A DNA stretch of 64,000 nucleotides from Aestuariirhabdus litorea (GTDB lineage Bacteria > Pseudomonadota > Gammaproteobacteria > Pseudomonadales > Aestuariirhabdaceae), in the NCBI RefSeq assembly GCF_003864255.1, contig NZ_QWEZ01000002.1:124001-188000 (forward strand), given 5' to 3'. The position numbers were made by a program, and so were the translations under genes. Positions 1-64,000 of this stretch are shown piece by piece; position 1 is the first letter of the stretch; every line of letters starts with the position of its first letter. The notes below the pieces were generated by a model. That model saw only the letters and a program-made list of their open reading frames with translations. It ran no database searches and had not been told where the DNA came from.

Positions 1-73
1 AGGCGTTTCGGGTGTAATCCCTGAGGCTTTGGCGTTCGACGCCATCGTCGCCAATAATAATCTGGTCTGTCAT
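1..73 (-). CDS. parC: DNA topoisomerase IV subunit A, first 24 codons only (partial)
   Basis: Reading leftwards from an ATG at 73, the frame is open to the window edge and gives MTDQIIIGDDGVERQSLRDY followed by TRNA. The pattern of a short acidic lead and then GVERxSLxDYTxxA fits the N-terminus of Pseudomonas-type ParC, just before the conserved AYLNYSMYVI segment that would lie outside the window. It lies 37 bases downstream of the parE stop on the same strand. ParC is the DNA-cleaving subunit that works with ParE to decatenate chromosomes, so the location supports the call. Only the start can be seen; the catalytic tyrosine and the rest are missing. Confidence 0.8.
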   Translation of the reverse strand, partial: MTDQIIIGDDGVERQSLRDYTRNA

Positions 74-110
74 ACGACTGCTGTTCTCTAAATCGGTTCG
101 GGAGGTGGGG

Positions 111-2012
<1,902 letters not shown>

Positions 2013-2636
2013 TCACTTGGCATCAGTAAAATGGAAAAAACGGTAGATCTCCGGCAGCGTCGCTTCAAAACCATCGAAGCCGTGGGAGCCCCCCTCCTCA
2101 ACCCGCTGCCGGCAACCTGCGTAGCGCTTAACGGCACGGCGATAATCGAGGGTTTCATCACCGGTTTGAACCAGCAGCAGGCAGTCGTCGGGCGCACTCG
2201 GCCCCTCAACATCCAATAGCGCCAGCTGGCGTATGTGGTCCATGGTCAGCTCGTAGCGCTCCCCGGTGTAGAGGTTCTGCTGCTCGCCCAGATAGCTTTC
2301 CCAGTACTCGAAGGGGCGTACCCCGGGGTTGATCAGCACCAAGGGAATGCGGGTACCGGGCGCCGCTTCGGCCAGCAGCCGCTCGCGCAACCAGGTGCCG
2401 TAATACCCCCCCAGTGAACTCCCGATCAGCGCCAGTGGACGCTGACCGACCAGTGGACGCAGGCGGGTAAACATCAGCTTCACCGCCTCGGCGGGCCAGT
2501 GGGGCAGATCCGGTAGCCACAGCTCGCAGTCAAAGGCGCGCTGCTCGAGATCCTGCTGTAACTGTCGCCCCTTTACCGAGCTCGCCGAGCTGTTGAATCC
2601 ATGAATGTAGAGCAGCAAGGGAACAGGGTTGGTCAT
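2013..2636 (-). CDS. yqiA: YqiA-type alpha/beta-hydrolase esterase
   Basis: A 207-residue protein with the compact alpha/beta-hydrolase fold of the YqiA/UPF0227 family. It opens with LLLYIHGFNSS (8-18), the oxyanion-side strand and loop. The nucleophile elbow GSSLGGYYG puts Ser74 in place, an aspartate lies in the TGDETLDY segment, and the catalytic histidine is in GGSHGFDGFE near the C-terminus. E. coli YqiA hydrolyses palmitoyl-CoA and short p-nitrophenyl esters in vitro; the physiological substrate is uncertain. The gene is twelve bases upstream of parE and follows cpdA, the same order as in enterobacteria and pseudomonads. Confidence 0.9.
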   Translation of the reverse strand: MTNPVPLLLYIHGFNSSASSVKGRQLQQDLEQRAFDCELWLPDLPHWPAEAVKLMFTRLRPLVGQRPLALIGSSLGGYYGTWLRERLLAEAAPGTRIPLVLINPGVRPFEYWESYLGEQQNLYTGERYELTMDHIRQLALLDVEGPSAPDDCLLLVQTGDETLDYRRAVKRYAGCRQRVEEGGSHGFDGFEATLPEIYRFFHFTDAK

Positions 2637-2730
2637 CGGTCAGAGGGCCACGCAGCAGGAATTGTTGGACGAAGCCCTGAAGAGTAAGCAAAACGTTGCG
2701 GCGAAACAAGCGGATCCCTGCCCGCGCCGC

Positions 2731-3534
2731 TTAATAGCCCATCAACTCTCGATTAATCGTGAGCTCGTGGGGACTGACCCGGTGCACCTGGGTGTCAAAG
2801 GAACCGTCGTCGTACAGCTCGAGGGTTCGCAGCCCTGGCATCTCCTCGGTGACGCCAAAGCTATCGGACAGCGGCGCAAACTGAAAGCAGGTGGCAGGCG
2901 TGGTCAGCAGGGTCACCCCCTGGTGCCGGCGCTCCTGATGCTGGTGTACATGGCCGCAGAGCAGGATCACCTGCCCCTGCGCCAGGGCCAGCCGTTCCCA
3001 AAGCTGTTGCTGGTTGGCGATGGCAATACGATCCATCCACTGGCTACCAACCGCCAGGGGATGGTGATGCATACAGATCAGGCTGTGGCCCTTAAACGCT
3101 CTCAGGCTCCGCTCCACCAGCTCCAGCTCCGCCTCCGCCAGTGCCCCACCCACTTCACCCTCTACCTGGGAGTGCAGCATCAACAGCTGCCATGACCCCA
3201 TAACGATCCGCTTGCTCAGCGTCTGGGGCTGGTCGGCCAGGGCTTCGGCCATCGCCAGGGCGTTGTCGTGGTTACCACAGATCCAGTGGGAAGGTACGTT
3301 GAGGGGAGCAATGCGCTCACGCAGGAGGCGATAGGAGTCAGGTGTGCCATCCTGGGCCAGATCGCCGGTCAGCAGCAACCGGTCTGGAGAGGGCAACGAG
3401 CGGGCGAGCTCCAGCACCCAGTCGAGGGTCTGGGAGGTGTCTACCCCCATCAGCCGACCGTCCGCATCGGCAAACAGATGGCAATCTGTAATCTGCATCA
3501 GTTTGATAGCAGGTGATGAACCTGAACTGGGCAA
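2731..3534 (-). CDS. cpdA: 3',5'-cyclic AMP phosphodiesterase CpdA
   Basis: A 267-residue class III cAMP phosphodiesterase of the calcineurin-like metallophosphoesterase fold. Metal-binding motifs appear in order: D17 and H19 in MQITDCHLF, GDLAQDG (57-63), GNHDN, a middle MHHHP and the C-terminal CGHVHQHQ. It hydrolyses cAMP to AMP and so limits Crp-type signalling. The start chosen is a TTG at 3534, because a strong GGGGAG ribosome-binding sequence (3542-3547) stands seven bases ahead of it and E. coli CpdA has a similar N-terminal extension before the first metal motif. The ATG of MQITD would leave almost nothing before the first motif. The 100-base gap to the DUF1249 gene shows no clear terminator. 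Confidence 0.93.
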   Translation of the reverse strand: MPSSGSSPAIKLMQITDCHLFADADGRLMGVDTSQTLDWVLELARSLPSPDRLLLTGDLAQDGTPDSYRLLRERIAPLNVPSHWICGNHDNALAMAEALADQPQTLSKRIVMGSWQLLMLHSQVEGEVGGALAEAELELVERSLRAFKGHSLICMHHHPLAVGSQWMDRIAIANQQQLWERLALAQGQVILLCGHVHQHQERRHQGVTLLTTPATCFQFAPLSDSFGVTEEMPGLRTLELYDDGSFDTQVHRVSPHELTINRELMGY

Positions 3535-3541
3535 AACAAAA

Positions 3542-3547
3542 CTCCCC
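3542..3547 (-). promoter_or_regulatory. Ribosome-binding site for cpdA (decides a TTG start)
   Basis: On the minus strand the sequence is GGGGAG, followed by seven bases and TTG. This is the only good Shine-Dalgarno match near the 5' end of cpdA and supports the rare start codon. Confidence 0.6.
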
Positions 3548-3635
3548 GCGTGCGCTTGCCGCCATCCTCAAAGAGTCTCACTATAGCAGTGCGCCCCGGC
3601 GGACTCAGGGGTTTATGGCAAAATTCCCAACTCAG

Positions 3636-4100
3636 TCACATCGCCGCCGCCTGCCAGGGCTCAAGGCTGCAGCCCCCCTCCAGGCAGTGGCTTAACCACT
3701 CCCCCAGAAAGCGGTTCCACTGCGCCTTTTCGTCGGGCAGCTCCATGCGCTGGTTGGGGTAGTCGTGGCGAGCCACCCGCTGCGGACGATCGAGGGCGCT
3801 GACCACCTCGGCCATCCGCAGGTCGTGATACACCCGCACCTCCATCAAGGGCAGGGGCAGCCACTGCCCCCAGTCTGCCTGATGACTGATCTCCACCATG
3901 CTGGTGTAGGGACAGCGCTGCTGTATAAGCAGGCGAACCCGAGCGCTATGCTCCCCAAACCGGACCGCAAAGCAGTGCTCGTCGGCCTGGTCCCATTGCG
4001 GCAGCAACTTTAGCAGGCGCGCATAGTTGCGCTCACAGAGCGCCTGCTGGGCGACCAGGTCGATTTGATAACGCGGTTTTCGGGCAGCGGCTGTGGTCAC
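3636..4100 (-). CDS. yqiB: DUF1249 family protein (YqiB-like)
   Basis: This 154-residue soluble protein has no signal peptide or membrane segment. It matches the YqiB/DUF1249 family in length, in its neighbours, and in conserved pieces such as YQIDLVAQQALCERNYARLL near the start, the middle MVEISHQ and the YHDLRMAEV segment. The family has no established biochemical function. Translation starts at a GTG one base after the thiC stop (TAA C GTG), so it is probably translationally coupled to thiC. In E. coli the gene upstream at this position is nudF/adpP; here it is thiC. Confidence 0.85.
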   Translation of the reverse strand: MTTAAARKPRYQIDLVAQQALCERNYARLLKLLPQWDQADEHCFAVRFGEHSARVRLLIQQRCPYTSMVEISHQADWGQWLPLPLMEVRVYHDLRMAEVVSALDRPQRVARHDYPNQRMELPDEKAQWNRFLGEWLSHCLEGGCSLEPWQAAAM

Positions 4101-4101
4101 G

Positions 4102-6249
<2,148 letters not shown>

Positions 6250-7632
6250 ATGGCGTTTAAAAAACTTCCGAGTTATCTGCTGGCCGGGCTTGCAACCCTT
6301 AGCAGCGCGCTCTACGCACAACAGGAACCGGCGGATCTGCTGGAGATCTACCAACAAGCCCTGGCCAACGATGCCGAGCTGGCAGCGGCCGGTGCCTCCC
6401 TTAAGGCCAACGAGGAGCTACCCAACCAGGGGCTCGCCGGCCTGCTCCCCAATATCACCCTCAACGCCTCCACGGCCAAAGCCACTGATCGCAGCCTCAA
6501 CGCCACCTCGCTGCCCGGCATTAACCGTACCCGCGACTTCAATGAGCACGGCTGGGCCGCACAGCTGGTTCAGCCGGTGTTCCGGCTTGAGCGCTGGTTT
6601 ACCTATACCCGTGCTGAAGCCTTATCCGACCAGGCCCAGGCGGAGTTCAGCGCGATCCAACAGGACCTGATCCTGCGCGTTGCCGATGCCTACTTCGAAG
6701 TGCTGCGGGCACAGGACACCCTCACCACAACCATCTCCGAGGAGAAGGCCTTCAAACGCCAGCTGGAGCAAGCGGAACAGCGCTTCGAAGTGGGCTTGAT
6801 CGCCCAGACCGACGTCCACGAAGCGCGCGCCGTCTACGACAACGCCCGAGTTAACCGTATCGTGGCGGAGAATAATGTCGAGGTCAGCCTGGAAAGGCTG
6901 CGCACCCTGACCGCCCGGGAGCACCGTCAAATCGGCAGCCTCAACAAGGAGATGCCGGTGGTGAACCCCACGCCGGAGGTGAAGGAGGAGTGGGTGAACA
7001 GCTCGCTGGTCCAGAACCTCAACATCGCTGCTGCGCGCGAGGCGGTGCGTGCTACTGAGGAGGCGCTAAAACTTTCAAAATCTGGCCACGCACCGACCCT
7101 GGATGCCATCGCCACATACTCCCACAACGTGACCGGCGACCCCTCCTTCAGCCTGACCGGTTTCAACGGCAAGCAAAACAGCCAGTACTATGGGCTCCAG
7201 CTCAGCGTACCGATCTACAGCGGTGGCGGCACCAGCTCCCGTGTACGAGAAGCCACCTACCGTCTGCAGGAGGCACAGGATCGGCTGGACTCCCTCAACC
7301 GCCAGACCAGCCAGCGTACCCGCAACCTCTACAGCTCGGTAACCGCCGATGTGCAGCGGATCTCGGCCCGCGCCCAGGGCATCATCTCCACCCAAAGCGC
7401 CCTCGATGCCACCGAAAGCGGATATGAAGTAGGCTCACGAAACATCGTCGATGTGCTCAACGCCCAGCGTAATCTCTACGCTTCCCAGCGGGACTACCTC
7501 AATGCGCGCTACGACTACCTGCTCAACACCCTGCGCCTCAAGCGTGAGGCGGGCACCCTGAGCCCCCAGGACCTGACCGATCTCAACCAGTGGATCACCA
7601 AGACCAGCACCGAGCTGCTGCCCAAGCTCTAG
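6250..7632 (+). CDS. tolC: TolC family outer-membrane efflux channel
   Basis: A 460-residue outer-membrane factor. The first 23 residues form a signal peptide (basic MAFKK, hydrophobic core, cleavage near ALYA-QQ). The mature protein shows the TolC double repeat: long heptad-rich helices alternating with beta segments (for example WAAQLVQPVFRLERWFTY and YYGLQLSVPIYSGGGTSS). Near the end lies the typical VGSRNIVDVLNAQRNLY helix. TolC trimers form the exit duct for RND, ABC and type I secretion pumps. The divergent thiC gene and convergent waaA gene match the Pseudomonas opmH/tolC locus. Its TAG stop overlaps the waaA stop on the other strand in a shared CTAG. Confidence 0.95.
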   Translation: MAFKKLPSYLLAGLATLSSALYAQQEPADLLEIYQQALANDAELAAAGASLKANEELPNQGLAGLLPNITLNASTAKATDRSLNATSLPGINRTRDFNEHGWAAQLVQPVFRLERWFTYTRAEALSDQAQAEFSAIQQDLILRVADAYFEVLRAQDTLTTTISEEKAFKRQLEQAEQRFEVGLIAQTDVHEARAVYDNARVNRIVAENNVEVSLERLRTLTAREHRQIGSLNKEMPVVNPTPEVKEEWVNSSLVQNLNIAAAREAVRATEEALKLSKSGHAPTLDAIATYSHNVTGDPSFSLTGFNGKQNSQYYGLQLSVPIYSGGGTSSRVREATYRLQEAQDRLDSLNRQTSQRTRNLYSSVTADVQRISARAQGIISTQSALDATESGYEVGSRNIVDVLNAQRNLYASQRDYLNARYDYLLNTLRLKREAGTLSPQDLTDLNQWITKTSTELLPKL

Positions 7633-8930
7633 CGCCCTTTGTGCGAGCCCTGCGTCTCCAGCAGGTGCTCGCACAGCGCCAGCTGTCGCTTGAGCGCCCC
7701 CCGGTTGCTGTTCACCACTGCCAGACCGGCGGCCCCCATGCGCTCACGAGCCTCCCGGTCAGCCAGCAGTGCCTGCAGGGCATCGGCTAAGGCTGACGCA
7801 TCCTCAACGACCTGCATGGCACCCGCCTCCAGCAACTGGTCGCTGATCTCTTTGAAGTTAAAGAGGTGGGGACCACTCAGCACAGGCACTGCCAAGGCCG
7901 AGGCCTCCAGCATATTATGACCACCGGTCGGCACCAGGCTGCCGCCGATAAAGGCGATATCCGCCGCCGCCAATAGCAGCAACATCTCCCCCATGGTATC
8001 GGCCAGTACCACGCGTGTATCCGCCTTCACCGGTTCTCCGAGACTGCGACGGGCAGAGGGGTATCCGCCCCGGTCCAGTAACTCGGCAACCCTTGGGAAA
8101 CGCTCGGGATGGCGGGGCACCAGCACCAGCAGCACGGGCGTCGACTGACCCTCCAGTGCCTTCAACACCAGCTCATCCTCCCCCTGATGGGTACTGGCGG
8201 CTACCAGGACGCGGGTACCGGGGGGCTGATGCGCAAGCCAGGCTCGGCGTAGCGCTTCCCCCTCCTCGCGCATACCGGCTTCGATCGGCAGGTCAAACTT
8301 AAGGCTTCCCGTCACCTCTATCCGCTCCTTTGCCACCCCCAGCTGACGAAAGCGCTCGGCGGCCTCATCGCTCTGGGCGGCAACGGCGCCCAGCGCCTGC
8401 AGCATGGGCGTTACCAGTGCGGGAAAGCGAGCGTAGCCCCGCGCACTGCGCTCCGACAGGCGCGCATTAGCCAGCAGCAGGGGGACGCCTCGGTTGCGGC
8501 AGGCCGCCACCGTATTGGGCCAGAGTTCGGTCTCCATGATGACCGCTAGCCGCGGTTGTACCCGCGTCAGGAAACGGGACAATGCATCGGGGAGATCGTA
8601 GGGGGCGTAGACGTGAAACACGCTATCGCCGTAGAGCGCCCTTACCCGCTCCGAGCCGGTCGGGGTCATGGTAGTCACCACCAGCTGGTGTTGCGGATAG
8701 CGCTCCTGCAGCCCTTTAACCAGGGGGGCCGCCGCAATGGACTCCCCAACCGAGACGCTGTGCACCCAGATCACCGGCCGCCCCTTCAGGGGCGAGCCAT
8801 CGAACCAGCCAAAGCGCTCCTTCCAGCGGCGGGCATAGGCAGGAGCTCGCCAGGCCCGATAGAGCAGGCGCGCCACCACCAGGGGAAGCAGCAGGTAAAA
8901 GAGCAGACTGTAGCTGAAGCGGTTGATCAT
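7629..8930 (-). CDS. waaA: 3-deoxy-D-manno-octulosonic acid (Kdo) transferase
   Basis: The enzyme adds Kdo residues to lipid IVA at the cytoplasmic face of the inner membrane. The predicted protein is 433 residues from the ATG at 8930 (MINRFSYSLLFYLLLPLVVARLL), which begins with the single membrane anchor typical of WaaA. The GT-B fold follows, with HSVSVGES and ETELWPN near the acceptor site and FIGGSLVPTGGHN plus LEASALAVPVLSG in the nucleotide-sugar half. A possible start at 8960 (TTG) is disfavoured because it would overlap a TATAAT at 8960-8965. The gene converges on tolC and overlaps it by three bases. Confidence 0.95.
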   Translation of the reverse strand: MINRFSYSLLFYLLLPLVVARLLYRAWRAPAYARRWKERFGWFDGSPLKGRPVIWVHSVSVGESIAAAPLVKGLQERYPQHQLVVTTMTPTGSERVRALYGDSVFHVYAPYDLPDALSRFLTRVQPRLAVIMETELWPNTVAACRNRGVPLLLANARLSERSARGYARFPALVTPMLQALGAVAAQSDEAAERFRQLGVAKERIEVTGSLKFDLPIEAGMREEGEALRRAWLAHQPPGTRVLVAASTHQGEDELVLKALEGQSTPVLLVLVPRHPERFPRVAELLDRGGYPSARRSLGEPVKADTRVVLADTMGEMLLLLAAADIAFIGGSLVPTGGHNMLEASALAVPVLSGPHLFNFKEISDQLLEAGAMQVVEDASALADALQALLADREARERMGAAGLAVVNSNRGALKRQLALCEHLLETQGSHKGR

Positions 8931-8959
8931 GATGTAGGGCTGGTTGTAAGGAAGGCGCA

Positions 8960-8965
8960 ATTATA
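8960..8965 (-). promoter_or_regulatory. Candidate -10 element for waaA
   Basis: The minus strand reads TATAAT about 30 bases before the waaA ATG. The -35 region is weak. The placement helps choose the ATG at 8930 over the upstream TTG. Confidence 0.4.
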
Positions 8966-8994
8966 CCCCGTTGGCTCTGCAAATGAGCCCCTGC

Positions 8995-9025
8995 CGGTGA
9001 CCTCGACCCGAGGTCACCGTATACT
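8995..9025 (+). promoter_or_regulatory. Perfect 11-base inverted repeat plus -10 element before the FAD/AKR operon
   Basis: CGGTGACCTCG (8995-9005) and CGAGGTCACCG (9009-9019) form a perfect inverted repeat around a 3-base centre. A TATACT -10 box begins at 9020, so the repeat covers the -35/spacer region. The first gene of the operon starts 30 bases further on. This arrangement is typical of a repressor or activator operator. A terminator reading is unlikely because no T run follows on either strand and waaA is transcribed away from it. Confidence 0.6.
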
Positions 9026-9054
9026 GTGCCCCTCAACCGGTTAATGAGCACACC

Positions 9055-10251
9055 ATGACGCACCATCTGGATACCGACATCGCCATCCTGGGCGGCGGCA
9101 TCGCCGGCCTCTGGCTGCTCCGGCGCCTCAGCGAACTGGGCTACTCCACCCTGTTGCTGGAAAACGCGACCCTGGGGGGCGGGCAAAGCATCAAGTCCCA
9201 GGGCATTATTCACGGTGGCACCAAGTACGCCCTATCGGGCAACCTGACCCACGCCTCCGAGTGCATCGCCGGCATGCCCAAGCGCTGGCAAGCGTGCCTG
9301 CAGGGTGAGGGGGAGATCGACCTTTCCTGTGCCCGTATCCTTAGCCCGCACCACTATATGTGGTCCAGTGCCGGGTTGGGCTCCAAGCTCACCACCTTTT
9401 TCGCCAGCAAGGCGCTGCGCGGACGGGTCGACCAGCTCAAGCCCAAAAACTACCCCGCTTTTTTCCAGCACCCGGCCTTTCGAGGTAGCCTTTACCAACT
9501 GAATGAGTTTGTACTCGACGTGCCCAGTGTGGTCTCCAGCCTGGTGCAGGGGCTTGAGGATAGAACCCTGTCCATCGACTGGGAAAAAAGCCGCATTGAG
9601 CACGATACCGATGGCAAGATCAGCGCCATCCTGCTGGAGCACCAGGGCGAGCAGACCATGATCCGCGCCCGCCGCTACCTGTTTACCGCCGGTGCCGGTA
9701 CCGCCGATCTGCTCCAGCGCTGGGGGGTTGAGGGTCCGGCCATGCAACTGCGTCCCCTGCACATGGCGATGGTCCGGGTACCGGGTGCCCAACCCCTGTT
9801 TGCCCATTGCATCGGTACCAGCACCGTGCCTCGCCTGACCATCACCAGCCATCCCGACCAGCAGGGCAACTGGATCTGGTACATTGGCGGTGAGCCCGCC
9901 GAGTCCGGCGTCAAACGCGAGCCTTCAGAACAGATCGCCCGCTGCCAACAGGAGCTGACGCAGTTAATGCCCTGGATCGACTTCACCAGCGCCGAGTGGG
10001 GCACCCTCCGGGTAGACCGGGCCGAGCCCCGCCAAAGCAACCTGCTGCGCCCGGATGCTGCCTACTGCAAGGCGCTTCACAACGCGCTGATCAACTGGCC
10101 CACCAAGCTGGCCCTGGCCCCTAACCTGAGTGACGAGGTGCTGCGACAGTTGCAACTGCAGGGAATCGCCCCGCAGATCCCCCAGCCCGCCGCGACCAGC
10201 CTGCCGCGCCCCCCGGTCGGCAAGCCCTTCTGGGAGGGGGTGCTCCCATGA
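9055..10251 (+). CDS. FAD-dependent oxidoreductase (DAO family)
   Basis: A 398-residue flavoprotein of the D-amino-acid oxidase / glycerol-3-phosphate dehydrogenase superfamily. The N-terminal dinucleotide-binding motif is IAILGGGIAGLWLLRRL (about 9-25), followed by an acidic end of strand 2 (LLLEN) and GGGQSIKSQGIIHGG, which resembles the FAD-contacting loop of the family. A second FAD segment is LFTAGAGTADLL (about 203-214). There is no signal peptide, so it should act in the cytoplasm. The substrate is unknown. The stop overlaps the next start by four bases, and the pair occurs at the equivalent P. aeruginosa location (PA4991-PA4992 as I recall), which suggests a coupled redox function. 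Confidence 0.85.
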   Translation: MTHHLDTDIAILGGGIAGLWLLRRLSELGYSTLLLENATLGGGQSIKSQGIIHGGTKYALSGNLTHASECIAGMPKRWQACLQGEGEIDLSCARILSPHHYMWSSAGLGSKLTTFFASKALRGRVDQLKPKNYPAFFQHPAFRGSLYQLNEFVLDVPSVVSSLVQGLEDRTLSIDWEKSRIEHDTDGKISAILLEHQGEQTMIRARRYLFTAGAGTADLLQRWGVEGPAMQLRPLHMAMVRVPGAQPLFAHCIGTSTVPRLTITSHPDQQGNWIWYIGGEPAESGVKREPSEQIARCQQELTQLMPWIDFTSAEWGTLRVDRAEPRQSNLLRPDAAYCKALHNALINWPTKLALAPNLSDEVLRQLQLQGIAPQIPQPAATSLPRPPVGKPFWEGVLP

Positions 10252-11033
10252 TCACCTCCGCCATCGCCGATACCGGCGTCGAAGTGACCCCCCTGGGCTT
10301 CGGCACCGTTAAACTGGGCCGTAACGAAGGGGTCAAGTACCCCCAGGGGTTTCGCATCCCCGACGACCGCCAGGCGCTGGAGCTGATCAACCTGGCCGCC
10401 GACCTCGGGATCAACCTGATCGATACCGCCCCAGCCTACGGCACCAGCGAGGAACGTCTCGGCACCCTGCTGTCCGGGCAACGTTCGCGCTGGGTAATTT
10501 GCACCAAAGTAGGCGAAGAGTTTGAGCAGGGTGTTTCCCGCTTCGATTTCTCCCCCGAACACACCCGTTTCAGCATTGAGCGCAGTCTCAAGCGACTCAA
10601 CACCGACTACCTGGACCTGGTGCTGGTCCACTCCGACGGCAACGATCAGGCGATTGTAGACCAGCACGGCACCCTCGAGGTGCTGGCAGACCTCAAGCGC
10701 CAGGGGCTGATCCGTGCTACCGGCATCTCCAGCAAAACCGTCGCCGGCGGCATTGCCGCGCTGGCCCACTGCGACTGCGCCATGGTCACCTACAACCTGG
10801 TTGAGCCGCAGGAGGGGGAGGTGATCGACTTCGCCCACCAGCACCACAAAGGGATCCTGATCAAGAAGGCACTGGCCAGCGGCCACCTCTGCCAACAGGG
10901 GGAGGATCCGGTAGCACGTAGCATGGAGTTTGTGTTCGCCCGCCCGGGCGTTTGCAGTGCCATCGTCGGTACCATTAATCCCGACCACCTGAAAAGCAAC
11001 CTGGCGGCGGCCCTGAAGGCACTGGGGCAATAA
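10248..11033 (+). CDS. Aldo/keto reductase
   Basis: A 261-residue protein with the (beta/alpha)8 aldo/keto reductase fold. The catalytic tetrad can be traced: Asp and Tyr in LIDTAPAYGTSEERLG, Lys in VICTKVGEEF and His in LVLVHSDGND. A SIVG-like nucleotide-binding region appears as CSAIVGTINPDHLKSN near the C-terminus. It probably reduces an aldehyde or ketone with NAD(P)H in the cytoplasm; the substrate is unknown. It overlaps the FAD oxidoreductase by four bases and is followed by the next gene after only three bases, so the three genes form one operon. Confidence 0.9.
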   Translation: MITSAIADTGVEVTPLGFGTVKLGRNEGVKYPQGFRIPDDRQALELINLAADLGINLIDTAPAYGTSEERLGTLLSGQRSRWVICTKVGEEFEQGVSRFDFSPEHTRFSIERSLKRLNTDYLDLVLVHSDGNDQAIVDQHGTLEVLADLKRQGLIRATGISSKTVAGGIAALAHCDCAMVTYNLVEPQEGEVIDFAHQHHKGILIKKALASGHLCQQGEDPVARSMEFVFARPGVCSAIVGTINPDHLKSNLAAALKALGQ

Positions 11034-11036
11034 CTC

Positions 11037-11903
11037 ATGCTCCTCAGCCAACACCCGCCTGATGCGTTCCGCACCCGCAATATCCAGGTCGAGCTGGAGG
11101 GAAGCGCAGTGCATTTGAGCGCCTGCGGCCCCCCTTTCGACTTTACCGACCTGCTGCAGCAGCGCTCTAATCCGCCGCCGCAGGAGGGCAGCGCGTTTAC
11201 CGCCACCCACCTCGGGGTGTCGGGGTTTATCCGCCTTCGTTGGCAGGAGCTGCGTTTCCTGCTGCTGGTGCGCCAGCAGCGTGCCGACCGCGGGGACCGG
11301 GTGCTAAAACTGCCTTCGGGCTACGTTGACCTCGACCTGCTGGCCACCCCCGCACTGGCCCTCGAGCAGGAGATCAGCCAGGAGTTACTCCTGCACTCCG
11401 AGCAGGAGCTGTGGCCCATCGAACGCAATGGGAGCGAACTGCAGCGGGTCTACCAGGCGCAGCTCAGTTACCACCCGGAGTGCGCGCAGCTGGCTACTGC
11501 GACCCCCTTCAGGTCACGGGAGGTGTACTGGGAGGGGGAACCCCTGACCGAGTGCGAATGCTACCTGCACCGCCCTACCGGCAGCGTGCAGCTGGTCTAT
11601 CACTGGGATCTGGAACTGCCGGACCGGCCCATGTCGGACCTGAGCCTGTGGCAGCTGGAGGAGCGGATCAACCCCCGTAGCGGTTTGCTGGAGACCCTCT
11701 GGGAGGAGCGTGAACCCCTGTGGCTGGCGGCCCTTAACGATTACAACCTGATCGATGGTGGCTTCTACCAGTTGCGCGATGGCCTGTTACTGCCGGCCGA
11801 GGGGAGCGCCGAGCTGCAGCTCAGCGAGTATTTTGCCCCGCGCCAGGGGCTCTGGGTTAACGCCGGCAACCAGCCACTGCGCGAGTATCACCCCTACTGC
11901 TGA
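11037..11903 (+). CDS. Uncharacterised protein with a degenerate Nudix-like box
   Basis: A 288-residue protein without signal peptide or membrane segments. I do not recognise a named family with certainty. The middle contains FLLLVRQQ, then LKLPSGYVDLDLL and ALEQEISQELLL. This has the order of a Nudix fold (strand, Gly box, helix with QExxxQE in place of REUxEE), but the box is altered: the acidic residue after the glycine spacer is missing and the arginine is glutamine. It may be an inactive or divergent Nudix domain. The C-terminal part is rich in Glu, Leu and Trp and resembles nothing I can name. It is the last gene of the FAD oxidoreductase operon and ends six bases from the convergent hldE. 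Confidence 0.55.
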   Translation: MLLSQHPPDAFRTRNIQVELEGSAVHLSACGPPFDFTDLLQQRSNPPPQEGSAFTATHLGVSGFIRLRWQELRFLLLVRQQRADRGDRVLKLPSGYVDLDLLATPALALEQEISQELLLHSEQELWPIERNGSELQRVYQAQLSYHPECAQLATATPFRSREVYWEGEPLTECECYLHRPTGSVQLVYHWDLELPDRPMSDLSLWQLEERINPRSGLLETLWEEREPLWLAALNDYNLIDGGFYQLRDGLLLPAEGSAELQLSEYFAPRQGLWVNAGNQPLREYHPYC

Positions 11904-11909
11904 AGCGGC

Positions 11910-13337
11910 TCAGGTACGGTCGAGAATCTTGTTGACGATTGCCGTAGTGGAGCAGTTATCGAGGAAATCGAGCACCTGTACCTCACCGCCGTATTCGCGC
12001 ACAATCTCGCCGCCGACCACCCCATCGACGCCGTAATCGCCCCCCTTCACGAGCACATCGGGGCGAATCAGCCGCAACAAAGCTTCGGGGGTGTCTTCGT
12101 TGAAGCAGACCGACCAGTCCACTGCCTCCAGCCCTGCCAGCACCGCCATGCGGCGCTCCGCGGGGTTGATCGGCCGACCCTCACCCTTGAGGCGCTTGAC
12201 GGACGCATCACTGTTGACGGCCACAATCAGGCGATCTCCCAGGGCGCGTGCCTGCTCCAGATAGCCCACATGGCCGGCGTGAAGGATGTCGAAACAGCCG
12301 TTGGTAAAGACAATCTTTTCGCCGTGGGCACGGGCGTCCTCCAGCGCCACCAACAACTGCTCGGCGCTCATCACCCCCCGCTCCGAGCCTTGGCTCTGGC
12401 TGACGGCGCGACGCAGCTCCGGCGCACTGATGGCAGCGGTGCCCAGTTTGCCCACCACCACGCCGGCAGCAATATTGGCCAGCGCCACCGCCTGCGGCAT
12501 CGGTTCCCCCGCCGCCAGGGCGGTGGCCAACACCGAGATGACGGTGTCGCCCGCACCGGTGACGTCATAGACTTCACGCGCCTTGGCGGGCAGGTGCAGC
12601 TCGGGCTCCCCCTCCCTGAGCAAAGTCATGCCGTGCTCACCGCGGGTCACCAGCAGCGCCTCGAGCTCCAGTTCTCGCAGCAGCTCGACCCCCTTCATCA
12701 CCAACTCCTGCTCGTCGCGGCAACGACCCACCACCGCCTCGAATTCGTGCAGGTTGGGGGTGATCAGGGTCGCTCCCCGGTAGAGGCTGAAGTCGTGCCC
12801 TTTAGGGTCAGCCAGTATCGCCACACCGGCGTCCCGCGCCATCGTGATCAGCTGCTGGTGGTTGCGCAACGCTCCCTTGTTGTAGTCGGACAGGATCACC
12901 ACATCAACCTCGGCCAACAAGGACTCAAAACGGCGCGTCAGGGCCTTGATGTCCAGGTGCTCGAAGGGCTCTTCAAAGTCCAGGCGAATCAGTTGCTGGC
13001 TGTGGCTGATGATGCGCAGCTTGGTGATGGTAGGGTCGTCAGCCACGGTTTCGAAATCACAGTGCACCCCGGCCGCTTCCAGGCGGCTGCGCAACACCTG
13101 CGCCGCTTCGTCATCCCCGGTGGGCGCCACCAGAAAGGCGGGTGCCCCCAATGCCGCGATGTTGAGCGCGACGTTACCCGCTCCGCCGGGGCGATCCTCG
13201 ACCTGGTTTACCTTGACCACCGGCACCGGCGCCTCGGGGGAGATGCGGTGGGTGGCGCCGTGCCAGTAGCGATCTAGCATCAGGTCGCCAATCACCAGCA
13301 CGCGGGCCTGGTCAAAACGGGGAAAGGTCAGTTTCAT
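11910..13337 (-). CDS. hldE: Bifunctional heptose-7-phosphate kinase / heptose-1-phosphate adenylyltransferase
   Basis: A 475-residue two-domain enzyme of ADP-heptose synthesis. The N-terminal PfkB/ribokinase domain (about 1-320) has [15 protein letters not shown], the substrate loop [11 protein letters not shown] and the catalytic [11 protein letters not shown] anion hole. The C-terminal nucleotidyltransferase domain starts near 340 with [19 protein letters not shown], whose HAGH is the HxGH signature. The first domain phosphorylates heptose-7-phosphate at O-1 and the second adds AMP, feeding WaaC and WaaF. The ATG at 13337 begins [10 protein letters not shown], as in other HldE proteins; a TTG at 13361 is possible but less likely. 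It lies downstream of msbA on the same strand. Confidence 0.96.
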
Positions 13338-13400
13338 CTCAACAAATTCCAGTGTCTGCAATCATTAACACGATAGGGGGTAGAGCTGGAGGCAGCAAGA

Positions 13401-15158
13401 CTAGCTCACTGCGTCCTGAAACTGCTGGCTGTGGAGACGCGCGTAGTGCTCGCCCCGCTCCAGCAGCTCCTCGTGGGTTCCGCTCTCGATGATGCGCCCC
13501 TGGTCCATCACCAGGATGCGGTCGGCCTGCTCGATGGTGGAGAGCCGGTGGGCGATCACCACCGTGGTACGGTTCTTCATCACCTCGTCAAGGGCGGCCT
13601 GGATATAGCGCTCCGACTCGGTATCGAGCGCCGAGGTGGCCTCGTCAAGGATCAGGATAGGGGCATCCTTGAGAATGGCCCTGGCGATCGCCAGCCGTTG
13701 GCGCTGGCCACCCGACAGACGCACACCGTCCTCGCCGATCAGGGTGTGCAGGCCTTCTGGCAGGTCCTTGATGAACTCCATAGCATAGGCTGATTCCGCC
13801 GCCGCCTTAATATCTTCGTCGGGCGTCCCCTGCAGGTCGCCGTAGGCGATGTTATTGGCCACCGAGTCATTGAACAGGCTCACCTGCTGGTTCACCAGTG
13901 CGATCTGGCGCCGCAGGCTGGTGAGGGTATAGCGCTCCACCGGCACCCCGTCGATCAGAATCTCACCCTGGTGGTGGTTATAGAAACGGGGGATCAGGCT
14001 CGCCAGGGTGCTCTTGCCACTACCGGAGCGCCCCACCAGCGCAATGGTCTGCCCCGGCTCAACGATGAAGTTGAGTCCCTTGAGCACCGGGTCCTCCGCA
14101 TCGTTGTAGGCGAAGCTCAGGTTGCGAACCTCAATACGCCCTTCAACACGCCCCGCTTCATGATCCCCCTGATCCACCTCCTGGGTCTCGTCCAGCTGTT
14201 CGAAGATGGTCTCGCAGGCGGCGATCCCCTTCTGGATATTGCCGTACACCTCCGACAGCTGGCGGATCGGTTTGGGCAGCATGCCCGCCGCCACTACAAA
14301 TGAGATCAGGGCGGCCGTCGAGGAGGTATCACGCATGTAGAGCACGAGGAACATGATCGCCCCCATCGCGCTGATTACCAGAAACTGCAGTACCGGCGTG
14401 GTGATGGCGGAGACCTTTACCATCTTCATCGCCTGGCGCAGATTGTTAGCGCTGGCGGAGTAGAATCGACTCCTTTCGAAGGCCTCCCCGCCAAAGCTGC
14501 GAACCACCCGGTAGCCCTTGATGGTCTCCGAAGTCACATGGGTCACATCCCCCATGGCATCCTGGATCTTGTGACTGAGCTTGCGCAGGCGTCGCCCAAC
14601 CACCCCCACCACCAGGGCAATGACGGGTAAAATGGCCAGAAACACCAGTGTCAGCTTCCAGTTGGTCCACAGCAGGTAGCCGAGCAGAAAGAGTACGGTC
14701 AGCCCTTCACGCACCACCACCTTGATGGCATCGGTCGCGGCCGCCGTTACCATGGTCACGTTGTAGGTGATGCGGGAGATCAGGTGGCCCGAGTTGTTGT
14801 CATCAAAATAGCGGCTGGGCAGGGTCACCAGCTTGTTGAACAGCTCGATTCGTAGGTCATGGACCAGCCCCTGGGAGACCATGGCCAGAAAGTAGTTGCC
14901 CAGGAAGGAGCCCAGTCCGCGCAGAATCGCCAGAGCCACTACCGCCAGGGGCACCAGGTAGAGAAAGCGCTCATCCGCTCCCTCGAGCCCTTCGATAAAG
15001 TACTCCACCATCTTGGCGTAGCCGGGCTGGGTAGCGGCGAAGAAGGCAAACCCCAGAATACTGACGACAAAGGGAACAATGTAAGGCTTTACGTACCCCA
15101 GCAGGCGCAGGTAGACCCTGATACTGCTCGTTTGCTGCTTTTGTTCGGGAGAGGCCAA
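13401..15158 (-). CDS. msbA: Lipid A export ABC transporter MsbA
   Basis: A 585-residue half-transporter with fused membrane and ATPase domains. The first 320 residues hold six hydrophobic helices; the ATPase follows with Walker A VGRSGSGKST, a Q-loop region, the LSGGQRQRLAIARAIL signature and Walker B ILILDEATSALD, then the H-loop VIAHRLST. The dimer flips core-lipid A across the inner membrane. The start appears to be TTG at 15158, with CAGG about eight bases ahead; no in-frame ATG exists until after the first membrane helix. It precedes hldE, as in Pseudomonas. The divergent gene at 15295 belongs to the same LPS block. Confidence 0.95.
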   Translation of the reverse strand: MASPEQKQQTSSIRVYLRLLGYVKPYIVPFVVSILGFAFFAATQPGYAKMVEYFIEGLEGADERFLYLVPLAVVALAILRGLGSFLGNYFLAMVSQGLVHDLRIELFNKLVTLPSRYFDDNNSGHLISRITYNVTMVTAAATDAIKVVVREGLTVLFLLGYLLWTNWKLTLVFLAILPVIALVVGVVGRRLRKLSHKIQDAMGDVTHVTSETIKGYRVVRSFGGEAFERSRFYSASANNLRQAMKMVKVSAITTPVLQFLVISAMGAIMFLVLYMRDTSSTAALISFVVAAGMLPKPIRQLSEVYGNIQKGIAACETIFEQLDETQEVDQGDHEAGRVEGRIEVRNLSFAYNDAEDPVLKGLNFIVEPGQTIALVGRSGSGKSTLASLIPRFYNHHQGEILIDGVPVERYTLTSLRRQIALVNQQVSLFNDSVANNIAYGDLQGTPDEDIKAAAESAYAMEFIKDLPEGLHTLIGEDGVRLSGGQRQRLAIARAILKDAPILILDEATSALDTESERYIQAALDEVMKNRTTVVIAHRLSTIEQADRILVMDQGRIIESGTHEELLERGEHYARLHSQQFQDAVS

Positions 15159-15294
15159 AGGAATTACCTGACTCGAGGGTGGACCGATACTGTGCCACAG
15201 AGCACAACCAAAGAGGGCGCATCATAGCATAGTCCTGTGATTTCGAGTCCAATGAGGCTAAAATGCCGCCTGATTTCTCCCCCCCAAGAGCCCG

Positions 15295-15963
15295 ATGAAA
15301 ACCCTCAACGCCCCAGAGTTCTCCAGCCTCACCCACCAAGCAACTGTACTGGAGGAGGATGGCTATGGCGTCAAGGTGATGAAGCTGAACGACGGCAGTT
15401 TTCTCAAACTGTTTCGCCTCAAACGCACCTTCTCCTCGGCCCTGTTTTACCCCTACGCCAAACGCTTTGCCGCCAACGCCGCCGAGCTGCAGCGCCTTGG
15501 CGTTCCCACACCCAGGGTGATCCAGTGCTTTAGCGTTGCTGAACCCAAACGCAACTGCGTCCACTACCACCCGCTGGAGGGGGTCACCCTGCGGGAGCTC
15601 TACCGCCGAGAGCAACAGCCCATGCCCGATGAGCGGGTTAGGCTGCTGGGGCAGTTTCTCGCCAGCTTGCACGACAAGGGGGTCTATTTTCGCTCGATCC
15701 ACCTCGGCAATATCGTGCTGACACCGGCGAGTGACCTGGGGCTGATCGACCTCTCGGATATGAAGATTCAACGCCGCCCCCTGAGCAACCGCCTGCGCCT
15801 GAGGAACTTTGCCCACCTGATCAAGGGGGAGGAGGACCAGGCCAGCCTGCAGCTCGCCGGCGAACAGGGGCGCCTGCTTCTTGTCAGCTATCTTGAGGGC
15901 AGCCAACATTCGGACAAGGGGCTCAAAGAGGCGCTTACTAACGCACTGGATATTCCGCTATGA
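15295..15963 (+). CDS. WaaP/Kdo-kinase-like protein lacking the catalytic aspartate
   Basis: A 222-residue protein with the small protein-kinase-like fold of the lipopolysaccharide kinase group, related to the so-called toluene tolerance proteins. The N-lobe has [16 protein letters not shown] with a probable ATP lysine. The catalytic loop reads [14 protein letters not shown]: the Asn that binds metal is present, but the position of the catalytic Asp (HxD in active members) is Ser. The following [11 protein letters not shown] keeps the metal-binding Asp. So it may be a pseudokinase, or a variant that uses another base. It starts the rml operon and overlaps rmlB by four bases, which ties it to core or O-chain assembly. 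Confidence 0.7.
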
Positions 15964-17036
15964 AATTACTGATTACCGGCGGTGCGGGCTTTATCGGCTC
16001 CGCCCTGATTCGCCTGATCATCGCCGAGGGCCGGCACCAGGTGCTCAACCTCGACAAGCTGACCTACGCAGGTAACCTCGATAACCTGGCCAGCGTCGAG
16101 AGCGCCCCTCACTACAGCTTTACCCGTACCGACATCTGCGACCGCGCCGCTGTCCAGCAACAGATCGATCAGTTCCAACCCGACGCCATCATGCACCTGG
16201 CGGCCGAGTCCCACGTCGATCGTTCCATTGACGGTCCCGGTGATTTTATCCAGACCAACATTGTCGGTACCTATACCCTGCTCGAATGCGCACGGGAGTA
16301 TGTGGCCAGCGGCAAGGCCCCGGCCGGATTCCGTTTCCATCACATCTCCACCGATGAGGTCTACGGCACCCTGGGCGCCGACGGGCTCTTTACCGAGACC
16401 AGCCCCTACCAACCAAATTCCCCCTACTCCGCCTCCAAGGCCGGGTCGGACCATCTGGTCAGGGCCTGGCACGAGACCTTTGGCCTGCCGACCCTGGTCA
16501 GCAACTGCTCCAACAACTACGGCCCCTGCCAGTTCCCGGAGAAGCTGATCCCCCTGATGATCGGCAACGCCCTGGCCGGCAAGCCGCTGCCAATCTACGG
16601 TAACGGCCAGCAGGTACGTGACTGGCTTTATGTGGATGACCACGCCCGCGCCCTGCTGGAGATCGTGACCCGGGGTGAAGTGGGCGAGACCTACAACATC
16701 GGCGGCCATAATGAGAAAGCCAACCTCGAGGTGGTTCACAGCCTCTGCCAACTGCTGGAGGAGCTGCGCCCGCAAAAACCCGCCGGAGTGGCCCACTACC
16801 GCGACCTGATTACCCATGTCACCGACCGGCCCGGCCACGACCTGCGCTACGCCATCGACGCCAGCTATATCCAGCAGCAGCTAGGCTGGACCCCCGCCGA
16901 GACTTTCGACAGCGGACTGCGCAAGACCCTTGAGTGGTACCTGGACAACCCGACCTGGTGTGATCGCATCCATAATGGCAGCTACCAGGGCACGCGCCTG
17001 GGACTATCCAACGACCCCCGGGAGGGAACCGAATGA
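15960..17036 (+). CDS. rmlB: dTDP-glucose 4,6-dehydratase
   Basis: A 358-residue short-chain dehydrogenase that makes dTDP-4-keto-6-deoxyglucose, step two of dTDP-L-rhamnose synthesis. Visible motifs are the NAD site [13 protein letters not shown] at the N-terminus, the [12 protein letters not shown] segment, STDEVYG with the catalytic TDE triad, and the YSASKAGSD box with the catalytic Tyr and Lys. The length is typical. It overlaps both neighbours by four bases (ATGA junctions), so it is translated as part of one operon. Confidence 0.97.
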
Positions 17037-17902
17037 AAGGTATTATCCTCGCGGGTGGCTCCGGCACCCGCCTGCACCCGCTGACTCTGGCGGTCTCCAA
17101 GCAACTGCTGCCGGTCTACGACAAGCCGATGATCTACTACCCCCTCTGCACGCTGATGGAGGCGGGGATTCGCGACATCATGATCATCACCACCCCCCAC
17201 GATGGCCCTTTGTTCCAGCACCTGCTCAAGGATGGCGCCCAATGGGGCATGAACCTGGAGTACTGTGTGCAGGAGAGCCCCGACGGCATCGCCCAGGCGT
17301 TCCTGCTGGCGGAGCAATTTATTGCCGGCGACAGCTGTTGCCTGATCCTGGGGGACAATATCTATTACGGCCAGGGGCTGGCCGAGCTGCTGCATTCCGC
17401 CGCTGGCAAAACCTCTGGCGCCACGGTGTTCGCCTACCCGGTGCACGACCCGGAACGCTACGGGGTGGTGGAGTTCGATCCCTCAGGGCAAGCCCTCAGC
17501 ATCGAAGAGAAGCCCGCCAGGCCCAAGTCCCGTTTTGCCGTCACCGGCCTCTATTTTTACGACCAACAGGTGGTCGATATCGCCCGCACCATTACCCCCT
17601 CAGACCGGGGTGAGCTGGAGATCACCAGCGTTAACCAGCACTACCTCCAACAGGGGCAGCTGGATGTACAGGTGATGGGGCGCGGCATGGCCTGGCTGGA
17701 CACCGGCACCCACGAGTCGCTATTGGAAGCGTCCCAGTTTGTACAGACCATCGAAAAACGCCAGGGGATGAAGATCGCCGCGCCCGAAGAGCTGGCCTGG
17801 CGTGCCGGTTGGATCAGCGACCAGCAGCTCCGTGACCACGCTCGCCCGCTGCTCAAGAGCGGCTACGGCGCCTACCTGAACTCGCTACTGGAGCAACCAT
17901 GA
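17033..17902 (+). CDS. rmlA: Glucose-1-phosphate thymidylyltransferase
   Basis: A 289-residue nucleotidyltransferase that joins glucose-1-phosphate and dTTP to give dTDP-glucose. The N-terminal [16 protein letters not shown] is the nucleotide-binding signature with the catalytic arginine, [16 protein letters not shown] follows, and ILGDNIYYG holds a metal-binding aspartate. The end-product dTDP-rhamnose normally inhibits this enzyme. It is the third gene of the operon and overlaps rmlC by four bases. The order B-A-C-D differs from the rmlBDAC order of Pseudomonas. Confidence 0.97.
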
Positions 17903-18459
17903 AGGTCCTCAATACCCCCCTGCCCGGGGTCATCATCATTGAGCCCCGTCTGTTCGGCGACAAGCGGGGGTTCTTTCTCGAAAGCTACAGCGCCACCCGC
18001 TACCGGGAGGCGGGGCTCGACGTCGAGTTCGTGCAGGACAACCACTCGCGCTCCAGTCATCATGTCCTGCGCGGGCTGCATTTTCAGCTCAGGCACCCGC
18101 AGGGCAAGCTGGTACGGGTTTCCCGCGGCAGCGTCTTCGATGTGGTCGCCGATGTGCGCACCGGCTCTCCCACCTTCGGCCAGTGGTTCGGGGTGGAGCT
18201 GAACGACGACAATGCGCGCCAACTTTATATCCCCCCCGGCTATGCCCATGGCTTTCAGGTGCTCTCAGACGTAGCCGATTTCGAATACAAGTGCACCGAT
18301 TACTACCATCCTGAAGATGAGGGAGGGGTAGCCTGGAATGACCCCGGCCTGGGGATCGAGTGGCCCTGCCCGGAGCAGGCGATTGTCTCCGACAAGGATC
18401 AGCGTTGGGGCCCGCTACAGGCACTGACCGATGAACAGTTACCGCCGTACCTCCTATGA
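17899..18459 (+). CDS. rmlC: dTDP-4-dehydrorhamnose 3,5-epimerase
   Basis: A 186-residue cupin-like epimerase of normal length. Conserved family pieces are [10 protein letters not shown], the substrate-binding [20 protein letters not shown] with the catalytic His, the [15 protein letters not shown] strand pair, IPPGYAHGF, and a Tyr in the [14 protein letters not shown] segment. It inverts C3 and C5 of the keto sugar. It overlaps rmlA and rmlD by four bases each. Confidence 0.96.
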
Positions 18460-19349
18460 AGATACTGATCACCGGAGCCAATGGGCAGCTCGGGCGCTGC
18501 CTCCAGGAACGTTTATGCCTTGAGCCCGGCCTCCAGACTGTCGCCTGCGACCGGGCGCAGCTGGATATCAGCTGCGATCCCGAACTGGGCCATTACCTGG
18601 AGCAGGAGCGCCCTGCGCTGGTGATCAACGCGGCCGCCTATACTGCGGTCGACCGCGCTGAGGAGGAGCAGGCGCTCGCCTACCGCGTCAACGCCCTTGG
18701 CCCGGAGTTGCTGGCCCGACACTGCGCCCGCCTGCAGATCCCCCTGACCCAGATCAGCACCGACTTTGTATTCGATGGTCGCCACAGCCTCCCCTATCAG
18801 GAATCCGATCCCTGCCACCCGCTGTCGATCTACGGCCAGAGCAAGTGGGCCGGGGAGGAGCGGGTGCGCGAACACTGCCCCCGGCACCTGATCGTGCGTA
18901 CCAGCTGGGTGTTCAGCTCCCATGGAGCCAACTTCGTCAAAACCATGTTGCGCCTGATGGCCGAACGTGAACACCTCGGCATCGTTGATGACCAGGTCGG
19001 CTGCCCCACTTCCGCCGCTGATTTGGCGGAGGCGGTGCTTAGCCTCTCACGCCAGGCGATGAACAACCCGGCCCTGTTTGGCACCTACCACTTCTGCAAC
19101 CAGGGGGCCACCAGCTGGTATCGCTTTGCCGAGGCGATCTATCAACAGGCGACCGAGCTCGGGCTGCTGGCATCCCCCTGTAACCTGTCGCCCATCACCA
19201 CCGACCAGTACCCGACTGCCGCCGTGCGACCCGCCTACTCAGTGCTGGACACGGCTAAGCTCAGCGCCGCCATCAATCATTCCCCCCGACCCTGGCAGGA
19301 TGCCCTGCGTGCCACCCTGACCACCTTAAAGGAATCCGACCATGGCTGA
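18456..19349 (+). CDS. rmlD: dTDP-4-dehydrorhamnose reductase
   Basis: A 297-residue NADPH-dependent reductase, the last step to dTDP-L-rhamnose. It opens with [16 protein letters not shown], continues with VINAAAYTAVDRAEEE, the STDFVFDG segment, and the YGQSKWAGEE box containing the catalytic Tyr and Lys. A Met- and Gly-rich VRTSWVFSSHGANFVKTML stretch is also typical. The gene overlaps rmlC by four bases and the next glycosyltransferase by eight. Confidence 0.96.
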   Translation: MKILITGANGQLGRCLQERLCLEPGLQTVACDRAQLDISCDPELGHYLEQERPALVINAAAYTAVDRAEEEQALAYRVNALGPELLARHCARLQIPLTQISTDFVFDGRHSLPYQESDPCHPLSIYGQSKWAGEERVREHCPRHLIVRTSWVFSSHGANFVKTMLRLMAEREHLGIVDDQVGCPTSAADLAEAVLSLSRQAMNNPALFGTYHFCNQGATSWYRFAEAIYQQATELGLLASPCNLSPITTDQYPTAAVRPAYSVLDTAKLSAAINHSPRPWQDALRATLTTLKESDHG

Positions 19350-20202
19350 ATCGCTCCCACTGGTTAGCGTCATCGTTGCCTGCTACAACCACGACCAATA
19401 CATCGAAGCCTGCCTGACCAGCATCCTGCGCCAGACCTATCCGGCGATCGAGTTGATCGTGCTCGACGACGGTTCCAAAGACCGCAGTCCGGAGCTGATC
19501 GCGGCGCTGGCCAAAGAGCAGGGTTTCTTTTTCGAAGCCCAGGCGAACATGGGCCTGTCGGCCACCCTCAACAAGGGGCTGAACATCGCCAAAGGTGAGT
19601 ATATTGTTACCTTTGGCTCGGACGACATCATGATGCTGGACCGCATTGAGAAACAGGTCGCCTATATGCAGGCCAACACTGAGCTGGGGCTCTGTGGCGG
19701 CAACATGCTGAAGATCAACGAGCATGGCACCGTTTTAAGCAAACAGAAGTTCAGTGGCGAGCACCGTCTCGACTTTGAAGATGTGTTACTGGGGCGAAAA
19801 GAGGGCACACCGGCCCCGACACTTTTTTTCCGTCAGGCAGCACTGGCGAAGGCGGGCGGTTTTCACCCCGAAATCAAGCTGGAAGACCTCTACATCGAGC
19901 TAAAGATCAGCTCTCTGGGATACCCCATCGGCTTTATGAACGATGTGCTGGCCTACTACCGGGTGCACCCGACCAACACTTACAAAAACTACCGCTACAT
20001 GATCGATAACGTGCTCAAGACCTACGAAGAGTTTCGCGATCACCCCGCCTACGAACAGGCCTATTACCGATTCCTCAACTCCATGCTGGTCAAGTGCGCC
20101 GGCAAGGACAAAGCCCTGGCCCGGGAGCTGCTGAAACAGATTCCGCTTCGCGAGTTCCGTATGAAAACCCTCAAGGGGATCGGTCGCCTGCTGTTTAGCT
20201 AG
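19342..20202 (+). CDS. Family 2 glycosyltransferase, probably a core rhamnosyltransferase
   Basis: A 286-residue GT-A enzyme. The start LPLVSVIVACYNHDQYIEAC and the LIVLDDGSKDRS segment are the GT2 nucleotide-sugar site. IVTFGSDDIM carries the DxD-like acidic pair, and a KLEDLYIELKIS segment may hold the catalytic base. There are no membrane helices. Because it is co-transcribed with rmlBACD, dTDP-L-rhamnose is the likely donor; in P. aeruginosa the comparable core enzymes are WapR and MigA, but I cannot show orthology. Its TAG stop shares a CTAG with the stop of the convergent acyltransferase gene. Confidence 0.8.
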   Translation: MAESLPLVSVIVACYNHDQYIEACLTSILRQTYPAIELIVLDDGSKDRSPELIAALAKEQGFFFEAQANMGLSATLNKGLNIAKGEYIVTFGSDDIMMLDRIEKQVAYMQANTELGLCGGNMLKINEHGTVLSKQKFSGEHRLDFEDVLLGRKEGTPAPTLFFRQAALAKAGGFHPEIKLEDLYIELKISSLGYPIGFMNDVLAYYRVHPTNTYKNYRYMIDNVLKTYEEFRDHPAYEQAYYRFLNSMLVKCAGKDKALARELLKQIPLREFRMKTLKGIGRLLFS

Positions 20203-20831
20203 GCGTCTCGCGATTCGGCGTAGTCGAGAAAGGCGTCGACCTCTCCGCTGCACAATTGCGGAATCACCGCCTCCACCTCGGCAAAGGGCCACTCCCACCA
20301 GCGCACACCGAGCAGGCGCTCGATGATCTCGGGCTCAAAGCGGTAGCGCAGGATTTTCGCGGGGTTGCCACCAACGATGGCGTAGGGCGGCACATCGCGG
20401 GTCACCAAAGCGCCGTTGGCCACCACCGCCCCGTCACCGATGGTCACTCCGGAAAGAATAGAGGCATTAGCGCAAAGCCAAACATCGTTGCCGATCACCA
20501 CATCTCCATTGCTGCCGCCGTACTCGGGGATGGTGGCGGCGGACCGGACAAAGGCCGGAAAGGGGTAGCTGGAGACCCAGTCGGCTCGGTGGTGTCCCCC
20601 CAAATAGATATTGACCCCCGAGGAGATGGAACAGTAGGCGCCGATGCTGAGGGTCGTGCCCTCGTTCCAGTCATGCACAATAGGGATCCCGTAGCTGCCA
20701 AAACCGATCTTATAATCCGGGTAAATCGCCTTAAATTTCTGTTGCTGGCGATGAATGCGATCTGGCCGGGGGGCACTACCCTTCCCCTTCTTTAACCAGC
20801 GCCTTAGTTTCCGTTCAAGGGTTTTCAGCAT
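20199..20831 (-). CDS. Left-handed beta-helix (hexapeptide) acyltransferase
   Basis: A 210-residue protein from an ATG at 20831. The middle and C-terminal part consist of hexapeptide repeats such as ISSGVNIYLGGHHRADW, VVIGNDVWLCANASILSGV and TIGDGAVVANGALVTRDV, ending with PPYAIVGGNPAKILRYRF, the classic end of CatB/xenobiotic acetyltransferase-like enzymes. The loop GHHRADWVSSYPF contains the catalytic His. It probably moves an acetyl group from acetyl-CoA to a sugar of the core or O-chain. The start overlaps the end of the waaL-like gene by 17 bases. Longer upstream starts would run further into that gene and are less likely. Confidence 0.85.
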   Translation of the reverse strand: MLKTLERKLRRWLKKGKGSAPRPDRIHRQQQKFKAIYPDYKIGFGSYGIPIVHDWNEGTTLSIGAYCSISSGVNIYLGGHHRADWVSSYPFPAFVRSAATIPEYGGSNGDVVIGNDVWLCANASILSGVTIGDGAVVANGALVTRDVPPYAIVGGNPAKILRYRFEPEIIERLLGVRWWEWPFAEVEAVIPQLCSGEVDAFLDYAESRDA

Positions 20832-22053
20832 GGGGGGGCGACGCCTCTTCATCAGCGGCCAGCCTGGTGCGGCCATAATCGACACAGACAATAAACAGGA
20901 TCGGCAGCCAGATGTTAAACCACTGCTCATTCGGACGGGCAAACAGGCCGCCGCCGTCGGTCAGGCTGGCGAGTACGCCGTAGGCGGTTATGCACAGAAG
21001 CAGGCGCCCCTCCCGCCCAGGTAACCTTGCCAGCCACAGTGCCCGCAGGTAGGGAAGCAAAAAAATCCCCAGCCCCAGCAGGCCAAAATAGTAAAGCACC
21101 CCGAGAAACACGTTGTGGGCATCGAGGAAGTTTATCTGCAACTCCTCGACCCAGATCTGCAGCGGTGCCTCGTAACCATGTCCCACCAGCCAGTAGCCTT
21201 CCATCTGGGCAATCACCCCGGACCAGATCTCTGGCCGGTAGGAGAGTCCCCGTTGGCTGATCGTCTCCCAGTTCAGCAAACCAAGCAGCAGAAGCCCCCC
21301 TCCGGAAAGTAAAACCCAGGGCAAATGCATGCGATTAAAGCGGCCAACCAGCAGCATCGACAGGGCGAGAGGTACCGACACCAGTGGGGTGCGGGATCCC
21401 GTCGCCAGCATCAGCAGGGCGATCGGCATCACCAGGACCAGCAGGGCCCTGCGTTGCTTGGGGGACTGCACATAAAGCAGTATGTAGGCGGTTGCGAAGG
21501 TCACCAGAAAGGCCAACTGATGACTCATCAACAAAGGGTTGTAGATAGACCCATACTCTTCCGTTATCCCATTTGGAAATCGAACAGAAAGAGCAAAGCC
21601 CTTCATGCCATAGAAGTCGATTAGCCACCAGAGGCTGATCGCCGCACCCAGGGCCAGCGCAGCCAGTGCCCCCTGTTCGAAGCGGCGACGCTGTTCACCG
21701 AACAGGTAGGCCAGCCCGGAACAAACCAGCGCAAAGATCAGCGCCCGTTTGATCGGGATACCCTCATCCGCCGGGCTCCAGAGACAGCTCAATAACACCC
21801 ACAGGAGGTAGAGCGAAAGCATCCCGAAGGCCGGGGTGCTAAACAGGTGCCTGGCGTAAGGTGTAAACAGCAGTACCAGCCCCGGTAGGGCGAGCCCCAG
21901 GTAGACAAGGTTTTTATAGCCGTTGCGGGATTCCAGCAGCAGCATGCCTACCGCCAGAAAGAGCAGCCCCGCCGCCAGCCAATAGCCCAACACCTTTTCC
22001 AGCCGCCCGCCAGGCTCGATCCCCAGTTTGCCCGTCAGAGGGTTTTGCATCAT
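20815..22053 (-). CDS. waaL: O-antigen ligase family protein (WaaL-like)
   Basis: A 412-residue integral membrane protein with about ten to twelve hydrophobic segments. The large periplasmic loop in the C-terminal half has YRPEIWSGVIAQM, LVGHGYEAP and FLDAHNVFLGVLYYFG; an Arg and the His of the AHN motif are characteristic of the Wzy_C/WaaL family. It would transfer an undecaprenyl-linked glycan to core-lipid A on the periplasmic face. Wzy polymerases share the fold, but the position inside a core gene block, as with PA4999, favours a ligase. No wzx, wzy or wzz gene is visible in the window. Confidence 0.8.
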   Translation of the reverse strand: MMQNPLTGKLGIEPGGRLEKVLGYWLAAGLLFLAVGMLLLESRNGYKNLVYLGLALPGLVLLFTPYARHLFSTPAFGMLSLYLLWVLLSCLWSPADEGIPIKRALIFALVCSGLAYLFGEQRRRFEQGALAALALGAAISLWWLIDFYGMKGFALSVRFPNGITEEYGSIYNPLLMSHQLAFLVTFATAYILLYVQSPKQRRALLVLVMPIALLMLATGSRTPLVSVPLALSMLLVGRFNRMHLPWVLLSGGGLLLLGLLNWETISQRGLSYRPEIWSGVIAQMEGYWLVGHGYEAPLQIWVEELQINFLDAHNVFLGVLYYFGLLGLGIFLLPYLRALWLARLPGREGRLLLCITAYGVLASLTDGGGLFARPNEQWFNIWLPILFIVCVDYGRTRLAADEEASPPHAENP

Positions 22054-22080
22054 TCGGTTAGCCTATGGTTGTCTGTGGCA

Positions 22081-23208
22081 CTACTCGCCAGCAAGACCCT
22101 GTTCGATCAGGGTTCGATACTGACGCCGGAAATCGTGGATCGAGTGATTTTTCTGCAGATAGGAAAAATGCCGCTCGCCTAGTGCCTTTCGCTCGCTCTC
22201 GGGCAGTTCGGCCCAGCTTGCCATGGCCTCCGCCAGGGCAGGCACATCGCCCACGGGAACCACCACCCCGACCCGTTCAACGATGGGCTTGAGGGTGGGA
22301 ATATCGGAGCTGATCACCGGCAGGGAGGCGGACATCCCCTCGAGCAGTGCCAACGGCAAACCTTCACTGAGGGAGGGAAGGACAAAGAGATCAAAGGCTC
22401 GCGCAAAGCGAAAGGCATTTTCGATGGTGCCCAGCAAATGGATTCGGGACGCCAACCCCAGGGACTCCACCCGGCTCCTGAGTTCCGCCTCAAGCCGCCC
22501 TCCGCCAATGATGGCGAGCTGGGCATGGGGATACCTGGGGGCGATCTCGGCGAAGGCGTCGATCAGGTAACTATGCCCCTTGACCGGCACCAGGCGCCCG
22601 ATGGCGCCAAACAGCAGCGCATCGGCAGGCAGACCCAGCTGGTCTCTCGCCGCCGCCCGGGGCATTAACCCGGCGACCGCAGCCTCTATATCGATCGCGT
22701 TATTGATGGCCACCGTATTAGCCTCGGTAAACCCCGCTTTTGCCTGCACCAAATAGCGCCTTACCGGCTCCGAGACGCCGACAATTTTCCAGTTGTCACG
22801 AATGAGCCAGCGACATTCCAGCTTACGGTAGAGCCGATCGTAATCCCCAAAACCGTGGGCAACGCCGATGCAGAGACGAAAGCGGAGCTTGCGGTTGAGT
22901 ACCATCAACATATGAATTGGCTTGAAGCGATGGGCGATCACCACATCAAACTGCTGTTCCCGGCAAAAATTGGCGAGCTGCTTCATGGCGCCGAGGCGCA
23001 GCCCCTTGGTCTCCTTGCTGGAAAACTCGAAGTACTTCACCCGGGGGGCGCTGGTTTCCATCTCTCCCGGCCCCGGCTTACCCTTGAGGTAGGCTGAGGT
23101 GACCTCATACTGTTCTGGTGGAAGCGCCCGAATCACCTGTTCGGCCAGGTCGGATGAGTTAACGTTATAGCGAGCCTGAAGCTGAAGAACCCTTATCTTT
23201 TTACTCAT
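22081..23208 (-). CDS. Family 4 (GT-B) glycosyltransferase
   Basis: A 375-residue GT-B enzyme. The N-half begins with IRVLQLQARYNVNSSDLAEQ and includes DVVIAHRFKPIHM. The C-half contains FGAIGRLVPVKGHSYLIDAFA, AIIGGGRLEAEL, the HLLGTIENAFRFARAFDLFVLPS stretch and the donor-binding SLSEGLPLALLEGM with the E-x7-E pattern. The position corresponds to wapH (a core glucosyltransferase) of P. aeruginosa, but the sugar cannot be told from sequence. It overlaps the upstream GT2 gene by eight bases. Confidence 0.85.
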   Translation of the reverse strand: MSKKIRVLQLQARYNVNSSDLAEQVIRALPPEQYEVTSAYLKGKPGPGEMETSAPRVKYFEFSSKETKGLRLGAMKQLANFCREQQFDVVIAHRFKPIHMLMVLNRKLRFRLCIGVAHGFGDYDRLYRKLECRWLIRDNWKIVGVSEPVRRYLVQAKAGFTEANTVAINNAIDIEAAVAGLMPRAAARDQLGLPADALLFGAIGRLVPVKGHSYLIDAFAEIAPRYPHAQLAIIGGGRLEAELRSRVESLGLASRIHLLGTIENAFRFARAFDLFVLPSLSEGLPLALLEGMSASLPVISSDIPTLKPIVERVGVVVPVGDVPALAEAMASWAELPESERKALGERHFSYLQKNHSIHDFRRQYRTLIEQGLAGE

Positions 23209-24109
23209 GCCTTTCCCGTAACATCAGCCGCAAAAACTTGCTCAAATAGCTCCACTTGAGCAGGGAACGACGGTCGGTGCTGACCGCAAGTCGGTAATAC
23301 TTTTTCGCCTTTGCCCAATCCTTCGCCAGGTAGTAACTGCGAAACAGCGATAAACAGCGCTGCGCCTGGTAGCTGCGACGCAGCGAAAGGAAGGGTGCTG
23401 GCAACAACCGGGGGTCGAAGAGGTGATCCACTACCCTTAACGCCACCTCATCGGCGTAGGCCATATTATGGCGCAGGCTGTCGTCGTGCTTATGGATTCT
23501 GGCCAGGGGGGCATCCACCGCCGCGCATTCATAGAGGGCGACGGCCTGGGCGAAGACCGGAATATCTTCGCTGTTGCGGCAATCCTCCGGATAACGGAGC
23601 CGGTCGAACAGCGCCCGGTGGAAAAACACCGCACCGTTGGAAAGCGCCAGACGCTTATTGAGGTAGTCACTAAAGCGCTGCAGCCCATCCGCCGCCACCG
23701 GCGACACCGGATGGAGCTTTTCGCGCCCATCCGGGTTGGTCGACCAGTGCCCGCCGATCAGCACCTGGGCGCCGGGCACATCAAGGTGGCGCTGGCAAAC
23801 CGCCGCTAGGGCCCCCGGTTCCAATTCGTCGTCGGCATCGAGAAACACCAGAAATTTCCCTGTACTTTCCTCGATACCCCGGTTACGTGCCGCCGCTGCT
23901 CCGGCGTTCTCCTGATGGATCGCCCTCAGCTCCGGGTACTGCTGCTGGAGATCTTGGGTGACCGCTTCGGTGTTGTCCGTGGAGCCGTCGTTCACCACCA
24001 GCACCTCAACGTCCCCGGCCTGCTGGCTGAACACTGACTTCACCGCACGGGGCAACAAGGCCGCATAGTTATAGCAGGGGATAATAACGCTGATCAGGGT
24101 CTGGTCCAT
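23201..24109 (-). CDS. Family 2 glycosyltransferase (core LPS)
   Basis: A 302-residue GT-A enzyme from the ATG at 24109 (MDQTLISVIIPCYNYAALLP). Visible GT2 motifs are VLVVNDGSTDNTEAV, the AGAAAARNRGIE segment and the DxD-type FLVFLDADDELEPG. The acceptor half is basic at the C-terminus (KFLRLMLRERHE), as is common in peripheral membrane transferases. Donor and acceptor are unknown. It lies between the carbamoyltransferase gene (54 bases upstream) and the GT4 gene, with which it overlaps. A slightly longer start at 24139 is possible. Confidence 0.85.
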   Translation of the reverse strand: MDQTLISVIIPCYNYAALLPRAVKSVFSQQAGDVEVLVVNDGSTDNTEAVTQDLQQQYPELRAIHQENAGAAAARNRGIEESTGKFLVFLDADDELEPGALAAVCQRHLDVPGAQVLIGGHWSTNPDGREKLHPVSPVAADGLQRFSDYLNKRLALSNGAVFFHRALFDRLRYPEDCRNSEDIPVFAQAVALYECAAVDAPLARIHKHDDSLRHNMAYADEVALRVVDHLFDPRLLPAPFLSLRRSYQAQRCLSLFRSYYLAKDWAKAKKYYRLAVSTDRRSLLKWSYLSKFLRLMLRERHE

Positions 24110-24163
24110 GGCGCTCTCGCATCGGATCGGCCCACCCAAAGGGGAGGGTGGGCATCAGGCAAC

Positions 24164-25930
24164 TCAGGCTTCGACGGGCTGGTCCAGGTGCTCGGGGAAC
24201 TCACCCTTGACCACCAGGATATCCTCCATGATCAGGTACTGCAGGTCGGAGCCGAAGAACATGTTCATGGCATCGGTCGGTGTGCAGACCACCGGCTCAC
24301 CCCGACGGTTGAGGGAGGTGTTGAGCACCACACCGTTACCGGTCAGCTTCTCCATCTCCTCCATCAGCTCGTAGTAGCGTGGATTGTACTCACGCACCAG
24401 CGCCTGGCCGCGGGAGGTACCATCCTCGTGCACCACTTCCGGCACCCGTGTTTTCCACTCATCCTTCACCTCGAAGGTGAAGGTCATGTAAGGCGCGGGG
24501 TGGTCCACCTTGAACATCTCTTTGGCGACCCGGTCCAGCATGGAGGGGCAGAAGGGGCGCCAGCGCTCACGGAACTTGATCTGCTCGTTGATGCGATCGG
24601 CAATACCCGGATAGCTGGGGCAGCCCACGATACTGCGGCCACCCAGGGCGCGAGGTCCAAACTCCATGCGCCCCTGGAACCAGGCCACCGGATTACCCTC
24701 GTTGAGGATACGGGCAATGCGCTGGGGTACCTGGTCGATCTTGCGGAATTTTGGTTTGTCGGGATGGGCTTCGCACGCCTCAATCACCTGCTCGTTGGTG
24801 AAGCTGGGGCCGAGATAGACGTGCTCCATCTTCTCCACCTTGACGCCACGACGCTCGGAAGCGAAGGAGGCGGCGCCCACAGCGGTGCCGGAGTCACCGG
24901 AGGCGGGCTGCACAAACAGCTCCTTAACCTCGGGACGGGCGATGATCTTCTGGTTCAGCTTCACGTTCAGGGCTCCGCCACCGGAGAAGGCGATCTTGCC
25001 GGTCTCCTTGATGATATCTCCCAGGTAGTGATCCATCAGCTTGAGGGCCACCTCTTCGTACAGCGCCTGGATAGAGGCGGCGTAGTGAATGTAGGGATCA
25101 TCGGCAATGTCGCCCTTGCGACGCGGGCCCAGCCATTCAATCAGCTTGTCGGTGAAGTAGAAGCCTTTGCCCTTCTCCTTGTAACGACGCAGGCCGATGA
25201 CGTTGGCGTAATCGGTGTTGACGCGGAACTCCTTGCCGTCAAAGTCGATCAGGCGGGAGAGGTCATACTTGCCGGGGTCGCCGTAGGGGGCCATTCCCAT
25301 CACCTTGTATTCACCGTCGAGCATCTCAAAGCCCAGGTATTCGGTGATCGCGCCGTAAAGCCCGCCCAGGGAATCGGGATCGTAAAACTCCTTGATCTTG
25401 TGGATCTTGCCATTCTCACCGTAGCCGAAGAAGGTGGTGGCGTACTCACCCTTGCCATCGATGCCCATGATCGCAGTCTTCTCGGTGAAACCACTGAGGT
25501 GGTAAGCGCTGGACGCGTGGGCAAGGTGGTGCTCAACGGAGTCGAACTCGAACTGCCCCCACTGGAATCCCAGGGATTCGAGCATCTCCCGAATCCGCCC
25601 TACATAGCGGCGATAGCGGCGGTTGCCGTTGAAAAGCACATCCAATGCCCGGTCTGGGGCGTACCAGTAGCGTTTGGCGTAATGCCAGCGGGCCGGCGTC
25701 GACAGGCTGATGGGGGCGAAGGGAACCGCCACCACATCGATATCCGAGGGCTTCAGACCAGCAAAATCGAGGCAAAACTTGGTCGCCTCGAGGGGCATCT
25801 TGTTCTTGGCGTGCTTGTCGCGCAGAAACCGCTCCTCTTCGGCGGCCGCCACCAGCTTGCCGTCGATATAGAGTGCCGCGGAGGGATCATGACTCAATGA
25901 TCCGGAAAGGCCCAAAATAGTCAGTGCCAC
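24164..25930 (-). CDS. wapO: Carbamoyltransferase of the NodU/CmcH family (LPS core carbamoylation)
   Basis: A 588-residue carbamoyltransferase from a GTG at 25930, preceded by GAGG eight bases upstream. The N-terminal half has the TsaD/Kae1-like fold: LGLSGSLSHDPSAALYIDG at the start and VEHHLAHASSAYH with metal-binding histidines. The C-terminal carbamoyl-adenylate domain shows GRMEFGPRALGGRSI. It would move carbamoyl from carbamoyl phosphate, via carbamoyl-AMP, to an acceptor hydroxyl. In P. aeruginosa the gene here is wapO (PA5005), whose product carbamoylates heptose II of the inner core, and the neighbours agree. Much longer starts in the same frame would run into the structured leader and are unlikely. 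Confidence 0.8.
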   Translation of the reverse strand: MALTILGLSGSLSHDPSAALYIDGKLVAAAEEERFLRDKHAKNKMPLEATKFCLDFAGLKPSDIDVVAVPFAPISLSTPARWHYAKRYWYAPDRALDVLFNGNRRYRRYVGRIREMLESLGFQWGQFEFDSVEHHLAHASSAYHLSGFTEKTAIMGIDGKGEYATTFFGYGENGKIHKIKEFYDPDSLGGLYGAITEYLGFEMLDGEYKVMGMAPYGDPGKYDLSRLIDFDGKEFRVNTDYANVIGLRRYKEKGKGFYFTDKLIEWLGPRRKGDIADDPYIHYAASIQALYEEVALKLMDHYLGDIIKETGKIAFSGGGALNVKLNQKIIARPEVKELFVQPASGDSGTAVGAASFASERRGVKVEKMEHVYLGPSFTNEQVIEACEAHPDKPKFRKIDQVPQRIARILNEGNPVAWFQGRMEFGPRALGGRSIVGCPSYPGIADRINEQIKFRERWRPFCPSMLDRVAKEMFKVDHPAPYMTFTFEVKDEWKTRVPEVVHEDGTSRGQALVREYNPRYYELMEEMEKLTGNGVVLNTSLNRRGEPVVCTPTDAMNMFFGSDLQYLIMEDILVVKGEFPEHLDQPVEA

Positions 25931-26023
25931 GTTAAAAACCTCATTTCTGGGACGCCCATTGGCGCCATTAACTTGAAAAACCGAGAGAGCCCGCTCGCCA
26001 CCGGCATCGGACCAGTTGGATCC

Positions 26024-26060
26024 GGGGTACCGGTAACAAACCCTCCTGTTACCCGACCCC
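26024..26060 (-). promoter_or_regulatory. Structured leader upstream of the carbamoyltransferase gene
   Basis: A hairpin can form from GGTAACA (26032-26038) and TGTTACC (26047-26053), extended beyond a small internal loop by GGGGT (26024-26028) and ACCCC (26056-26060). On the minus strand the apical loop and adjacent stem contain AGGAGGG, a strong Shine-Dalgarno-like string that would be partly hidden. A minus-strand TATAAT at 26078-26083, with TTGTGC 18 bases before it, could start transcription just upstream. The 200-base gap to the preceding gene is the longest within this leftward LPS series. Confidence 0.4.
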
Positions 26061-26077
26061 GCTGCAGATTGGTGCGC

Positions 26078-26083
26078 ATTATA
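26078..26083 (-). promoter_or_regulatory. Candidate -10 element for the carbamoyltransferase gene
   Basis: The minus strand reads TATAAT, with a partial -35 match (TTGTGC) 18 bases upstream. It would give a leader of roughly 140 bases. Confidence 0.4.
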
Positions 26084-26135
26084 GGCCATTCGCCCCTTCG
26101 CGCACAAAATGAACCGTTCCCCTTGTGGACCAGCT

Positions 26136-26885
26136 CTATTCGCGGCCGGAGAAAAACCCCAACACCCGGCGAACCCGGCGCCGATCCTGAGGATTGAGGC
26201 GCTGGCGCCCGGCATAGCGCAGGTAAAAACGCAGCCGCTGGGTTCGGCTCAGGTGGTATTTGGCCACCTTGTCGAGACAGGCAAGGTCCTTAATAATTCG
26301 GTACTCCAGGAAAGGCCAACACCACCGCTGACCGGCCGGGCAGTCAATCAGGTAGGCCTCGGGCTCGCCCTGCTCGGTACGCACCAGAATATTGCGCCAC
26401 TTCAGGTCATTGTGAGCAAAGCCGTGGCTGTGCAGAGTGCGGGCAATAGCGGCCACCCGTTCCACCAGTCCGTTGACCCAGCGCGCGTCTGACAGCAGCG
26501 GGGAATCCTCCAGTGCCAACGCGGCCAGATCCTTGGTGTTCTCCAGCGCCTCGGTCACCAGTGCGCCGCGCACCGTCTTACCCAGCAACCGGCACTGGCC
26601 ATAGGCCACCACCCGTGCCGCCGGAATCCCCCAGCGCAGGAAACGCAGCTGGTTGCGCCACTCCACCGAGATACGGCTCATCCACAGGTAACTGCGCAAA
26701 CCTTTGGTGGTGTGGTAACGCTTGACGTAATAACGCCGCCCTCCAACCTGGAAGGGAAAGACGCAACTTTCACCATCGGAGGCCACCGCCTCCCCCTCCA
26801 GTGCAAACACTTTCTCCAGGGAGTCAAACGCGCTTCCCGCTTCTGTTTCGCGATACTCCGGGGTAACTGTCCACTCATTGGTCAT
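26136..26885 (-). CDS. wapP: WaaP-family lipopolysaccharide kinase (second copy)
   Basis: A 249-residue kinase-like protein of the LPS kinase (Kdo/WaaP) family. The N-lobe has CVFPFQVGGRRYYVKRYH with the likely ATP-binding Lys. The catalytic loop is HGFAHNDLKWRNILV, with Asp and Asn in place, and the metal-binding Asp is in AYLIDCPAG. It probably phosphorylates a second inner-core position. P. aeruginosa carries waaP, wapP and wapQ in tandem; here there are two, and this one corresponds best in position to wapP. It overlaps waaP by four bases and is basic at the C-terminus. Confidence 0.75.
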   Translation of the reverse strand: MTNEWTVTPEYRETEAGSAFDSLEKVFALEGEAVASDGESCVFPFQVGGRRYYVKRYHTTKGLRSYLWMSRISVEWRNQLRFLRWGIPAARVVAYGQCRLLGKTVRGALVTEALENTKDLAALALEDSPLLSDARWVNGLVERVAAIARTLHSHGFAHNDLKWRNILVRTEQGEPEAYLIDCPAGQRWCWPFLEYRIIKDLACLDKVAKYHLSRTQRLRFYLRYAGRQRLNPQDRRRVRRVLGFFSGRE

Positions 26886-27700
26886 CGGATCTTGTCACCC
26901 TTGCGCTTGAGACGCGCCATCAATTTATCGGCCTTGCGCTGCAGGCGCCGCCACAAAGGGCCCTGCTCCGCCAGTGCCTGACGCAGGCTGGTCTGGCGGT
27001 AGGTGCGAATAAAGCGCAGATAGTCGCGCCGGGTGAGGCCGATCTCCATGGCGGAAAAGTAGAGCCCCGACAGATCCTTTTCGATCCAGCGTTGCGGCGT
27101 CTTCCGGCGAATCTGGGCCCGGTGCAGATCGATCAAGGAGAGTTTGATCGTCTGGGCTGTCAGCGCCTCCACCCCGGCGGAGATATCCAGTAAAAAATGG
27201 CAGATGTAATAGTCGCGGTGATTGACACCATTCTGGTGCAGCTGGCGGGAGATCCAGGCCACCCGCTCAATCAGGGCACGCTTGAGGGCAACGGTTGGCG
27301 GTTGTTGGGGCCAGTCCCGGCAAAAATCCTCAAGGCTGATGGTGTTGACCAAATCCTCGGTGACAATAAAGGAGTGCTGGCGGGCGGGGTTCAGGCCCCG
27401 CTTGCCGTAGGCCACCGCAGTCATGGTATCGACCCCGAGCGCCTTCAGCCTCTCAATTGCGCGCCACTCATTTTCCGCCCCCAGAACCGGCAGGCGCCCC
27501 CGCAGCAGGTTCTCGACAATCTCCCACCAACCGATACCGCGGTGAATCTTGGCAAAAAAGGAGCGCCCTCCCAGCTCAAAGCGCAGGGTTCTCCGCGCCT
27601 CCAGCTCGCGGAACACCTCCCCCTCCAGCCGCTCTACCCGCTCAAAGGGGTCGCTTCCGCTCCAGGCTGCTGCAAAATCATCGCGCAGATAGAGGGTCAC
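26882..27700 (-). CDS. waaP: Lipopolysaccharide core heptose(I) kinase
   Basis: A 272-residue member of the WaaP family, close to the E. coli and Pseudomonas enzymes in length. The N-lobe has FELGGRSFFAKIHRGIGWWEI with the ATP lysine. The catalytic loop NGVNHRDYYICHFLLD matches the WaaP signature, with the catalytic Asp of HRD. LIDLHRAQIRR supplies the second Asp. WaaP phosphorylates O-4 of heptose I with ATP, and this is essential for outer-membrane integrity in P. aeruginosa. It overlaps waaG by four bases. Confidence 0.92.
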   Translation of the reverse strand: MTLYLRDDFAAAWSGSDPFERVERLEGEVFRELEARRTLRFELGGRSFFAKIHRGIGWWEIVENLLRGRLPVLGAENEWRAIERLKALGVDTMTAVAYGKRGLNPARQHSFIVTEDLVNTISLEDFCRDWPQQPPTVALKRALIERVAWISRQLHQNGVNHRDYYICHFLLDISAGVEALTAQTIKLSLIDLHRAQIRRKTPQRWIEKDLSGLYFSAMEIGLTRRDYLRFIRTYRQTSLRQALAEQGPLWRRLQRKADKLMARLKRKGDKIR

Positions 27701-28821
27701 AAACGTGCCCCCACCTGCTCGATCAGTTCTGCGGCACGCTCGGGCATACTGAAGATATCGGCGTGCTCGGCAAAGCGCAGCGCATTACGTTTCCAGTTTT
27801 CCCGGTTGGGGGAGGTCAACATCACCTCCAGCTTGCGATCCATGTCCGCCTGCTCAAAGGGGGACTCCAGCAGCAGTCCCGCGCCGGCCTTTTCCACGTA
27901 GTGGGCGTAACCGCAAACATCGGTCACCAGTACGGGCAGGCCGGCCACCACCGCCTCCAACAGCACGGTGCCGGTATTCTCGTTGTAGGCCGGATGCACC
28001 AGCAGGTCGGCGCCCTGCATAAAACGGGGAATGTCATCGCGTCCGGACAGGAAGCTCACCTGCCCTTCAACGCCCAGTCGCCTGGCTATTCGCTCGAAGG
28101 GGGTAAAGTTGTCCTGCCCAATCACCATAAAGCGGGTGCGGGCGCGCAACGCAGCGGGCAGGGAAGCCAGCGCATAGAGGGCACGGTCAAGCCCTTTGGT
28201 TTTGAACCCTGAGCCCACCATTAACAGCAAGCGATCCTCCTCGCCTAGTCCTTGCTCGCGCCTGAAGTCGGCACGGATCTCGGCGGCGTTGGCGGGCGCG
28301 CAACGATCCCGCGAGATACCCGGTGGCAGCAGATGAAAGCGTTCAGCGGGGGTCTCGAAATGGCGCTGGAAGAGGGGGATCTGCACTTCCGAGATCATCA
28401 GAATCTCGGTTTTACTGTCGACCCCAAACACGGCGCGTTCGGCCTCGTGGAAGTGCCGGTAGCGAGCGCCGAGGCGATAGAGCGCCGAGCGCTGGGTCAA
28501 CGCCTTATCCTCGTAGCAGGGATCGGCGGCGTAGTAGAGGTCGAGGCCGGCCATCTTGTTGAAACCGACCACGGCATCCACCGGCTCCTGCGCAATGGAG
28601 TAGCTGACCTTGCGCTGGAATGACTCGTTACGCCGATGCGCCGACAGCGCCTTGACGTTGAGAACACGCACATCGAATCCCTCTGGACAGGGCCCCTGCC
28701 ATTCCATGGTATAGACCCGAATGCTATGGCCGCGCTGCTGGCACAGGGTGGCGATGCGCAAAAAATCACGCTGAAGGCCACCGTAGGGAAAATATTTGAA
28801 CAGCACAAAGGCCAGTTTCAT
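27697..28821 (-). CDS. waaG: LPS core glycosyltransferase WaaG
   Basis: A 374-residue GT-B (family 4) enzyme. The start MKLAFVLFKYFPYGGLQRDFLR is characteristic of WaaG, with the GGLQRD acceptor-side loop. The donor half has LMVGSGFKTKGLDRAL, FLSGRDDIPRFMQGADLLVHPAYNENTG and a following VLLEAVVAGLPVLVTD, which together give the E-x7-E nucleotide-sugar site. It adds the first hexose to heptose II (UDP-glucose in E. coli; in P. aeruginosa galactosamine). The sugar used here is not known. It lies between waaC and waaP. Confidence 0.9.
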   Translation of the reverse strand: MKLAFVLFKYFPYGGLQRDFLRIATLCQQRGHSIRVYTMEWQGPCPEGFDVRVLNVKALSAHRRNESFQRKVSYSIAQEPVDAVVGFNKMAGLDLYYAADPCYEDKALTQRSALYRLGARYRHFHEAERAVFGVDSKTEILMISEVQIPLFQRHFETPAERFHLLPPGISRDRCAPANAAEIRADFRREQGLGEEDRLLLMVGSGFKTKGLDRALYALASLPAALRARTRFMVIGQDNFTPFERIARRLGVEGQVSFLSGRDDIPRFMQGADLLVHPAYNENTGTVLLEAVVAGLPVLVTDVCGYAHYVEKAGAGLLLESPFEQADMDRKLEVMLTSPNRENWKRNALRFAEHADIFSMPERAAELIEQVGARL

Positions 28822-28864
28822 AGTGGGCGCAATACCTGTCTCGACAAGGAAGCGGGCTATTCTA

Positions 28865-29872
28865 CTACATCAAGTCCAGCAGCGCCGTCTTAACCAGCGC
28901 CGGGTGCAACGGGGCAAAAATGGCCGGATCAACCGCCTTGCCAGAGCCGTTTTGGGGGATTTCAGTATAGTCAGTGGCCCGCAGGTGCCGCTGGTGAGCG
29001 CCATAGGCACCAATCAGGTCCGGTGAGGTGGGGCCATAAAGCGACACCGTCGGCACCGCCAGCGCCGCCGCCAGGTGGCCAAGGCCGGTATCCACCGCCA
29101 CTGCCCCACTGGCCCCCACCAGCTGGGTTGCGATCTCAGCCAGGCTCAAGCGGGGCAGCACCGTGGCGGCCGGGGTGATGCGGGCAATCGCTTCGGCGCG
29201 CTGGCGCTCACGTTCGTTACCCCACGGTAGGCGGATCTGGTAGCCGCGGTGGGCCATCATCCCGCACAGGGTCTGCCAGTAGGGCTCTGGCCAATGCTTG
29301 TCGTCACGGGTGGTGCCGTGGAGGAAAACCACATAGGGCTTATCTTCGGTCACCACCTCGGGAAGGAACTGCTCGCGCTGCACACCGAACGCCCCCACCT
29401 CAGTTGGCACCGGGTACTCCAACGCCTGGGCAAACAGCTGCCGAATACGCTCTACTGCATGCTGCTGCCGCGCTACCGGAAATGACTTTTTATAGAAGTG
29501 ACTGGCCACGGGCTCTCGTGCACTGTTGCGATCCATACCGCAGGTCAGCCCGCGTGCCTGACGGGTAATCCAGGCGCTTTTCAACAGCCCCTGGGCATCG
29601 ATAACCCGGTCGTATCGCTCGCGGGTGAGCTCGGCACGAAACGCCTTGATCTCACCCGAAAAAAAGGACTTCAACCACTGCTTGCGCCAGCGCCGGATCG
29701 ACACCGGAATCACCCGATCCACCGCCGGGTGCCATCCGGGAATCTCGGCAAACCCCTCCTCAACGACCCAGTCGACCTTCAGGTCCGGGAAGCGGGCCAG
29801 GGCATCCGTCAGGGCCGGCAGGGCATGAATCACATCCCCCATCGACGAGGTCTTAACCAGTAATACCCTCAT
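28865..29872 (-). CDS. waaC: LPS heptosyltransferase I
   Basis: A 335-residue family 9 glycosyltransferase. It begins MRVLLVKTSSMGDVIHALPA, the heptosyltransferase signature with the catalytic Asp. The C-half contains FLHGTTRDDKHWP and the donor-binding VDTGLGHLAAALAVPT. It transfers L-glycero-D-manno-heptose from ADP-heptose to Kdo. TS-SMGDVIH and GTTRDDKHWP are typical of WaaC rather than WaaF. It overlaps waaF by four bases and is followed by waaG after 43 bases. Confidence 0.95.
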   Translation of the reverse strand: MRVLLVKTSSMGDVIHALPALTDALARFPDLKVDWVVEEGFAEIPGWHPAVDRVIPVSIRRWRKQWLKSFFSGEIKAFRAELTRERYDRVIDAQGLLKSAWITRQARGLTCGMDRNSAREPVASHFYKKSFPVARQQHAVERIRQLFAQALEYPVPTEVGAFGVQREQFLPEVVTEDKPYVVFLHGTTRDDKHWPEPYWQTLCGMMAHRGYQIRLPWGNERERQRAEAIARITPAATVLPRLSLAEIATQLVGASGAVAVDTGLGHLAAALAVPTVSLYGPTSPDLIGAYGAHQRHLRATDYTEIPQNGSGKAVDPAIFAPLHPALVKTALLDLM

Positions 29873-30930
29873 GATTTCACCTCGATGGCTGCCGCTTCGG
29901 GTAGCAACCGGTCAAGCGCCTCCAACACACGGGAGGACGGCAATTGCTTCAAGCAGTTGGTGTGGCCGAGCGGGCAGTCGCGTTTGAAACAGGGGCTGCA
30001 CTCCAACCCCAGGGAGACCACCGCGTGGTTGGGGTTCAGGGGCGGGGTAAAGGCCGGCGAGGTAGAACCGTAGACCACAACCAGCGGGCGGTGCAGGGCG
30101 GCGGCGATGTGCATCAAGCCGGAGTCGTTGCTCACCACGGCATTGGCGAGGGAGATCAGGTCAACCGCCTGTGCCAGCACCGTCCTCCCCGCCAGGTTTT
30201 CACAGCAGGACTGCAGGGAATCAGGAAGCGCCTGGCGGATCCTTTCTGCCCCCTCCCGATCCTTGTCGGAGCCCAGGATCCAGACCTGCCAGCCCTGCTC
30301 AAGGCGGGCCTTGGCCACTTGCGCGTAGGCGGCTTCCGGCCAGCGCTTGGCCTCGCCAAACTCGGCACCGGGGCAGAGCACCAGCACGGGTCGCTCGCGG
30401 TTCAACCCCAGCGACTCAACCGCCTGCGCACGCGACCCGGGATCGATCTCAAGGCGGGGGGCGGGCAGCGGGCTGGGCAGGGCGGCACCCGCATCCTGCC
30501 CCAGTGCAATAAAGCGCTCGATCATGAGCGGGTAACGCTGCTTATCAAGCACCCGCAGATCGTTGAGCAGGCCGTAGCGCATCTCCCCCCGCCAACCGGT
30601 GCGGCGTGGAATCCGGGCCCAGGCCGCCACCAGCGCCGATTTGAAGGAGTTGGGCAGGGTAATGGCCCAGTCGTACCCCTCCACACGCAGCGTCAGCCCC
30701 AGCTGTCGGCGCACCGACAGCTGCAGGGCACCGTGGCCGAGCGGCAGGTCAATCGCCCGGCGCACCTGGGGCATACGCTCCAGCAGCGGACGACTCCAGG
30801 CCGGCGCCAATACATCAATGACGCACCCCGGGTGCTGCCCGGCAAGGTGAATAAACAGGGTTTGCGCCATCACCATATCCCCCACCCAGGAGGGACCGAC
30901 GACCAGGATCTTCAACGATTGTGTACTCAC
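29869..30930 (-). CDS. waaF: LPS heptosyltransferase II
   Basis: A family 9 glycosyltransferase of 353 residues if the GTG at 30930 is used (VSTQSLKILVVGPSWVGDMV). The GPSWVGDMVMAQ motif, LCPGAEFGEAKRWP, and VVSNDSGLMHIAAAL identify WaaF. It adds the second heptose to heptose I. A longer reading from 30978 is possible but would begin inside the strong hairpin after ilvE and adds an Arg-rich tail not seen in other WaaF proteins. The pair of cysteines in LECSPCFKRDCPLGHTNC is also a WaaF feature. Confidence 0.94.
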   Translation of the reverse strand: MSTQSLKILVVGPSWVGDMVMAQTLFIHLAGQHPGCVIDVLAPAWSRPLLERMPQVRRAIDLPLGHGALQLSVRRQLGLTLRVEGYDWAITLPNSFKSALVAAWARIPRRTGWRGEMRYGLLNDLRVLDKQRYPLMIERFIALGQDAGAALPSPLPAPRLEIDPGSRAQAVESLGLNRERPVLVLCPGAEFGEAKRWPEAAYAQVAKARLEQGWQVWILGSDKDREGAERIRQALPDSLQSCCENLAGRTVLAQAVDLISLANAVVSNDSGLMHIAAALHRPLVVVYGSTSPAFTPPLNPNHAVVSLGLECSPCFKRDCPLGHTNCLKQLPSSRVLEALDRLLPEAAAIEVKS

Positions 30931-30949
30931 AAGGGGGATTCCGCGAACC

Positions 30950-30971
30950 GTGCGGGGCGAACGCCCCGCAC
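30950..30971 (-). terminator. Strong GC hairpin between ilvE and waaF
   Basis: GTGCGGGGC (30950-30958) and GCCCCGCAC (30963-30971) form a perfect 9-base stem with a 4-base loop, eight bases beyond the ilvE stop. No T run follows on the minus strand, so it may be a weak or Rho-assisted terminator, an attenuating element, or an RNA-stabilising hairpin before the waaF GTG. Confidence 0.45.
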
Positions 30972-30978
30972 GCCGCAC

Positions 30979-31905
30979 TCAATCAGCGACCGGGGTCAGC
31001 CACTCAGGGTTCTGGCTACGCTTGCCGGTCACCTGGGCAAAGTAGGCCGCCTGCAGCTGCTCGGTGATGGGTCCACGGCGGCCGCTGCCGATCACGCGCC
31101 CATCGTGCTCCCGAATCGGCAACACCTCCGCCGCGGTACCGGTGAAGAACGCCTCGTCCGCGACATAAACCTCATCACGGGTGATGCGGCGCTCACGAAT
31201 GGTATAACCAAACTCGTCCGCCAGGTGGAATATGGTATCGCGGGTGATACCGGACAGGCAGGAGGTGAGCTCGGGGGTGTGGATGATCCCGTTCTTGACG
31301 ATAAAGATGTTCTCTCCGCTACCCTCGGCAACGTAGCCCTCGTTATCCAGCAGCAACGCCTCTTCGCAGCCCGAGTCCAGCGCTTCGCGCAGGGCCAGCA
31401 TCGAGTTGATGTAGTTACCGTTGGCCTTCGCCTTGCACATGGTGATATTCACATGGTGGCGGGTGTAAGAGGAGGTGCGAATCTTGATCCCCAACTCCTT
31501 GGCCTCGGGCGTCATGTAGGAGGGCCACTCCCAGGCAGCGACAATGCAGTGCACCTTGAGGTTGTCGGCCCGCAGTCCCATACCCTCGGATCCGTAAAAG
31601 CACATCGGGCGCAGGTACGCCTGATCCAGGTTGTTCTCCCGCACCACGCTACGCTGTGCTTCGTTCAGGGTCTCCTTATCGAAGGGGATCGCCATGCGCA
31701 GGATATGGGCGCTCTGGAACAGACGATCCGTATGTTCCTTGAGACGGAAGATACTGGCTCCCTTGTCGGTCGGGTAGGCTCGCACCCCTTCAAACACGCC
31801 CAGACCATAATGGAGGGTATGGGTCAGCACATGGGTCTTGGCTTCGCGCCACGGCACCATCTCACCATCGAACCAGATAACCCCATCTCTGTCAGCCATC
31901 GACAT
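30979..31905 (-). CDS. ilvE: Branched-chain amino-acid aminotransferase
   Basis: A 308-residue class IV PLP enzyme, the size of E. coli IlvE. The PLP lysine lies in CKAKANGNYINSMLA. The conserved EEALLLDNEGYVAEGSGENIF block follows, and HTLHYGLGVFEGVRAY near the N-terminus is the family signature. It makes the final transamination to valine, leucine and isoleucine. An AGGAG ribosome-binding sequence precedes the ATG. It lies between glnE and waaF exactly as in P. aeruginosa, though its metabolism is unrelated to LPS. Confidence 0.96.
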   Translation of the reverse strand: MSMADRDGVIWFDGEMVPWREAKTHVLTHTLHYGLGVFEGVRAYPTDKGASIFRLKEHTDRLFQSAHILRMAIPFDKETLNEAQRSVVRENNLDQAYLRPMCFYGSEGMGLRADNLKVHCIVAAWEWPSYMTPEAKELGIKIRTSSYTRHHVNITMCKAKANGNYINSMLALREALDSGCEEALLLDNEGYVAEGSGENIFIVKNGIIHTPELTSCLSGITRDTIFHLADEFGYTIRERRITRDEVYVADEAFFTGTAAEVLPIREHDGRVIGSGRRGPITEQLQAAYFAQVTGKRSQNPEWLTPVAD

Positions 31906-31946
31906 TCGGACACTCTCCTAACATAAATTCATACTGTTGGGCCCGG

Positions 31947-34934
31947 TCACTGGGGACCGGACTGCTGCTCGTTTGCTTCCAGCATCAGGCGTCGCCACAG
32001 ATCGCAAACCCCCTGCCGGTAGGTATGAAAGGCGTCGCCACCCACTACCCCTTTTTGATTCTGTAGTGCCAGTCGGTGCGCCGCCGAACGGTACGCCTTG
32101 TAGGCCTCCCGTAGCAGGTCCGCGTCCTCGGCGGGGATGAGGCTCGTGGCCTCCAGCGCATCCAGCACCCGGATATTATCGCTGAAGCGATACAGTTCAG
32201 GGTGGCGGTGCGACCAGGCTAAAACGCCATATTGCACCATAAATTCGATATCAACGATACCTCCATGGTCCTGTTTCAGGTGAAATTGGGCATCGGCACT
32301 CCAGCTGCTCTCGCTGGTGCCTGCGGCGGTTTCAGGGGTGCCCAGGTTGTCGCGCATCTTCTGCCGCATCCGGACCACCTCCTCTCGCAACTTATCCAGA
32401 TCCCGTTCGCGACCCAACACCCGCCCGCGAACCTGCTCAAACCGCCCTGCCAGGACGTCACTGCCGGCAATTACCCGGGCACGGCACAGGGCCTGGTGCT
32501 CCCAGGTCCAGGCATCCTGCTGCTGATAACGTTCAAACGCCTCCAGGGAGTTCACCAGCAGCCCCGAGGCACCCGAGGGCCTAAGTCGCATATCCACCTC
32601 GTAGAGTTGCCCTGAAGCGGTTTGGGTATTGAGGATATGGATAATGCGCTGCCCCAGGCGCATGAAAAAGGTCTGGTTATCGATACTGCGCTCGCCATCG
32701 GTGCTGCGCTGGCCGTCGACCCCGTGCACAAACACCAGGTCCAGGTCGGACCCATAGCCCAGCTCGACCCCCCCCAGTTTCCCGTAACCGATCACGATAA
32801 AGTCCCTCGGCGCGGGTTCGCCATCCGCCCCGCAGGGGGTTCCGTGGCGAGCCACCATGTTCGACCAGGCGATCTCCACCACTTCGCACACCACCACCTC
32901 AGCAATCCAGGTCAGGTAGTCGCTCACTTTCATCAGCGGCAGGGTACCCGCTATCTCGGCGGCCGCTACCCGCAGCACATGGGAGGTTTTAAAGTAGCGC
33001 AACGCTTCCATCTGCTGCTCAAGGTCATCGTCCGGTATGCGCATCATCTGCTGGCGCAACTCGTCGGCGAGCTGGCCACGGACGGGGGGCGCAAACAGCG
33101 AGTCAACATCCAGGAACTCGTCCAGCAGCATGGGGTGGCGGGCGATCTGCTCGGCGATCCAGGGGCTGGAAGCGCAGAGGGTCAACAGCTGGGTCAGTGC
33201 GCTGCGATTCTCCATCAGCAGCACCAGGTAAGCGGTGCGCCGCATCACCGATTCCACCAGCGGTACCAGTCGATGCAGCGCTTCATCCGGCGCATCCAGC
33301 TCGGCCAGGTGAGCCAACAGCATCGGCATAAACAGGTCAATTCGCTCCCGCCCCTTACGCTGCACCGACTGCAGGGCACGCCCCTGGCGCAGGCTATCCA
33401 CCAGTTTGCTGCAGCGCTCGGGCTGCGCGTAACCCGCCTCGGCAAATCGGGCCTGGGCATCTTCTTCCGACAGATGACCGGCCCAAAACAGCGCCCACCC
33501 CTCATCATCCAGCTGCTCGTCACTTTGCTCGGAGGGGTCCGCTATCACCCCGTCAAAGTGACACTGCACTGCATCCCGACAAGCCTGCAACCGGGCCTTG
33601 AACGCCGCCCAATCCTCGAAGCCCATCACCCAGGCCAAGCGTCGTTGGGCCACCTCAGCTTCTGGCAGTTTTTGCGTCTGCTTATCATCGACCGCCTGCA
33701 GCGCATGCTCGACATTGCGCAGGAGTACATAGGCGTCAACCAACTGATCAACTGCCGCCTTCGGCAGGTACTCCTTCTCCTGCAGCACCGCCAGCACCCC
33801 CATGATGGGCCGCTGCTGGAGGGCGCGGTCGCGCCCGCCGTGGATCAGCTGGAAAGCCTGGCCAATGAACTCCACCTCGCGGATGCCACCCCCTCCGAGC
33901 TTGACGTTTTCCTGCATGCCCTTGCGCTTGACCTCGGTCTGGATCATGCGCTTCATATCCCGCAACGCATCGACGGCACTGAAGTCGATGTAGCGCCGGT
34001 AGACGAAGGGGCGCAGCATCGCCAACAGTTCGCTCCCCCGCTGCTGGTCGCCCGCCACCACCCGGGCTTTTATCATGGCGTAGCGCTCCCAGTCGCGCCC
34101 CTGGTCCTGGTAGTACTGTTCCATCGCATCGAAACTCAACACCAGGGCCCCGCTTTGCCCGTAGGGACGCAGCCGCATATCCACCCGAAACACGAAGCCC
34201 TCCACAGTCGGGGCATCCAGCACCTTGATCAGCTTCTGCCCCAGGCGGATAAAAAATTCCTGGTTTGAGAGCGAACGGCGCCCCCCCTGTGTCTCCCCCT
34301 GGCAGGGATAGGAAAAGATCAGGTCGATATCGGAGGAAAGGTTCAGCTCGCAGGCACCCAGCTTCCCCATCCCCAACACCACCAGGTGCTGCGCCCAGGG
34401 CGCCTCGTCCGCCTCAGCCCCCATTGGCACCCCCCAGTCCTGGGTGCAGCGACCGTAGAGCCACTGGTAGGCCGCATCGATGGCAGCGTCCGCCATGGCG
34501 GAAAGCTCCGCAGTGGTTTGCACCATCGACGCCTGCCGGTTGAGGTCTCGCCAGATGATGCGCACCTGCTCCCGCTGGCGAAAGCGGCGCAGCTGAAACG
34601 CCAGTTGATCCTCGGTTTCTACCTCTGCCAGCAGGGCATCCAGCTTGTATCGCAACTCCTCCGCCTGGTAGGGGCGCTGCAGGTCGCCACTGGCGATCAG
34701 CTCAGTCAACAGCTCGGGCCGCCGACAACAGAGCTCGGCCACGTAGTCACTCCCCCCCCAACAGCGGACCAGCTGGTCCTGGAGTGCTGTGTCAGCCAAC
34801 AAATACTGCTGCAGCCGCGCCAACCCGTCGGCATCGACCGCCCCACTTTCCTGCATCGCCTGCCAGCGCGCCTTGACCGTGCGTTCAACCCACTCGGGCT
34901 GCTGCTTTAACACTCCCAGTTCCATGCTTCCCAT
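31947..34934 (-). CDS. glnE: Bifunctional glutamine synthetase adenylyltransferase / deadenylylase
   Basis: A 995-residue protein with two nucleotidyltransferase domains joined by a helical region, the normal layout of GlnE. The N-terminal domain (deadenylylation) has LGMGKLGACELNLSSDIDLIF; the C-terminal domain (adenylylation) has IGYGKLGGVELGYGSDLDLVF. Each DxD pair binds metal. GlnE switches glutamine synthetase activity in response to PII and glutamine. The first ATG gives MGSMELGVLK; the second ATG three codons later is equally possible. The shared 274-base region with aceE carries the promoters of both. Confidence 0.97.
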   Translation of the reverse strand: MGSMELGVLKQQPEWVERTVKARWQAMQESGAVDADGLARLQQYLLADTALQDQLVRCWGGSDYVAELCCRRPELLTELIASGDLQRPYQAEELRYKLDALLAEVETEDQLAFQLRRFRQREQVRIIWRDLNRQASMVQTTAELSAMADAAIDAAYQWLYGRCTQDWGVPMGAEADEAPWAQHLVVLGMGKLGACELNLSSDIDLIFSYPCQGETQGGRRSLSNQEFFIRLGQKLIKVLDAPTVEGFVFRVDMRLRPYGQSGALVLSFDAMEQYYQDQGRDWERYAMIKARVVAGDQQRGSELLAMLRPFVYRRYIDFSAVDALRDMKRMIQTEVKRKGMQENVKLGGGGIREVEFIGQAFQLIHGGRDRALQQRPIMGVLAVLQEKEYLPKAAVDQLVDAYVLLRNVEHALQAVDDKQTQKLPEAEVAQRRLAWVMGFEDWAAFKARLQACRDAVQCHFDGVIADPSEQSDEQLDDEGWALFWAGHLSEEDAQARFAEAGYAQPERCSKLVDSLRQGRALQSVQRKGRERIDLFMPMLLAHLAELDAPDEALHRLVPLVESVMRRTAYLVLLMENRSALTQLLTLCASSPWIAEQIARHPMLLDEFLDVDSLFAPPVRGQLADELRQQMMRIPDDDLEQQMEALRYFKTSHVLRVAAAEIAGTLPLMKVSDYLTWIAEVVVCEVVEIAWSNMVARHGTPCGADGEPAPRDFIVIGYGKLGGVELGYGSDLDLVFVHGVDGQRSTDGERSIDNQTFFMRLGQRIIHILNTQTASGQLYEVDMRLRPSGASGLLVNSLEAFERYQQQDAWTWEHQALCRARVIAGSDVLAGRFEQVRGRVLGRERDLDKLREEVVRMRQKMRDNLGTPETAAGTSESSWSADAQFHLKQDHGGIVDIEFMVQYGVLAWSHRHPELYRFSDNIRVLDALEATSLIPAEDADLLREAYKAYRSAAHRLALQNQKGVVGGDAFHTYRQGVCDLWRRLMLEANEQQSGPQ

Positions 34935-35027
34935 CCTTAAGCGACACCCACCTGAAGGCCACAGTATAACGACAATTGCTGATCCGAGGGGCTGCTACAC
35001 TTCTGTCTGTATGCTTATGTAAAAAAA

Positions 35028-35042
35028 TGTAGTTAGGCTACA
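35028..35042 (+). promoter_or_regulatory. Distal copy of the TGTAG-N5-CTACA inverted repeat before aceE
   Basis: TGTAG (35028-35032) and CTACA (35038-35042) flank a 5-base centre. The same motif with identical spacing occurs 51 bases further on at the promoter. Two copies about five helical turns apart suggest binding sites of one dimeric regulator. Confidence 0.5.
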
Positions 35043-35076
35043 CTAGAAGCCCGCGAAGATTGATTTGGCCCCCTGC

Positions 35077-35101
35077 TTTGTAGTAAAACTACAAATATAA
35101 T
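35077..35101 (+). promoter_or_regulatory. Proximal operator overlapping the aceEF promoter
   Basis: TTTGTAGT (35077-35084), AAA, ACTACAAA (35088-35095) is a perfect 8-base inverted repeat. A consensus TATAAT (35096-35101) follows directly, so the repeat fills the spacer of the promoter. A bound protein would block RNA polymerase. The transcript would have a leader of about 100 bases. In enterobacteria the GntR-type repressor PdhR controls aceEF, but its known site (ATTGGT-type) is different. Confidence 0.6.
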
Positions 35102-35208
35102 AACGAACATAGCAACAGCTTTCACCGCGCCGGAAGCGCCTCTGTACCGCAGGGGATACTCATACTATTTAACCGACTTTGCGGCGCATCTGACTTGGAG
35201 CAAGACCC

Positions 35209-37866
35209 ATGCAAAAAGATGTAGATCCGATTGAAACCCAGGAGTGGCTGGATGCGCTGGATTCTGTACTCGAGAGTGAGGGTGAAGACCGCGCCCATTA
35301 CCTGCTGACCCGCCTGGCGCGGCGTGCGACCCGCACCGGCACCCAGATTCCTTACGCCATTAACACCCCTTACCGCAACACCATCCCCTCGGCCAAAGAG
35401 GCGCGCATGCCCGGTGACCTGTTCATGGAGCGTCGCATCCGTTCCATCGTTCGCTGGAACGCGCTGGCCATGGTGATGCGCGCCAACAAGCGCGACCCGG
35501 ACCTGGGTGGACACATCTCCTCCTTCTCCTCGGGCGCTACCCTGTACGACATCGGCTTCAACTACTTTTTCAAGGGACCCAGCGATGGGCAGGAGGGTGA
35601 CCTGATCTACTTCCAGGGCCACTCCTCACCTGGTATTTACTCCCGCGCCTTCCTGGAGGGGCGCCTGACGGAGGAGCAGCTCGACAACTTCCGTCGTGAA
35701 GTCGATGGCAAGGGGCTGCCCTCCTACCCGCACCCCAAACTGAAGCCCGATTTCTGGCAGTTCCCCACCGTCTCCATGGGTCTCGGCCCCCTGCAGGCAA
35801 TCTATCAGGCCCACTTTATGAAGTACCTGGAGAACCGCGATTTCAGCCCGGTTAACCAGCGCAAGGTGTGGGCATTCCTGGGTGACGGTGAGATGGACGA
35901 GCCCGAGTCCCTCGGTGCCATCGGCCTGGCCGGTCGTGAAAAGCTCGACAACCTCATTTTTGTCGTCAACTGTAACCTGCAGCGCCTCGACGGTCCCGTT
36001 CGCGGTAACGGCAAGATCATGCAGGAGCTGGAAGGCCAGTTCCGCGGTGCCGGCTGGAACGTCATCAAGGTGGTTTGGGGACGTCACTGGGACCCCCTGT
36101 TCGCCCAGGACAAGAGCGGCATTATGCAGCAGCGCATGGACGAGTGCGTCGATGGCGACTACCAGAACTGCAAAGCCAAGGGCGGCGCCTTTACCCGCGA
36201 GCATTTCTTCGGCAAGTACCCCGAGCTCAAGGAGATGGTAGCCCACCTCTCCGATGATGATATTTTCAATCTCAACCGTGGCGGCCACGACCCCTATAAG
36301 GTCTACGCGGCCTACCACGCGGCCGTTAATCACCGTGGTCAGCCCACCGTCATCCTTGCCAAGACCGTTAAGGGATACGCCTATGGCGAGTCCGCAGAAG
36401 CGGCCAACACCTCCCATTCGGTCAAGAAGCTCTCTCTCAACGACCTCAAGGCATTCCGCGACCGTTTCGATATCCCGGTCAAGGACGATGAGCTTAACAA
36501 CGTACCCTACTACCGCCCCGATCCGGACAGCCCGGAGATGGTCTACATGCGCAAGCGCCGCGAATCGCTCGGCGGTTTTGTGCCCCAGCGCCGCATCAAC
36601 AGCAAGAGCCTGGAGATCCCCGCTCTGTCTGCGTTCGAGGCCGTCACCAAGGGCAGCGGTGAGCGTGAGATCTCCAGCACCATGGCTTACGTGCGCGTCC
36701 TCTCCGCTCTGGTCAAGGACAAGCAGATCGGCAAGCACCTGGTGCCTATTGTGCCCGACGAGGCTCGCACCTTCGGCATGGAGGGCATGTTCCGCCAGCT
36801 CGGCATCTACTCTTCCGAAGGCCAGCTCTATGAGCCCATGGATTCGGACCAGGTGATGTTCTACAAGGAGGACAAGAAGGGGCAGATCCTTGAAGAGGGG
36901 ATCAACGAGGCCGGCGCTCACGCCGCCTGGATTGCCGCCGGTACCAGCTACAGCTGCAACAACGTGCCGATGATCCCCTTCTACACTTTCTACTCCATGT
37001 TCGGCCTGCAGCGTACCGGGGACCTGGCCTGGGCCTCCGGCGACATCCAGGCGCGCGGATTCCTGATCGGTGCTACCGCAGGCCGCACCACCCTCAACGG
37101 TGAAGGCCTGCAGCACCAGGATGGCCACAGTCATATCCTGGCGTCCACCATTCCCAACTGTGTCAGCTACGACCCCACCTACGGCTATGAGATGGCGGTC
37201 ATCATCCAGGATGGTTTGCGGCGCATGATGCAAGAGCAGGAGAACGTCTTCTACTACATCACCGCGATGAACGAAGCCTACGTGCACCCTGCCCTGCCCG
37301 AGGGCGACGCCGTGATCGAGGGGATAATCAAGGGGCTTTACTGCTTCGAGGAGAACTCCCGCAAGAGCAAGCTCAAAGTGCAGTTGATGGGTAGCGGCAC
37401 CATACTCAACGAGGTGCGGGCGGCCGCCGAGATTCTGCGCGACGAGTTCAAGGTGGAGTCCGATATCTGGAGCGCGACCAGCTTCAACGAGCTGCGCCGT
37501 GAGGGGATGGATGTGGAGCGCTGGAACCTGATGCACCCCACCGAGGAACCTCGCGAAAGCTACGTCACCCAGTGCCTGAAGAATCGCCAGGGCCCGGTGA
37601 TTGCTGCTACCGATTACATGAAGGTCTACGCCGACCAGATCCGTGACTTCGTACCGGCCACCTTCATCTCTTTGGGAACCGACGGCTTTGGACGCAGCGA
37701 TACCCGCAAGAAGCTGCGCGAGTTTTTCGAGGTGGACCGCTACTTCATTGTGGTCGCGGCGCTCTATGCACTGAAGCAGGATGGACTGGTGAAAGGGGAC
37801 CTGGTCGCCAAGGCGATGAAGAAGTTCAACATCGACCCGAACAAGCCCAACCCCTTGTACTGCTAA
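35209..37866 (+). CDS. aceE: Pyruvate dehydrogenase E1 component (homodimeric type)
   Basis: An 885-residue thiamine-diphosphate enzyme, the size of E. coli AceE (887). The ThDP site is in VWAFLGDGEMDEPESLG and the following NLIFVVNCNLQRLDGPVRGN (GDG-x-NN-type motif). Conserved GHSSPGIYSRAF and EGLQHQDGHSH segments carry active-site histidines. It decarboxylates pyruvate and passes the acetyl group to lipoate on AceF. A GGAG sequence precedes the ATG. It is followed by aceF after 27 bases; no lpd gene is next to them here. Confidence 0.98.
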   Translation: MQKDVDPIETQEWLDALDSVLESEGEDRAHYLLTRLARRATRTGTQIPYAINTPYRNTIPSAKEARMPGDLFMERRIRSIVRWNALAMVMRANKRDPDLGGHISSFSSGATLYDIGFNYFFKGPSDGQEGDLIYFQGHSSPGIYSRAFLEGRLTEEQLDNFRREVDGKGLPSYPHPKLKPDFWQFPTVSMGLGPLQAIYQAHFMKYLENRDFSPVNQRKVWAFLGDGEMDEPESLGAIGLAGREKLDNLIFVVNCNLQRLDGPVRGNGKIMQELEGQFRGAGWNVIKVVWGRHWDPLFAQDKSGIMQQRMDECVDGDYQNCKAKGGAFTREHFFGKYPELKEMVAHLSDDDIFNLNRGGHDPYKVYAAYHAAVNHRGQPTVILAKTVKGYAYGESAEAANTSHSVKKLSLNDLKAFRDRFDIPVKDDELNNVPYYRPDPDSPEMVYMRKRRESLGGFVPQRRINSKSLEIPALSAFEAVTKGSGEREISSTMAYVRVLSALVKDKQIGKHLVPIVPDEARTFGMEGMFRQLGIYSSEGQLYEPMDSDQVMFYKEDKKGQILEEGINEAGAHAAWIAAGTSYSCNNVPMIPFYTFYSMFGLQRTGDLAWASGDIQARGFLIGATAGRTTLNGEGLQHQDGHSHILASTIPNCVSYDPTYGYEMAVIIQDGLRRMMQEQENVFYYITAMNEAYVHPALPEGDAVIEGIIKGLYCFEENSRKSKLKVQLMGSGTILNEVRAAAEILRDEFKVESDIWSATSFNELRREGMDVERWNLMHPTEEPRESYVTQCLKNRQGPVIAATDYMKVYADQIRDFVPATFISLGTDGFGRSDTRKKLREFFEVDRYFIVVAALYALKQDGLVKGDLVAKAMKKFNIDPNKPNPLYC

Positions 37867-37893
37867 TCAGCCACCAGAGATAGGAACCCAGAT

Positions 37894-39492
37894 ATGAGCG
37901 ACGAAATTATCAAAGTACCTGATCTCGGCGGCGACGGCGAGATCATCGAAATCAGTGTGCAGGTGGGCGACCAGATCGAAGCGGAAGATGCCATTATGGT
38001 GGTCGAGTCCGACAAAGCCAGCATGGAAGTACCCGCACCCCGTGCAGGTACCGTTACTGAAATACTGGTCAAGGTAGGTGACACCGCCAGCGAAGGCGTC
38101 CCCATGATCAAGCTCTCCTCAGAGGGCGATGTGGCCGCGTCCGACGACAAGGAAACGGCAACCGAGGAGCCGGCCGCCGAAAAGGAACAGGAAAAGGAGC
38201 CTGCTCCCGAGCCTGCAGAGGCAGCACCGGCCAGCTCTTCCGAGAAGCTGGTCAAGGTCCCCGACCTGGGCGGCGACGGAGAGGTGATTGAGGTCTGTGT
38301 CCAGGTGGGAGACAAGCTGGAGGCGGAGGATGCCATCGTAGTGGTGGAATCCGACAAGGCCAGTATGGAGGTACCCGCCCCCTTCGCCGGAACGGTCACC
38401 GAAATCCTCATCAAGCTCGGTGATACCGCTACCGAAGGGGTTCCCCTGGTCAAGCTGATGACCCAGGAGGCGGCGCCCAAGGCCAGCGCCCCGGCGGCCG
38501 CCCCCCAGCCCCAGTCCAGCGAACCCAAGGCCGCTCCCGAAGCAGCGCCTGCCCAGGCGCCGGTGGACTCCGGGATCATCACCACTCGCAACAAAAAGGT
38601 CCATGCCGGCCCCGCCGTGCGCCGAATCGCCCGCGAGTTTGGTGTCGACCTTGCGGAAGTCAAAGGCAGTGGTCCGCGCGCACGCATCCTCAAGGAGGAT
38701 GTGCAGGCGTTCGTTAAGAAGCGCCTGCAGCAACCTGCCGCAGCGCCGACCGCCGCCACAGGAGGCAGCGGTATACCCGCCGTGCCTGCGATCGACTTCA
38801 GCAAGTTCGGCCCGATCAAAGAGGTTGCCATGAGCCGCCTGCAGCAGGTCGGCGCCGCCAACCTGCACCGCAGCTGGCTCAATGTGCCCCATGTGACCCA
38901 GTTCGACGAGGCCGACATCACCGAAATGGAAGCCTTCCGCAAGGCGCAGAAGGCCCAGGGGATCAGCATGACCCCCCTGCCCTTTATCATCAAAGCCTGC
39001 ACCACCGCCCTCAGGCGCATGCCCCAGTTCAATGCCTCCCTCAACCCTGATGGCACTGCCCTGATCTATAAGGAGTACTGTCACATCGGCTTCGCGGTGG
39101 ATACCCCCGACGGTCTGTTGGTGCCGGTCATCCGTGACGCTGACAAGAAGGGGCTCAAGGAGCTGGCCGAAGAGATGTCCGTACTGGCGGGCAAGGCGCA
39201 ACAGAAGAAGCTGTCGCCAGCGGAGATGCAGGGAGCCTGCTTCACCATCTCCAGCCTGGGCAGTGTGGGAGGGACCGCCTTCACACCGATCGTCAACACC
39301 CCCGAGGTAGCAATCCTGGGCGTCTCCAAGGCCAGTATCAAACCGGTGTGGGACGGTAACGCCTTCCAGCCGCGCCTGATGTTGCCGCTGTCCCTCTCTT
39401 ACGACCACCGGGCCATCAACGGTGCCGACGCGGCGCGCTTTACCACGCTGCTTAGCGCCCTGATGGGTGACATTCGTACCCTGCTGCTGTGA
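37894..39492 (+). CDS. aceF: Pyruvate dehydrogenase E2 component (dihydrolipoamide acetyltransferase)
   Basis: A 532-residue E2 protein. Two lipoyl domains are visible: residues 1-75 and about 115-190, each with VVESDKASMEVPAP and its lipoylated Lys. Between and after them run Ala/Pro/Glu-rich linkers. A peripheral-subunit-binding domain (AGPAVRRIAREFGVDLAEVK, about 235-255) binds E1 or E3. The catalytic domain ends with YDHRAINGADAARF, with the active-site His. It makes acetyl-CoA and forms the core of the complex. E. coli has three lipoyl domains; two, as here, match Pseudomonas. Confidence 0.98.
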   Translation: MSDEIIKVPDLGGDGEIIEISVQVGDQIEAEDAIMVVESDKASMEVPAPRAGTVTEILVKVGDTASEGVPMIKLSSEGDVAASDDKETATEEPAAEKEQEKEPAPEPAEAAPASSSEKLVKVPDLGGDGEVIEVCVQVGDKLEAEDAIVVVESDKASMEVPAPFAGTVTEILIKLGDTATEGVPLVKLMTQEAAPKASAPAAAPQPQSSEPKAAPEAAPAQAPVDSGIITTRNKKVHAGPAVRRIAREFGVDLAEVKGSGPRARILKEDVQAFVKKRLQQPAAAPTAATGGSGIPAVPAIDFSKFGPIKEVAMSRLQQVGAANLHRSWLNVPHVTQFDEADITEMEAFRKAQKAQGISMTPLPFIIKACTTALRRMPQFNASLNPDGTALIYKEYCHIGFAVDTPDGLLVPVIRDADKKGLKELAEEMSVLAGKAQQKKLSPAEMQGACFTISSLGSVGGTAFTPIVNTPEVAILGVSKASIKPVWDGNAFQPRLMLPLSLSYDHRAINGADAARFTTLLSALMGDIRTLLL

Positions 39493-39520
39493 TCCTATTG
39501 CTGTAAAGAGGTCCTGCCTC

Positions 39521-39557
39521 TTCTTGCCCCGCCCCCACTCAGGTGCGGGGCTTTTTT
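39521..39557 (+). terminator. Rho-independent terminator after aceF
   Basis: CCCCGC and GCGGGG arms (in ccccgcccccactcaggtgc and the following ggggc) form a GC-rich stem, followed by six T residues ending near 39557. It lies about 30 bases after the aceF stop. Confidence 0.8.
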
Positions 39558-39589
39558 ATGCCCAGGGACGGGCGGTATGCCGCGGGGCC

Positions 39590-39679
39590 AAGGATGGCCA
39601 GGAGCGGCTTATGTACAGGATGTACGGTATGGCGCGAGAGCCATGGATGGCAGTAGCGCCTTATGCGCAGGATGTACGG
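39590..39679 (+). repeat. Two direct copies of a roughly 36-base repeat
   Basis: Positions 39591-39627 and 39644-39679 both read GGATGGC, a variable CAG(G/T)AGCG, CTTATG, and CAGGATGTACGG. They differ at a handful of bases. The spacer between them holds GTATGGCGCGAGAGCCA, which appears again in inverted orientation at 41409-41425. No protein-coding frame explains the repeat. Confidence 0.7.
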
Positions 39680-39705
39680 GCCGGCAGTCTTGCTCCTGCA
39701 CGACC

Positions 39706-39757
39706 GGCACTCCCCACTTCCATGTAGGTCGTATAGCGCGATAGCCCGTGATGGGCC
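39706..39757 (+). repeat. Dispersed repeat element, copy A
   Basis: It begins GGCACTCCCCAC and continues through TGTAGGTCGTAT, GCGCGA and AGCC to GGGCC. About 45 of 52 bases match the reverse complement of 41400-41450 by eye. Confidence 0.75.
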
Positions 39758-39893
39758 GGGGCGCTAGCGGCACTCCTGCCCGACCGGGGCGCTTCCCAAT
39801 AAAGGCCGGCAGGGAACCTCAACGCCCCGGGGCCCTCCAATTCATCTATAACGAATAGGGAAACCACACCGAACAGGCACCGAACCCAGCACC

Positions 39894-40583
39894 ATGAACC
39901 TGCTCACTCCCATGCCACCGCTGTTTTTTGTGGCCAGCCTGCTGCTCTCGCTGGGCTCCATCCTGCTGGCGCTCCGACTTGCTCCCTGGCGCGCCCTGCT
40001 GCGAGTGCCCATCAGGCAGCACCTCTGGCTCGGCTCCATTCTGTTTCTGGCGCTGTTCTGGTCTCTGAATGTGAATGTGTCGGGTTTTTTTGCGCTTCAC
40101 CCATTGGCCATTGCCACCCTGGCGATCCTCTTTGGCTGGTCCCTGGCGGTGCTTGCCGGGGCCATGGCCTCCGCCCTGTGGCTGCTGATCAACCCCATTT
40201 TTAGTAGCCAGGCCCAGGGGTTGTGGAGCAACTTTTTCAGCGACCACCTGCTCTCAGTGGTGGTTCCCGTCAGTGCCAGCTGCCTGTTGGCCTATTGGGT
40301 GGGCCGTCTGCCCCGCAAGAACCTGTTTGCATTTACCCTGGGGGTTGGTTTTTTCGGCTCCATCGTCGGCATTTTGGCCACACTACTGGTCAGTGCCGCC
40401 CTCATGTTCAGCCTCGCCAGCGAAGCGCAGTGGCAGCTCTATGCCGATAAGGCGATCTTGCTCCTGTTTCTTGCCTTCGAGGAGGGGGTGATCAACGGCA
40501 TGATGATCACTCTCTTTACAGTGCTGACACCGGACCTGGTCAAAACATTCGATGATCGTGCTTACCTTGACCAACCCCCCTGA
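39894..40583 (+). CDS. CbiM-like integral membrane protein (COG3235-type, ECF permease-related)
   Basis: A 229-residue protein with six or seven hydrophobic helices and no cleavable signal peptide. The stretch NVSGFFALHPLAIATLAILF followed by GWSLAVLAGAMA, and the ending EEGVINGMMITLF plus TFDDRAYL, resemble the COG3235 family annotated as an energy-coupling-factor transporter permease related to CbiM. A metal-binding N-terminus (MHI) as in true CbiM is absent. No EcfA or EcfT genes are next to it, so a transport role is not proven. It is followed by the DsbA-like gene 113 bases downstream, in the same direction. Confidence 0.6.
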   Translation: MNLLTPMPPLFFVASLLLSLGSILLALRLAPWRALLRVPIRQHLWLGSILFLALFWSLNVNVSGFFALHPLAIATLAILFGWSLAVLAGAMASALWLLINPIFSSQAQGLWSNFFSDHLLSVVVPVSASCLLAYWVGRLPRKNLFAFTLGVGFFGSIVGILATLLVSAALMFSLASEAQWQLYADKAILLLFLAFEEGVINGMMITLFTVLTPDLVKTFDDRAYLDQPP

Positions 40584-40696
40584 GCACTGCGCCACACTAA
40601 GCGTAAAGCGATCGTAAATATGATGCTTTTCCCTTTTGTTCGCGCTCCCATCACGGGATAATCTTCTCCCTTAGGAGAAACAGCAGGGCGGTTCCG

Positions 40697-41347
40697 ATGA
40701 AAAAACAGAAACGTGTGGTGCTGGTAGCTGCTCTTGTGCTGCCCGTACTGGTGGTTGTAGGCCTTTGGTTCGCCATGACGCCGCCTGCAGAAACACCCGA
40801 GCTCTCCGCCGCTCGCGCCGAAGCCCTGGTGCGCCCCCACTCCCCTGTTCTAGGCAGCTCCCGCGCCCAGGTCACCCTGGTGGAGTTTCTGGACCCCGCC
40901 TGCGAAACCTGCAAACTGTTTTACCCTGAGGTAAAGAAACTGCTTGCCGGTCACGCTGGCAAGGTAGAGCTGGTGGTCCGCTACGCCCCTTTCCACCGGG
41001 GCTCCGACACTATGGTCAAGATGTTGGTTGCCGCCCAGCGGCAGGGTAAGTTCTGGCCTGTGCTGGAGGTGATGCTGGAGACCCAACAGCAGTGGGCCAT
41101 TAATCATCAGGCGCACCCCGAACTGATGTGGCCGCACCTGGGTGGACTCGGGCTGGACATAGAACAGCTCAAACAGGATATGAAGGACCCCGCCATCGAC
41201 GCCATTATCCAGCAGGATCTGGCGGATGCAGCCACCCTGGGGGTGAAAAAGACACCCGACTTCTTCGTCAATGGGCAGCCACTGCCCCGCTTCGGCTACC
41301 AGGAGCTCCGTGACCTTCTGCTGGATGAGGTGAACCGGGTTTACTGA
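40697..41347 (+). CDS. DsbA-like thioredoxin-fold protein, membrane-anchored or periplasmic
   Basis: A 216-residue protein. A basic start and hydrophobic helix (about 6-28) form an uncleaved anchor or signal peptide. The thioredoxin fold follows with VTLVEFLDPACETCKLFYP: the active site is CETC. The cis-Pro loop is VKKTPDFFVNGQPL. This belongs to the thioredoxin_4/DsbA-DsbG-like group exported to the periplasm, which can oxidise, isomerise or reduce disulfides. No DsbB or DsbD partner is adjacent. The substrate is unknown. Confidence 0.8.
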   Translation: MKKQKRVVLVAALVLPVLVVVGLWFAMTPPAETPELSAARAEALVRPHSPVLGSSRAQVTLVEFLDPACETCKLFYPEVKKLLAGHAGKVELVVRYAPFHRGSDTMVKMLVAAQRQGKFWPVLEVMLETQQQWAINHQAHPELMWPHLGGLGLDIEQLKQDMKDPAIDAIIQQDLADAATLGVKKTPDFFVNGQPLPRFGYQELRDLLLDEVNRVY

Positions 41348-41399
41348 GGCTTGATGTGCCGGCCTGAAGGCCGCCGCTTCATCCCTGGGCCTAACTCTC

Positions 41400-41450
41400 G
41401 GCCCTCCCTGGCTCTCGCGCCATACGACCTACAGGGATGTGGGGAGTGCC
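41400..41450 (-). repeat. Dispersed repeat element, inverted copy B
   Basis: The minus strand reads GGCACTCCCCAC, TGTAGGTCGTAT, GGCGCGAGAGCC and GGGCC in order, matching 39706-39757. The inner 17 bases GTATGGCGCGAGAGCCA also match 39627-39643 exactly. Confidence 0.75.
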
Positions 41451-41544
41451 GATTGCGCAGAAGCACCGCCATCGGCCCGCCCATTCCTTTGATCGTTATC
41501 GGCATCCCTGCCTATCGCGATCTACCTACCTCCTTGTAGGCAAT

Positions 41545-41568
41545 AAAAAAGGCCAGCATAGGCTGGCC
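41545..41568 (-). terminator. Rho-independent terminator of the DUF2892 gene
   Basis: On the minus strand GGCCAGC, a 4-base loop and GCTGGCC (41551-41568) are followed by six T residues (41545-41550). It stands about 60 bases after the DUF2892 stop. Confidence 0.85.
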
Positions 41569-41630
41569 AAAGAAGACAACCGCCGGGCTATTCGCGGACC
41601 CGGCAGCGCTTTAAAAACAGCAAAACCGAA

Positions 41631-41822
41631 TCAGGACTCGCAGCGCTTGCAGGTGCTCAACCCAAGAATGCGATAGAGCGGGCAGAAGCTGATGGTGCCG
41701 GTCAGCAGTGGCACCAGTCCGACCCAGCCCCAAGGGGTCTGGGGACCCACAAATACCAGGCTCAGCAGGGCCAGGCCAACGATGACTCGCAGCGCGCGAT
41801 CAAAGGTTCCAACGTTACTCAT
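41631..41822 (-). CDS. DUF2892 family small inner-membrane protein
   Basis: A 63-residue protein with two hydrophobic segments (about 11-27 and 32-48) and the family pattern MSNVGTFDRALRVIVGLALL, GWVGLVPLLTG, CPLYRILGLSTC. This matches DUF2892, the membrane portion of YgaP-like proteins, without the rhodanese domain. The three cysteines near the C-terminus are typical. The function is not established; members often occur with sulfur or redox genes. AGGAG precedes the ATG. A Crp/Fnr-type regulator lies directly upstream on the same strand, with a possible operator between. Confidence 0.85.
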   Translation of the reverse strand: MSNVGTFDRALRVIVGLALLSLVFVGPQTPWGWVGLVPLLTGTISFCPLYRILGLSTCKRCES

Positions 41823-41890
41823 TATCCACTCTCCTATGCGGGGACATCGACTGAACAGGATGCAAGCATAGGGGGCACCGAGCCTCGGCT

Positions 41891-41909
41891 CAGTGACTTT
41901 CTCACACTG
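41891..41909. promoter_or_regulatory. Possible operator between the Crp/Fnr gene and the DUF2892 gene
   Basis: CAGTG (41891-41895) and CACTG (41905-41909) form an inverted repeat; inside it GTGA-N5-TCAC gives a second symmetry one base different from the Crp N6 spacing. It could be a site for the adjacent regulator, but it is short. Confidence 0.3.
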
Positions 41910-41932
41910 GGAACAGGTTTAGGGCATAGGTA

Positions 41933-42610
41933 TTACTGTGAAAGCAGCAGATCAATGCGCTGCTGCAAGCCCACTGCATCGATCACCTCAATGCGCCCAC
42001 GCCCCAACTGCAGCCACCCATTGGACTCGAAATCCTTGAGGTGCCGACTAACCACTTCGCGTGCGGTGCCCAGCTCCTCGGCAAGGTTCTGGTGAGTCAG
42101 TCCTATCTGCTGGCCTGCATTGCGCACCAGGTAACGGGCCAGACGGACATCGATCCTTTCGAAGGCGATCTGTTGTACCAGCGTAATCAGACGTGACAAT
42201 CGCTCACTGTAGGTATTGAACACGAATTCCCGCAGGGCAACCGACTCCTCCAGCGCCCGCTCGAAGACCCGGACGGGGATTGCAACCGCTTTGAGCGCCG
42301 TTTCACTGACCCCTTCGGCGGGGTAGGGGGAGTGGGCGAAAAGGCAGGAGGTAGTTAGCACACAGGATCCACCATCGTCGATATGGTAGAGCACGATCTC
42401 ACGCCCCTGTTCGGAGCGGGCAAACACCTTTACCGACCCCTCGAGCACAATCAGGTAGTTATCGCAGGCGTCCCCCTGCCGGAACAGGGTGGTCTGCGCC
42501 GGCACCTCCACCAGCATCGCATTTTCCAGCGCACGGGCTGCCGCGGCGTCCGCCAATAGTTTGGCCAGTGCGGGTATCTTTTCCAGTGCAGAGGGGCTGA
42601 AGGGCTGCAT
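41933..42610 (-). CDS. Crp/Fnr family transcription regulator
   Basis: A 225-residue regulator. The cyclic-nucleotide-like beta barrel spans roughly 20-130 (LFRQGDACDNYLIVLEGSVKV, then REIVLYHIDDGGSCVLTTSCLF). The C-terminal winged helix has LTHQNLAEELGTAREVVSRHL as recognition helix. It lacks the N-terminal four-cysteine cluster of Fnr, and the cAMP-binding RxS pattern of Crp is not evident. Two cysteines (GDACDN and GGSCVLTTSC region) could sense redox state; this is conjecture. It starts two bases after the stop of the TPR gene and precedes the DUF2892 gene, a likely target. Confidence 0.88.
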   Translation of the reverse strand: MQPFSPSALEKIPALAKLLADAAAARALENAMLVEVPAQTTLFRQGDACDNYLIVLEGSVKVFARSEQGREIVLYHIDDGGSCVLTTSCLFAHSPYPAEGVSETALKAVAIPVRVFERALEESVALREFVFNTYSERLSRLITLVQQIAFERIDVRLARYLVRNAGQQIGLTHQNLAEELGTAREVVSRHLKDFESNGWLQLGRGRIEVIDAVGLQQRIDLLLSQ

Positions 42611-42612
42611 TT

Positions 42613-43443
42613 TTACTCCTGAAGCTGTTTGATCAGCGCGGTTAGACTCTTGCTCAACTCGGCGGCGGCCTTGTCATCCCGGCGAATTTCAAGCCAGGTT
42701 TTTCCACTGACCGGATGGGCGATCGAACAGAGGTTCTTCGCCCGATCACAGCGCGCTTCCACGTAGGGGTTGATGCCGAATACCCGGAGTTTCGCATTGC
42801 TGTACTGGTAACCGTTTTCACCGGCGCGCCTAAGGGTCACCATCAACTCCCCTCTCTGAGGTACCGACAACTGGTAGAGGTGATCATCAGCCCGGTCCAG
42901 GTTCAGCACCCGGCTATCGCGCACGACGAAGTTACGCAGCAGTCCGTTGATGTGGAGTAACAGCGCCTCCTGGGTCGAATCGGTCAGGTAGAGGCTCTTT
43001 AGCTGTTGCATCCAGGTATCCGCTTGTTGCGTCCCGGCATTAACGACTGAGGCCCGATCGGGTTCAGGGCTGGCCAGGGGCTTGGCCTCGCGCTCCTCGA
43101 TCAGGGTCAGCAGCTCGAGGGCATCCCGATAATACTCCCCCTCTTTCTGGGTCTGCTGAAGGTACTTCTCCAGGGTTTCCCGAGCCAGCTGCAGCTTCCC
43201 ATTGTGGTGGAGCACTTCACCGTAGACGTAATAAAACTCCGCCGGGGGGGGGATCTGCAAGGCGACGGCACGCTGCAGGTACTGCTCAGCCTCCCTGAAA
43301 TTACCCAATCGCACATGGCGCTGGGCTGCCAGCAGATAGCGGTCCATCTCCATTTCGGGTGACAACGCCTGCGCCGGCATAGCGGGCAGCAGCACCAGCA
43401 GGACTACCCCTAGCGTTCGTGTAATGATCCCCTGTCTCTTCAT
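42613..43443 (-). CDS. Exported TPR-repeat protein of unknown function
   Basis: A 276-residue protein from the ATG at 43443. A signal peptide is clear (KRQGIITRTLGVVLLVLLPA, cleavage near AQA-LS). Two tetratricopeptide-like helix pairs follow (about 30-95: AAQRHVRLGNFREAEQYLQR and EVLHHNGKLQLARETLEK). The C-terminal 120 residues form a beta-rich part with two cysteines (ARCDRAKNLCSIAH), possibly a disulfide. I do not recognise the family. It lies between nfeD and the Crp/Fnr gene, co-directional with both. Confidence 0.75.
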   Translation of the reverse strand: MKRQGIITRTLGVVLLVLLPAMPAQALSPEMEMDRYLLAAQRHVRLGNFREAEQYLQRAVALQIPPPAEFYYVYGEVLHHNGKLQLARETLEKYLQQTQKEGEYYRDALELLTLIEEREAKPLASPEPDRASVVNAGTQQADTWMQQLKSLYLTDSTQEALLLHINGLLRNFVVRDSRVLNLDRADDHLYQLSVPQRGELMVTLRRAGENGYQYSNAKLRVFGINPYVEARCDRAKNLCSIAHPVSGKTWLEIRRDDKAAAELSKSLTALIKQLQE

Positions 43444-43482
43444 TGCCTTGGCCTCCCCCGCCCACCTCAATATCCGTCAGGC

Positions 43483-43932
43483 CTAGCGCCTGACCGCTTC
43501 GACCCGCAGTACCAGATCCTCGAGTCCCACCACCTTCACCAGGGTGCCCTTGGGCAAGTCCTCCCCGCTGACGCTCCAGAAGCTGTCATCGACACGGATC
43601 TTGCCCCGCCCCTGGCGTATCGGCTCCCAGAGTTCAAACTCACGACCTATATAGGCGCGGCCACGCTGGTTAAGCCCTTCGCTGGCATCTCCCGCACGAT
43701 TACGCTGGGCGTACCACCAACCCACGGCGGTCGCCAGCGAGAGGAGTGCAAAGGTTAGCCATTGAGTCTCCCAGCCCATGCCCGGCACCACCCACTTGAT
43801 CACCCCCACCGTCGCCGCCGACAGGCCGATCCACAGCAGGTAGCCTCCCGCCCCCAGTACCTCGAGCACCAGCAACAGAACCCCCAGCCCCAGCCAGACC
43901 CAAAAGCTGACCCCTTCCAGAAGCGCGATCAA
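43483..43932 (-). CDS. NfeD family membrane protein (YbbJ-like)
   Basis: A 149-residue protein with two to three membrane helices in the first 75 residues and a C-terminal OB-fold domain (about 90-148: [20 protein letters not shown], then [22 protein letters not shown]). This is the short NfeD type without the N-terminal serine-protease part. It overlaps the SPFH gene by four bases; E. coli has the same pair, QmcA-YbbJ. NfeD proteins are thought to assist assembly of stomatin-like complexes. Confidence 0.9.
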
Positions 43933-44867
43933 GCCTTGGCCTCCGGGTTCTTCTCCTGCAGCGCCGTCTTTAACAGGTCGCCGATGCCGGCCACGCTGCC
44001 GATCACTGCGCTGGCTTCCAGCGGCATCATGATCAGCTTGCTGTTCTCCGCACTGCCAATCTGTCCCAGTGCATCCACGTATTTTTGCGCGATAAAGTAA
44101 TTGATCGCCTGCATATCGCCGCTGGCGATCGCACGGGAAACCATATCGGTCGCCTTCGCCTCGGCTTCCGCCGCTCGCTCGCGCGCCTCTGCAGCGAGGA
44201 AGGCGGCCTGCCGTTCCCCCTCGGCCTTGAGGATCTGCCCCTGTTTCTCACCCTCGGCGGTCAGGATCTCTGCCTGCCGCTTACCTTCTGCAGTGAGGAT
44301 GGAGGCCCGCTTCTCTCGCTCCGCCTTCATCTGATTGGCCATGGCGTTCACCAGGTCCTGGGGCGGCGTGATGTCCTTGATCTCGATCCGCGTCACCTTG
44401 ACCCCCCAGGGATTGGTGGCAGCGTCCACGGTCACCAGCAGGCGCTCGTTGATCTGGTCACGCTGGGAGAGCATGGCGTCCAGCTCGAGGGAGCCCAGCA
44501 CGGTGCGGATATTGGTCATGGTGAGGTTGCGAATGGCGTGTTCCAGCCCACTCACCTCGTAGGCGGCCTGGGCAGAGTTCACCACCTGGTAGAAGCAGAC
44601 CGCATCGATGGTCACCATCGCGTTATCCCGGCTGATCACCTCCTGGGGAGGGATATCCAGCACCTGCTCCATCATGTTCATTTTGTGACCGATCTGGTCC
44701 ATCACCGGCACGATGATATTGAGCCCCGGCTTCAGGCTACGGGTAAAGCGCCCAAAGCGCTCCACCGTCCACTGATACCCCTGGGGAACCGACTTGACCC
44801 CCATAAATACGATCGAGAGGAAGAACATCACCACCAGGGCGATGACGATCAAAGATTCCGTTACCAT
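43929..44867 (-). CDS. qmcA: SPFH/stomatin family protein (QmcA-like)
   Basis: A 312-residue band-7 protein. An N-terminal membrane helix (about 5-25) precedes the SPFH domain ([20 protein letters not shown] through [15 protein letters not shown]). A long coiled coil with repeated AEGxxQAxILxAEG units follows (about 185-245), and the C-terminus is hydrophobic/neutral. Such proteins form large cage-like membrane microdomain complexes, often with FtsH. It lies just downstream of the solitary secretion ATPase (42 bases) and overlaps nfeD. Confidence 0.92.
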
Positions 44868-44909
44868 GCTGATTCCCTGTTTTCTGTGCCGACCCTTGGC
44901 CAGCGGCTC

Positions 44910-46706
44910 CTATTCGCGGACCTCGGCACTGCGGTCCCGCTCCTGCTCAGGGGTCACCCGCAACACCTCGGCTATGGTGGTAACCCCCTGGGCCACCTTC
45001 TGCGCCCCACTGAGACGCAGGCTTTTCATTCCTTCGCGAAACGCCTGGCGCCGCAGGGCGGCCAGGTCACAACGCTCGTCGATAAGCTCCTTGAGATTAT
45101 CCACCAGCGGCATGATTTCGTATACGCCTGCCCGCCCCCGATAGCCGGTCTGTCGACATTCATCACAGCCCACCGGTTCAAACATCTGCTTGGGGGGGGG
45201 CAGCTTCCAGGGTCGGGTCAAACTTCGCCAGGCCGCCTGGTCCACCTCAGCAGACCGTTTGCACAGGGGGCAGAGCGTCCTCACCAGGCGCTGTGCCATC
45301 ACCCCGTTGATGGTGGATTTCACCATGTAGGGGGGTATACCCAACTCCAGCAGGCGACTCACCGCAGAGGGCGCATCGTTGGTGTGCAGGGTCGAGAGCA
45401 CCAGGTGCCCGGTGAGCGCCGCCTGCATCGCCATCTCGGCGGTCTCCAGGTCACGGATCTCGCCAATCATGATGATGTCCGGGTCCTGACGCATGAGAGC
45501 GCGCACGCCGCTGGCGAAATCGAGACCGATGGAGTGGTGAACCTGCATCTGGTTAAAGGCGGGCTCCACCATCTCGATCGGGTCCTCAATGGAGCAGACG
45601 TTGACCTCGGAGGTCGCCAGCGCCTTTAACGAGGAGTAGAGCGTAGTGGTCTTTCCCGAGCCGGTGGGTCCGGTCACCAGCACAATCCCGTTGGGCTGGT
45701 TGATCATCCCCTGCCAGCGGACATTATCCTCCCGCCCCAACCCCAGCTCAGAGAAACTTTTGAGCAGTACATCGGGGTCAAACACCCGCATCACCAGCTT
45801 TTCACCAAAGGCCGTGGGGAGCGTCGACAGGCGCAGTTCCACCTCATTGCCCTCCAGGCTTTTGGTCTTCAGGCGGCCATCCTGGGGCTTGCGTTTTTCG
45901 GCCACATTCATGCGCCCGAGGATCTTGATACGGCTGGTCACCGCGGCATTCACCTTGGCCGGAAAGTCGTACACATTATGCAGCACACCATCGATACGAA
46001 ATCGCACCTTGCCCTGCTCCCGCCGGGGTTCAATATGGATATCGCTGGCACGTTGCTCGAAGGCGTATTGCAGCAGCCAGTCGACGATGTTGACGATGTG
46101 CTGGTCATTGGCGTCTGGCGCCTGCAGGTTACCCAGCTCCAGCAACTGCTCGAAGTTGCCCAGGGTGCGGCTGTGACCCGCATCCTCGCCCACGGCGTGG
46201 GAGACCGATTGCGAAAGTTTGAAAAACTCGGCGGAATAGCGGCGGATATCGGCCGGATTGGCGACCACCCGTTTAATCTCACGCCGCAGCACATGGCGCA
46301 GGTTCTCCTCCCAGCCCCGCATGAAAGGCTGGGCACTGGCAATGGTGACGGTCTCGTCGTCCATCTCCAGCGCCAGAATCTGGTGGCGCTCTGCAAAGGC
46401 CTGGGACATCAGCGGGATCACCCGCTGCACATCCACCTTAAGGGGGTCGATATGGTAGAGGGGCTGGCCAGCCCACTCGGCCAGCCAGCGGCTCAGGTAA
46501 TCAAGATCCAGCGGGCGATCACTGCCATCATGGCGGGTAAAACCATGCCCCGCGACAAACTCCAGCGGATGCAGGCGCGACTGGCTGGAGGCCCGGGGGC
46601 GTGCCAACACCTCTTCGGCCTGATCCGGCGTAATGATGTTTTTCGCCATCAACTGCCGCACAACCGCAGACAGGTCGAGCAACTGCTCGTCCACCATCAC
46701 TTTCAT
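44910..46706 (-). CDS. GspE/PilB-type secretion ATPase
   Basis: A 598-residue type II/IV secretion ATPase. An N-terminal MshEN-like domain lies at about 1-160. The catalytic part has Walker A GPTGSGKTTTLYS, an Asp box MIGEIRDLETAEMA, His box LSTLHTNDAPSAVSRLLELG and the Zn-binding cysteines LCPLCK and CDECRQTGY typical of GspE and PilB. No other pilin, secretin or inner-membrane gene is adjacent, so its machine must be encoded elsewhere. It overlaps the CYTH gene by four bases and lies 42 bases upstream of the SPFH gene. Confidence 0.92.
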   Translation of the reverse strand: MKVMVDEQLLDLSAVVRQLMAKNIITPDQAEEVLARPRASSQSRLHPLEFVAGHGFTRHDGSDRPLDLDYLSRWLAEWAGQPLYHIDPLKVDVQRVIPLMSQAFAERHQILALEMDDETVTIASAQPFMRGWEENLRHVLRREIKRVVANPADIRRYSAEFFKLSQSVSHAVGEDAGHSRTLGNFEQLLELGNLQAPDANDQHIVNIVDWLLQYAFEQRASDIHIEPRREQGKVRFRIDGVLHNVYDFPAKVNAAVTSRIKILGRMNVAEKRKPQDGRLKTKSLEGNEVELRLSTLPTAFGEKLVMRVFDPDVLLKSFSELGLGREDNVRWQGMINQPNGIVLVTGPTGSGKTTTLYSSLKALATSEVNVCSIEDPIEMVEPAFNQMQVHHSIGLDFASGVRALMRQDPDIIMIGEIRDLETAEMAMQAALTGHLVLSTLHTNDAPSAVSRLLELGIPPYMVKSTINGVMAQRLVRTLCPLCKRSAEVDQAAWRSLTRPWKLPPPKQMFEPVGCDECRQTGYRGRAGVYEIMPLVDNLKELIDERCDLAALRRQAFREGMKSLRLSGAQKVAQGVTTIAEVLRVTPEQERDRSAEVRE

Positions 46707-47320
46707 TCTGGCTGCCCCATCAGCCGATAGCCGCGCTGCGCCTTGCTGGCATCACCCGGCACCAACTCCACCGTCTTCGACAGCAGGTCGGCCACCTCCT
46801 GCAGCGCCCGCTCATCGCCCGCCTTAAGTTCCAGCTCCAGCTCACAGATCGGCAGCTGTCGTCCTCCCGCTACTACCTGCCCCTGATCCAGCGCCACCTC
46901 GATCAGGCCCGGGTTCTCTCCTGCCCACTCCAGCAGCCAGCACTCACGCTCGAAGTCGGTATTGAAACAGGGCAGCAGGTTGGCCTTGATGCGCTCATCC
47001 AGCGGCCAATGCTGCTCGTCGAGCAGCTCGAGATCGATGGTTTCGCTGGCCAGAGGCCACTCCCACTCCTCCCGCCGACTCAGCCCACCGCTGCGCTCCC
47101 CACTGGTTTTCAGCGTTTGTATATAGCCCGATGCGAGGTGGCGCACCCTCAAGGCGACCCGGTTAGCGCGCAAATCAAACTGTGGCGTATCGTAGTAACA
47201 GTTCAGCAGGCGTTGGCTCCCCTGGTATTGCGCCTGCTCGGACTGCAGAAGTGGATGGCTGCGCAGAGGCTCGACCTGGTCGGGCGACAGCAGTAGTTTC
47301 AGTTCCGTTTCCAGCGCCAT
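46703..47320 (-). CDS. CYTH-domain protein (inorganic triphosphatase-like)
   Basis: A 205-residue single-domain protein. The N-terminal ETELKL is the ExExK signature of the CYTH tunnel fold, with further charged strands VALRVRHLASGYIQTLK and EWPL, and IEVALDQGQVV and ELELELKAGD later on. CYTH proteins hydrolyse triphosphate or make cAMP; this compact form most resembles the N-half of E. coli YgiF, without its CHAD domain. Physiological substrate is unknown. It heads the leftward operon with the GspE-type ATPase. Confidence 0.88.
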   Translation of the reverse strand: MALETELKLLLSPDQVEPLRSHPLLQSEQAQYQGSQRLLNCYYDTPQFDLRANRVALRVRHLASGYIQTLKTSGERSGGLSRREEWEWPLASETIDLELLDEQHWPLDERIKANLLPCFNTDFERECWLLEWAGENPGLIEVALDQGQVVAGGRQLPICELELELKAGDERALQEVADLLSKTVELVPGDASKAQRGYRLMGQPE

Positions 47321-47524
47321 AACTCTGTTTTCCTTGAGATTTCAGGATAAAAACCATGCTAACAAGGGTACTTGCGCTACCCTTGTGTTACCAGTGTAAA
47401 TGCCGCAAAAATCATGATCGACAATAATGGCCAGCAGGGCTCGCCGTAATTTCTGCCCCGAGGGACTGGCCACCCATTGACCAGATTCGTATACTTGCGC
47501 CCACTTTAAACAGGACCCTTTATT
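47321..47524. promoter_or_regulatory. Divergent CYTH / DUF47-PiT intergenic region
   Basis: This 204-base stretch separates divergent genes and must hold both promoters. I see no Pho box (no pair of CTGTCAT-like 7-mers in phase), no riboswitch and no strong promoter pair. Confidence 0.35.
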
Positions 47525-48205
47525 ATGGTTGCCAACTCACCCTTTTCCAGAATGTTCGGACGCTCCCCGATCGGCCCGATCCAGGAGCATATCAGCAAGG
47601 CGCATGAGTGCGCCGAACAACTGCTACCCTTTATCGATGCGGCCATGGCCGGCGACTGGGAAGAGGCCAAGCGCCTGCAGAAGGCGCTGTCGGCGCTCGA
47701 AGAGGAGGCCGACCGCCTTAAGAAAAACGTGCGTCTGTCGCTGCCCAAGAGTCTGTTTCTCCCCGTTCCCCGTAACGACCTGCTGGACATAGTCACGGTG
47801 CAGGACAAAGTGGCCAACCGCGCCAAAGATATCGCCGGCCTGATGCTGGGCCGCCAGATGATGGTGCCCGCCCCCCTACAGGGTGCTTTTCGCCGCTATC
47901 TTGAGCGCTCCATCGAAACCTCTGCCCAGGCGGTCAAAGCGATCCACGAGCTGGACGAGCTGCTGGAAACCGGTTTCCGCGGGCGCGAGGTCAGTGTAGT
48001 CGAGGCGATGATCGAAGAACTCGACAAGATCGAAGGCGATACCGATGACCTGCAGGTCGCGCTGCGCCGGGCGCTTTTCAAAATGGAGCAGGATCTGCCA
48101 CCGGTGGATGTCATGTTCCTCTATCGTGTCATTGACTGGGTGGGGGATCTTGCTGATCGCGCCTCCCGTGTCGGATCTCGCCTGCAGTTACTGCTGGCCC
48201 GTTAA
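47525..48205 (+). CDS. DUF47 (PhoU-like) phosphate transport regulator
   Basis: A 226-residue, mainly helical PhoU-like protein of the TIGR00153/DUF47 family. Characteristic segments include the SPFSRMFGRSPIGPIQEH start, LRKNV-type KNVRLSLPKSLFLPVPRNDL and the acidic EELDKIEGDTDDLQVALR stretch. The gene is 20 bases upstream of a PiT transporter. PhoU-like proteins of this kind commonly pair with PiT and are thought to control it. There is no ATPase or kinase motif. Confidence 0.92.
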   Translation: MVANSPFSRMFGRSPIGPIQEHISKAHECAEQLLPFIDAAMAGDWEEAKRLQKALSALEEEADRLKKNVRLSLPKSLFLPVPRNDLLDIVTVQDKVANRAKDIAGLMLGRQMMVPAPLQGAFRRYLERSIETSAQAVKAIHELDELLETGFRGREVSVVEAMIEELDKIEGDTDDLQVALRRALFKMEQDLPPVDVMFLYRVIDWVGDLADRASRVGSRLQLLLAR

Positions 48206-48225
48206 CGAATTCGGATACAAAGCTT

Positions 48226-49503
48226 ATGAGCATTATCGCTGAACACGCCACACTCCTGCTGGCGATGGCCTGCCTCTTTGGATTTTTCATGGCCTGGGGT
48301 GTAGGCGCCAACGACGTGGCTAACGCCATGGGAACCTCTGTTGGTTCCAAGGCGCTCACCGTTAAACAAGCGATCATTATCGCGATCATCTTTGAATTTG
48401 CCGGTGCCTTCCTCGCCGGGGGTGAGGTAACGGCCACCATCCGCAAGGGCATTATTGACCCCTCGCTACTGGCCGACACGCCTGAACTACTGGTGTACGG
48501 CATGCTCGCTTCACTGCTGGCAGCAGGTATCTGGCTACTGGTCGCTACCCACTTCGGCTGGCCGGTCTCCACCACCCACTCCATTGTGGGCGCCATTGTC
48601 GGCTTTGCTGCTGTGGGGATCTCCATGGAGGCGGTGGCCTGGGGCAAGGTGGGCACCATCGCCGCCAGTTGGGTGGTCTCTCCCCTGCTGGCGGGCACCA
48701 TCGGCTTTTTCACCTTTATGAGCGTGCAGCGGCTGGTGCTCGACACCAAAAACCCCTTCGAATCCGCCCAGCGCTATGTACCGATGTACATCTTCATTGT
48801 GGCCTTCCTGATCAGCATGGTGACCATGGTTAAAGGGCTCAAACACATCACCGCCTTCAAGGCGCTGAATCTGAACTTTTTCCACGACGCCATGATCTCT
48901 GTGGGCATCGCCACCCTGGTCACCCTGATCGGTATCTCCATGCTGCGCAAGATCAAGATGGTACCCAGTGAAAACAAGGACTTCCACTTTACCAGTGTGG
49001 AGAAGCTGTTCGGCGTACTGATGATGTTCACCGCCTGCGCCATGGCCTTCGCCCACGGCTCCAACGACGTGGCTAACGCCGTTGGCCCCCTCGCGGCGGT
49101 CGCCAGCATAGTCTCCTCCGGTGGTGAAATCGGTGCCAAGAGCGCCATGCCGATGTGGGTCCTGCTACTGGGCGGCGGAGGTATCGTTGCTGGCCTGGTG
49201 ATGTACGGCCACAAGGTGATCGCCACCATCGGCACCAACATCACCGAGCTGACCCCCAGCCGCGGATTTGCGGCCACCCTGGCCGCTGCCGCCACCGTCG
49301 TTCTGGCCTCCGGTACCGGACTGCCCATCTCCACCACCCACACATTGGTGGGGGCCGTACTGGGCGTGGGCATCGCACGGGGTATCGGCGCGCTGAACCT
49401 GCGGGTCATCGGTACCATTTTCATGTCCTGGATCGTGACCCTGCCTGCAGGTGCCGGCCTGGCCATTCTCTTCTTCTTCCTCTTCAAGGGTATCTTCTCC
49501 TGA
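48226..49503 (+). CDS. pit: Inorganic phosphate transporter, PiT family
   Basis: A 425-residue polytopic membrane protein with about ten to twelve helices. The duplicated family signature is present twice: GVGANDVANAMGTS (about 24-37) and GSNDVANAVGPL (about 274-285). Between and after are typical PVSTTHSIVGAIVG and PISTTHTLVGAVLGVG segments, one in each half. It carries metal-phosphate with protons at low affinity. It forms an operon with the DUF47 gene. Confidence 0.95.
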   Translation: MSIIAEHATLLLAMACLFGFFMAWGVGANDVANAMGTSVGSKALTVKQAIIIAIIFEFAGAFLAGGEVTATIRKGIIDPSLLADTPELLVYGMLASLLAAGIWLLVATHFGWPVSTTHSIVGAIVGFAAVGISMEAVAWGKVGTIAASWVVSPLLAGTIGFFTFMSVQRLVLDTKNPFESAQRYVPMYIFIVAFLISMVTMVKGLKHITAFKALNLNFFHDAMISVGIATLVTLIGISMLRKIKMVPSENKDFHFTSVEKLFGVLMMFTACAMAFAHGSNDVANAVGPLAAVASIVSSGGEIGAKSAMPMWVLLLGGGGIVAGLVMYGHKVIATIGTNITELTPSRGFAATLAAAATVVLASGTGLPISTTHTLVGAVLGVGIARGIGALNLRVIGTIFMSWIVTLPAGAGLAILFFFLFKGIFS

Positions 49504-49512
49504 TACCGCGCT

Positions 49513-49536
49513 GGGCCGGTGGTCAACCACCGGCCC
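49513..49536 (+). terminator. Terminator-like hairpin after the phosphate transporter
   Basis: GGGCCGGTGG and CCACCGGCCC form a perfect 10-base stem with a TCAA loop, ten bases after the stop. The following TTCCCTTCC is only a weak T tract. Confidence 0.65.
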
Positions 49537-49628
49537 TTCCCTTCCTGGGCGTATTGCCCTAGTCGATCACACAGCCCCTATGGCACACTGGCAACGACCC
49601 ATTGTTGGGTTGTTGACTGGAGCCATGG

Positions 49629-50789
49629 ATGCCAACCACCAAGCTGCCACCCCTGCTACCGCTTTTAGCAAGGCTGATCGAACTTCCCTCCATCAGCTGC
49701 ACCAACCCCCGGCTGGACCAGGGTAACCGTGCCCTCATCGACCAGTTAGCCCAATGGTTTGAGTCCCTTGGCTTTACCATCGATATCCAGCCCCTGCCGA
49801 ACCAGCCACATAAAGCCAACCTGATTGCCACCCTGGGCAGTGGCCCCGGCGGTCTGGTGCTGGCGGGTCACACCGACACCGTGCCCTGCGATGAATCCCT
49901 CTGGAGCAGCAACCCCTTTAGCCTGGCCGAACGCGACCAGCGACTCTATGGCCTCGGGGTGTGCGACATGAAGGGGTTCTTTCCCCTGGTGATTGAGGCG
50001 ATCCGTGAGCTGCCCCTGAACCGCTTGCAACAACCGTTGGTGATTCTGGCCACCGCCGATGAGGAGTCCTCCATGGCGGGCGCGCGCGCCCTGGCTAAGG
50101 CCGGCAAACCCAAGGGGCGCTTTGCCCTGATCGGGGAGCCTACCGGCATGCGCCCGGTGCACATGCACAAGGGCATCATGATGGAGCGCATCCATATCCA
50201 GGGGCAATCGGGTCATTCCAGCAACCCCTCCCTGGGCCGCAACGCCGCTGAGAGCATGCAGCGGGTGATGGCCGAACTGATGCGCTTCCGGGCCGAGCTG
50301 CAGCAGCAGTACCACAATGAGTTGTTTGAGGTACCGGTGCCCACCCTCAACCTGGGCTGCCTCCACGGCGGCGACAACCCCAACCGTATCTGCGGCCAAT
50401 GCACTCTGGAGTACGACCTGCGCCCGCTACCGGGCATGCAACCGGCCGAGTTGCGCGAGATGATCCGCCAGCGCCTGCAGCCCATCGCGGCCGCCGACCA
50501 GGTCAGCATCCGTGTTGAGCCGATCTTTGACAGCATCATGCCCTTCGCTACCGCGACCAGCTCCGAGCTGGTGACCGCCTGCGAACAACTCACCGGCTAC
50601 AGCGCCGAGGCGGTCGCCTTTGCGACCGAGGCCCCGTTCCTCAGCAGTCTGGGCATGGATACCCTGGTGCTGGGACCCGGCGATATTGACCAGGCGCACC
50701 AGCCCGATGAGTTTTTGGCGTTGGAGCGCATCAACCCCATGGTCGATCTGATCCGATCCCTGATCCGCCGCTTCTGTCTGCAGCCATGA
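49629..50789 (+). CDS. argE: Acetylornithine deacetylase
   Basis: A 386-residue M20 metallopeptidase-like enzyme, as long as E. coli ArgE. Metal ligands and catalytic groups are in LAGHTDTVPCD (His, Asp), YGLGVCDMKGFFPL (Asp), TADEESSMAGA (two Glu) and LIGEPTGMRPVHMHKG. It removes acetate from N-acetylornithine to make ornithine. DapE has a similar fold, but the GVCDMKGFF segment and argA neighbour favour ArgE. A promoter for argA begins immediately after its stop. Confidence 0.93.
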   Translation: MPTTKLPPLLPLLARLIELPSISCTNPRLDQGNRALIDQLAQWFESLGFTIDIQPLPNQPHKANLIATLGSGPGGLVLAGHTDTVPCDESLWSSNPFSLAERDQRLYGLGVCDMKGFFPLVIEAIRELPLNRLQQPLVILATADEESSMAGARALAKAGKPKGRFALIGEPTGMRPVHMHKGIMMERIHIQGQSGHSSNPSLGRNAAESMQRVMAELMRFRAELQQQYHNELFEVPVPTLNLGCLHGGDNPNRICGQCTLEYDLRPLPGMQPAELREMIRQRLQPIAAADQVSIRVEPIFDSIMPFATATSSELVTACEQLTGYSAEAVAFATEAPFLSSLGMDTLVLGPGDIDQAHQPDEFLALERINPMVDLIRSLIRRFCLQP

Positions 50790-50793
50790 CGGG

Positions 50794-50799
50794 TATAAT
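50794..50799 (+). promoter_or_regulatory. Candidate -10 element for argA
   Basis: TATAAT lies five bases after the argE stop. The expected transcript start near 50806 leaves about 36 bases to the GTG at 50842 but only nine to an alternative TTG at 50815, so it supports the GTG. No ARG-box pair is evident by eye. Confidence 0.45.
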
Positions 50800-50841
50800 C
50801 ATCTTGCCTTCCCATTGTTCAACGCCAGCAGGACCGCCAGC

Positions 50842-52149
50842 GTGAAGATATCCAGCGCCGAGTACGTCAACTTTTTTCGCCACTCCTCCCCCTACATCAA
50901 TGCACACCGGGGGCGCACCTTCGTGATCCACCTCGGGGGGGCAACCCTTGCCGATGAAGGCTTCAGCACCATTGTTCACGACATCGCCCTGCTTAACAGC
51001 CTCGGGGTTCGCCTGGTGCTGGTGTTCGGCGCACGTCCCCAGATCGAGCAGCGGGTAGTAGAGCGCGGCATCAACTGCAGGTTTCACCATGGTGTCCGCC
51101 TGACCAGCAAAGAGGTACTGGAGTCGGTCAAGGATGCCGTTGGCAGCCTGCGCATCCGTATCGAATCGATGCTGTCCATGGGGTTGGCCAACTCGCCGAT
51201 GCACGGCGCCCGCATCCGCGTGGTCTCGGGGAATTTCGTCACCGCCAAACCCCTGGGGGTGGTCGATGGCATCGATTTCCAGCAGACCGGTGAGGTGCGC
51301 CGCATCGACCGCGAGGCGATCACCCAGCTGCTCAACGACGGCTATGTGGTACTGCTCTCCTGCCTGGGCTCCTCCCCGACGGGCGAGGTATTCAACCTGC
51401 CGGTGGAGCAGGTCGCGACCGCTACCGCGGCGGCCCTCAAGGCCGAGAAGCTGATCCTGTTCGGCGCTGGCAACGGCATCTGTAATGCCGAGGGGGAGCT
51501 GCTACGGCAGATGCGGGTGCAGCAGGCCCGCACCCTGTTACCTGCCCTTGAAGATGAGCCCAAGCAACTGCTTGAGGCGTCGATCAATGCCTGCGCCCAG
51601 GGGGTCAACCGCTGTCATATCATTGGCCACGGCACCGACGGCGCGCTGCTGCAGGAGCTCTTTACCCGCGACGGGGCCGGCACCCTGGTCACCCAGCAAG
51701 GCTACGAAGAGACCCGCCAGGCCACCATTGAAGATGTCGGCGGCATCCTGGAGTTGATCCAGCCGCTGGAGGAGCAGGGGGTGTTGGTACGCCGCTCGCG
51801 CAAGCAGCTGGAGCAGGAGATCGACCTGTTCACCGTGATCGAGCGTGATGGCATGATCATCGGTTGCGCCTCGCTGCACCCCTTTACCGACGTCCGTTGT
51901 GCCGAGCTGGCCTGCGTCGCCATTCACCCCGACTACCGTCAAGGCAGCCGTGGAGACCTGCTGCTGGAGTACGCCGAGGAGTTCGCCCGCCGACAGGGAA
52001 TCGAGCGGCTGTTTGTGCTCACCACCCGTACCGCCCACTGGTTTGTCGAGCGGGGCTTTGGCGAGATCCCGGTAGAGCAGCTGCCGGAAGCCAAGAAGCA
52101 GATCTACAACCTGCAGCGCAACTCCAAGGTGTTTGAAAAGCAGCTGTAG
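50842..52149 (+). CDS. argA: N-acetylglutamate synthase (amino-acid N-acetyltransferase)
   Basis: A 435-residue two-domain protein. The N-terminal amino-acid-kinase fold (about 1-290) has FVIHLGGATLADEGF and VLVFGARPQIEQR and is the site of arginine inhibition. The C-terminal GNAT domain (about 300-435) has CASLHPF, ELACVAIHPDYRQGSRGDLLL with the acetyl-CoA-binding loop and LTTRTAHWFVERGF. It makes N-acetylglutamate, the first step to arginine. The GTG start is chosen because AGGA stands eight bases ahead of it. It ends four bases from the convergent tmcA. Confidence 0.95.
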   Translation: MKISSAEYVNFFRHSSPYINAHRGRTFVIHLGGATLADEGFSTIVHDIALLNSLGVRLVLVFGARPQIEQRVVERGINCRFHHGVRLTSKEVLESVKDAVGSLRIRIESMLSMGLANSPMHGARIRVVSGNFVTAKPLGVVDGIDFQQTGEVRRIDREAITQLLNDGYVVLLSCLGSSPTGEVFNLPVEQVATATAAALKAEKLILFGAGNGICNAEGELLRQMRVQQARTLLPALEDEPKQLLEASINACAQGVNRCHIIGHGTDGALLQELFTRDGAGTLVTQQGYEETRQATIEDVGGILELIQPLEEQGVLVRRSRKQLEQEIDLFTVIERDGMIIGCASLHPFTDVRCAELACVAIHPDYRQGSRGDLLLEYAEEFARRQGIERLFVLTTRTAHWFVERGFGEIPVEQLPEAKKQIYNLQRNSKVFEKQL

Positions 52150-52153
52150 CTTT

Positions 52154-54376
52154 TTAGTGGGTCGCGCCTTCCAGGGCCCGGGCGCGCAAGGGCCGTAGCT
52201 CGCCCGGCAACAACCGCTCCAGCTGGCGCCCGTAGAGCTCACGCAACCGTTGCTGCAGCTGCTGGCGCCCGCTGCCGGGAAAAACGGTCGCCAACGCCTT
52301 CCAGCTCTTCCCCTCCAGCACCTTGCCCAACAGCAGCGTCCGCTCCTCTTCGCTCACCGGCTCCAGCAGACCCTGCGCCAGCCACTCCTCAAGCGCTGCC
52401 TTGAGGGTCGCCATGCAGGTTTCGTAGAGTCGCTGGCCATCGGCAAAGCTGATCAGGTCACGCCAGTGCAGTATCCTCGCCTCGGCGGGGGTCAGCGGCG
52501 CCTCACCGGCCGCCCCCGCGCGCAGGCGCTGCGCCAGCTCGGCGTCGAGATCGGGGTATAGCTCGACCATTTGGCCGGGAAACTCGGCGGCAAAGCGGGC
52601 CACCCCCAGATGGATCATGCGGCAACCATCGGCGCTCAACCCCTTGCCCACCATCACCGAATGGGTACCACTACTGGCTTCACGGCTCACCCCAAGGCGC
52701 AGCGGCCGAAGCCCCGCCCGAAGCCAGAAGGGGAGCAGGCGCGTGGTCACGCCAAAGCTGGAGCCCAGGTAATCGCAACCGAGCTCCCTAGCCTCACGTT
52801 CCACCTCCGCCAGCAGCTGGCTCCCATACCCCCGGCTCTGGCACTGGGGATGAATGGCGATCCTCATGACCCGCAGGCAGCGCAGCAGGGGGGCCTGCCA
52901 GAGCCCACCGTGGGCAGCCAGGGACTGGGGCAGCAGGTGCCCCCGTGGACGCCGCCTCCCGAGCCAAATCTGCTGCCCCAGGGGGCGGTCAAAGCCCCCC
53001 TCGAGCGAGATCAGGGCCGTGCCCAGCAGTTGCTGGCCCCGCTCGAGCAGGGCGATCCTCAGGTTGGGACCATCCAGAAGGTGTCTCAAATCAGAGGCGC
53101 TGGTGCGATAGTGAGCCATTACCAACAAACCAAACAGCCGGCGCAGTAGGGGACCCTCCTCCACCAGTTGGGACTGGCTGACCCAGCGCACAGCCAGCGG
53201 TTCCGCTGTCTCAGCGCGCCATTCACAATCGGCATCCAATAACAGGCTATCGAAACACCAGCGCTCCAGTGGGTCCCCATCGGCCCAGCGGATCGGCTGC
53301 TGCAGCCTGATCTCTCGCCATCCGGGCCGGCGACGCTCAAGCACCTGCTGGAAGCGCAACGCAAAGCCCCGCCCTGAGCCCTCGTAGCCGTGAATGGTGG
53401 AGGCGTACACCAGCGCCGGATAGTGATCCAGCATCGACTCCAGCAGCGGCGCCGGGATTGCGGCCGCCTCATCCACCAGCAGCAGCTGTGCGGCGGGGCG
53501 CTCCTGCAGCAGCTCATCGGGTGCACAAAACCGCAGACGCCCCTGGCCCCACTCGAGATCACCCCGGCTCGCCTCCAGCCCCAGCCGCCGACGCGCATTT
53601 TCAAACAGGGAGTCGGCGGCGGCGCGCCGCGGAGCGCATACCAGGATCTCCTTCACTCCGGCCTTGAACAGGTTGGCCGCGGCAATGCCCAGCGCAGCGG
53701 ATTTACCCCGCCCGCGATCGGAGCGGATCACCAGCGGCGGCACTCCAGGCGTGCGGGCAACCCGCTCAATGGCCTCCACCGCCTCCCGCTGCCCGGGCGT
53801 CAGGCATCCACTGTCGTCATGCAGCAGGGGGGAAGCGAGGAGCGAGGGGGCAGGGGGCATAGCCGGCAGGGGCGCCCCCTCCTCCAGCAATAACAGATGG
53901 GGGCTGCGGTGAACCTGCCGGGCCATCCAGCGCAGGAACTGACCTCGGACCGCCTCTGGCTGCAACGGCCACACCGCCAGACGCTCGTAATCGGGATCGG
54001 GGAAGTCAGGCCACTGGGCCAGGGGTGGAACCAGCAGTAGCATCAAACCGCCGCCCATCACCGCACCGCAGGCGGCCCCCAGGGCGTCGGGGTGCAGTCC
54101 ACTCCAGCCATCGAACACCAGCAGCGCCCACTCGCTACCCAAAAGGGCTCCTGACTGGGTGGGGGCAATCCGGGTCGCCTCGGGGAGCGTCTCCCCTGTA
54201 CCCACCCAACAGGCCCGAGGGCTGCGGTTATCGGCTAACAGATGCTGGCACAGCAACCGCGCCTGCGCCTGCCCCCATTCGCGCCCGCCGCTAAGGACCA
54301 GCAGTCGGCGCTGGCGGGTCGCCGCCGCCTGGCTTTGGAGGGAACGACAGAGGTCAATAAAAGCGGCTTCCGCCAT
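52154..54376 (-). CDS. tmcA: tRNA(Met) cytidine acetyltransferase
   Basis: A 740-residue enzyme with the fused layout of TmcA. An N-terminal DUF1726-like region is followed by a helicase-type ATPase with Walker [14 protein letters not shown] and Walker [12 protein letters not shown], then a GNAT acetyltransferase with [20 protein letters not shown], and a C-terminal tRNA-binding part. It makes N4-acetylcytidine at the wobble base of elongator tRNA-Met using acetyl-CoA and ATP. It is somewhat longer than the E. coli protein (671). It is divergent from ilvD. Confidence 0.95.
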
Positions 54377-54508
54377 TACCGGGCTGCTCCACAGGTGAGT
54401 TCGCGCCCCATTCTACACCAGCGCTGGCGCTGCGCGCTGTTTTCCCCCTCTGTGCATCCTGCTATTCTAGGCAGCCATAAAAAACCATACTGCTGTGCAG
54501 GAGCTACC

Positions 54509-56359
54509 ATGCCGGATTATCGTTCCAAAACATCCACCCACGGCCGCAATATGGCCGGTGCTCGCGCGCTCTGGCGTGCCACCGGCGTCAAGGGCGAAGA
54601 CTTCGGCAAGCCGATTATCGCCGTGGTCAACTCCTTTACCCAATTCGTCCCAGGCCACGTTCACCTCAAGGACCTGGGCCAGCTGGTTGCCCGCGAGATC
54701 GAAAAAGCGGGTGGCATTGCCAAGGAGTTCAACACCATCGCGGTGGATGACGGTATCGCCATGGGCCACGATGGCATGCTCTACTCGCTGCCCTCGCGGG
54801 AGGTGATCGCCGATTCAGTGGAGTATATGGCCAACGCCCACTGCGCCGATGCCCTGGTGTGCATCTCCAACTGCGACAAGATCACCCCCGGCATGCTGAT
54901 GGCGGCCCTGCGCCTCAATATCCCCGCGGTCTTCGTTTCCGGTGGCCCGATGGAGGCCGGCAAGACCAAACTGGCGGGTGACCTGATCAAGCTCGACCTG
55001 GTGGACGCCATGGTCGCCGCCGTCGACCCCAATGTCTCCGACGCTGATGCCGCCGAGTACGAGCGCAGCGCCTGCCCCACCTGCGGCTCCTGCTCAGGCA
55101 TGTTCACCGCCAACTCCATGAACTGCCTGACCGAGGCCCTGGGCCTCTCCCTGCCCGGTAACGGCAGTCTGCTGGCCACCCACGCCGACCGCGAACAGCT
55201 GTTCCTGGAGGCGGGACGCCGCATCGTCGATATCACCAAACGTTACTACGAAGGTAACGACGCCAGTCTGCTGCCCCGCAATATCGCCAACTACGCGGCC
55301 TTCGAGAACGCAATGACCCTGGATATCGCCATGGGCGGCTCCACCAACACCATCCTGCACCTGCTGGCCGCGGCGCAAGAGGCCGAGCTCGATTTCGGGC
55401 TGGCAGAGATCGACGCCCTCTCACGCAAGGTGCCTCAGCTGTGCAAGGTGGCACCCAACACGCCCCTCTACCACATGGAGGATGTGCACCGAGCCGGCGG
55501 CATTATGGCGATCCTGGGCGAGCTCGACCGCGCCGGCCTGCTCAATGCTGATATCCCCACCGTCCACAGTGCCACTCTCCGCGAGGCACTCGAGCAGTGG
55601 GACATCATGCGCAGCCAGGATCCCGCCACCCACAAATGGTACCTCGCCGGCCCCGCCGGCATTCCCACCCAGCAGGCCTTCAGTCAGGATTGCCGCTGGG
55701 ACAGCCTCGATACTGACCGGGCGGGTGGCTGCATTCGTGACCTCGAGCACGCCTATTCCCAAGAGGGGGGGCTGGCGGTCCTGCATGGCAACATCGCCGA
55801 GAACGGCTGCGTGGTCAAAACCGCCGGCGTGGACGAAAGCATTCTGGTGTTTGAGGGCCGCGCCCGGATTTTCGAGAGTCAGGATGCCGCCGTGCGCGGT
55901 ATTCTCGATGACCAGATCGTCGCCGGTGATGTGGTGGTGATTCGTTACGAGGGCCCCAAGGGGGGACCGGGTATGCAGGAGATGCTCTACCCCACCAGTT
56001 ACCTCAAGTCCAAGGGGCTGGGCAAGGTCTGTGCCCTGCTGACCGATGGCCGCTTCTCCGGCGGTACCTCGGGTCTCTCCATTGGCCACGTGTCCCCGGA
56101 GGCCGCTTCCGGGGGTGCCATCGGCCTGGTGGAGGAGGGGGACCGGATCCTTATAGACATCCCCGCCCGCACCATCAACCTGCAGATCAGCGACGAGGAG
56201 ATGGCCGCTCGCCGGGCCGCCATGGATGCCAGGGGTCGCGATGGCTGGAAACCGACTCAACCCCGCGAGCGCAAGGTGAGCACCGCCCTCAAGGCCTATG
56301 CCGCGATGGCCACCAGCGCCGACCGCGGCGGAGTGCGCGACCTCAGCCAACTCGACTAG
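54509..56359 (+). CDS. ilvD: Dihydroxy-acid dehydratase
   Basis: A 616-residue enzyme from the ATG at 54509 ([20 protein letters not shown]), identical in length to E. coli IlvD. The iron-sulfur cysteines are in [11 protein letters not shown] and [16 protein letters not shown]. Later family blocks are [12 protein letters not shown] and [21 protein letters not shown]. It dehydrates the dihydroxy acids of valine and isoleucine synthesis. GCAGGAGC gives a good ribosome-binding site ten bases ahead. Longer readings from upstream in-frame starts would run into tmcA on the other strand and are rejected. Confidence 0.98.
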
Positions 56360-56379
56360 CGCGCATGCCGGCACACCCA

Positions 56380-56409
56380 CAGGGCGCCCCTCAGGCGCCC
56401 TGTTTTTTT
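56380..56409 (+). terminator. Rho-independent terminator after ilvD
   Basis: CAGGGCGCC (56380-56388) and GGCGCCCTG (56394-56402) form a 9-base stem, followed by seven T residues. Confidence 0.9.
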
Positions 56410-56411
56410 GG

Positions 56412-57038
56412 TTAGTTCCCCACCCCGGCCAGCTCAATCCCCTTGAGGGCCAGTTTCAAGGCCAGGAACCACATCAGCAGCCAGACCCCGATATCGACCA
56501 GTTTCCATACCAGAGGGCGATCGAGCCAGGGGGCCAGCCTGGCCGCCCCCAGCCCCAGCCCGTAAAACCAGAACAGCGAGGCGCAGACTGCCCCGAGGGC
56601 AAAATAGAGCCGTTCATCGCCCTGGTATTGCCCGCCGATGGAGCCCAACACCACCACCGTATCGAGGTAGACATGGGGGTTCAGCAGAGTCACCGCCAGC
56701 GCTCCGGCCAGTACCGAACGCAGGCTGCTGAGCGGAATGCTGGACTCCCGCAACTGCTGGGGCTGCAGGGCACTGCGCAGCGATAGCCCGCCATACCAGG
56801 CCAGGAACAGCGCACCGCCCCAACAAGCAACCTGAATCCACAGTGGGTTACTGGAGACCAGGGTGCCCACCCCCATCACCCCCACCAGGATCAGCACCAG
56901 ATCGCAAACCGCACAGAGGGTCGCCACCCAGAAGGGGTAGCGTCGGCGCAGACCGCTGGTGAGGACGTAGGCGTTCTGGGCCCCGATCGGGATAATCATG
57001 CTGGCACCCAGCCCCAGCCCGGTTAAATAGGCACTCAT
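56412..57038 (-). CDS. argO: LysE/ArgO-type amino-acid exporter
   Basis: A 208-residue membrane protein with six hydrophobic segments. The start GLGLGASMIIPIGAQNAYVL carries the family GAQN motif, and LLNPHVYLDTVVVLGSIGGQY has the second conserved NPH block. Members export arginine, lysine or other basic amino acids. It is divergent from an ArgP-type LysR regulator, the same arrangement of regulator and target as known for argO. AAGGAG lies about ten bases ahead of the ATG. Confidence 0.9.
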   Translation of the reverse strand: MSAYLTGLGLGASMIIPIGAQNAYVLTSGLRRRYPFWVATLCAVCDLVLILVGVMGVGTLVSSNPLWIQVACWGGALFLAWYGGLSLRSALQPQQLRESSIPLSSLRSVLAGALAVTLLNPHVYLDTVVVLGSIGGQYQGDERLYFALGAVCASLFWFYGLGLGAARLAPWLDRPLVWKLVDIGVWLLMWFLALKLALKGIELAGVGN

Positions 57039-57138
57039 ACTCGCCCGGCTCCTTCAGGTTGTTCATCACTGGCTTCAGCATAAAGAGGAGGCATGATAAA
57101 TTAAAACTAATAGCACTAATGGTTTATTAATTTTTATT
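57039..57138. promoter_or_regulatory. AT-rich divergent argO/argP control region
   Basis: The 100 bases between the start codons are far richer in A and T than their surroundings. CTAAT occurs twice (near 57106 and 57115), and LysR-type T-N11-A spacings are possible. It is the expected place for ArgP binding; the exact operator is not clear. Confidence 0.5.
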
Positions 57139-58038
57139 ATGATGGATTACAAATTGGTGGAGGCCGTTGCGGCGGTGATCGAGTGCGGCGGTTTCGAAAA
57201 GGCCGCCCAGCGCCTTAACCTCACCCAGTCTGCGGTGTCCCAGCGGGTGCGGCTGCTGGAGGAGCGAATGGCGACTCCGCTGATCATCCGCGCCACACCA
57301 CCCCAGGCCACCGACAGCGGCCTGCGCTTGCTGCGTCACTACCAACAGGTGCATACCCTGGAGCTGAGTCTGGTGGATGAACTCTCCCCCCAGGCCTCGG
57401 CCCAGTACAAAACGCTCTCCATCGGGATCAACGCCGACAGCCTGGCGACCTGGTTCCTCGACAGCATTGCCGACGAATGTCGCCAGCAGCGCCTGCTACT
57501 GGACCTGCACAGCGCGGACGAGAGCGTGACCCTGGGCATGCTACGACGGGGACAGGTGATCGGCTGCATCAGTTCCAGCGCCGAGCCGATCCAGGGCTGT
57601 CGTATCGAGCCCCTGGGGCGCATGGCCTACATCGCGGTGGCCACCCCGGCGTTTATCCGCCACCATTTTCCCAGGGGCGTCTGCGCGGAGGGGCTTCGCG
57701 GCGCCCCCACGGTGATTTTTAACCTCGACGATCGGCTGCAGGAACGTTACCTGCAGCAGCATTTCCAGCTGCAACCCGGGGAATACCCCCACCACCTGCT
57801 GCCCTCGACCCAGGCTTTTGCCGATGCCGCACAGCTCGGTATCGCCTATAGCCTGGTGCCCCGGCTGCAGGTAGAGCGCCAGCTTCGCGAGGGATCCCTG
57901 CAGGAGCTGGCCCCCGGACGGGCTGTCTACAGCGAGCTCTACTGGCACTACTGGAATATCCGCAGCCCGCTGCTGGATCGCCTCAGTCGTACCCTGATTC
58001 GCGAGGCAGGCTCGCGTCTGCTGCCCATAAAGGGCTAG
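57139..58038 (+). CDS. argP: LysR-type regulator ArgP
   Basis: A 299-residue LysR protein. The N-terminal helix-turn-helix is within VEAVAAVIECGGFEKAAQRL and NLTQSAVSQRVRLLEERM, which matches ArgP/IciA more closely than other LysR groups; the effector-binding part spans 90-295. ArgP binds lysine or arginine and controls argO and lysine genes. Its first codon could be either of two consecutive ATGs; neither has a good ribosome-binding sequence. It converges on folA with six bases between the stops. Confidence 0.92.
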   Translation: MMDYKLVEAVAAVIECGGFEKAAQRLNLTQSAVSQRVRLLEERMATPLIIRATPPQATDSGLRLLRHYQQVHTLELSLVDELSPQASAQYKTLSIGINADSLATWFLDSIADECRQQRLLLDLHSADESVTLGMLRRGQVIGCISSSAEPIQGCRIEPLGRMAYIAVATPAFIRHHFPRGVCAEGLRGAPTVIFNLDDRLQERYLQQHFQLQPGEYPHHLLPSTQAFADAAQLGIAYSLVPRLQVERQLREGSLQELAPGRAVYSELYWHYWNIRSPLLDRLSRTLIREAGSRLLPIKG

Positions 58039-58044
58039 ACCGAG

Positions 58045-58554
58045 TTAGGACTCAGCCCGGTCGAGCACCAGGTAGCTGTATCTCAAGGGAGGCTCATCTT
58101 CGCTGAAGTGATCCTCCCGTTGTACCTCCCGCCACTGGGCCGGATCGAGTTCAGGAAACCAGGCGTCCCCTTCAAAGCTCTGGTACACCCGGGTCAGATA
58201 GATCCTTTCTGCCTTTGAGAGCGCCAACCGATAGATCTGCTCGCCACCGATCACCATCATCTCCGGCTGGCCATTGATCAGACCGACACTCTCGGCCCGT
58301 TCAATCGCCTGCTCCAGACTCTGCACCACCTGGACCCCCTCGGGCTGGTAGTGAGCGTTCCGGCTGATCACGATATTGGTTCGTCCCGGCAGTGGCTTGC
58401 GCAGGGACTCGAAGGTTTTGCGCCCCATAATGACCGGTTTGCCCAGGGTCACCGCTTTGAAGTAACGCAGATCACCGGGTAGGTACCAGGGCAGTTTGTT
58501 ATTGATGCCGATAGCTCCATTTTCAGCTACCGCAGCGATCATCGCTATTTTCAT
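58045..58554 (-). CDS. folA: Dihydrofolate reductase
   Basis: A 169-residue enzyme from the ATG at 58554. Typical segments are IAMIAAVAENGAIGINNKLPW (active-site loop), LPGDLRYFK with the catalytic Asp, VIMGRKTFESL (NADPH site) and MVIGGEQIYRLAL. It reduces dihydrofolate with NADPH. A start four codons earlier (58566, MSAS) is possible. Longer upstream frames are unlikely, because they enter the divergent OmpA gene. The DHFR is ordinary in length and has no sign of a horizontally acquired dfr type. Confidence 0.96.
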   Translation of the reverse strand: MKIAMIAAVAENGAIGINNKLPWYLPGDLRYFKAVTLGKPVIMGRKTFESLRKPLPGRTNIVISRNAHYQPEGVQVVQSLEQAIERAESVGLINGQPEMMVIGGEQIYRLALSKAERIYLTRVYQSFEGDAWFPELDPAQWREVQREDHFSEDEPPLRYSYLVLDRAES

Positions 58555-58687
58555 AGAGGCGCTCATCCGGTCAAAGAGGTGGGCGCAAGGATAACCAGCG
58601 TGTTGACTGCAAACAAGAGTGCACTCGAGCGTTGTTTCTGTTCTAGACTTAGTAACGCTTGCTATTAACCGCTGGAAAGGAACCCCC

Positions 58688-59566
58688 ATGCAAATCTTAA
58701 GATCCCCCCGTTTACTCATTAGCTCGCTGATTTTATTCCTGCTCGGTGGCTGTGCTACCGAAGGCCCCTGGTATACCGACTGGCGCAACTGTGCCATGGC
58801 CGGTGCCGCTGTAGTGGGCGGTGCCGTAGCTGCCGACGACAAAGACTCTGCCCTCGGTGCGGCGGCAGGTGGCGCCATTGTCAGCGGTTTGATCTGCGCC
58901 GCCATCGATACCACGCCACCGGACTCTGATGGCGATGGCGTTACCGATGACAAGGACCAGTGTCCAGCCACTCCCATGGGAGCCAAGGTTGATGCCGTTG
59001 GCTGTGAGCTGGATAGCGATGGCGACGGTGTGGTTGACCGCCTCGACCAGTGCCCCAACACACCGCGTGGAACCCAGGTCGATCGTTACGGGTGCCCGGT
59101 GAAAAAAGCACCCCCTCCTGCACCGGTAGTGATGGACAGTGACGAGGATGGCGTACCCGATGATCGTGACTTCTGCCCGGATACCGAAAAAGGGGTTGTG
59201 GTGAACGTGATCGGTTGTGACTCCACCAAGCCAACCCTGTTGCGTGGCGTTAACTTCGAGTATGACTCCGCAGAGATCAAGGGCGAGTCCTATGCCATTC
59301 TTGATGATGCCGCCGACCGCTTGCGTCTGTTCCCGGAGGTGAAGGTCGAGATCGTGGGCTACACCGACAGCATCGGTAGCGAAGTCTACAATCAGGGCCT
59401 CTCTGAACGACGGGCAGAATCCGTGCGTTACTACCTGGTCAGCAAAGGCGTTAAGGACGATAACATCAAAGCCATTGGCCTTGGTGAGCAATACCCCATC
59501 GCCGATAACGCAACCGCAGCGGGACGCGCAGAAAACCGACGCATCGAGATTCGGGTAGCAAACTGA
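58688..59566 (+). CDS. OmpA-family lipoprotein with calcium-binding type 3 repeats
   Basis: A 292-residue outer-membrane lipoprotein from the ATG at 58688. The signal ends in a lipobox, LFLLGGC, so Cys is probably acylated. Gly/Ala-rich residues (about 35-75) resemble a glycine-zipper. Three thrombospondin type 3 motifs of the form DSDGDGVxDxxDxCPxTPxG follow (about 80-175), likely binding Ca2+. The C-terminal OmpA domain (NFEYDSAEIKGESYAILDDA to GRAENRRIEI) should bind peptidoglycan. It links outer membrane and wall, similar to OprF-like lipoproteins of Pseudomonas. Confidence 0.93.
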   Translation: MQILRSPRLLISSLILFLLGGCATEGPWYTDWRNCAMAGAAVVGGAVAADDKDSALGAAAGGAIVSGLICAAIDTTPPDSDGDGVTDDKDQCPATPMGAKVDAVGCELDSDGDGVVDRLDQCPNTPRGTQVDRYGCPVKKAPPPAPVVMDSDEDGVPDDRDFCPDTEKGVVVNVIGCDSTKPTLLRGVNFEYDSAEIKGESYAILDDAADRLRLFPEVKVEIVGYTDSIGSEVYNQGLSERRAESVRYYLVSKGVKDDNIKAIGLGEQYPIADNATAAGRAENRRIEIRVAN

Positions 59567-59583
59567 GCCCTAAGGGCTAATTA

Positions 59584-59608
59584 ACGGCACCTTCGGGTGC
59601 CGTTTTTT
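59584..59608 (+). terminator. Rho-independent terminator after the OmpA-like gene
   Basis: ACGGCACC, a TTCG loop and GGTGCCGT (59584-59603) are followed by six T residues. Confidence 0.95.
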
Positions 59609-59655
59609 ATGCGCGCTCGTTACACTAGGCGGATCAGCAAGGGCAGGACATCAGC

Positions 59656-60681
59656 TTGAAAAAACGTATCTATATCGCTTACACCGGCGGCACCATCGGC
59701 ATGCATCGTTCGCCCAAAGGCTACGTGGTTATGCCGGGATTTGCCCGCCTGATTGAGGAGAAGATCCCTCCGCGCCTTTCAGGCGAGATGCCCGACTACG
59801 ATCTGCACGAATACCCGAACCAGATCGACAGCAGCAACATCGTACCCGCCGACTGGCTGGCGATCGCGAGGGACATCGCCAGTCGCTACCATGACTACGA
59901 TGGCTTTGTGGTGCTGCACGGTACCGACACCATGGCCTACACCGCCTCCGCCCTCAGCTTCATGCTGCAGGGGCTCGCCAAGCCGGTGATCGTAACCGGC
60001 TCCCAGATCCCCCTCAGCGAAACCCGTAATGATGCCCAGGACAATCTGGTGACGGCCATTGAACTGGCTTGTGGCTTCGCCATTCCCGAGGTGTGCCTCT
60101 ACTTCAACGGGCGGCTGCTCAGGGGCAACCGCAGTCTCAAGGTTAAAGCCACCGGCTTTGACGCCTTTGACAGCCCCAACTACCCCTGGCTGGCACAGAT
60201 CGGGATTCATATCGAACCCAACCACAATGCCCTGATGAAGGCCCCCGCGGCCACCCGTTTCGAGTTGCCCGATGACTACGCCACCAACCGGGTGATCCCG
60301 ATCCAGCTGTTCCCCGGTATCAGTGGTGAGCTGATCGATGCCGTCACGACGCTCAACTGCCGGGGGCTTATCCTGCGCAGCTACGGGGTTGGTAATGCCC
60401 CCGACAACGATCCCGGCCTGCTCAATGCCCTGGCGCGGGCCAATGCCCGGGGCACCATCATACTCAACCTGAGCCAGTGCCTGCAGGGAGGGGTGCATCA
60501 GGGCAGCTACGCGACCGGTTCCGCACTGTCCAGTGCGGGAGTTATCAGTGGCGGTGACATGACCCTTGAGGCCGCGTTCACCAAGTTACATCACTTGTTC
60601 GCCTGTGGTCTGGAGGAGCAGAAGATACGCGAGTTGATGGCGCGCAACCTGTGCGGGGAGTTGAGCGAACACACCAGCTGA
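59656..60681 (+). CDS. ansA: Type I (cytoplasmic) L-asparaginase
   Basis: A 341-residue asparaginase, near E. coli AnsA (338). The first active-site block is IYIAYTGGTIGMHRSPKGY with the nucleophilic Thr. The second is GFVVLHGTDTMAYTASALSF with the Thr-Asp pair. There is no signal peptide. It hydrolyses asparagine to aspartate and ammonia. The start is TTG at 59656; GCAGGA lies about eight bases upstream, and no in-frame ATG lies nearby before the first active-site motif. Confidence 0.94.
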   Translation: MKKRIYIAYTGGTIGMHRSPKGYVVMPGFARLIEEKIPPRLSGEMPDYDLHEYPNQIDSSNIVPADWLAIARDIASRYHDYDGFVVLHGTDTMAYTASALSFMLQGLAKPVIVTGSQIPLSETRNDAQDNLVTAIELACGFAIPEVCLYFNGRLLRGNRSLKVKATGFDAFDSPNYPWLAQIGIHIEPNHNALMKAPAATRFELPDDYATNRVIPIQLFPGISGELIDAVTTLNCRGLILRSYGVGNAPDNDPGLLNALARANARGTIILNLSQCLQGGVHQGSYATGSALSSAGVISGGDMTLEAAFTKLHHLFACGLEEQKIRELMARNLCGELSEHTS

Positions 60682-60723
60682 AGCGATCATTGAGTTTTCC
60701 AGACCACCGCCTATGCTGGTTCC

Positions 60724-61401
60724 ATGGAATGGAGATCGATCTGGATTGGGTCACTGATACTGCTGCTGGCTGGCTGTACGGCAGAGCAGAGATTCCGCCC
60801 GGAAAACCTGGCCAAGAGTGACCTCGACTTCATCGCCGACAGCCAGCTTGCCCAGATTGACCAACACCTGCAGCGGTTAATGCAGAAGCTTTACCGACGC
60901 AATCCAAGGGAGTTGGCCAAGACCCCCCAGGCCACCATCGCCAGCCGCACTCAACTGCTGTTTGACCTGCCTCCGCCACTGATCTTTGATGAGTTGGGGG
61001 GGCGCCAGTCGATCGACGCCATGCTACTGGCTCTCGACCCCGGATTCCGGGGGGATCGGGTATTCGCGCTGATGGTGGGGCTGACCGGTATGCTGCTCCA
61101 GGCCTACGACAACAAGTCGGAGTTTTTCCTGCTCGACCGGCTCGATGAGCAAAAACTCTATAACAGTGCTCGCAACATTGAGGTGTTGGCATGGCGCTTG
61201 AGAACCCGGGTGGATGTCACCGGTGCTCCCCTGATCCTCACCAACAGTCTCGATCCCCAGATGCCTAACCTCAGCTTCGAGCGTCTATTTGGCCAACTGA
61301 TCGCTCTGCAAGACAGCATCGCCCAGGCCGTTGCCCAACGCAATCAGCGCACCATCAACCGGTTGGTACATGGGCTGGCGACCAGCTTTTTGCCGATCTA
61401 G
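60724..61401 (+). CDS. Putative lipoprotein of unknown function
   Basis: A 225-residue protein. Residues 1-18 form a signal peptide ending in a lipobox, LLLAGC, so acylation of Cys is likely. The mature part is largely helical (DSQLAQIDQHLQRLMQKLYR and later LIALQDSIAQAVAQRNQR), with no cysteine-rich or catalytic motif that I recognise. It is 42 bases downstream of ansA in the same direction and converges on the diguanylate cyclase gene two bases away. Confidence 0.75.
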   Translation: MEWRSIWIGSLILLLAGCTAEQRFRPENLAKSDLDFIADSQLAQIDQHLQRLMQKLYRRNPRELAKTPQATIASRTQLLFDLPPPLIFDELGGRQSIDAMLLALDPGFRGDRVFALMVGLTGMLLQAYDNKSEFFLLDRLDEQKLYNSARNIEVLAWRLRTRVDVTGAPLILTNSLDPQMPNLSFERLFGQLIALQDSIAQAVAQRNQRTINRLVHGLATSFLPI

Positions 61402-61403
61402 GG

Positions 61404-63611
61404 TCAGGAGGCGGCGCCCCGCCCCTGCAACATACCGGCGATCTTTTGGGGCACCCCAACAAGGGACTCCAGCGACTGGGGCCGGCTCATCCAGTAGCCC
61501 TGGGCGATATCGCAACGATACGCCTCCAGACGGTGGTACTGATCCTCATCCTCGACCCCTTCGGCGACCACCTCCAGCTCCAGCTTATGGGCCATCGCGA
61601 TGATCGCCTCGACGATCATCTGGTCGCTGCGGTCCCAGCTCAGGGTCTGGATAAAACTGCGATCGATCTTCAGCTTATTGATCGGCAGGCGTTTAACGTA
61701 CGCCAGAGAGGAGTAGCCGGTGCCAAAGTCATCGATCGCGATCCCTATCCCCAGGGCCTGGACCCGGTTCAATATGCCGATCGCCTCATCCAGGTCACGC
61801 ATCAGCACCGACTCGGTGATTTCGAGCTCCAGACGCCCCCTGCCAATACCGTGCTCCAGCACAGTGGCCTCGATTCGGGACAGCAGTTCGGGATCAGAGA
61901 ACTGGGCCGGCGAGAGGTTGACGGCAATCATGCAGCCATCCCCCAGCAGCGCCTGCTCGTCACGTAACAGTCGGCAAGCCTCACGGATCACCCGGTAACC
62001 GATTTCACGAATCAAGCCAGACTGTTCCGCCACTCCGATAAAAGCATCGGGGTAGAGCAGCCCCTGCTGGGGATGACGCCAGCGGATAAGCGCCTCATAC
62101 CCCATCACCTGGCGGGCAGTGAAGCTCACCAGCGGTTGCAAGTGGAGCTCAAACTGCTCAAGCTCCAGCGCCGATCTCAAGTCCTCCTCAATCCGCATCC
62201 GCTGGACTAGCTGGTCGCGCATGGCGTCATTGAACAGACGATACTGATGCTTTCCCTCACGCTTGGCGTCGTACATCGCCAGATCGGCATTACGCAGCAA
62301 GGTTTCCACTGTGCGCCCGTCCTCGGGCAACAGGGTGACACCGATCGAAACCGAGACAAGGAACTCCTTGCCGCCCACCGTCAAAGGCTCTTCAATGGCG
62401 CGGATCAGCTTGTCACAGACCCGGGTGATCGCCGAAGGCTCATGGGTATCCTGTAACAGGATGCCAAACTCATCCCCCCCCAGCCGCGCCACCAGATCAC
62501 TTTCACGTACCACGGAGCGTAAGCGCTGGGCGACCTGAGCCAGCAGGTTATCCCCCGCCGTATGCCCCATGGAGTCATTGACCAGTTTAAAGTCATCCAG
62601 ATCCAGGTAGAGCAGGGCGGCTCTGTCGCCGTCACGGTGCAATCTTTTCAGCACCAGCTCCAACTGCTCGTGCAGCAAGCGTCGATTGGCCAGTCCGGTC
62701 AGGGGGTCGTAAAACGCCAGTTCCTGCAGCCGGCGGGTCTTGTCCTCCACCACCTGGCGCAGTGTTTCAGGCTGGCGCAGTAACAGGTTTACCATCCAGG
62801 ACACCAGCAACCCCGCCAGGAAACTCACCGGGTAGCCGAGCGAAAAAAGACTGTCCAGCGCCGACGGTGGCCGGCTCATCGCCAGTCGCCATTGGGCATT
62901 AGGCACCGCGATGGCGTATTCAAAGGCATCCTCGGCTACTGGGCTCTCACTTGAGGCGAAGGTGACCTGCTGGCGGCTGACCGGGTCAAAGCGCGACAGG
63001 CGATAGCGATAGCCCTTACGCTCCAGGGCCTCCAGATCGGTGACTTCAAGGAGATCTTCGAGGAAGATAAGTGCCGAGGTAAAGCCCCAGAAATACTCCT
63101 CTCCATCTCGATAGATAAATACCGGGTTGCGGCCAATGACGGCAATGCCTCCCTGTACCAGTTCAAAGGGGCCGGCAAGGGTCATCCTGCGACTGGCGAT
63201 CGCTTTATGGGCCTCCTCGCGGCGGCTATCGTCGTTGAGGATGTCATGGCCCAGGGCTTTTTCATTACCCTCCAGCGGATACACTTTGCGAATCACCCCA
63301 TCCGGGGCCAGCTGAAGGTTGGAGACACCGCCGATCGCCTGGATAACACCATGGGCGTACTCATCAAAGTCGCGAAAATCGCCCCCCTGCTGGCGTACTT
63401 CCTGAGCCAGGATGTCGGTGGAGGAGAGCGAGCGAGACAGGCGACGCTCGATGGCCGACGCCTCGGAATCCACCAGCTGCTGCATCAGCAAGCGCTGCTC
63501 GTTCTGGGCCGAACGGTAAGAGAGCTGGGTCCAGTAACTTCCTAATGCAAACACGGCTGCAAAACAGAGCAACGCGGTGAGCAGGCGGTGTGAGTACTTA
63601 AATTGTGGCAT
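61404..63611 (-). CDS. Membrane CHASE-GGDEF-EAL cyclic-di-GMP protein
   Basis: A 735-residue sensor. An N-terminal helix (about 8-25) is followed by a periplasmic CHASE-type domain (about 45-245, with GDFRDFDEYAHGVIQAIGGV and GHDILNDDSRREEA), then a second helix near 260. The GGDEF domain has RLGGDEFGIL, an intact active site, and YDPLTGLANRRLL. The EAL domain has GYEALIRWRHP and later IDDFGTGYSSLAYVKRLP, keeping metal ligands. It may both make and break cyclic-di-GMP; which activity dominates cannot be told. The ligand of the CHASE domain is unknown. Confidence 0.93.
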   Translation of the reverse strand: MPQFKYSHRLLTALLCFAAVFALGSYWTQLSYRSAQNEQRLLMQQLVDSEASAIERRLSRSLSSTDILAQEVRQQGGDFRDFDEYAHGVIQAIGGVSNLQLAPDGVIRKVYPLEGNEKALGHDILNDDSRREEAHKAIASRRMTLAGPFELVQGGIAVIGRNPVFIYRDGEEYFWGFTSALIFLEDLLEVTDLEALERKGYRYRLSRFDPVSRQQVTFASSESPVAEDAFEYAIAVPNAQWRLAMSRPPSALDSLFSLGYPVSFLAGLLVSWMVNLLLRQPETLRQVVEDKTRRLQELAFYDPLTGLANRRLLHEQLELVLKRLHRDGDRAALLYLDLDDFKLVNDSMGHTAGDNLLAQVAQRLRSVVRESDLVARLGGDEFGILLQDTHEPSAITRVCDKLIRAIEEPLTVGGKEFLVSVSIGVTLLPEDGRTVETLLRNADLAMYDAKREGKHQYRLFNDAMRDQLVQRMRIEEDLRSALELEQFELHLQPLVSFTARQVMGYEALIRWRHPQQGLLYPDAFIGVAEQSGLIREIGYRVIREACRLLRDEQALLGDGCMIAVNLSPAQFSDPELLSRIEATVLEHGIGRGRLELEITESVLMRDLDEAIGILNRVQALGIGIAIDDFGTGYSSLAYVKRLPINKLKIDRSFIQTLSWDRSDQMIVEAIIAMAHKLELEVVAEGVEDEDQYHRLEAYRCDIAQGYWMSRPQSLESLVGVPQKIAGMLQGRGAAS

Positions 63612-63671
63612 CGCAGCAAGACTAACAGCTCTATTACCAATACCCCATATGAAAGGGCAAATATATATCCG

Positions 63672-64000
63672 CTAGCCGGCCTGGAGAAAGCGCAGGCTCA
63701 GGGTACAAAAGAGATCGGGTTTTTCTGCGTGCAACCAATGGCCGGTGCCGCTGATCACCTTCAGCTCAGCATGGGGGAAGAGTTTGGCAACCCGGTCTCG
63801 GTGGCGCGGCAGTATGTAGTCCGAGTTACCCCCTTTGATAAAGAGGGTCGGCCCTTCGAAAGGGGTTCCCTGCTGACCACGCATAATGTTCTGGTACTGG
63901 CCATGGAGGACCGGCAGATTAACCCGCCAGCCGAAGCCCCCCAACCCGTCACTGCGACGTACCAGGTTTTTTAACAGGAAGGAGCGCACCGCCAGCTCGT
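63672..64000 (-). CDS. Alpha/beta-hydrolase, C-terminal part (runs off the window)
   Basis: The leftward frame is open from the window edge to a stop at 63672. The part seen (about 109 residues) has GPTLFIKGGNSDYI (acid-residue strand) and ELKVISGTGHWLHAEKPDLF with the catalytic His. This matches the YbfF-like esterase group of the alpha/beta hydrolases. The nucleophile region lies beyond 64000. It is co-directional with the cyclic-di-GMP gene 60 bases away. Confidence 0.75.
   Translation of the reverse strand, partial: ELAVRSFLLKNLVRRSDGLGGFGWRVNLPVLHGQYQNIMRGQQGTPFEGPTLFIKGGNSDYILPRHRDRVAKLFPHAELKVISGTGHWLHAEKPDLFCTLSLRFLQAG

Follow-up and report, generated by a model that had tools for sequence, protein, structure and literature searches.

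What controls the pyruvate dehydrogenase operon of Aestuariirhabdus litorea? In the genome of this organism, whose genus NCBI places in the Aestuariirhabdaceae, Oceanospirillales, the aceE gene is preceded by a distal site, TGTAGTTAGGCTACA, and a proximal site, TGTAGTAAAACTACA, both of which can be read directly in the window, i.e. the whole 64-kb stretch of DNA that was analysed. Each has the form TGTAG-N5-CTACA. The enterobacterial PdhR site differs from this motif, and the original prediction had therefore proposed that a regulator other than PdhR acts here. The two sites are the sole matches to TGTAG-N5-CTACA in the window, even when one mismatch is allowed; with the same tolerance, shuffled windows gave a mean of 0.46 matches anywhere in the 64 kb, and at least two matches occurred in 6 of 100 shuffles. 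Of 20,000 copies of the 274-bp region between glnE and aceE generated by a first-order Markov model, 7 held one or more exact matches, and none held two.

The centres of the two sites, at 35035 and 35086, lie 51 bp apart, and the core of the proximal site sits inside a perfect 19-bp palindrome, TTTGTAGTAAAACTACAAA, that directly abuts a TATAAT hexamer. Compared with the more extended form TGTAGT-N3-ACTACA, the distal site has one mismatch. The TATAAT is likely the -10 element of the aceEF promoter. The hexamer 17 bp above it is CTGCTT, and a consensus scan of the plus strand of the aceE upstream region found neither a sigma-70 promoter nor a -35 element. Thus, of the earlier suggestion that the proximal operator fills the promoter spacer, the contact with TATAAT holds, whereas the spacer itself, with no -35 found, is only possible. 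The features of the locus are collected in Table 1.

Table 1. Predicted operators before aceE and the neighbouring genes, in window coordinates.
Feature	Position	Strand	Remarks
Distal RccR-type operator (predicted)	35028-35042	.	TGTAGTTAGGCTACA; pair found at 72 of 80 related aceE loci
Proximal RccR-type operator (predicted)	35077-35095, core 35079-35093	.	Core identical to a published P. fluorescens aceE site
TATAAT, likely -10 of aceEF	35096-35101	+	Inferred; no -35 consensus found
aceE, pyruvate dehydrogenase E1, 885 aa	35209-37866	+	Regulated gene; relatives by sequence; name from the original prediction and sequence
aceF, dihydrolipoamide acetyltransferase, 532 aa	37894-39492	+	Presumed same operon; name from sequence and neighbourhood
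glnE, divergent neighbour, 995 aa	31947-34934	-	Name from the original prediction and sequence

Operators of this kind are known from Pseudomonas, where RccR, a KDPG-responsive repressor of the RpiR family, controls aceEF (PMC5489143). The region upstream of aceE in P. fluorescens carries two 15-bp palindromes, TGTAGTTTTACTACT and TGTAGTAAAACTACA, both of which are footprinted by RccR, apparently cooperatively and with the DNA showing signs of a bend from one site to the other, and the rccR promoter carries a further 15-bp site inside a degenerate longer site (PMC5489143). KDPG lowers the affinity of RccR for the 15-bp sites and raises its affinity for a longer site at aceA (PMC5489143). In P. 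aeruginosa, aceE is likewise repressed by RccR and freed by KDPG (PMC10810197). The A. litorea genome shares with P. fluorescens SBW25 and P. aeruginosa PAO1 the layout of two 15-bp sites before aceE and one before rccR (PMC5489143, PMC10810197), and both its proximal aceE site and its rccR site are letter-identical to Pseudomonas sites. The match to the Pseudomonas RccR sites extends to sequence, number and position, and the two palindromes are very probably the paired 15-bp operators of RccR.

The spacing differs slightly: it is 51 bp in A. litorea but 52 bp, measured between the starts of the sites, in each of the 61 Pseudomonas loci. The P. fluorescens sites are given as '68 bp apart' in PMC5489143, a figure that may refer to the outer span. 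Spacing of about five helical turns had been proposed to suit cooperative binding, which agrees both with the 51-53 bp kept among related loci and with the cooperativity reported in P. fluorescens (PMC5489143). The aceE sites are not a new control element. The evidence points to a regulator other than PdhR, as first supposed, but not to an unknown one, RccR having been published in 2017. Moreover, rccR homologues are reported from dozens of further genera (PMC5489143), so the presence of RccR outside Pseudomonas is not itself new. What is new is the predicted Oceanospirillales instance of a known RccR-aceEF control, through which the Pseudomonas carbon switch would be carried into this order; a literature search found, among the matches listed, no title on RccR in Oceanospirillales.

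The position of the pair between divergent genes raises the further idea that the distal site also serves glnE, such that RccR would couple nitrogen signalling to carbon supply. The glnE gene lies on the opposite strand, its start codon separated from the distal site by 93 bp, and shared control had been suggested for this region. However, the sole minus-strand promoter match, at 35125-35097, falls below the proximal site and is close to what chance would give (one match against a shuffle mean of 0.4), and the abstract of PMC5489143 does not name glnE as a target of RccR. Nothing was found in favour of shared control beyond the closeness of the gene, and we reject it as improbable. Elsewhere in the window, a minus-strand frame at 41933-42610 resembles a regulator of the Crp/Fnr family, as judged by eye.

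A regulator suited to the RccR operators is encoded in the same genome. The gene for a predicted RccR orthologue lies at 326001-326876 of contig C2 and forms a reading frame of 291 codons if started at an upstream TTG. Its product is one of only two proteins in the genome with the RpiR N-terminal domain (PF01418). By eye, the second appeared to belong to a different kind, and its apparent counterpart in a related genome (L115, from the genome of aceE locus L018) has 24% identity to RccR. The RccR-type protein matches PDB 8K3B with 372 bits over residues 14-291; this entry is the RccR/KDPG complex (PMC10810197). Its identity to the best match in each of three Pseudomonas genomes is 61, 60 and 61%, and, as in the orthologous Pseudomonas regulator, the KDPG residues R152, K270 and R277 are kept, whose replacement by alanine abolishes KDPG sensing (PMC10810197). 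The residue comparison covered RccR alone, and the kept residues do not separate RccR from HexR. The models for eda and edd are passed in this genome and a zwf frame lies behind eda; thus, KDPG can be made.

Binding of the sites by HexR rather than by the RccR-type regulator must be weighed at this point, because HexR, which regulates Entner-Doudoroff genes, and RccR are close relatives within the RpiR family and both sense KDPG in Pseudomonas (PMC5489143). The A. litorea protein even carries the HexR name by NCBIfam: it passes model NF008451 with 314.5 bits against a cut-off of 296, and the 17 families listed include no model for RccR. Phylogeny and identity place it otherwise. In a tree rebuilt without two long outside rows (L124 and L129), a branch supported at 100/100 separates five HexR-type proteins from the A. 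litorea protein, which falls together with 13 further RccR-type proteins and a diverged one from Mangrovitalea; the inner order on the RccR side is weak, and the A. litorea protein has no supported sister group there. The HexR-type paralogue that lies near zwf in P. fluorescens EK007-RG4 and Pseudomonas sp. T1-3-2 is 44% identical to the A. litorea protein, as against the 60-61% for the Pseudomonas RccR type. Unlike these two strains, A. litorea yielded no HexR-type protein in the PF01418 search. In addition, no upstream site of this kind, at up to two mismatches, is present at four of the five HexR-type genes, and the fifth (L119) has one with two mismatches. On the strength of clade position and identity, we reject the HexR identity of the regulator, and control of the aceE sites by HexR appears very improbable. 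Annotation may gain from this distinction, in that the standard model calls the RccR-type protein HexR.

The gene neighbourhood is a less certain guide to RccR and HexR. A zwf neighbour was seen with all five HexR-type genes, and zwf is not within the 3.2-kb locus of the RccR-type gene (L098). In Pseudomonas sp. GOM6 the RccR-type gene (L100) lies near a zwf gene, which has 49.6% identity to that of A. litorea, and no HexR-type protein was found in that genome. Since an RccR-type gene can adjoin zwf, this neighbour alone does not split the two types. The lack of a HexR-type partner is not peculiar to A. litorea, since 9 of the 13 RccR-bearing genomes searched, including one Pseudomonas, have none either; Zooshikella is an example of a genome with both types.

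The aceE upstream regions of relatives, which the original prediction had named as a check, support the pair. Among the best 80 of 362 aceE loci, 72 carry it with at most two mismatches per site and a spacing of 51-53 bp; many of these loci come from close relatives, such that the counts are not independent. The pair is present in all 61 Pseudomonas loci, always at 52 bp (two of the loci are from one strain), and in 11 of the 19 non-Pseudomonas loci, at 51-53 bp, and it arose in none of 800 shuffled upstream regions. A scan of 400 bp missed the pair in L025, L027, L028 and L034, which have longer leaders, and a scan of 620 bp found it. Position by position, 13 upstream regions spread over genera, all with the pair, are identical at 15 of 24 half-site positions, with flanking positions at 0.31-0.77; the least conserved half-site position, at 0.38, is the sixth base of the distal site.

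Presence of the pair follows that of the regulator. When 20 genomes were searched, an RccR-type protein was found in 13 (E of 1.7e-93 or better, 54-63% identity), and all 13 have the operator pair. The pair occurs in none of the six genomes without an RccR-type protein (best E of 1.4e-30 or weaker, or no match at all), with the proviso that some of the 20 genomes are drafts and absence of the regulator is not certain. Mangrovitalea (G016) was set apart from both groups, having a diverged member of the family (L113, 49% identity) and no pair; loci L028, with the pair, and L029, without it, lie outside the 20-genome set. The comparison provides a clean test, in which the operator pair comes and goes with the regulator among the genomes examined. 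Three loci from genomes in which the regulator was not found (L018, L024 and L036) retain recognisable decayed copies of the sites. Of these, L018 belongs to Aestuariirhabdus sp. CSMAG_2910, the closest aceE relative among the matches listed (89% identity). Its decayed operators, TGTAGTTTAACTGCG and TGTAGTAAAAAAAAA, lie at L018:3816-3880, the RccR-type gene was not found in the draft genome, and the co-loss of operators and RccR looks recent.

This co-occurrence also bears on regulators from outside the RpiR family. In enterobacteria and a number of other lineages, aceEF is under the control of PdhR, of the GntR family (PMC5343134), a protein family different from that of RccR, and a GntR/FadR-family regulator, whether PdhR-like or new, had been put forward for the A. 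litorea sites. However, the sites carry the motif published for RccR, and across genomes this motif goes with the RccR-type gene; both points favour the RpiR-type RccR, and PdhR/GntR control, which we reject, would be extremely improbable. Just as hard to credit, and likewise rejected, is an origin of the sites as chance palindromes or as a protein-free transcript hairpin, since the genome-wide motif count is at control level but the Markov copies never gave two sites, the pair is kept in most related loci and the half-sites are better conserved than their flanks.

A search of the whole genome for the motif had also been proposed, and its outcome was mixed. Exact TGTAG-N5-CTACA occurs at three places in the 3.66-Mb genome and the backward-read control pattern at four; the bare count is therefore at chance level. 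The location of the three copies is not chance: two are those at aceE, and one precedes the RpiR-family gene that encodes the RccR orthologue. This third copy lies at C2:326899-326913, 46 bp above the likely ATG, and on the coding strand reads TGTAGTATAACTACA, letter-identical to the site before the RccR-type gene in three of three Pseudomonas genomes. With one mismatch allowed, there are, among the matches listed, 52 places for the 15-bp motif and 121 for the control, which is uninformative. An exact match with an N11 spacer, at C1:1667010, was dropped, as it lies inside a long frame read as sdhA and N11 occurs at three places against eight for the control.

Across relatives, a site with at most one mismatch precedes 10 of 14 RccR-type genes, that of A. 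litorea included. For the other four (L105, L106, L107 and L109, from Sansalvadorimonas, two Parendozoicomonas and E. elysicola), no 15-bp site was found at up to two mismatches in the 400 bp upstream. Self-control is thus not general, and in these four RccR-type genes it may have been lost or may work otherwise.

The behaviour of RccR in Pseudomonas suggests how the A. litorea sites would function. Without KDPG, as during growth on acetate, RccR would occupy the two aceE sites, probably in a cooperative manner that spans five helical turns and bends the DNA between them. Because the proximal site abuts the -10 element, bound RccR would block transcription of aceEF. Once the Entner-Doudoroff pathway makes KDPG, RccR would let go and pyruvate dehydrogenase would be made, and through the third site RccR would limit its own synthesis. 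The retention of 51-53 bp over otherwise divergent sequence supports the cooperative or bent-DNA model proposed for aceE.

In Pseudomonas, RccR also acts at long sites, published as 28 bp, at aceA, glcB, pckA and others (PMC5489143). The long exact sites in three Pseudomonas genomes (those of loci L037, L038 and L063) have the form TGTAGT-N14-ACTACA, with three per genome, and T1-3-2 has one additional N15 site; N14 exceeds N3 by 11 bp, or roughly one turn of the helix. As positive controls, N14 sites were seen before the isocitrate lyase gene of both P. fluorescens (L151) and GOM6 and before the P. fluorescens gene for malate synthase G (L161), all names being read from the sequences. An N15 site before isocitrate lyase (L147) is present in LUC14, a close relative of Kistimonas, and the same site occurs in Kistimonas.

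The A. litorea genome differs from Pseudomonas in this respect. A long site, with a spacer of N13-N17, was sought without success between glcB and aceA, upstream of pckA, along the glk-eda-zwf stretch and over the 4.8 kb of the edd locus. The scan used spacers of 15-17 and, after N14 was seen in Pseudomonas, of 13-15, with the same result; it could miss a degenerate site, and the upstream regions of gap and pntAA lie outside it. A genome search for the N14 form with one mismatch gave five places against two for the control, four of them within long reading frames and the fifth where an ExbB-like frame (by eye) begins, and these candidates were rejected, none being seen at a known RccR target. 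Among 14 relatives, a variable-spacer search gave counts above the control in two (GOM6, 6 against 3; P. fluorescens, 5 against 2) and below it in 12, so counts alone carry little. An isocitrate lyase search matched 8 of 15 genomes; in the seven besides GOM6, no site with a spacer of 15-17 or 3 was found at up to two mismatches within 500 bp of the gene, with the start codon used for L137 being too early. In the A. litorea genome itself, the gene for a 531-aa isocitrate lyase and that for malate synthase G point away from each other and have one common intergenic region (L131:630-1210); both names were read from the sequence, and that of isocitrate lyase also follows from PF00463.

With no long site at glcB-aceA, pckA or the Entner-Doudoroff genes, the RccR regulon of A. 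litorea, as far as sequence can tell, may consist only of aceEF and rccR and be smaller than in Pseudomonas. A tentative extension, which we hold to be possible but on the doubtful side, is that RccR acts here as a one-branch switch: released by KDPG, it would repress only aceEF and its own gene, with neither the glyoxylate/gluconeogenesis branch known from Pseudomonas nor a HexR partner. A. litorea would then form a natural series with the N15 site of LUC14 and with the absence of rccR, alongside operators that are decayed or missing, in Aestuariirhabdus CSMAG_2910 and several Endozoicomonas. If true, the series would trace the gain or the dismantling of a regulon that uses two site lengths, in which the five-turn spacing of the pair stays fixed as the neighbouring sequence changes.

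In the Endozoicomonas-type loci L025, L027, L028 and L034, the pair ends approximately 410-433 bp before the matched part of aceE, compared with approximately 100-170 bp otherwise. In the three of these that were read (L025, L027 and L028), the block AAGTACTGGTACT stands between the two sites, and in L024 and L036, from genomes in which RccR was not found, the same block is also kept.
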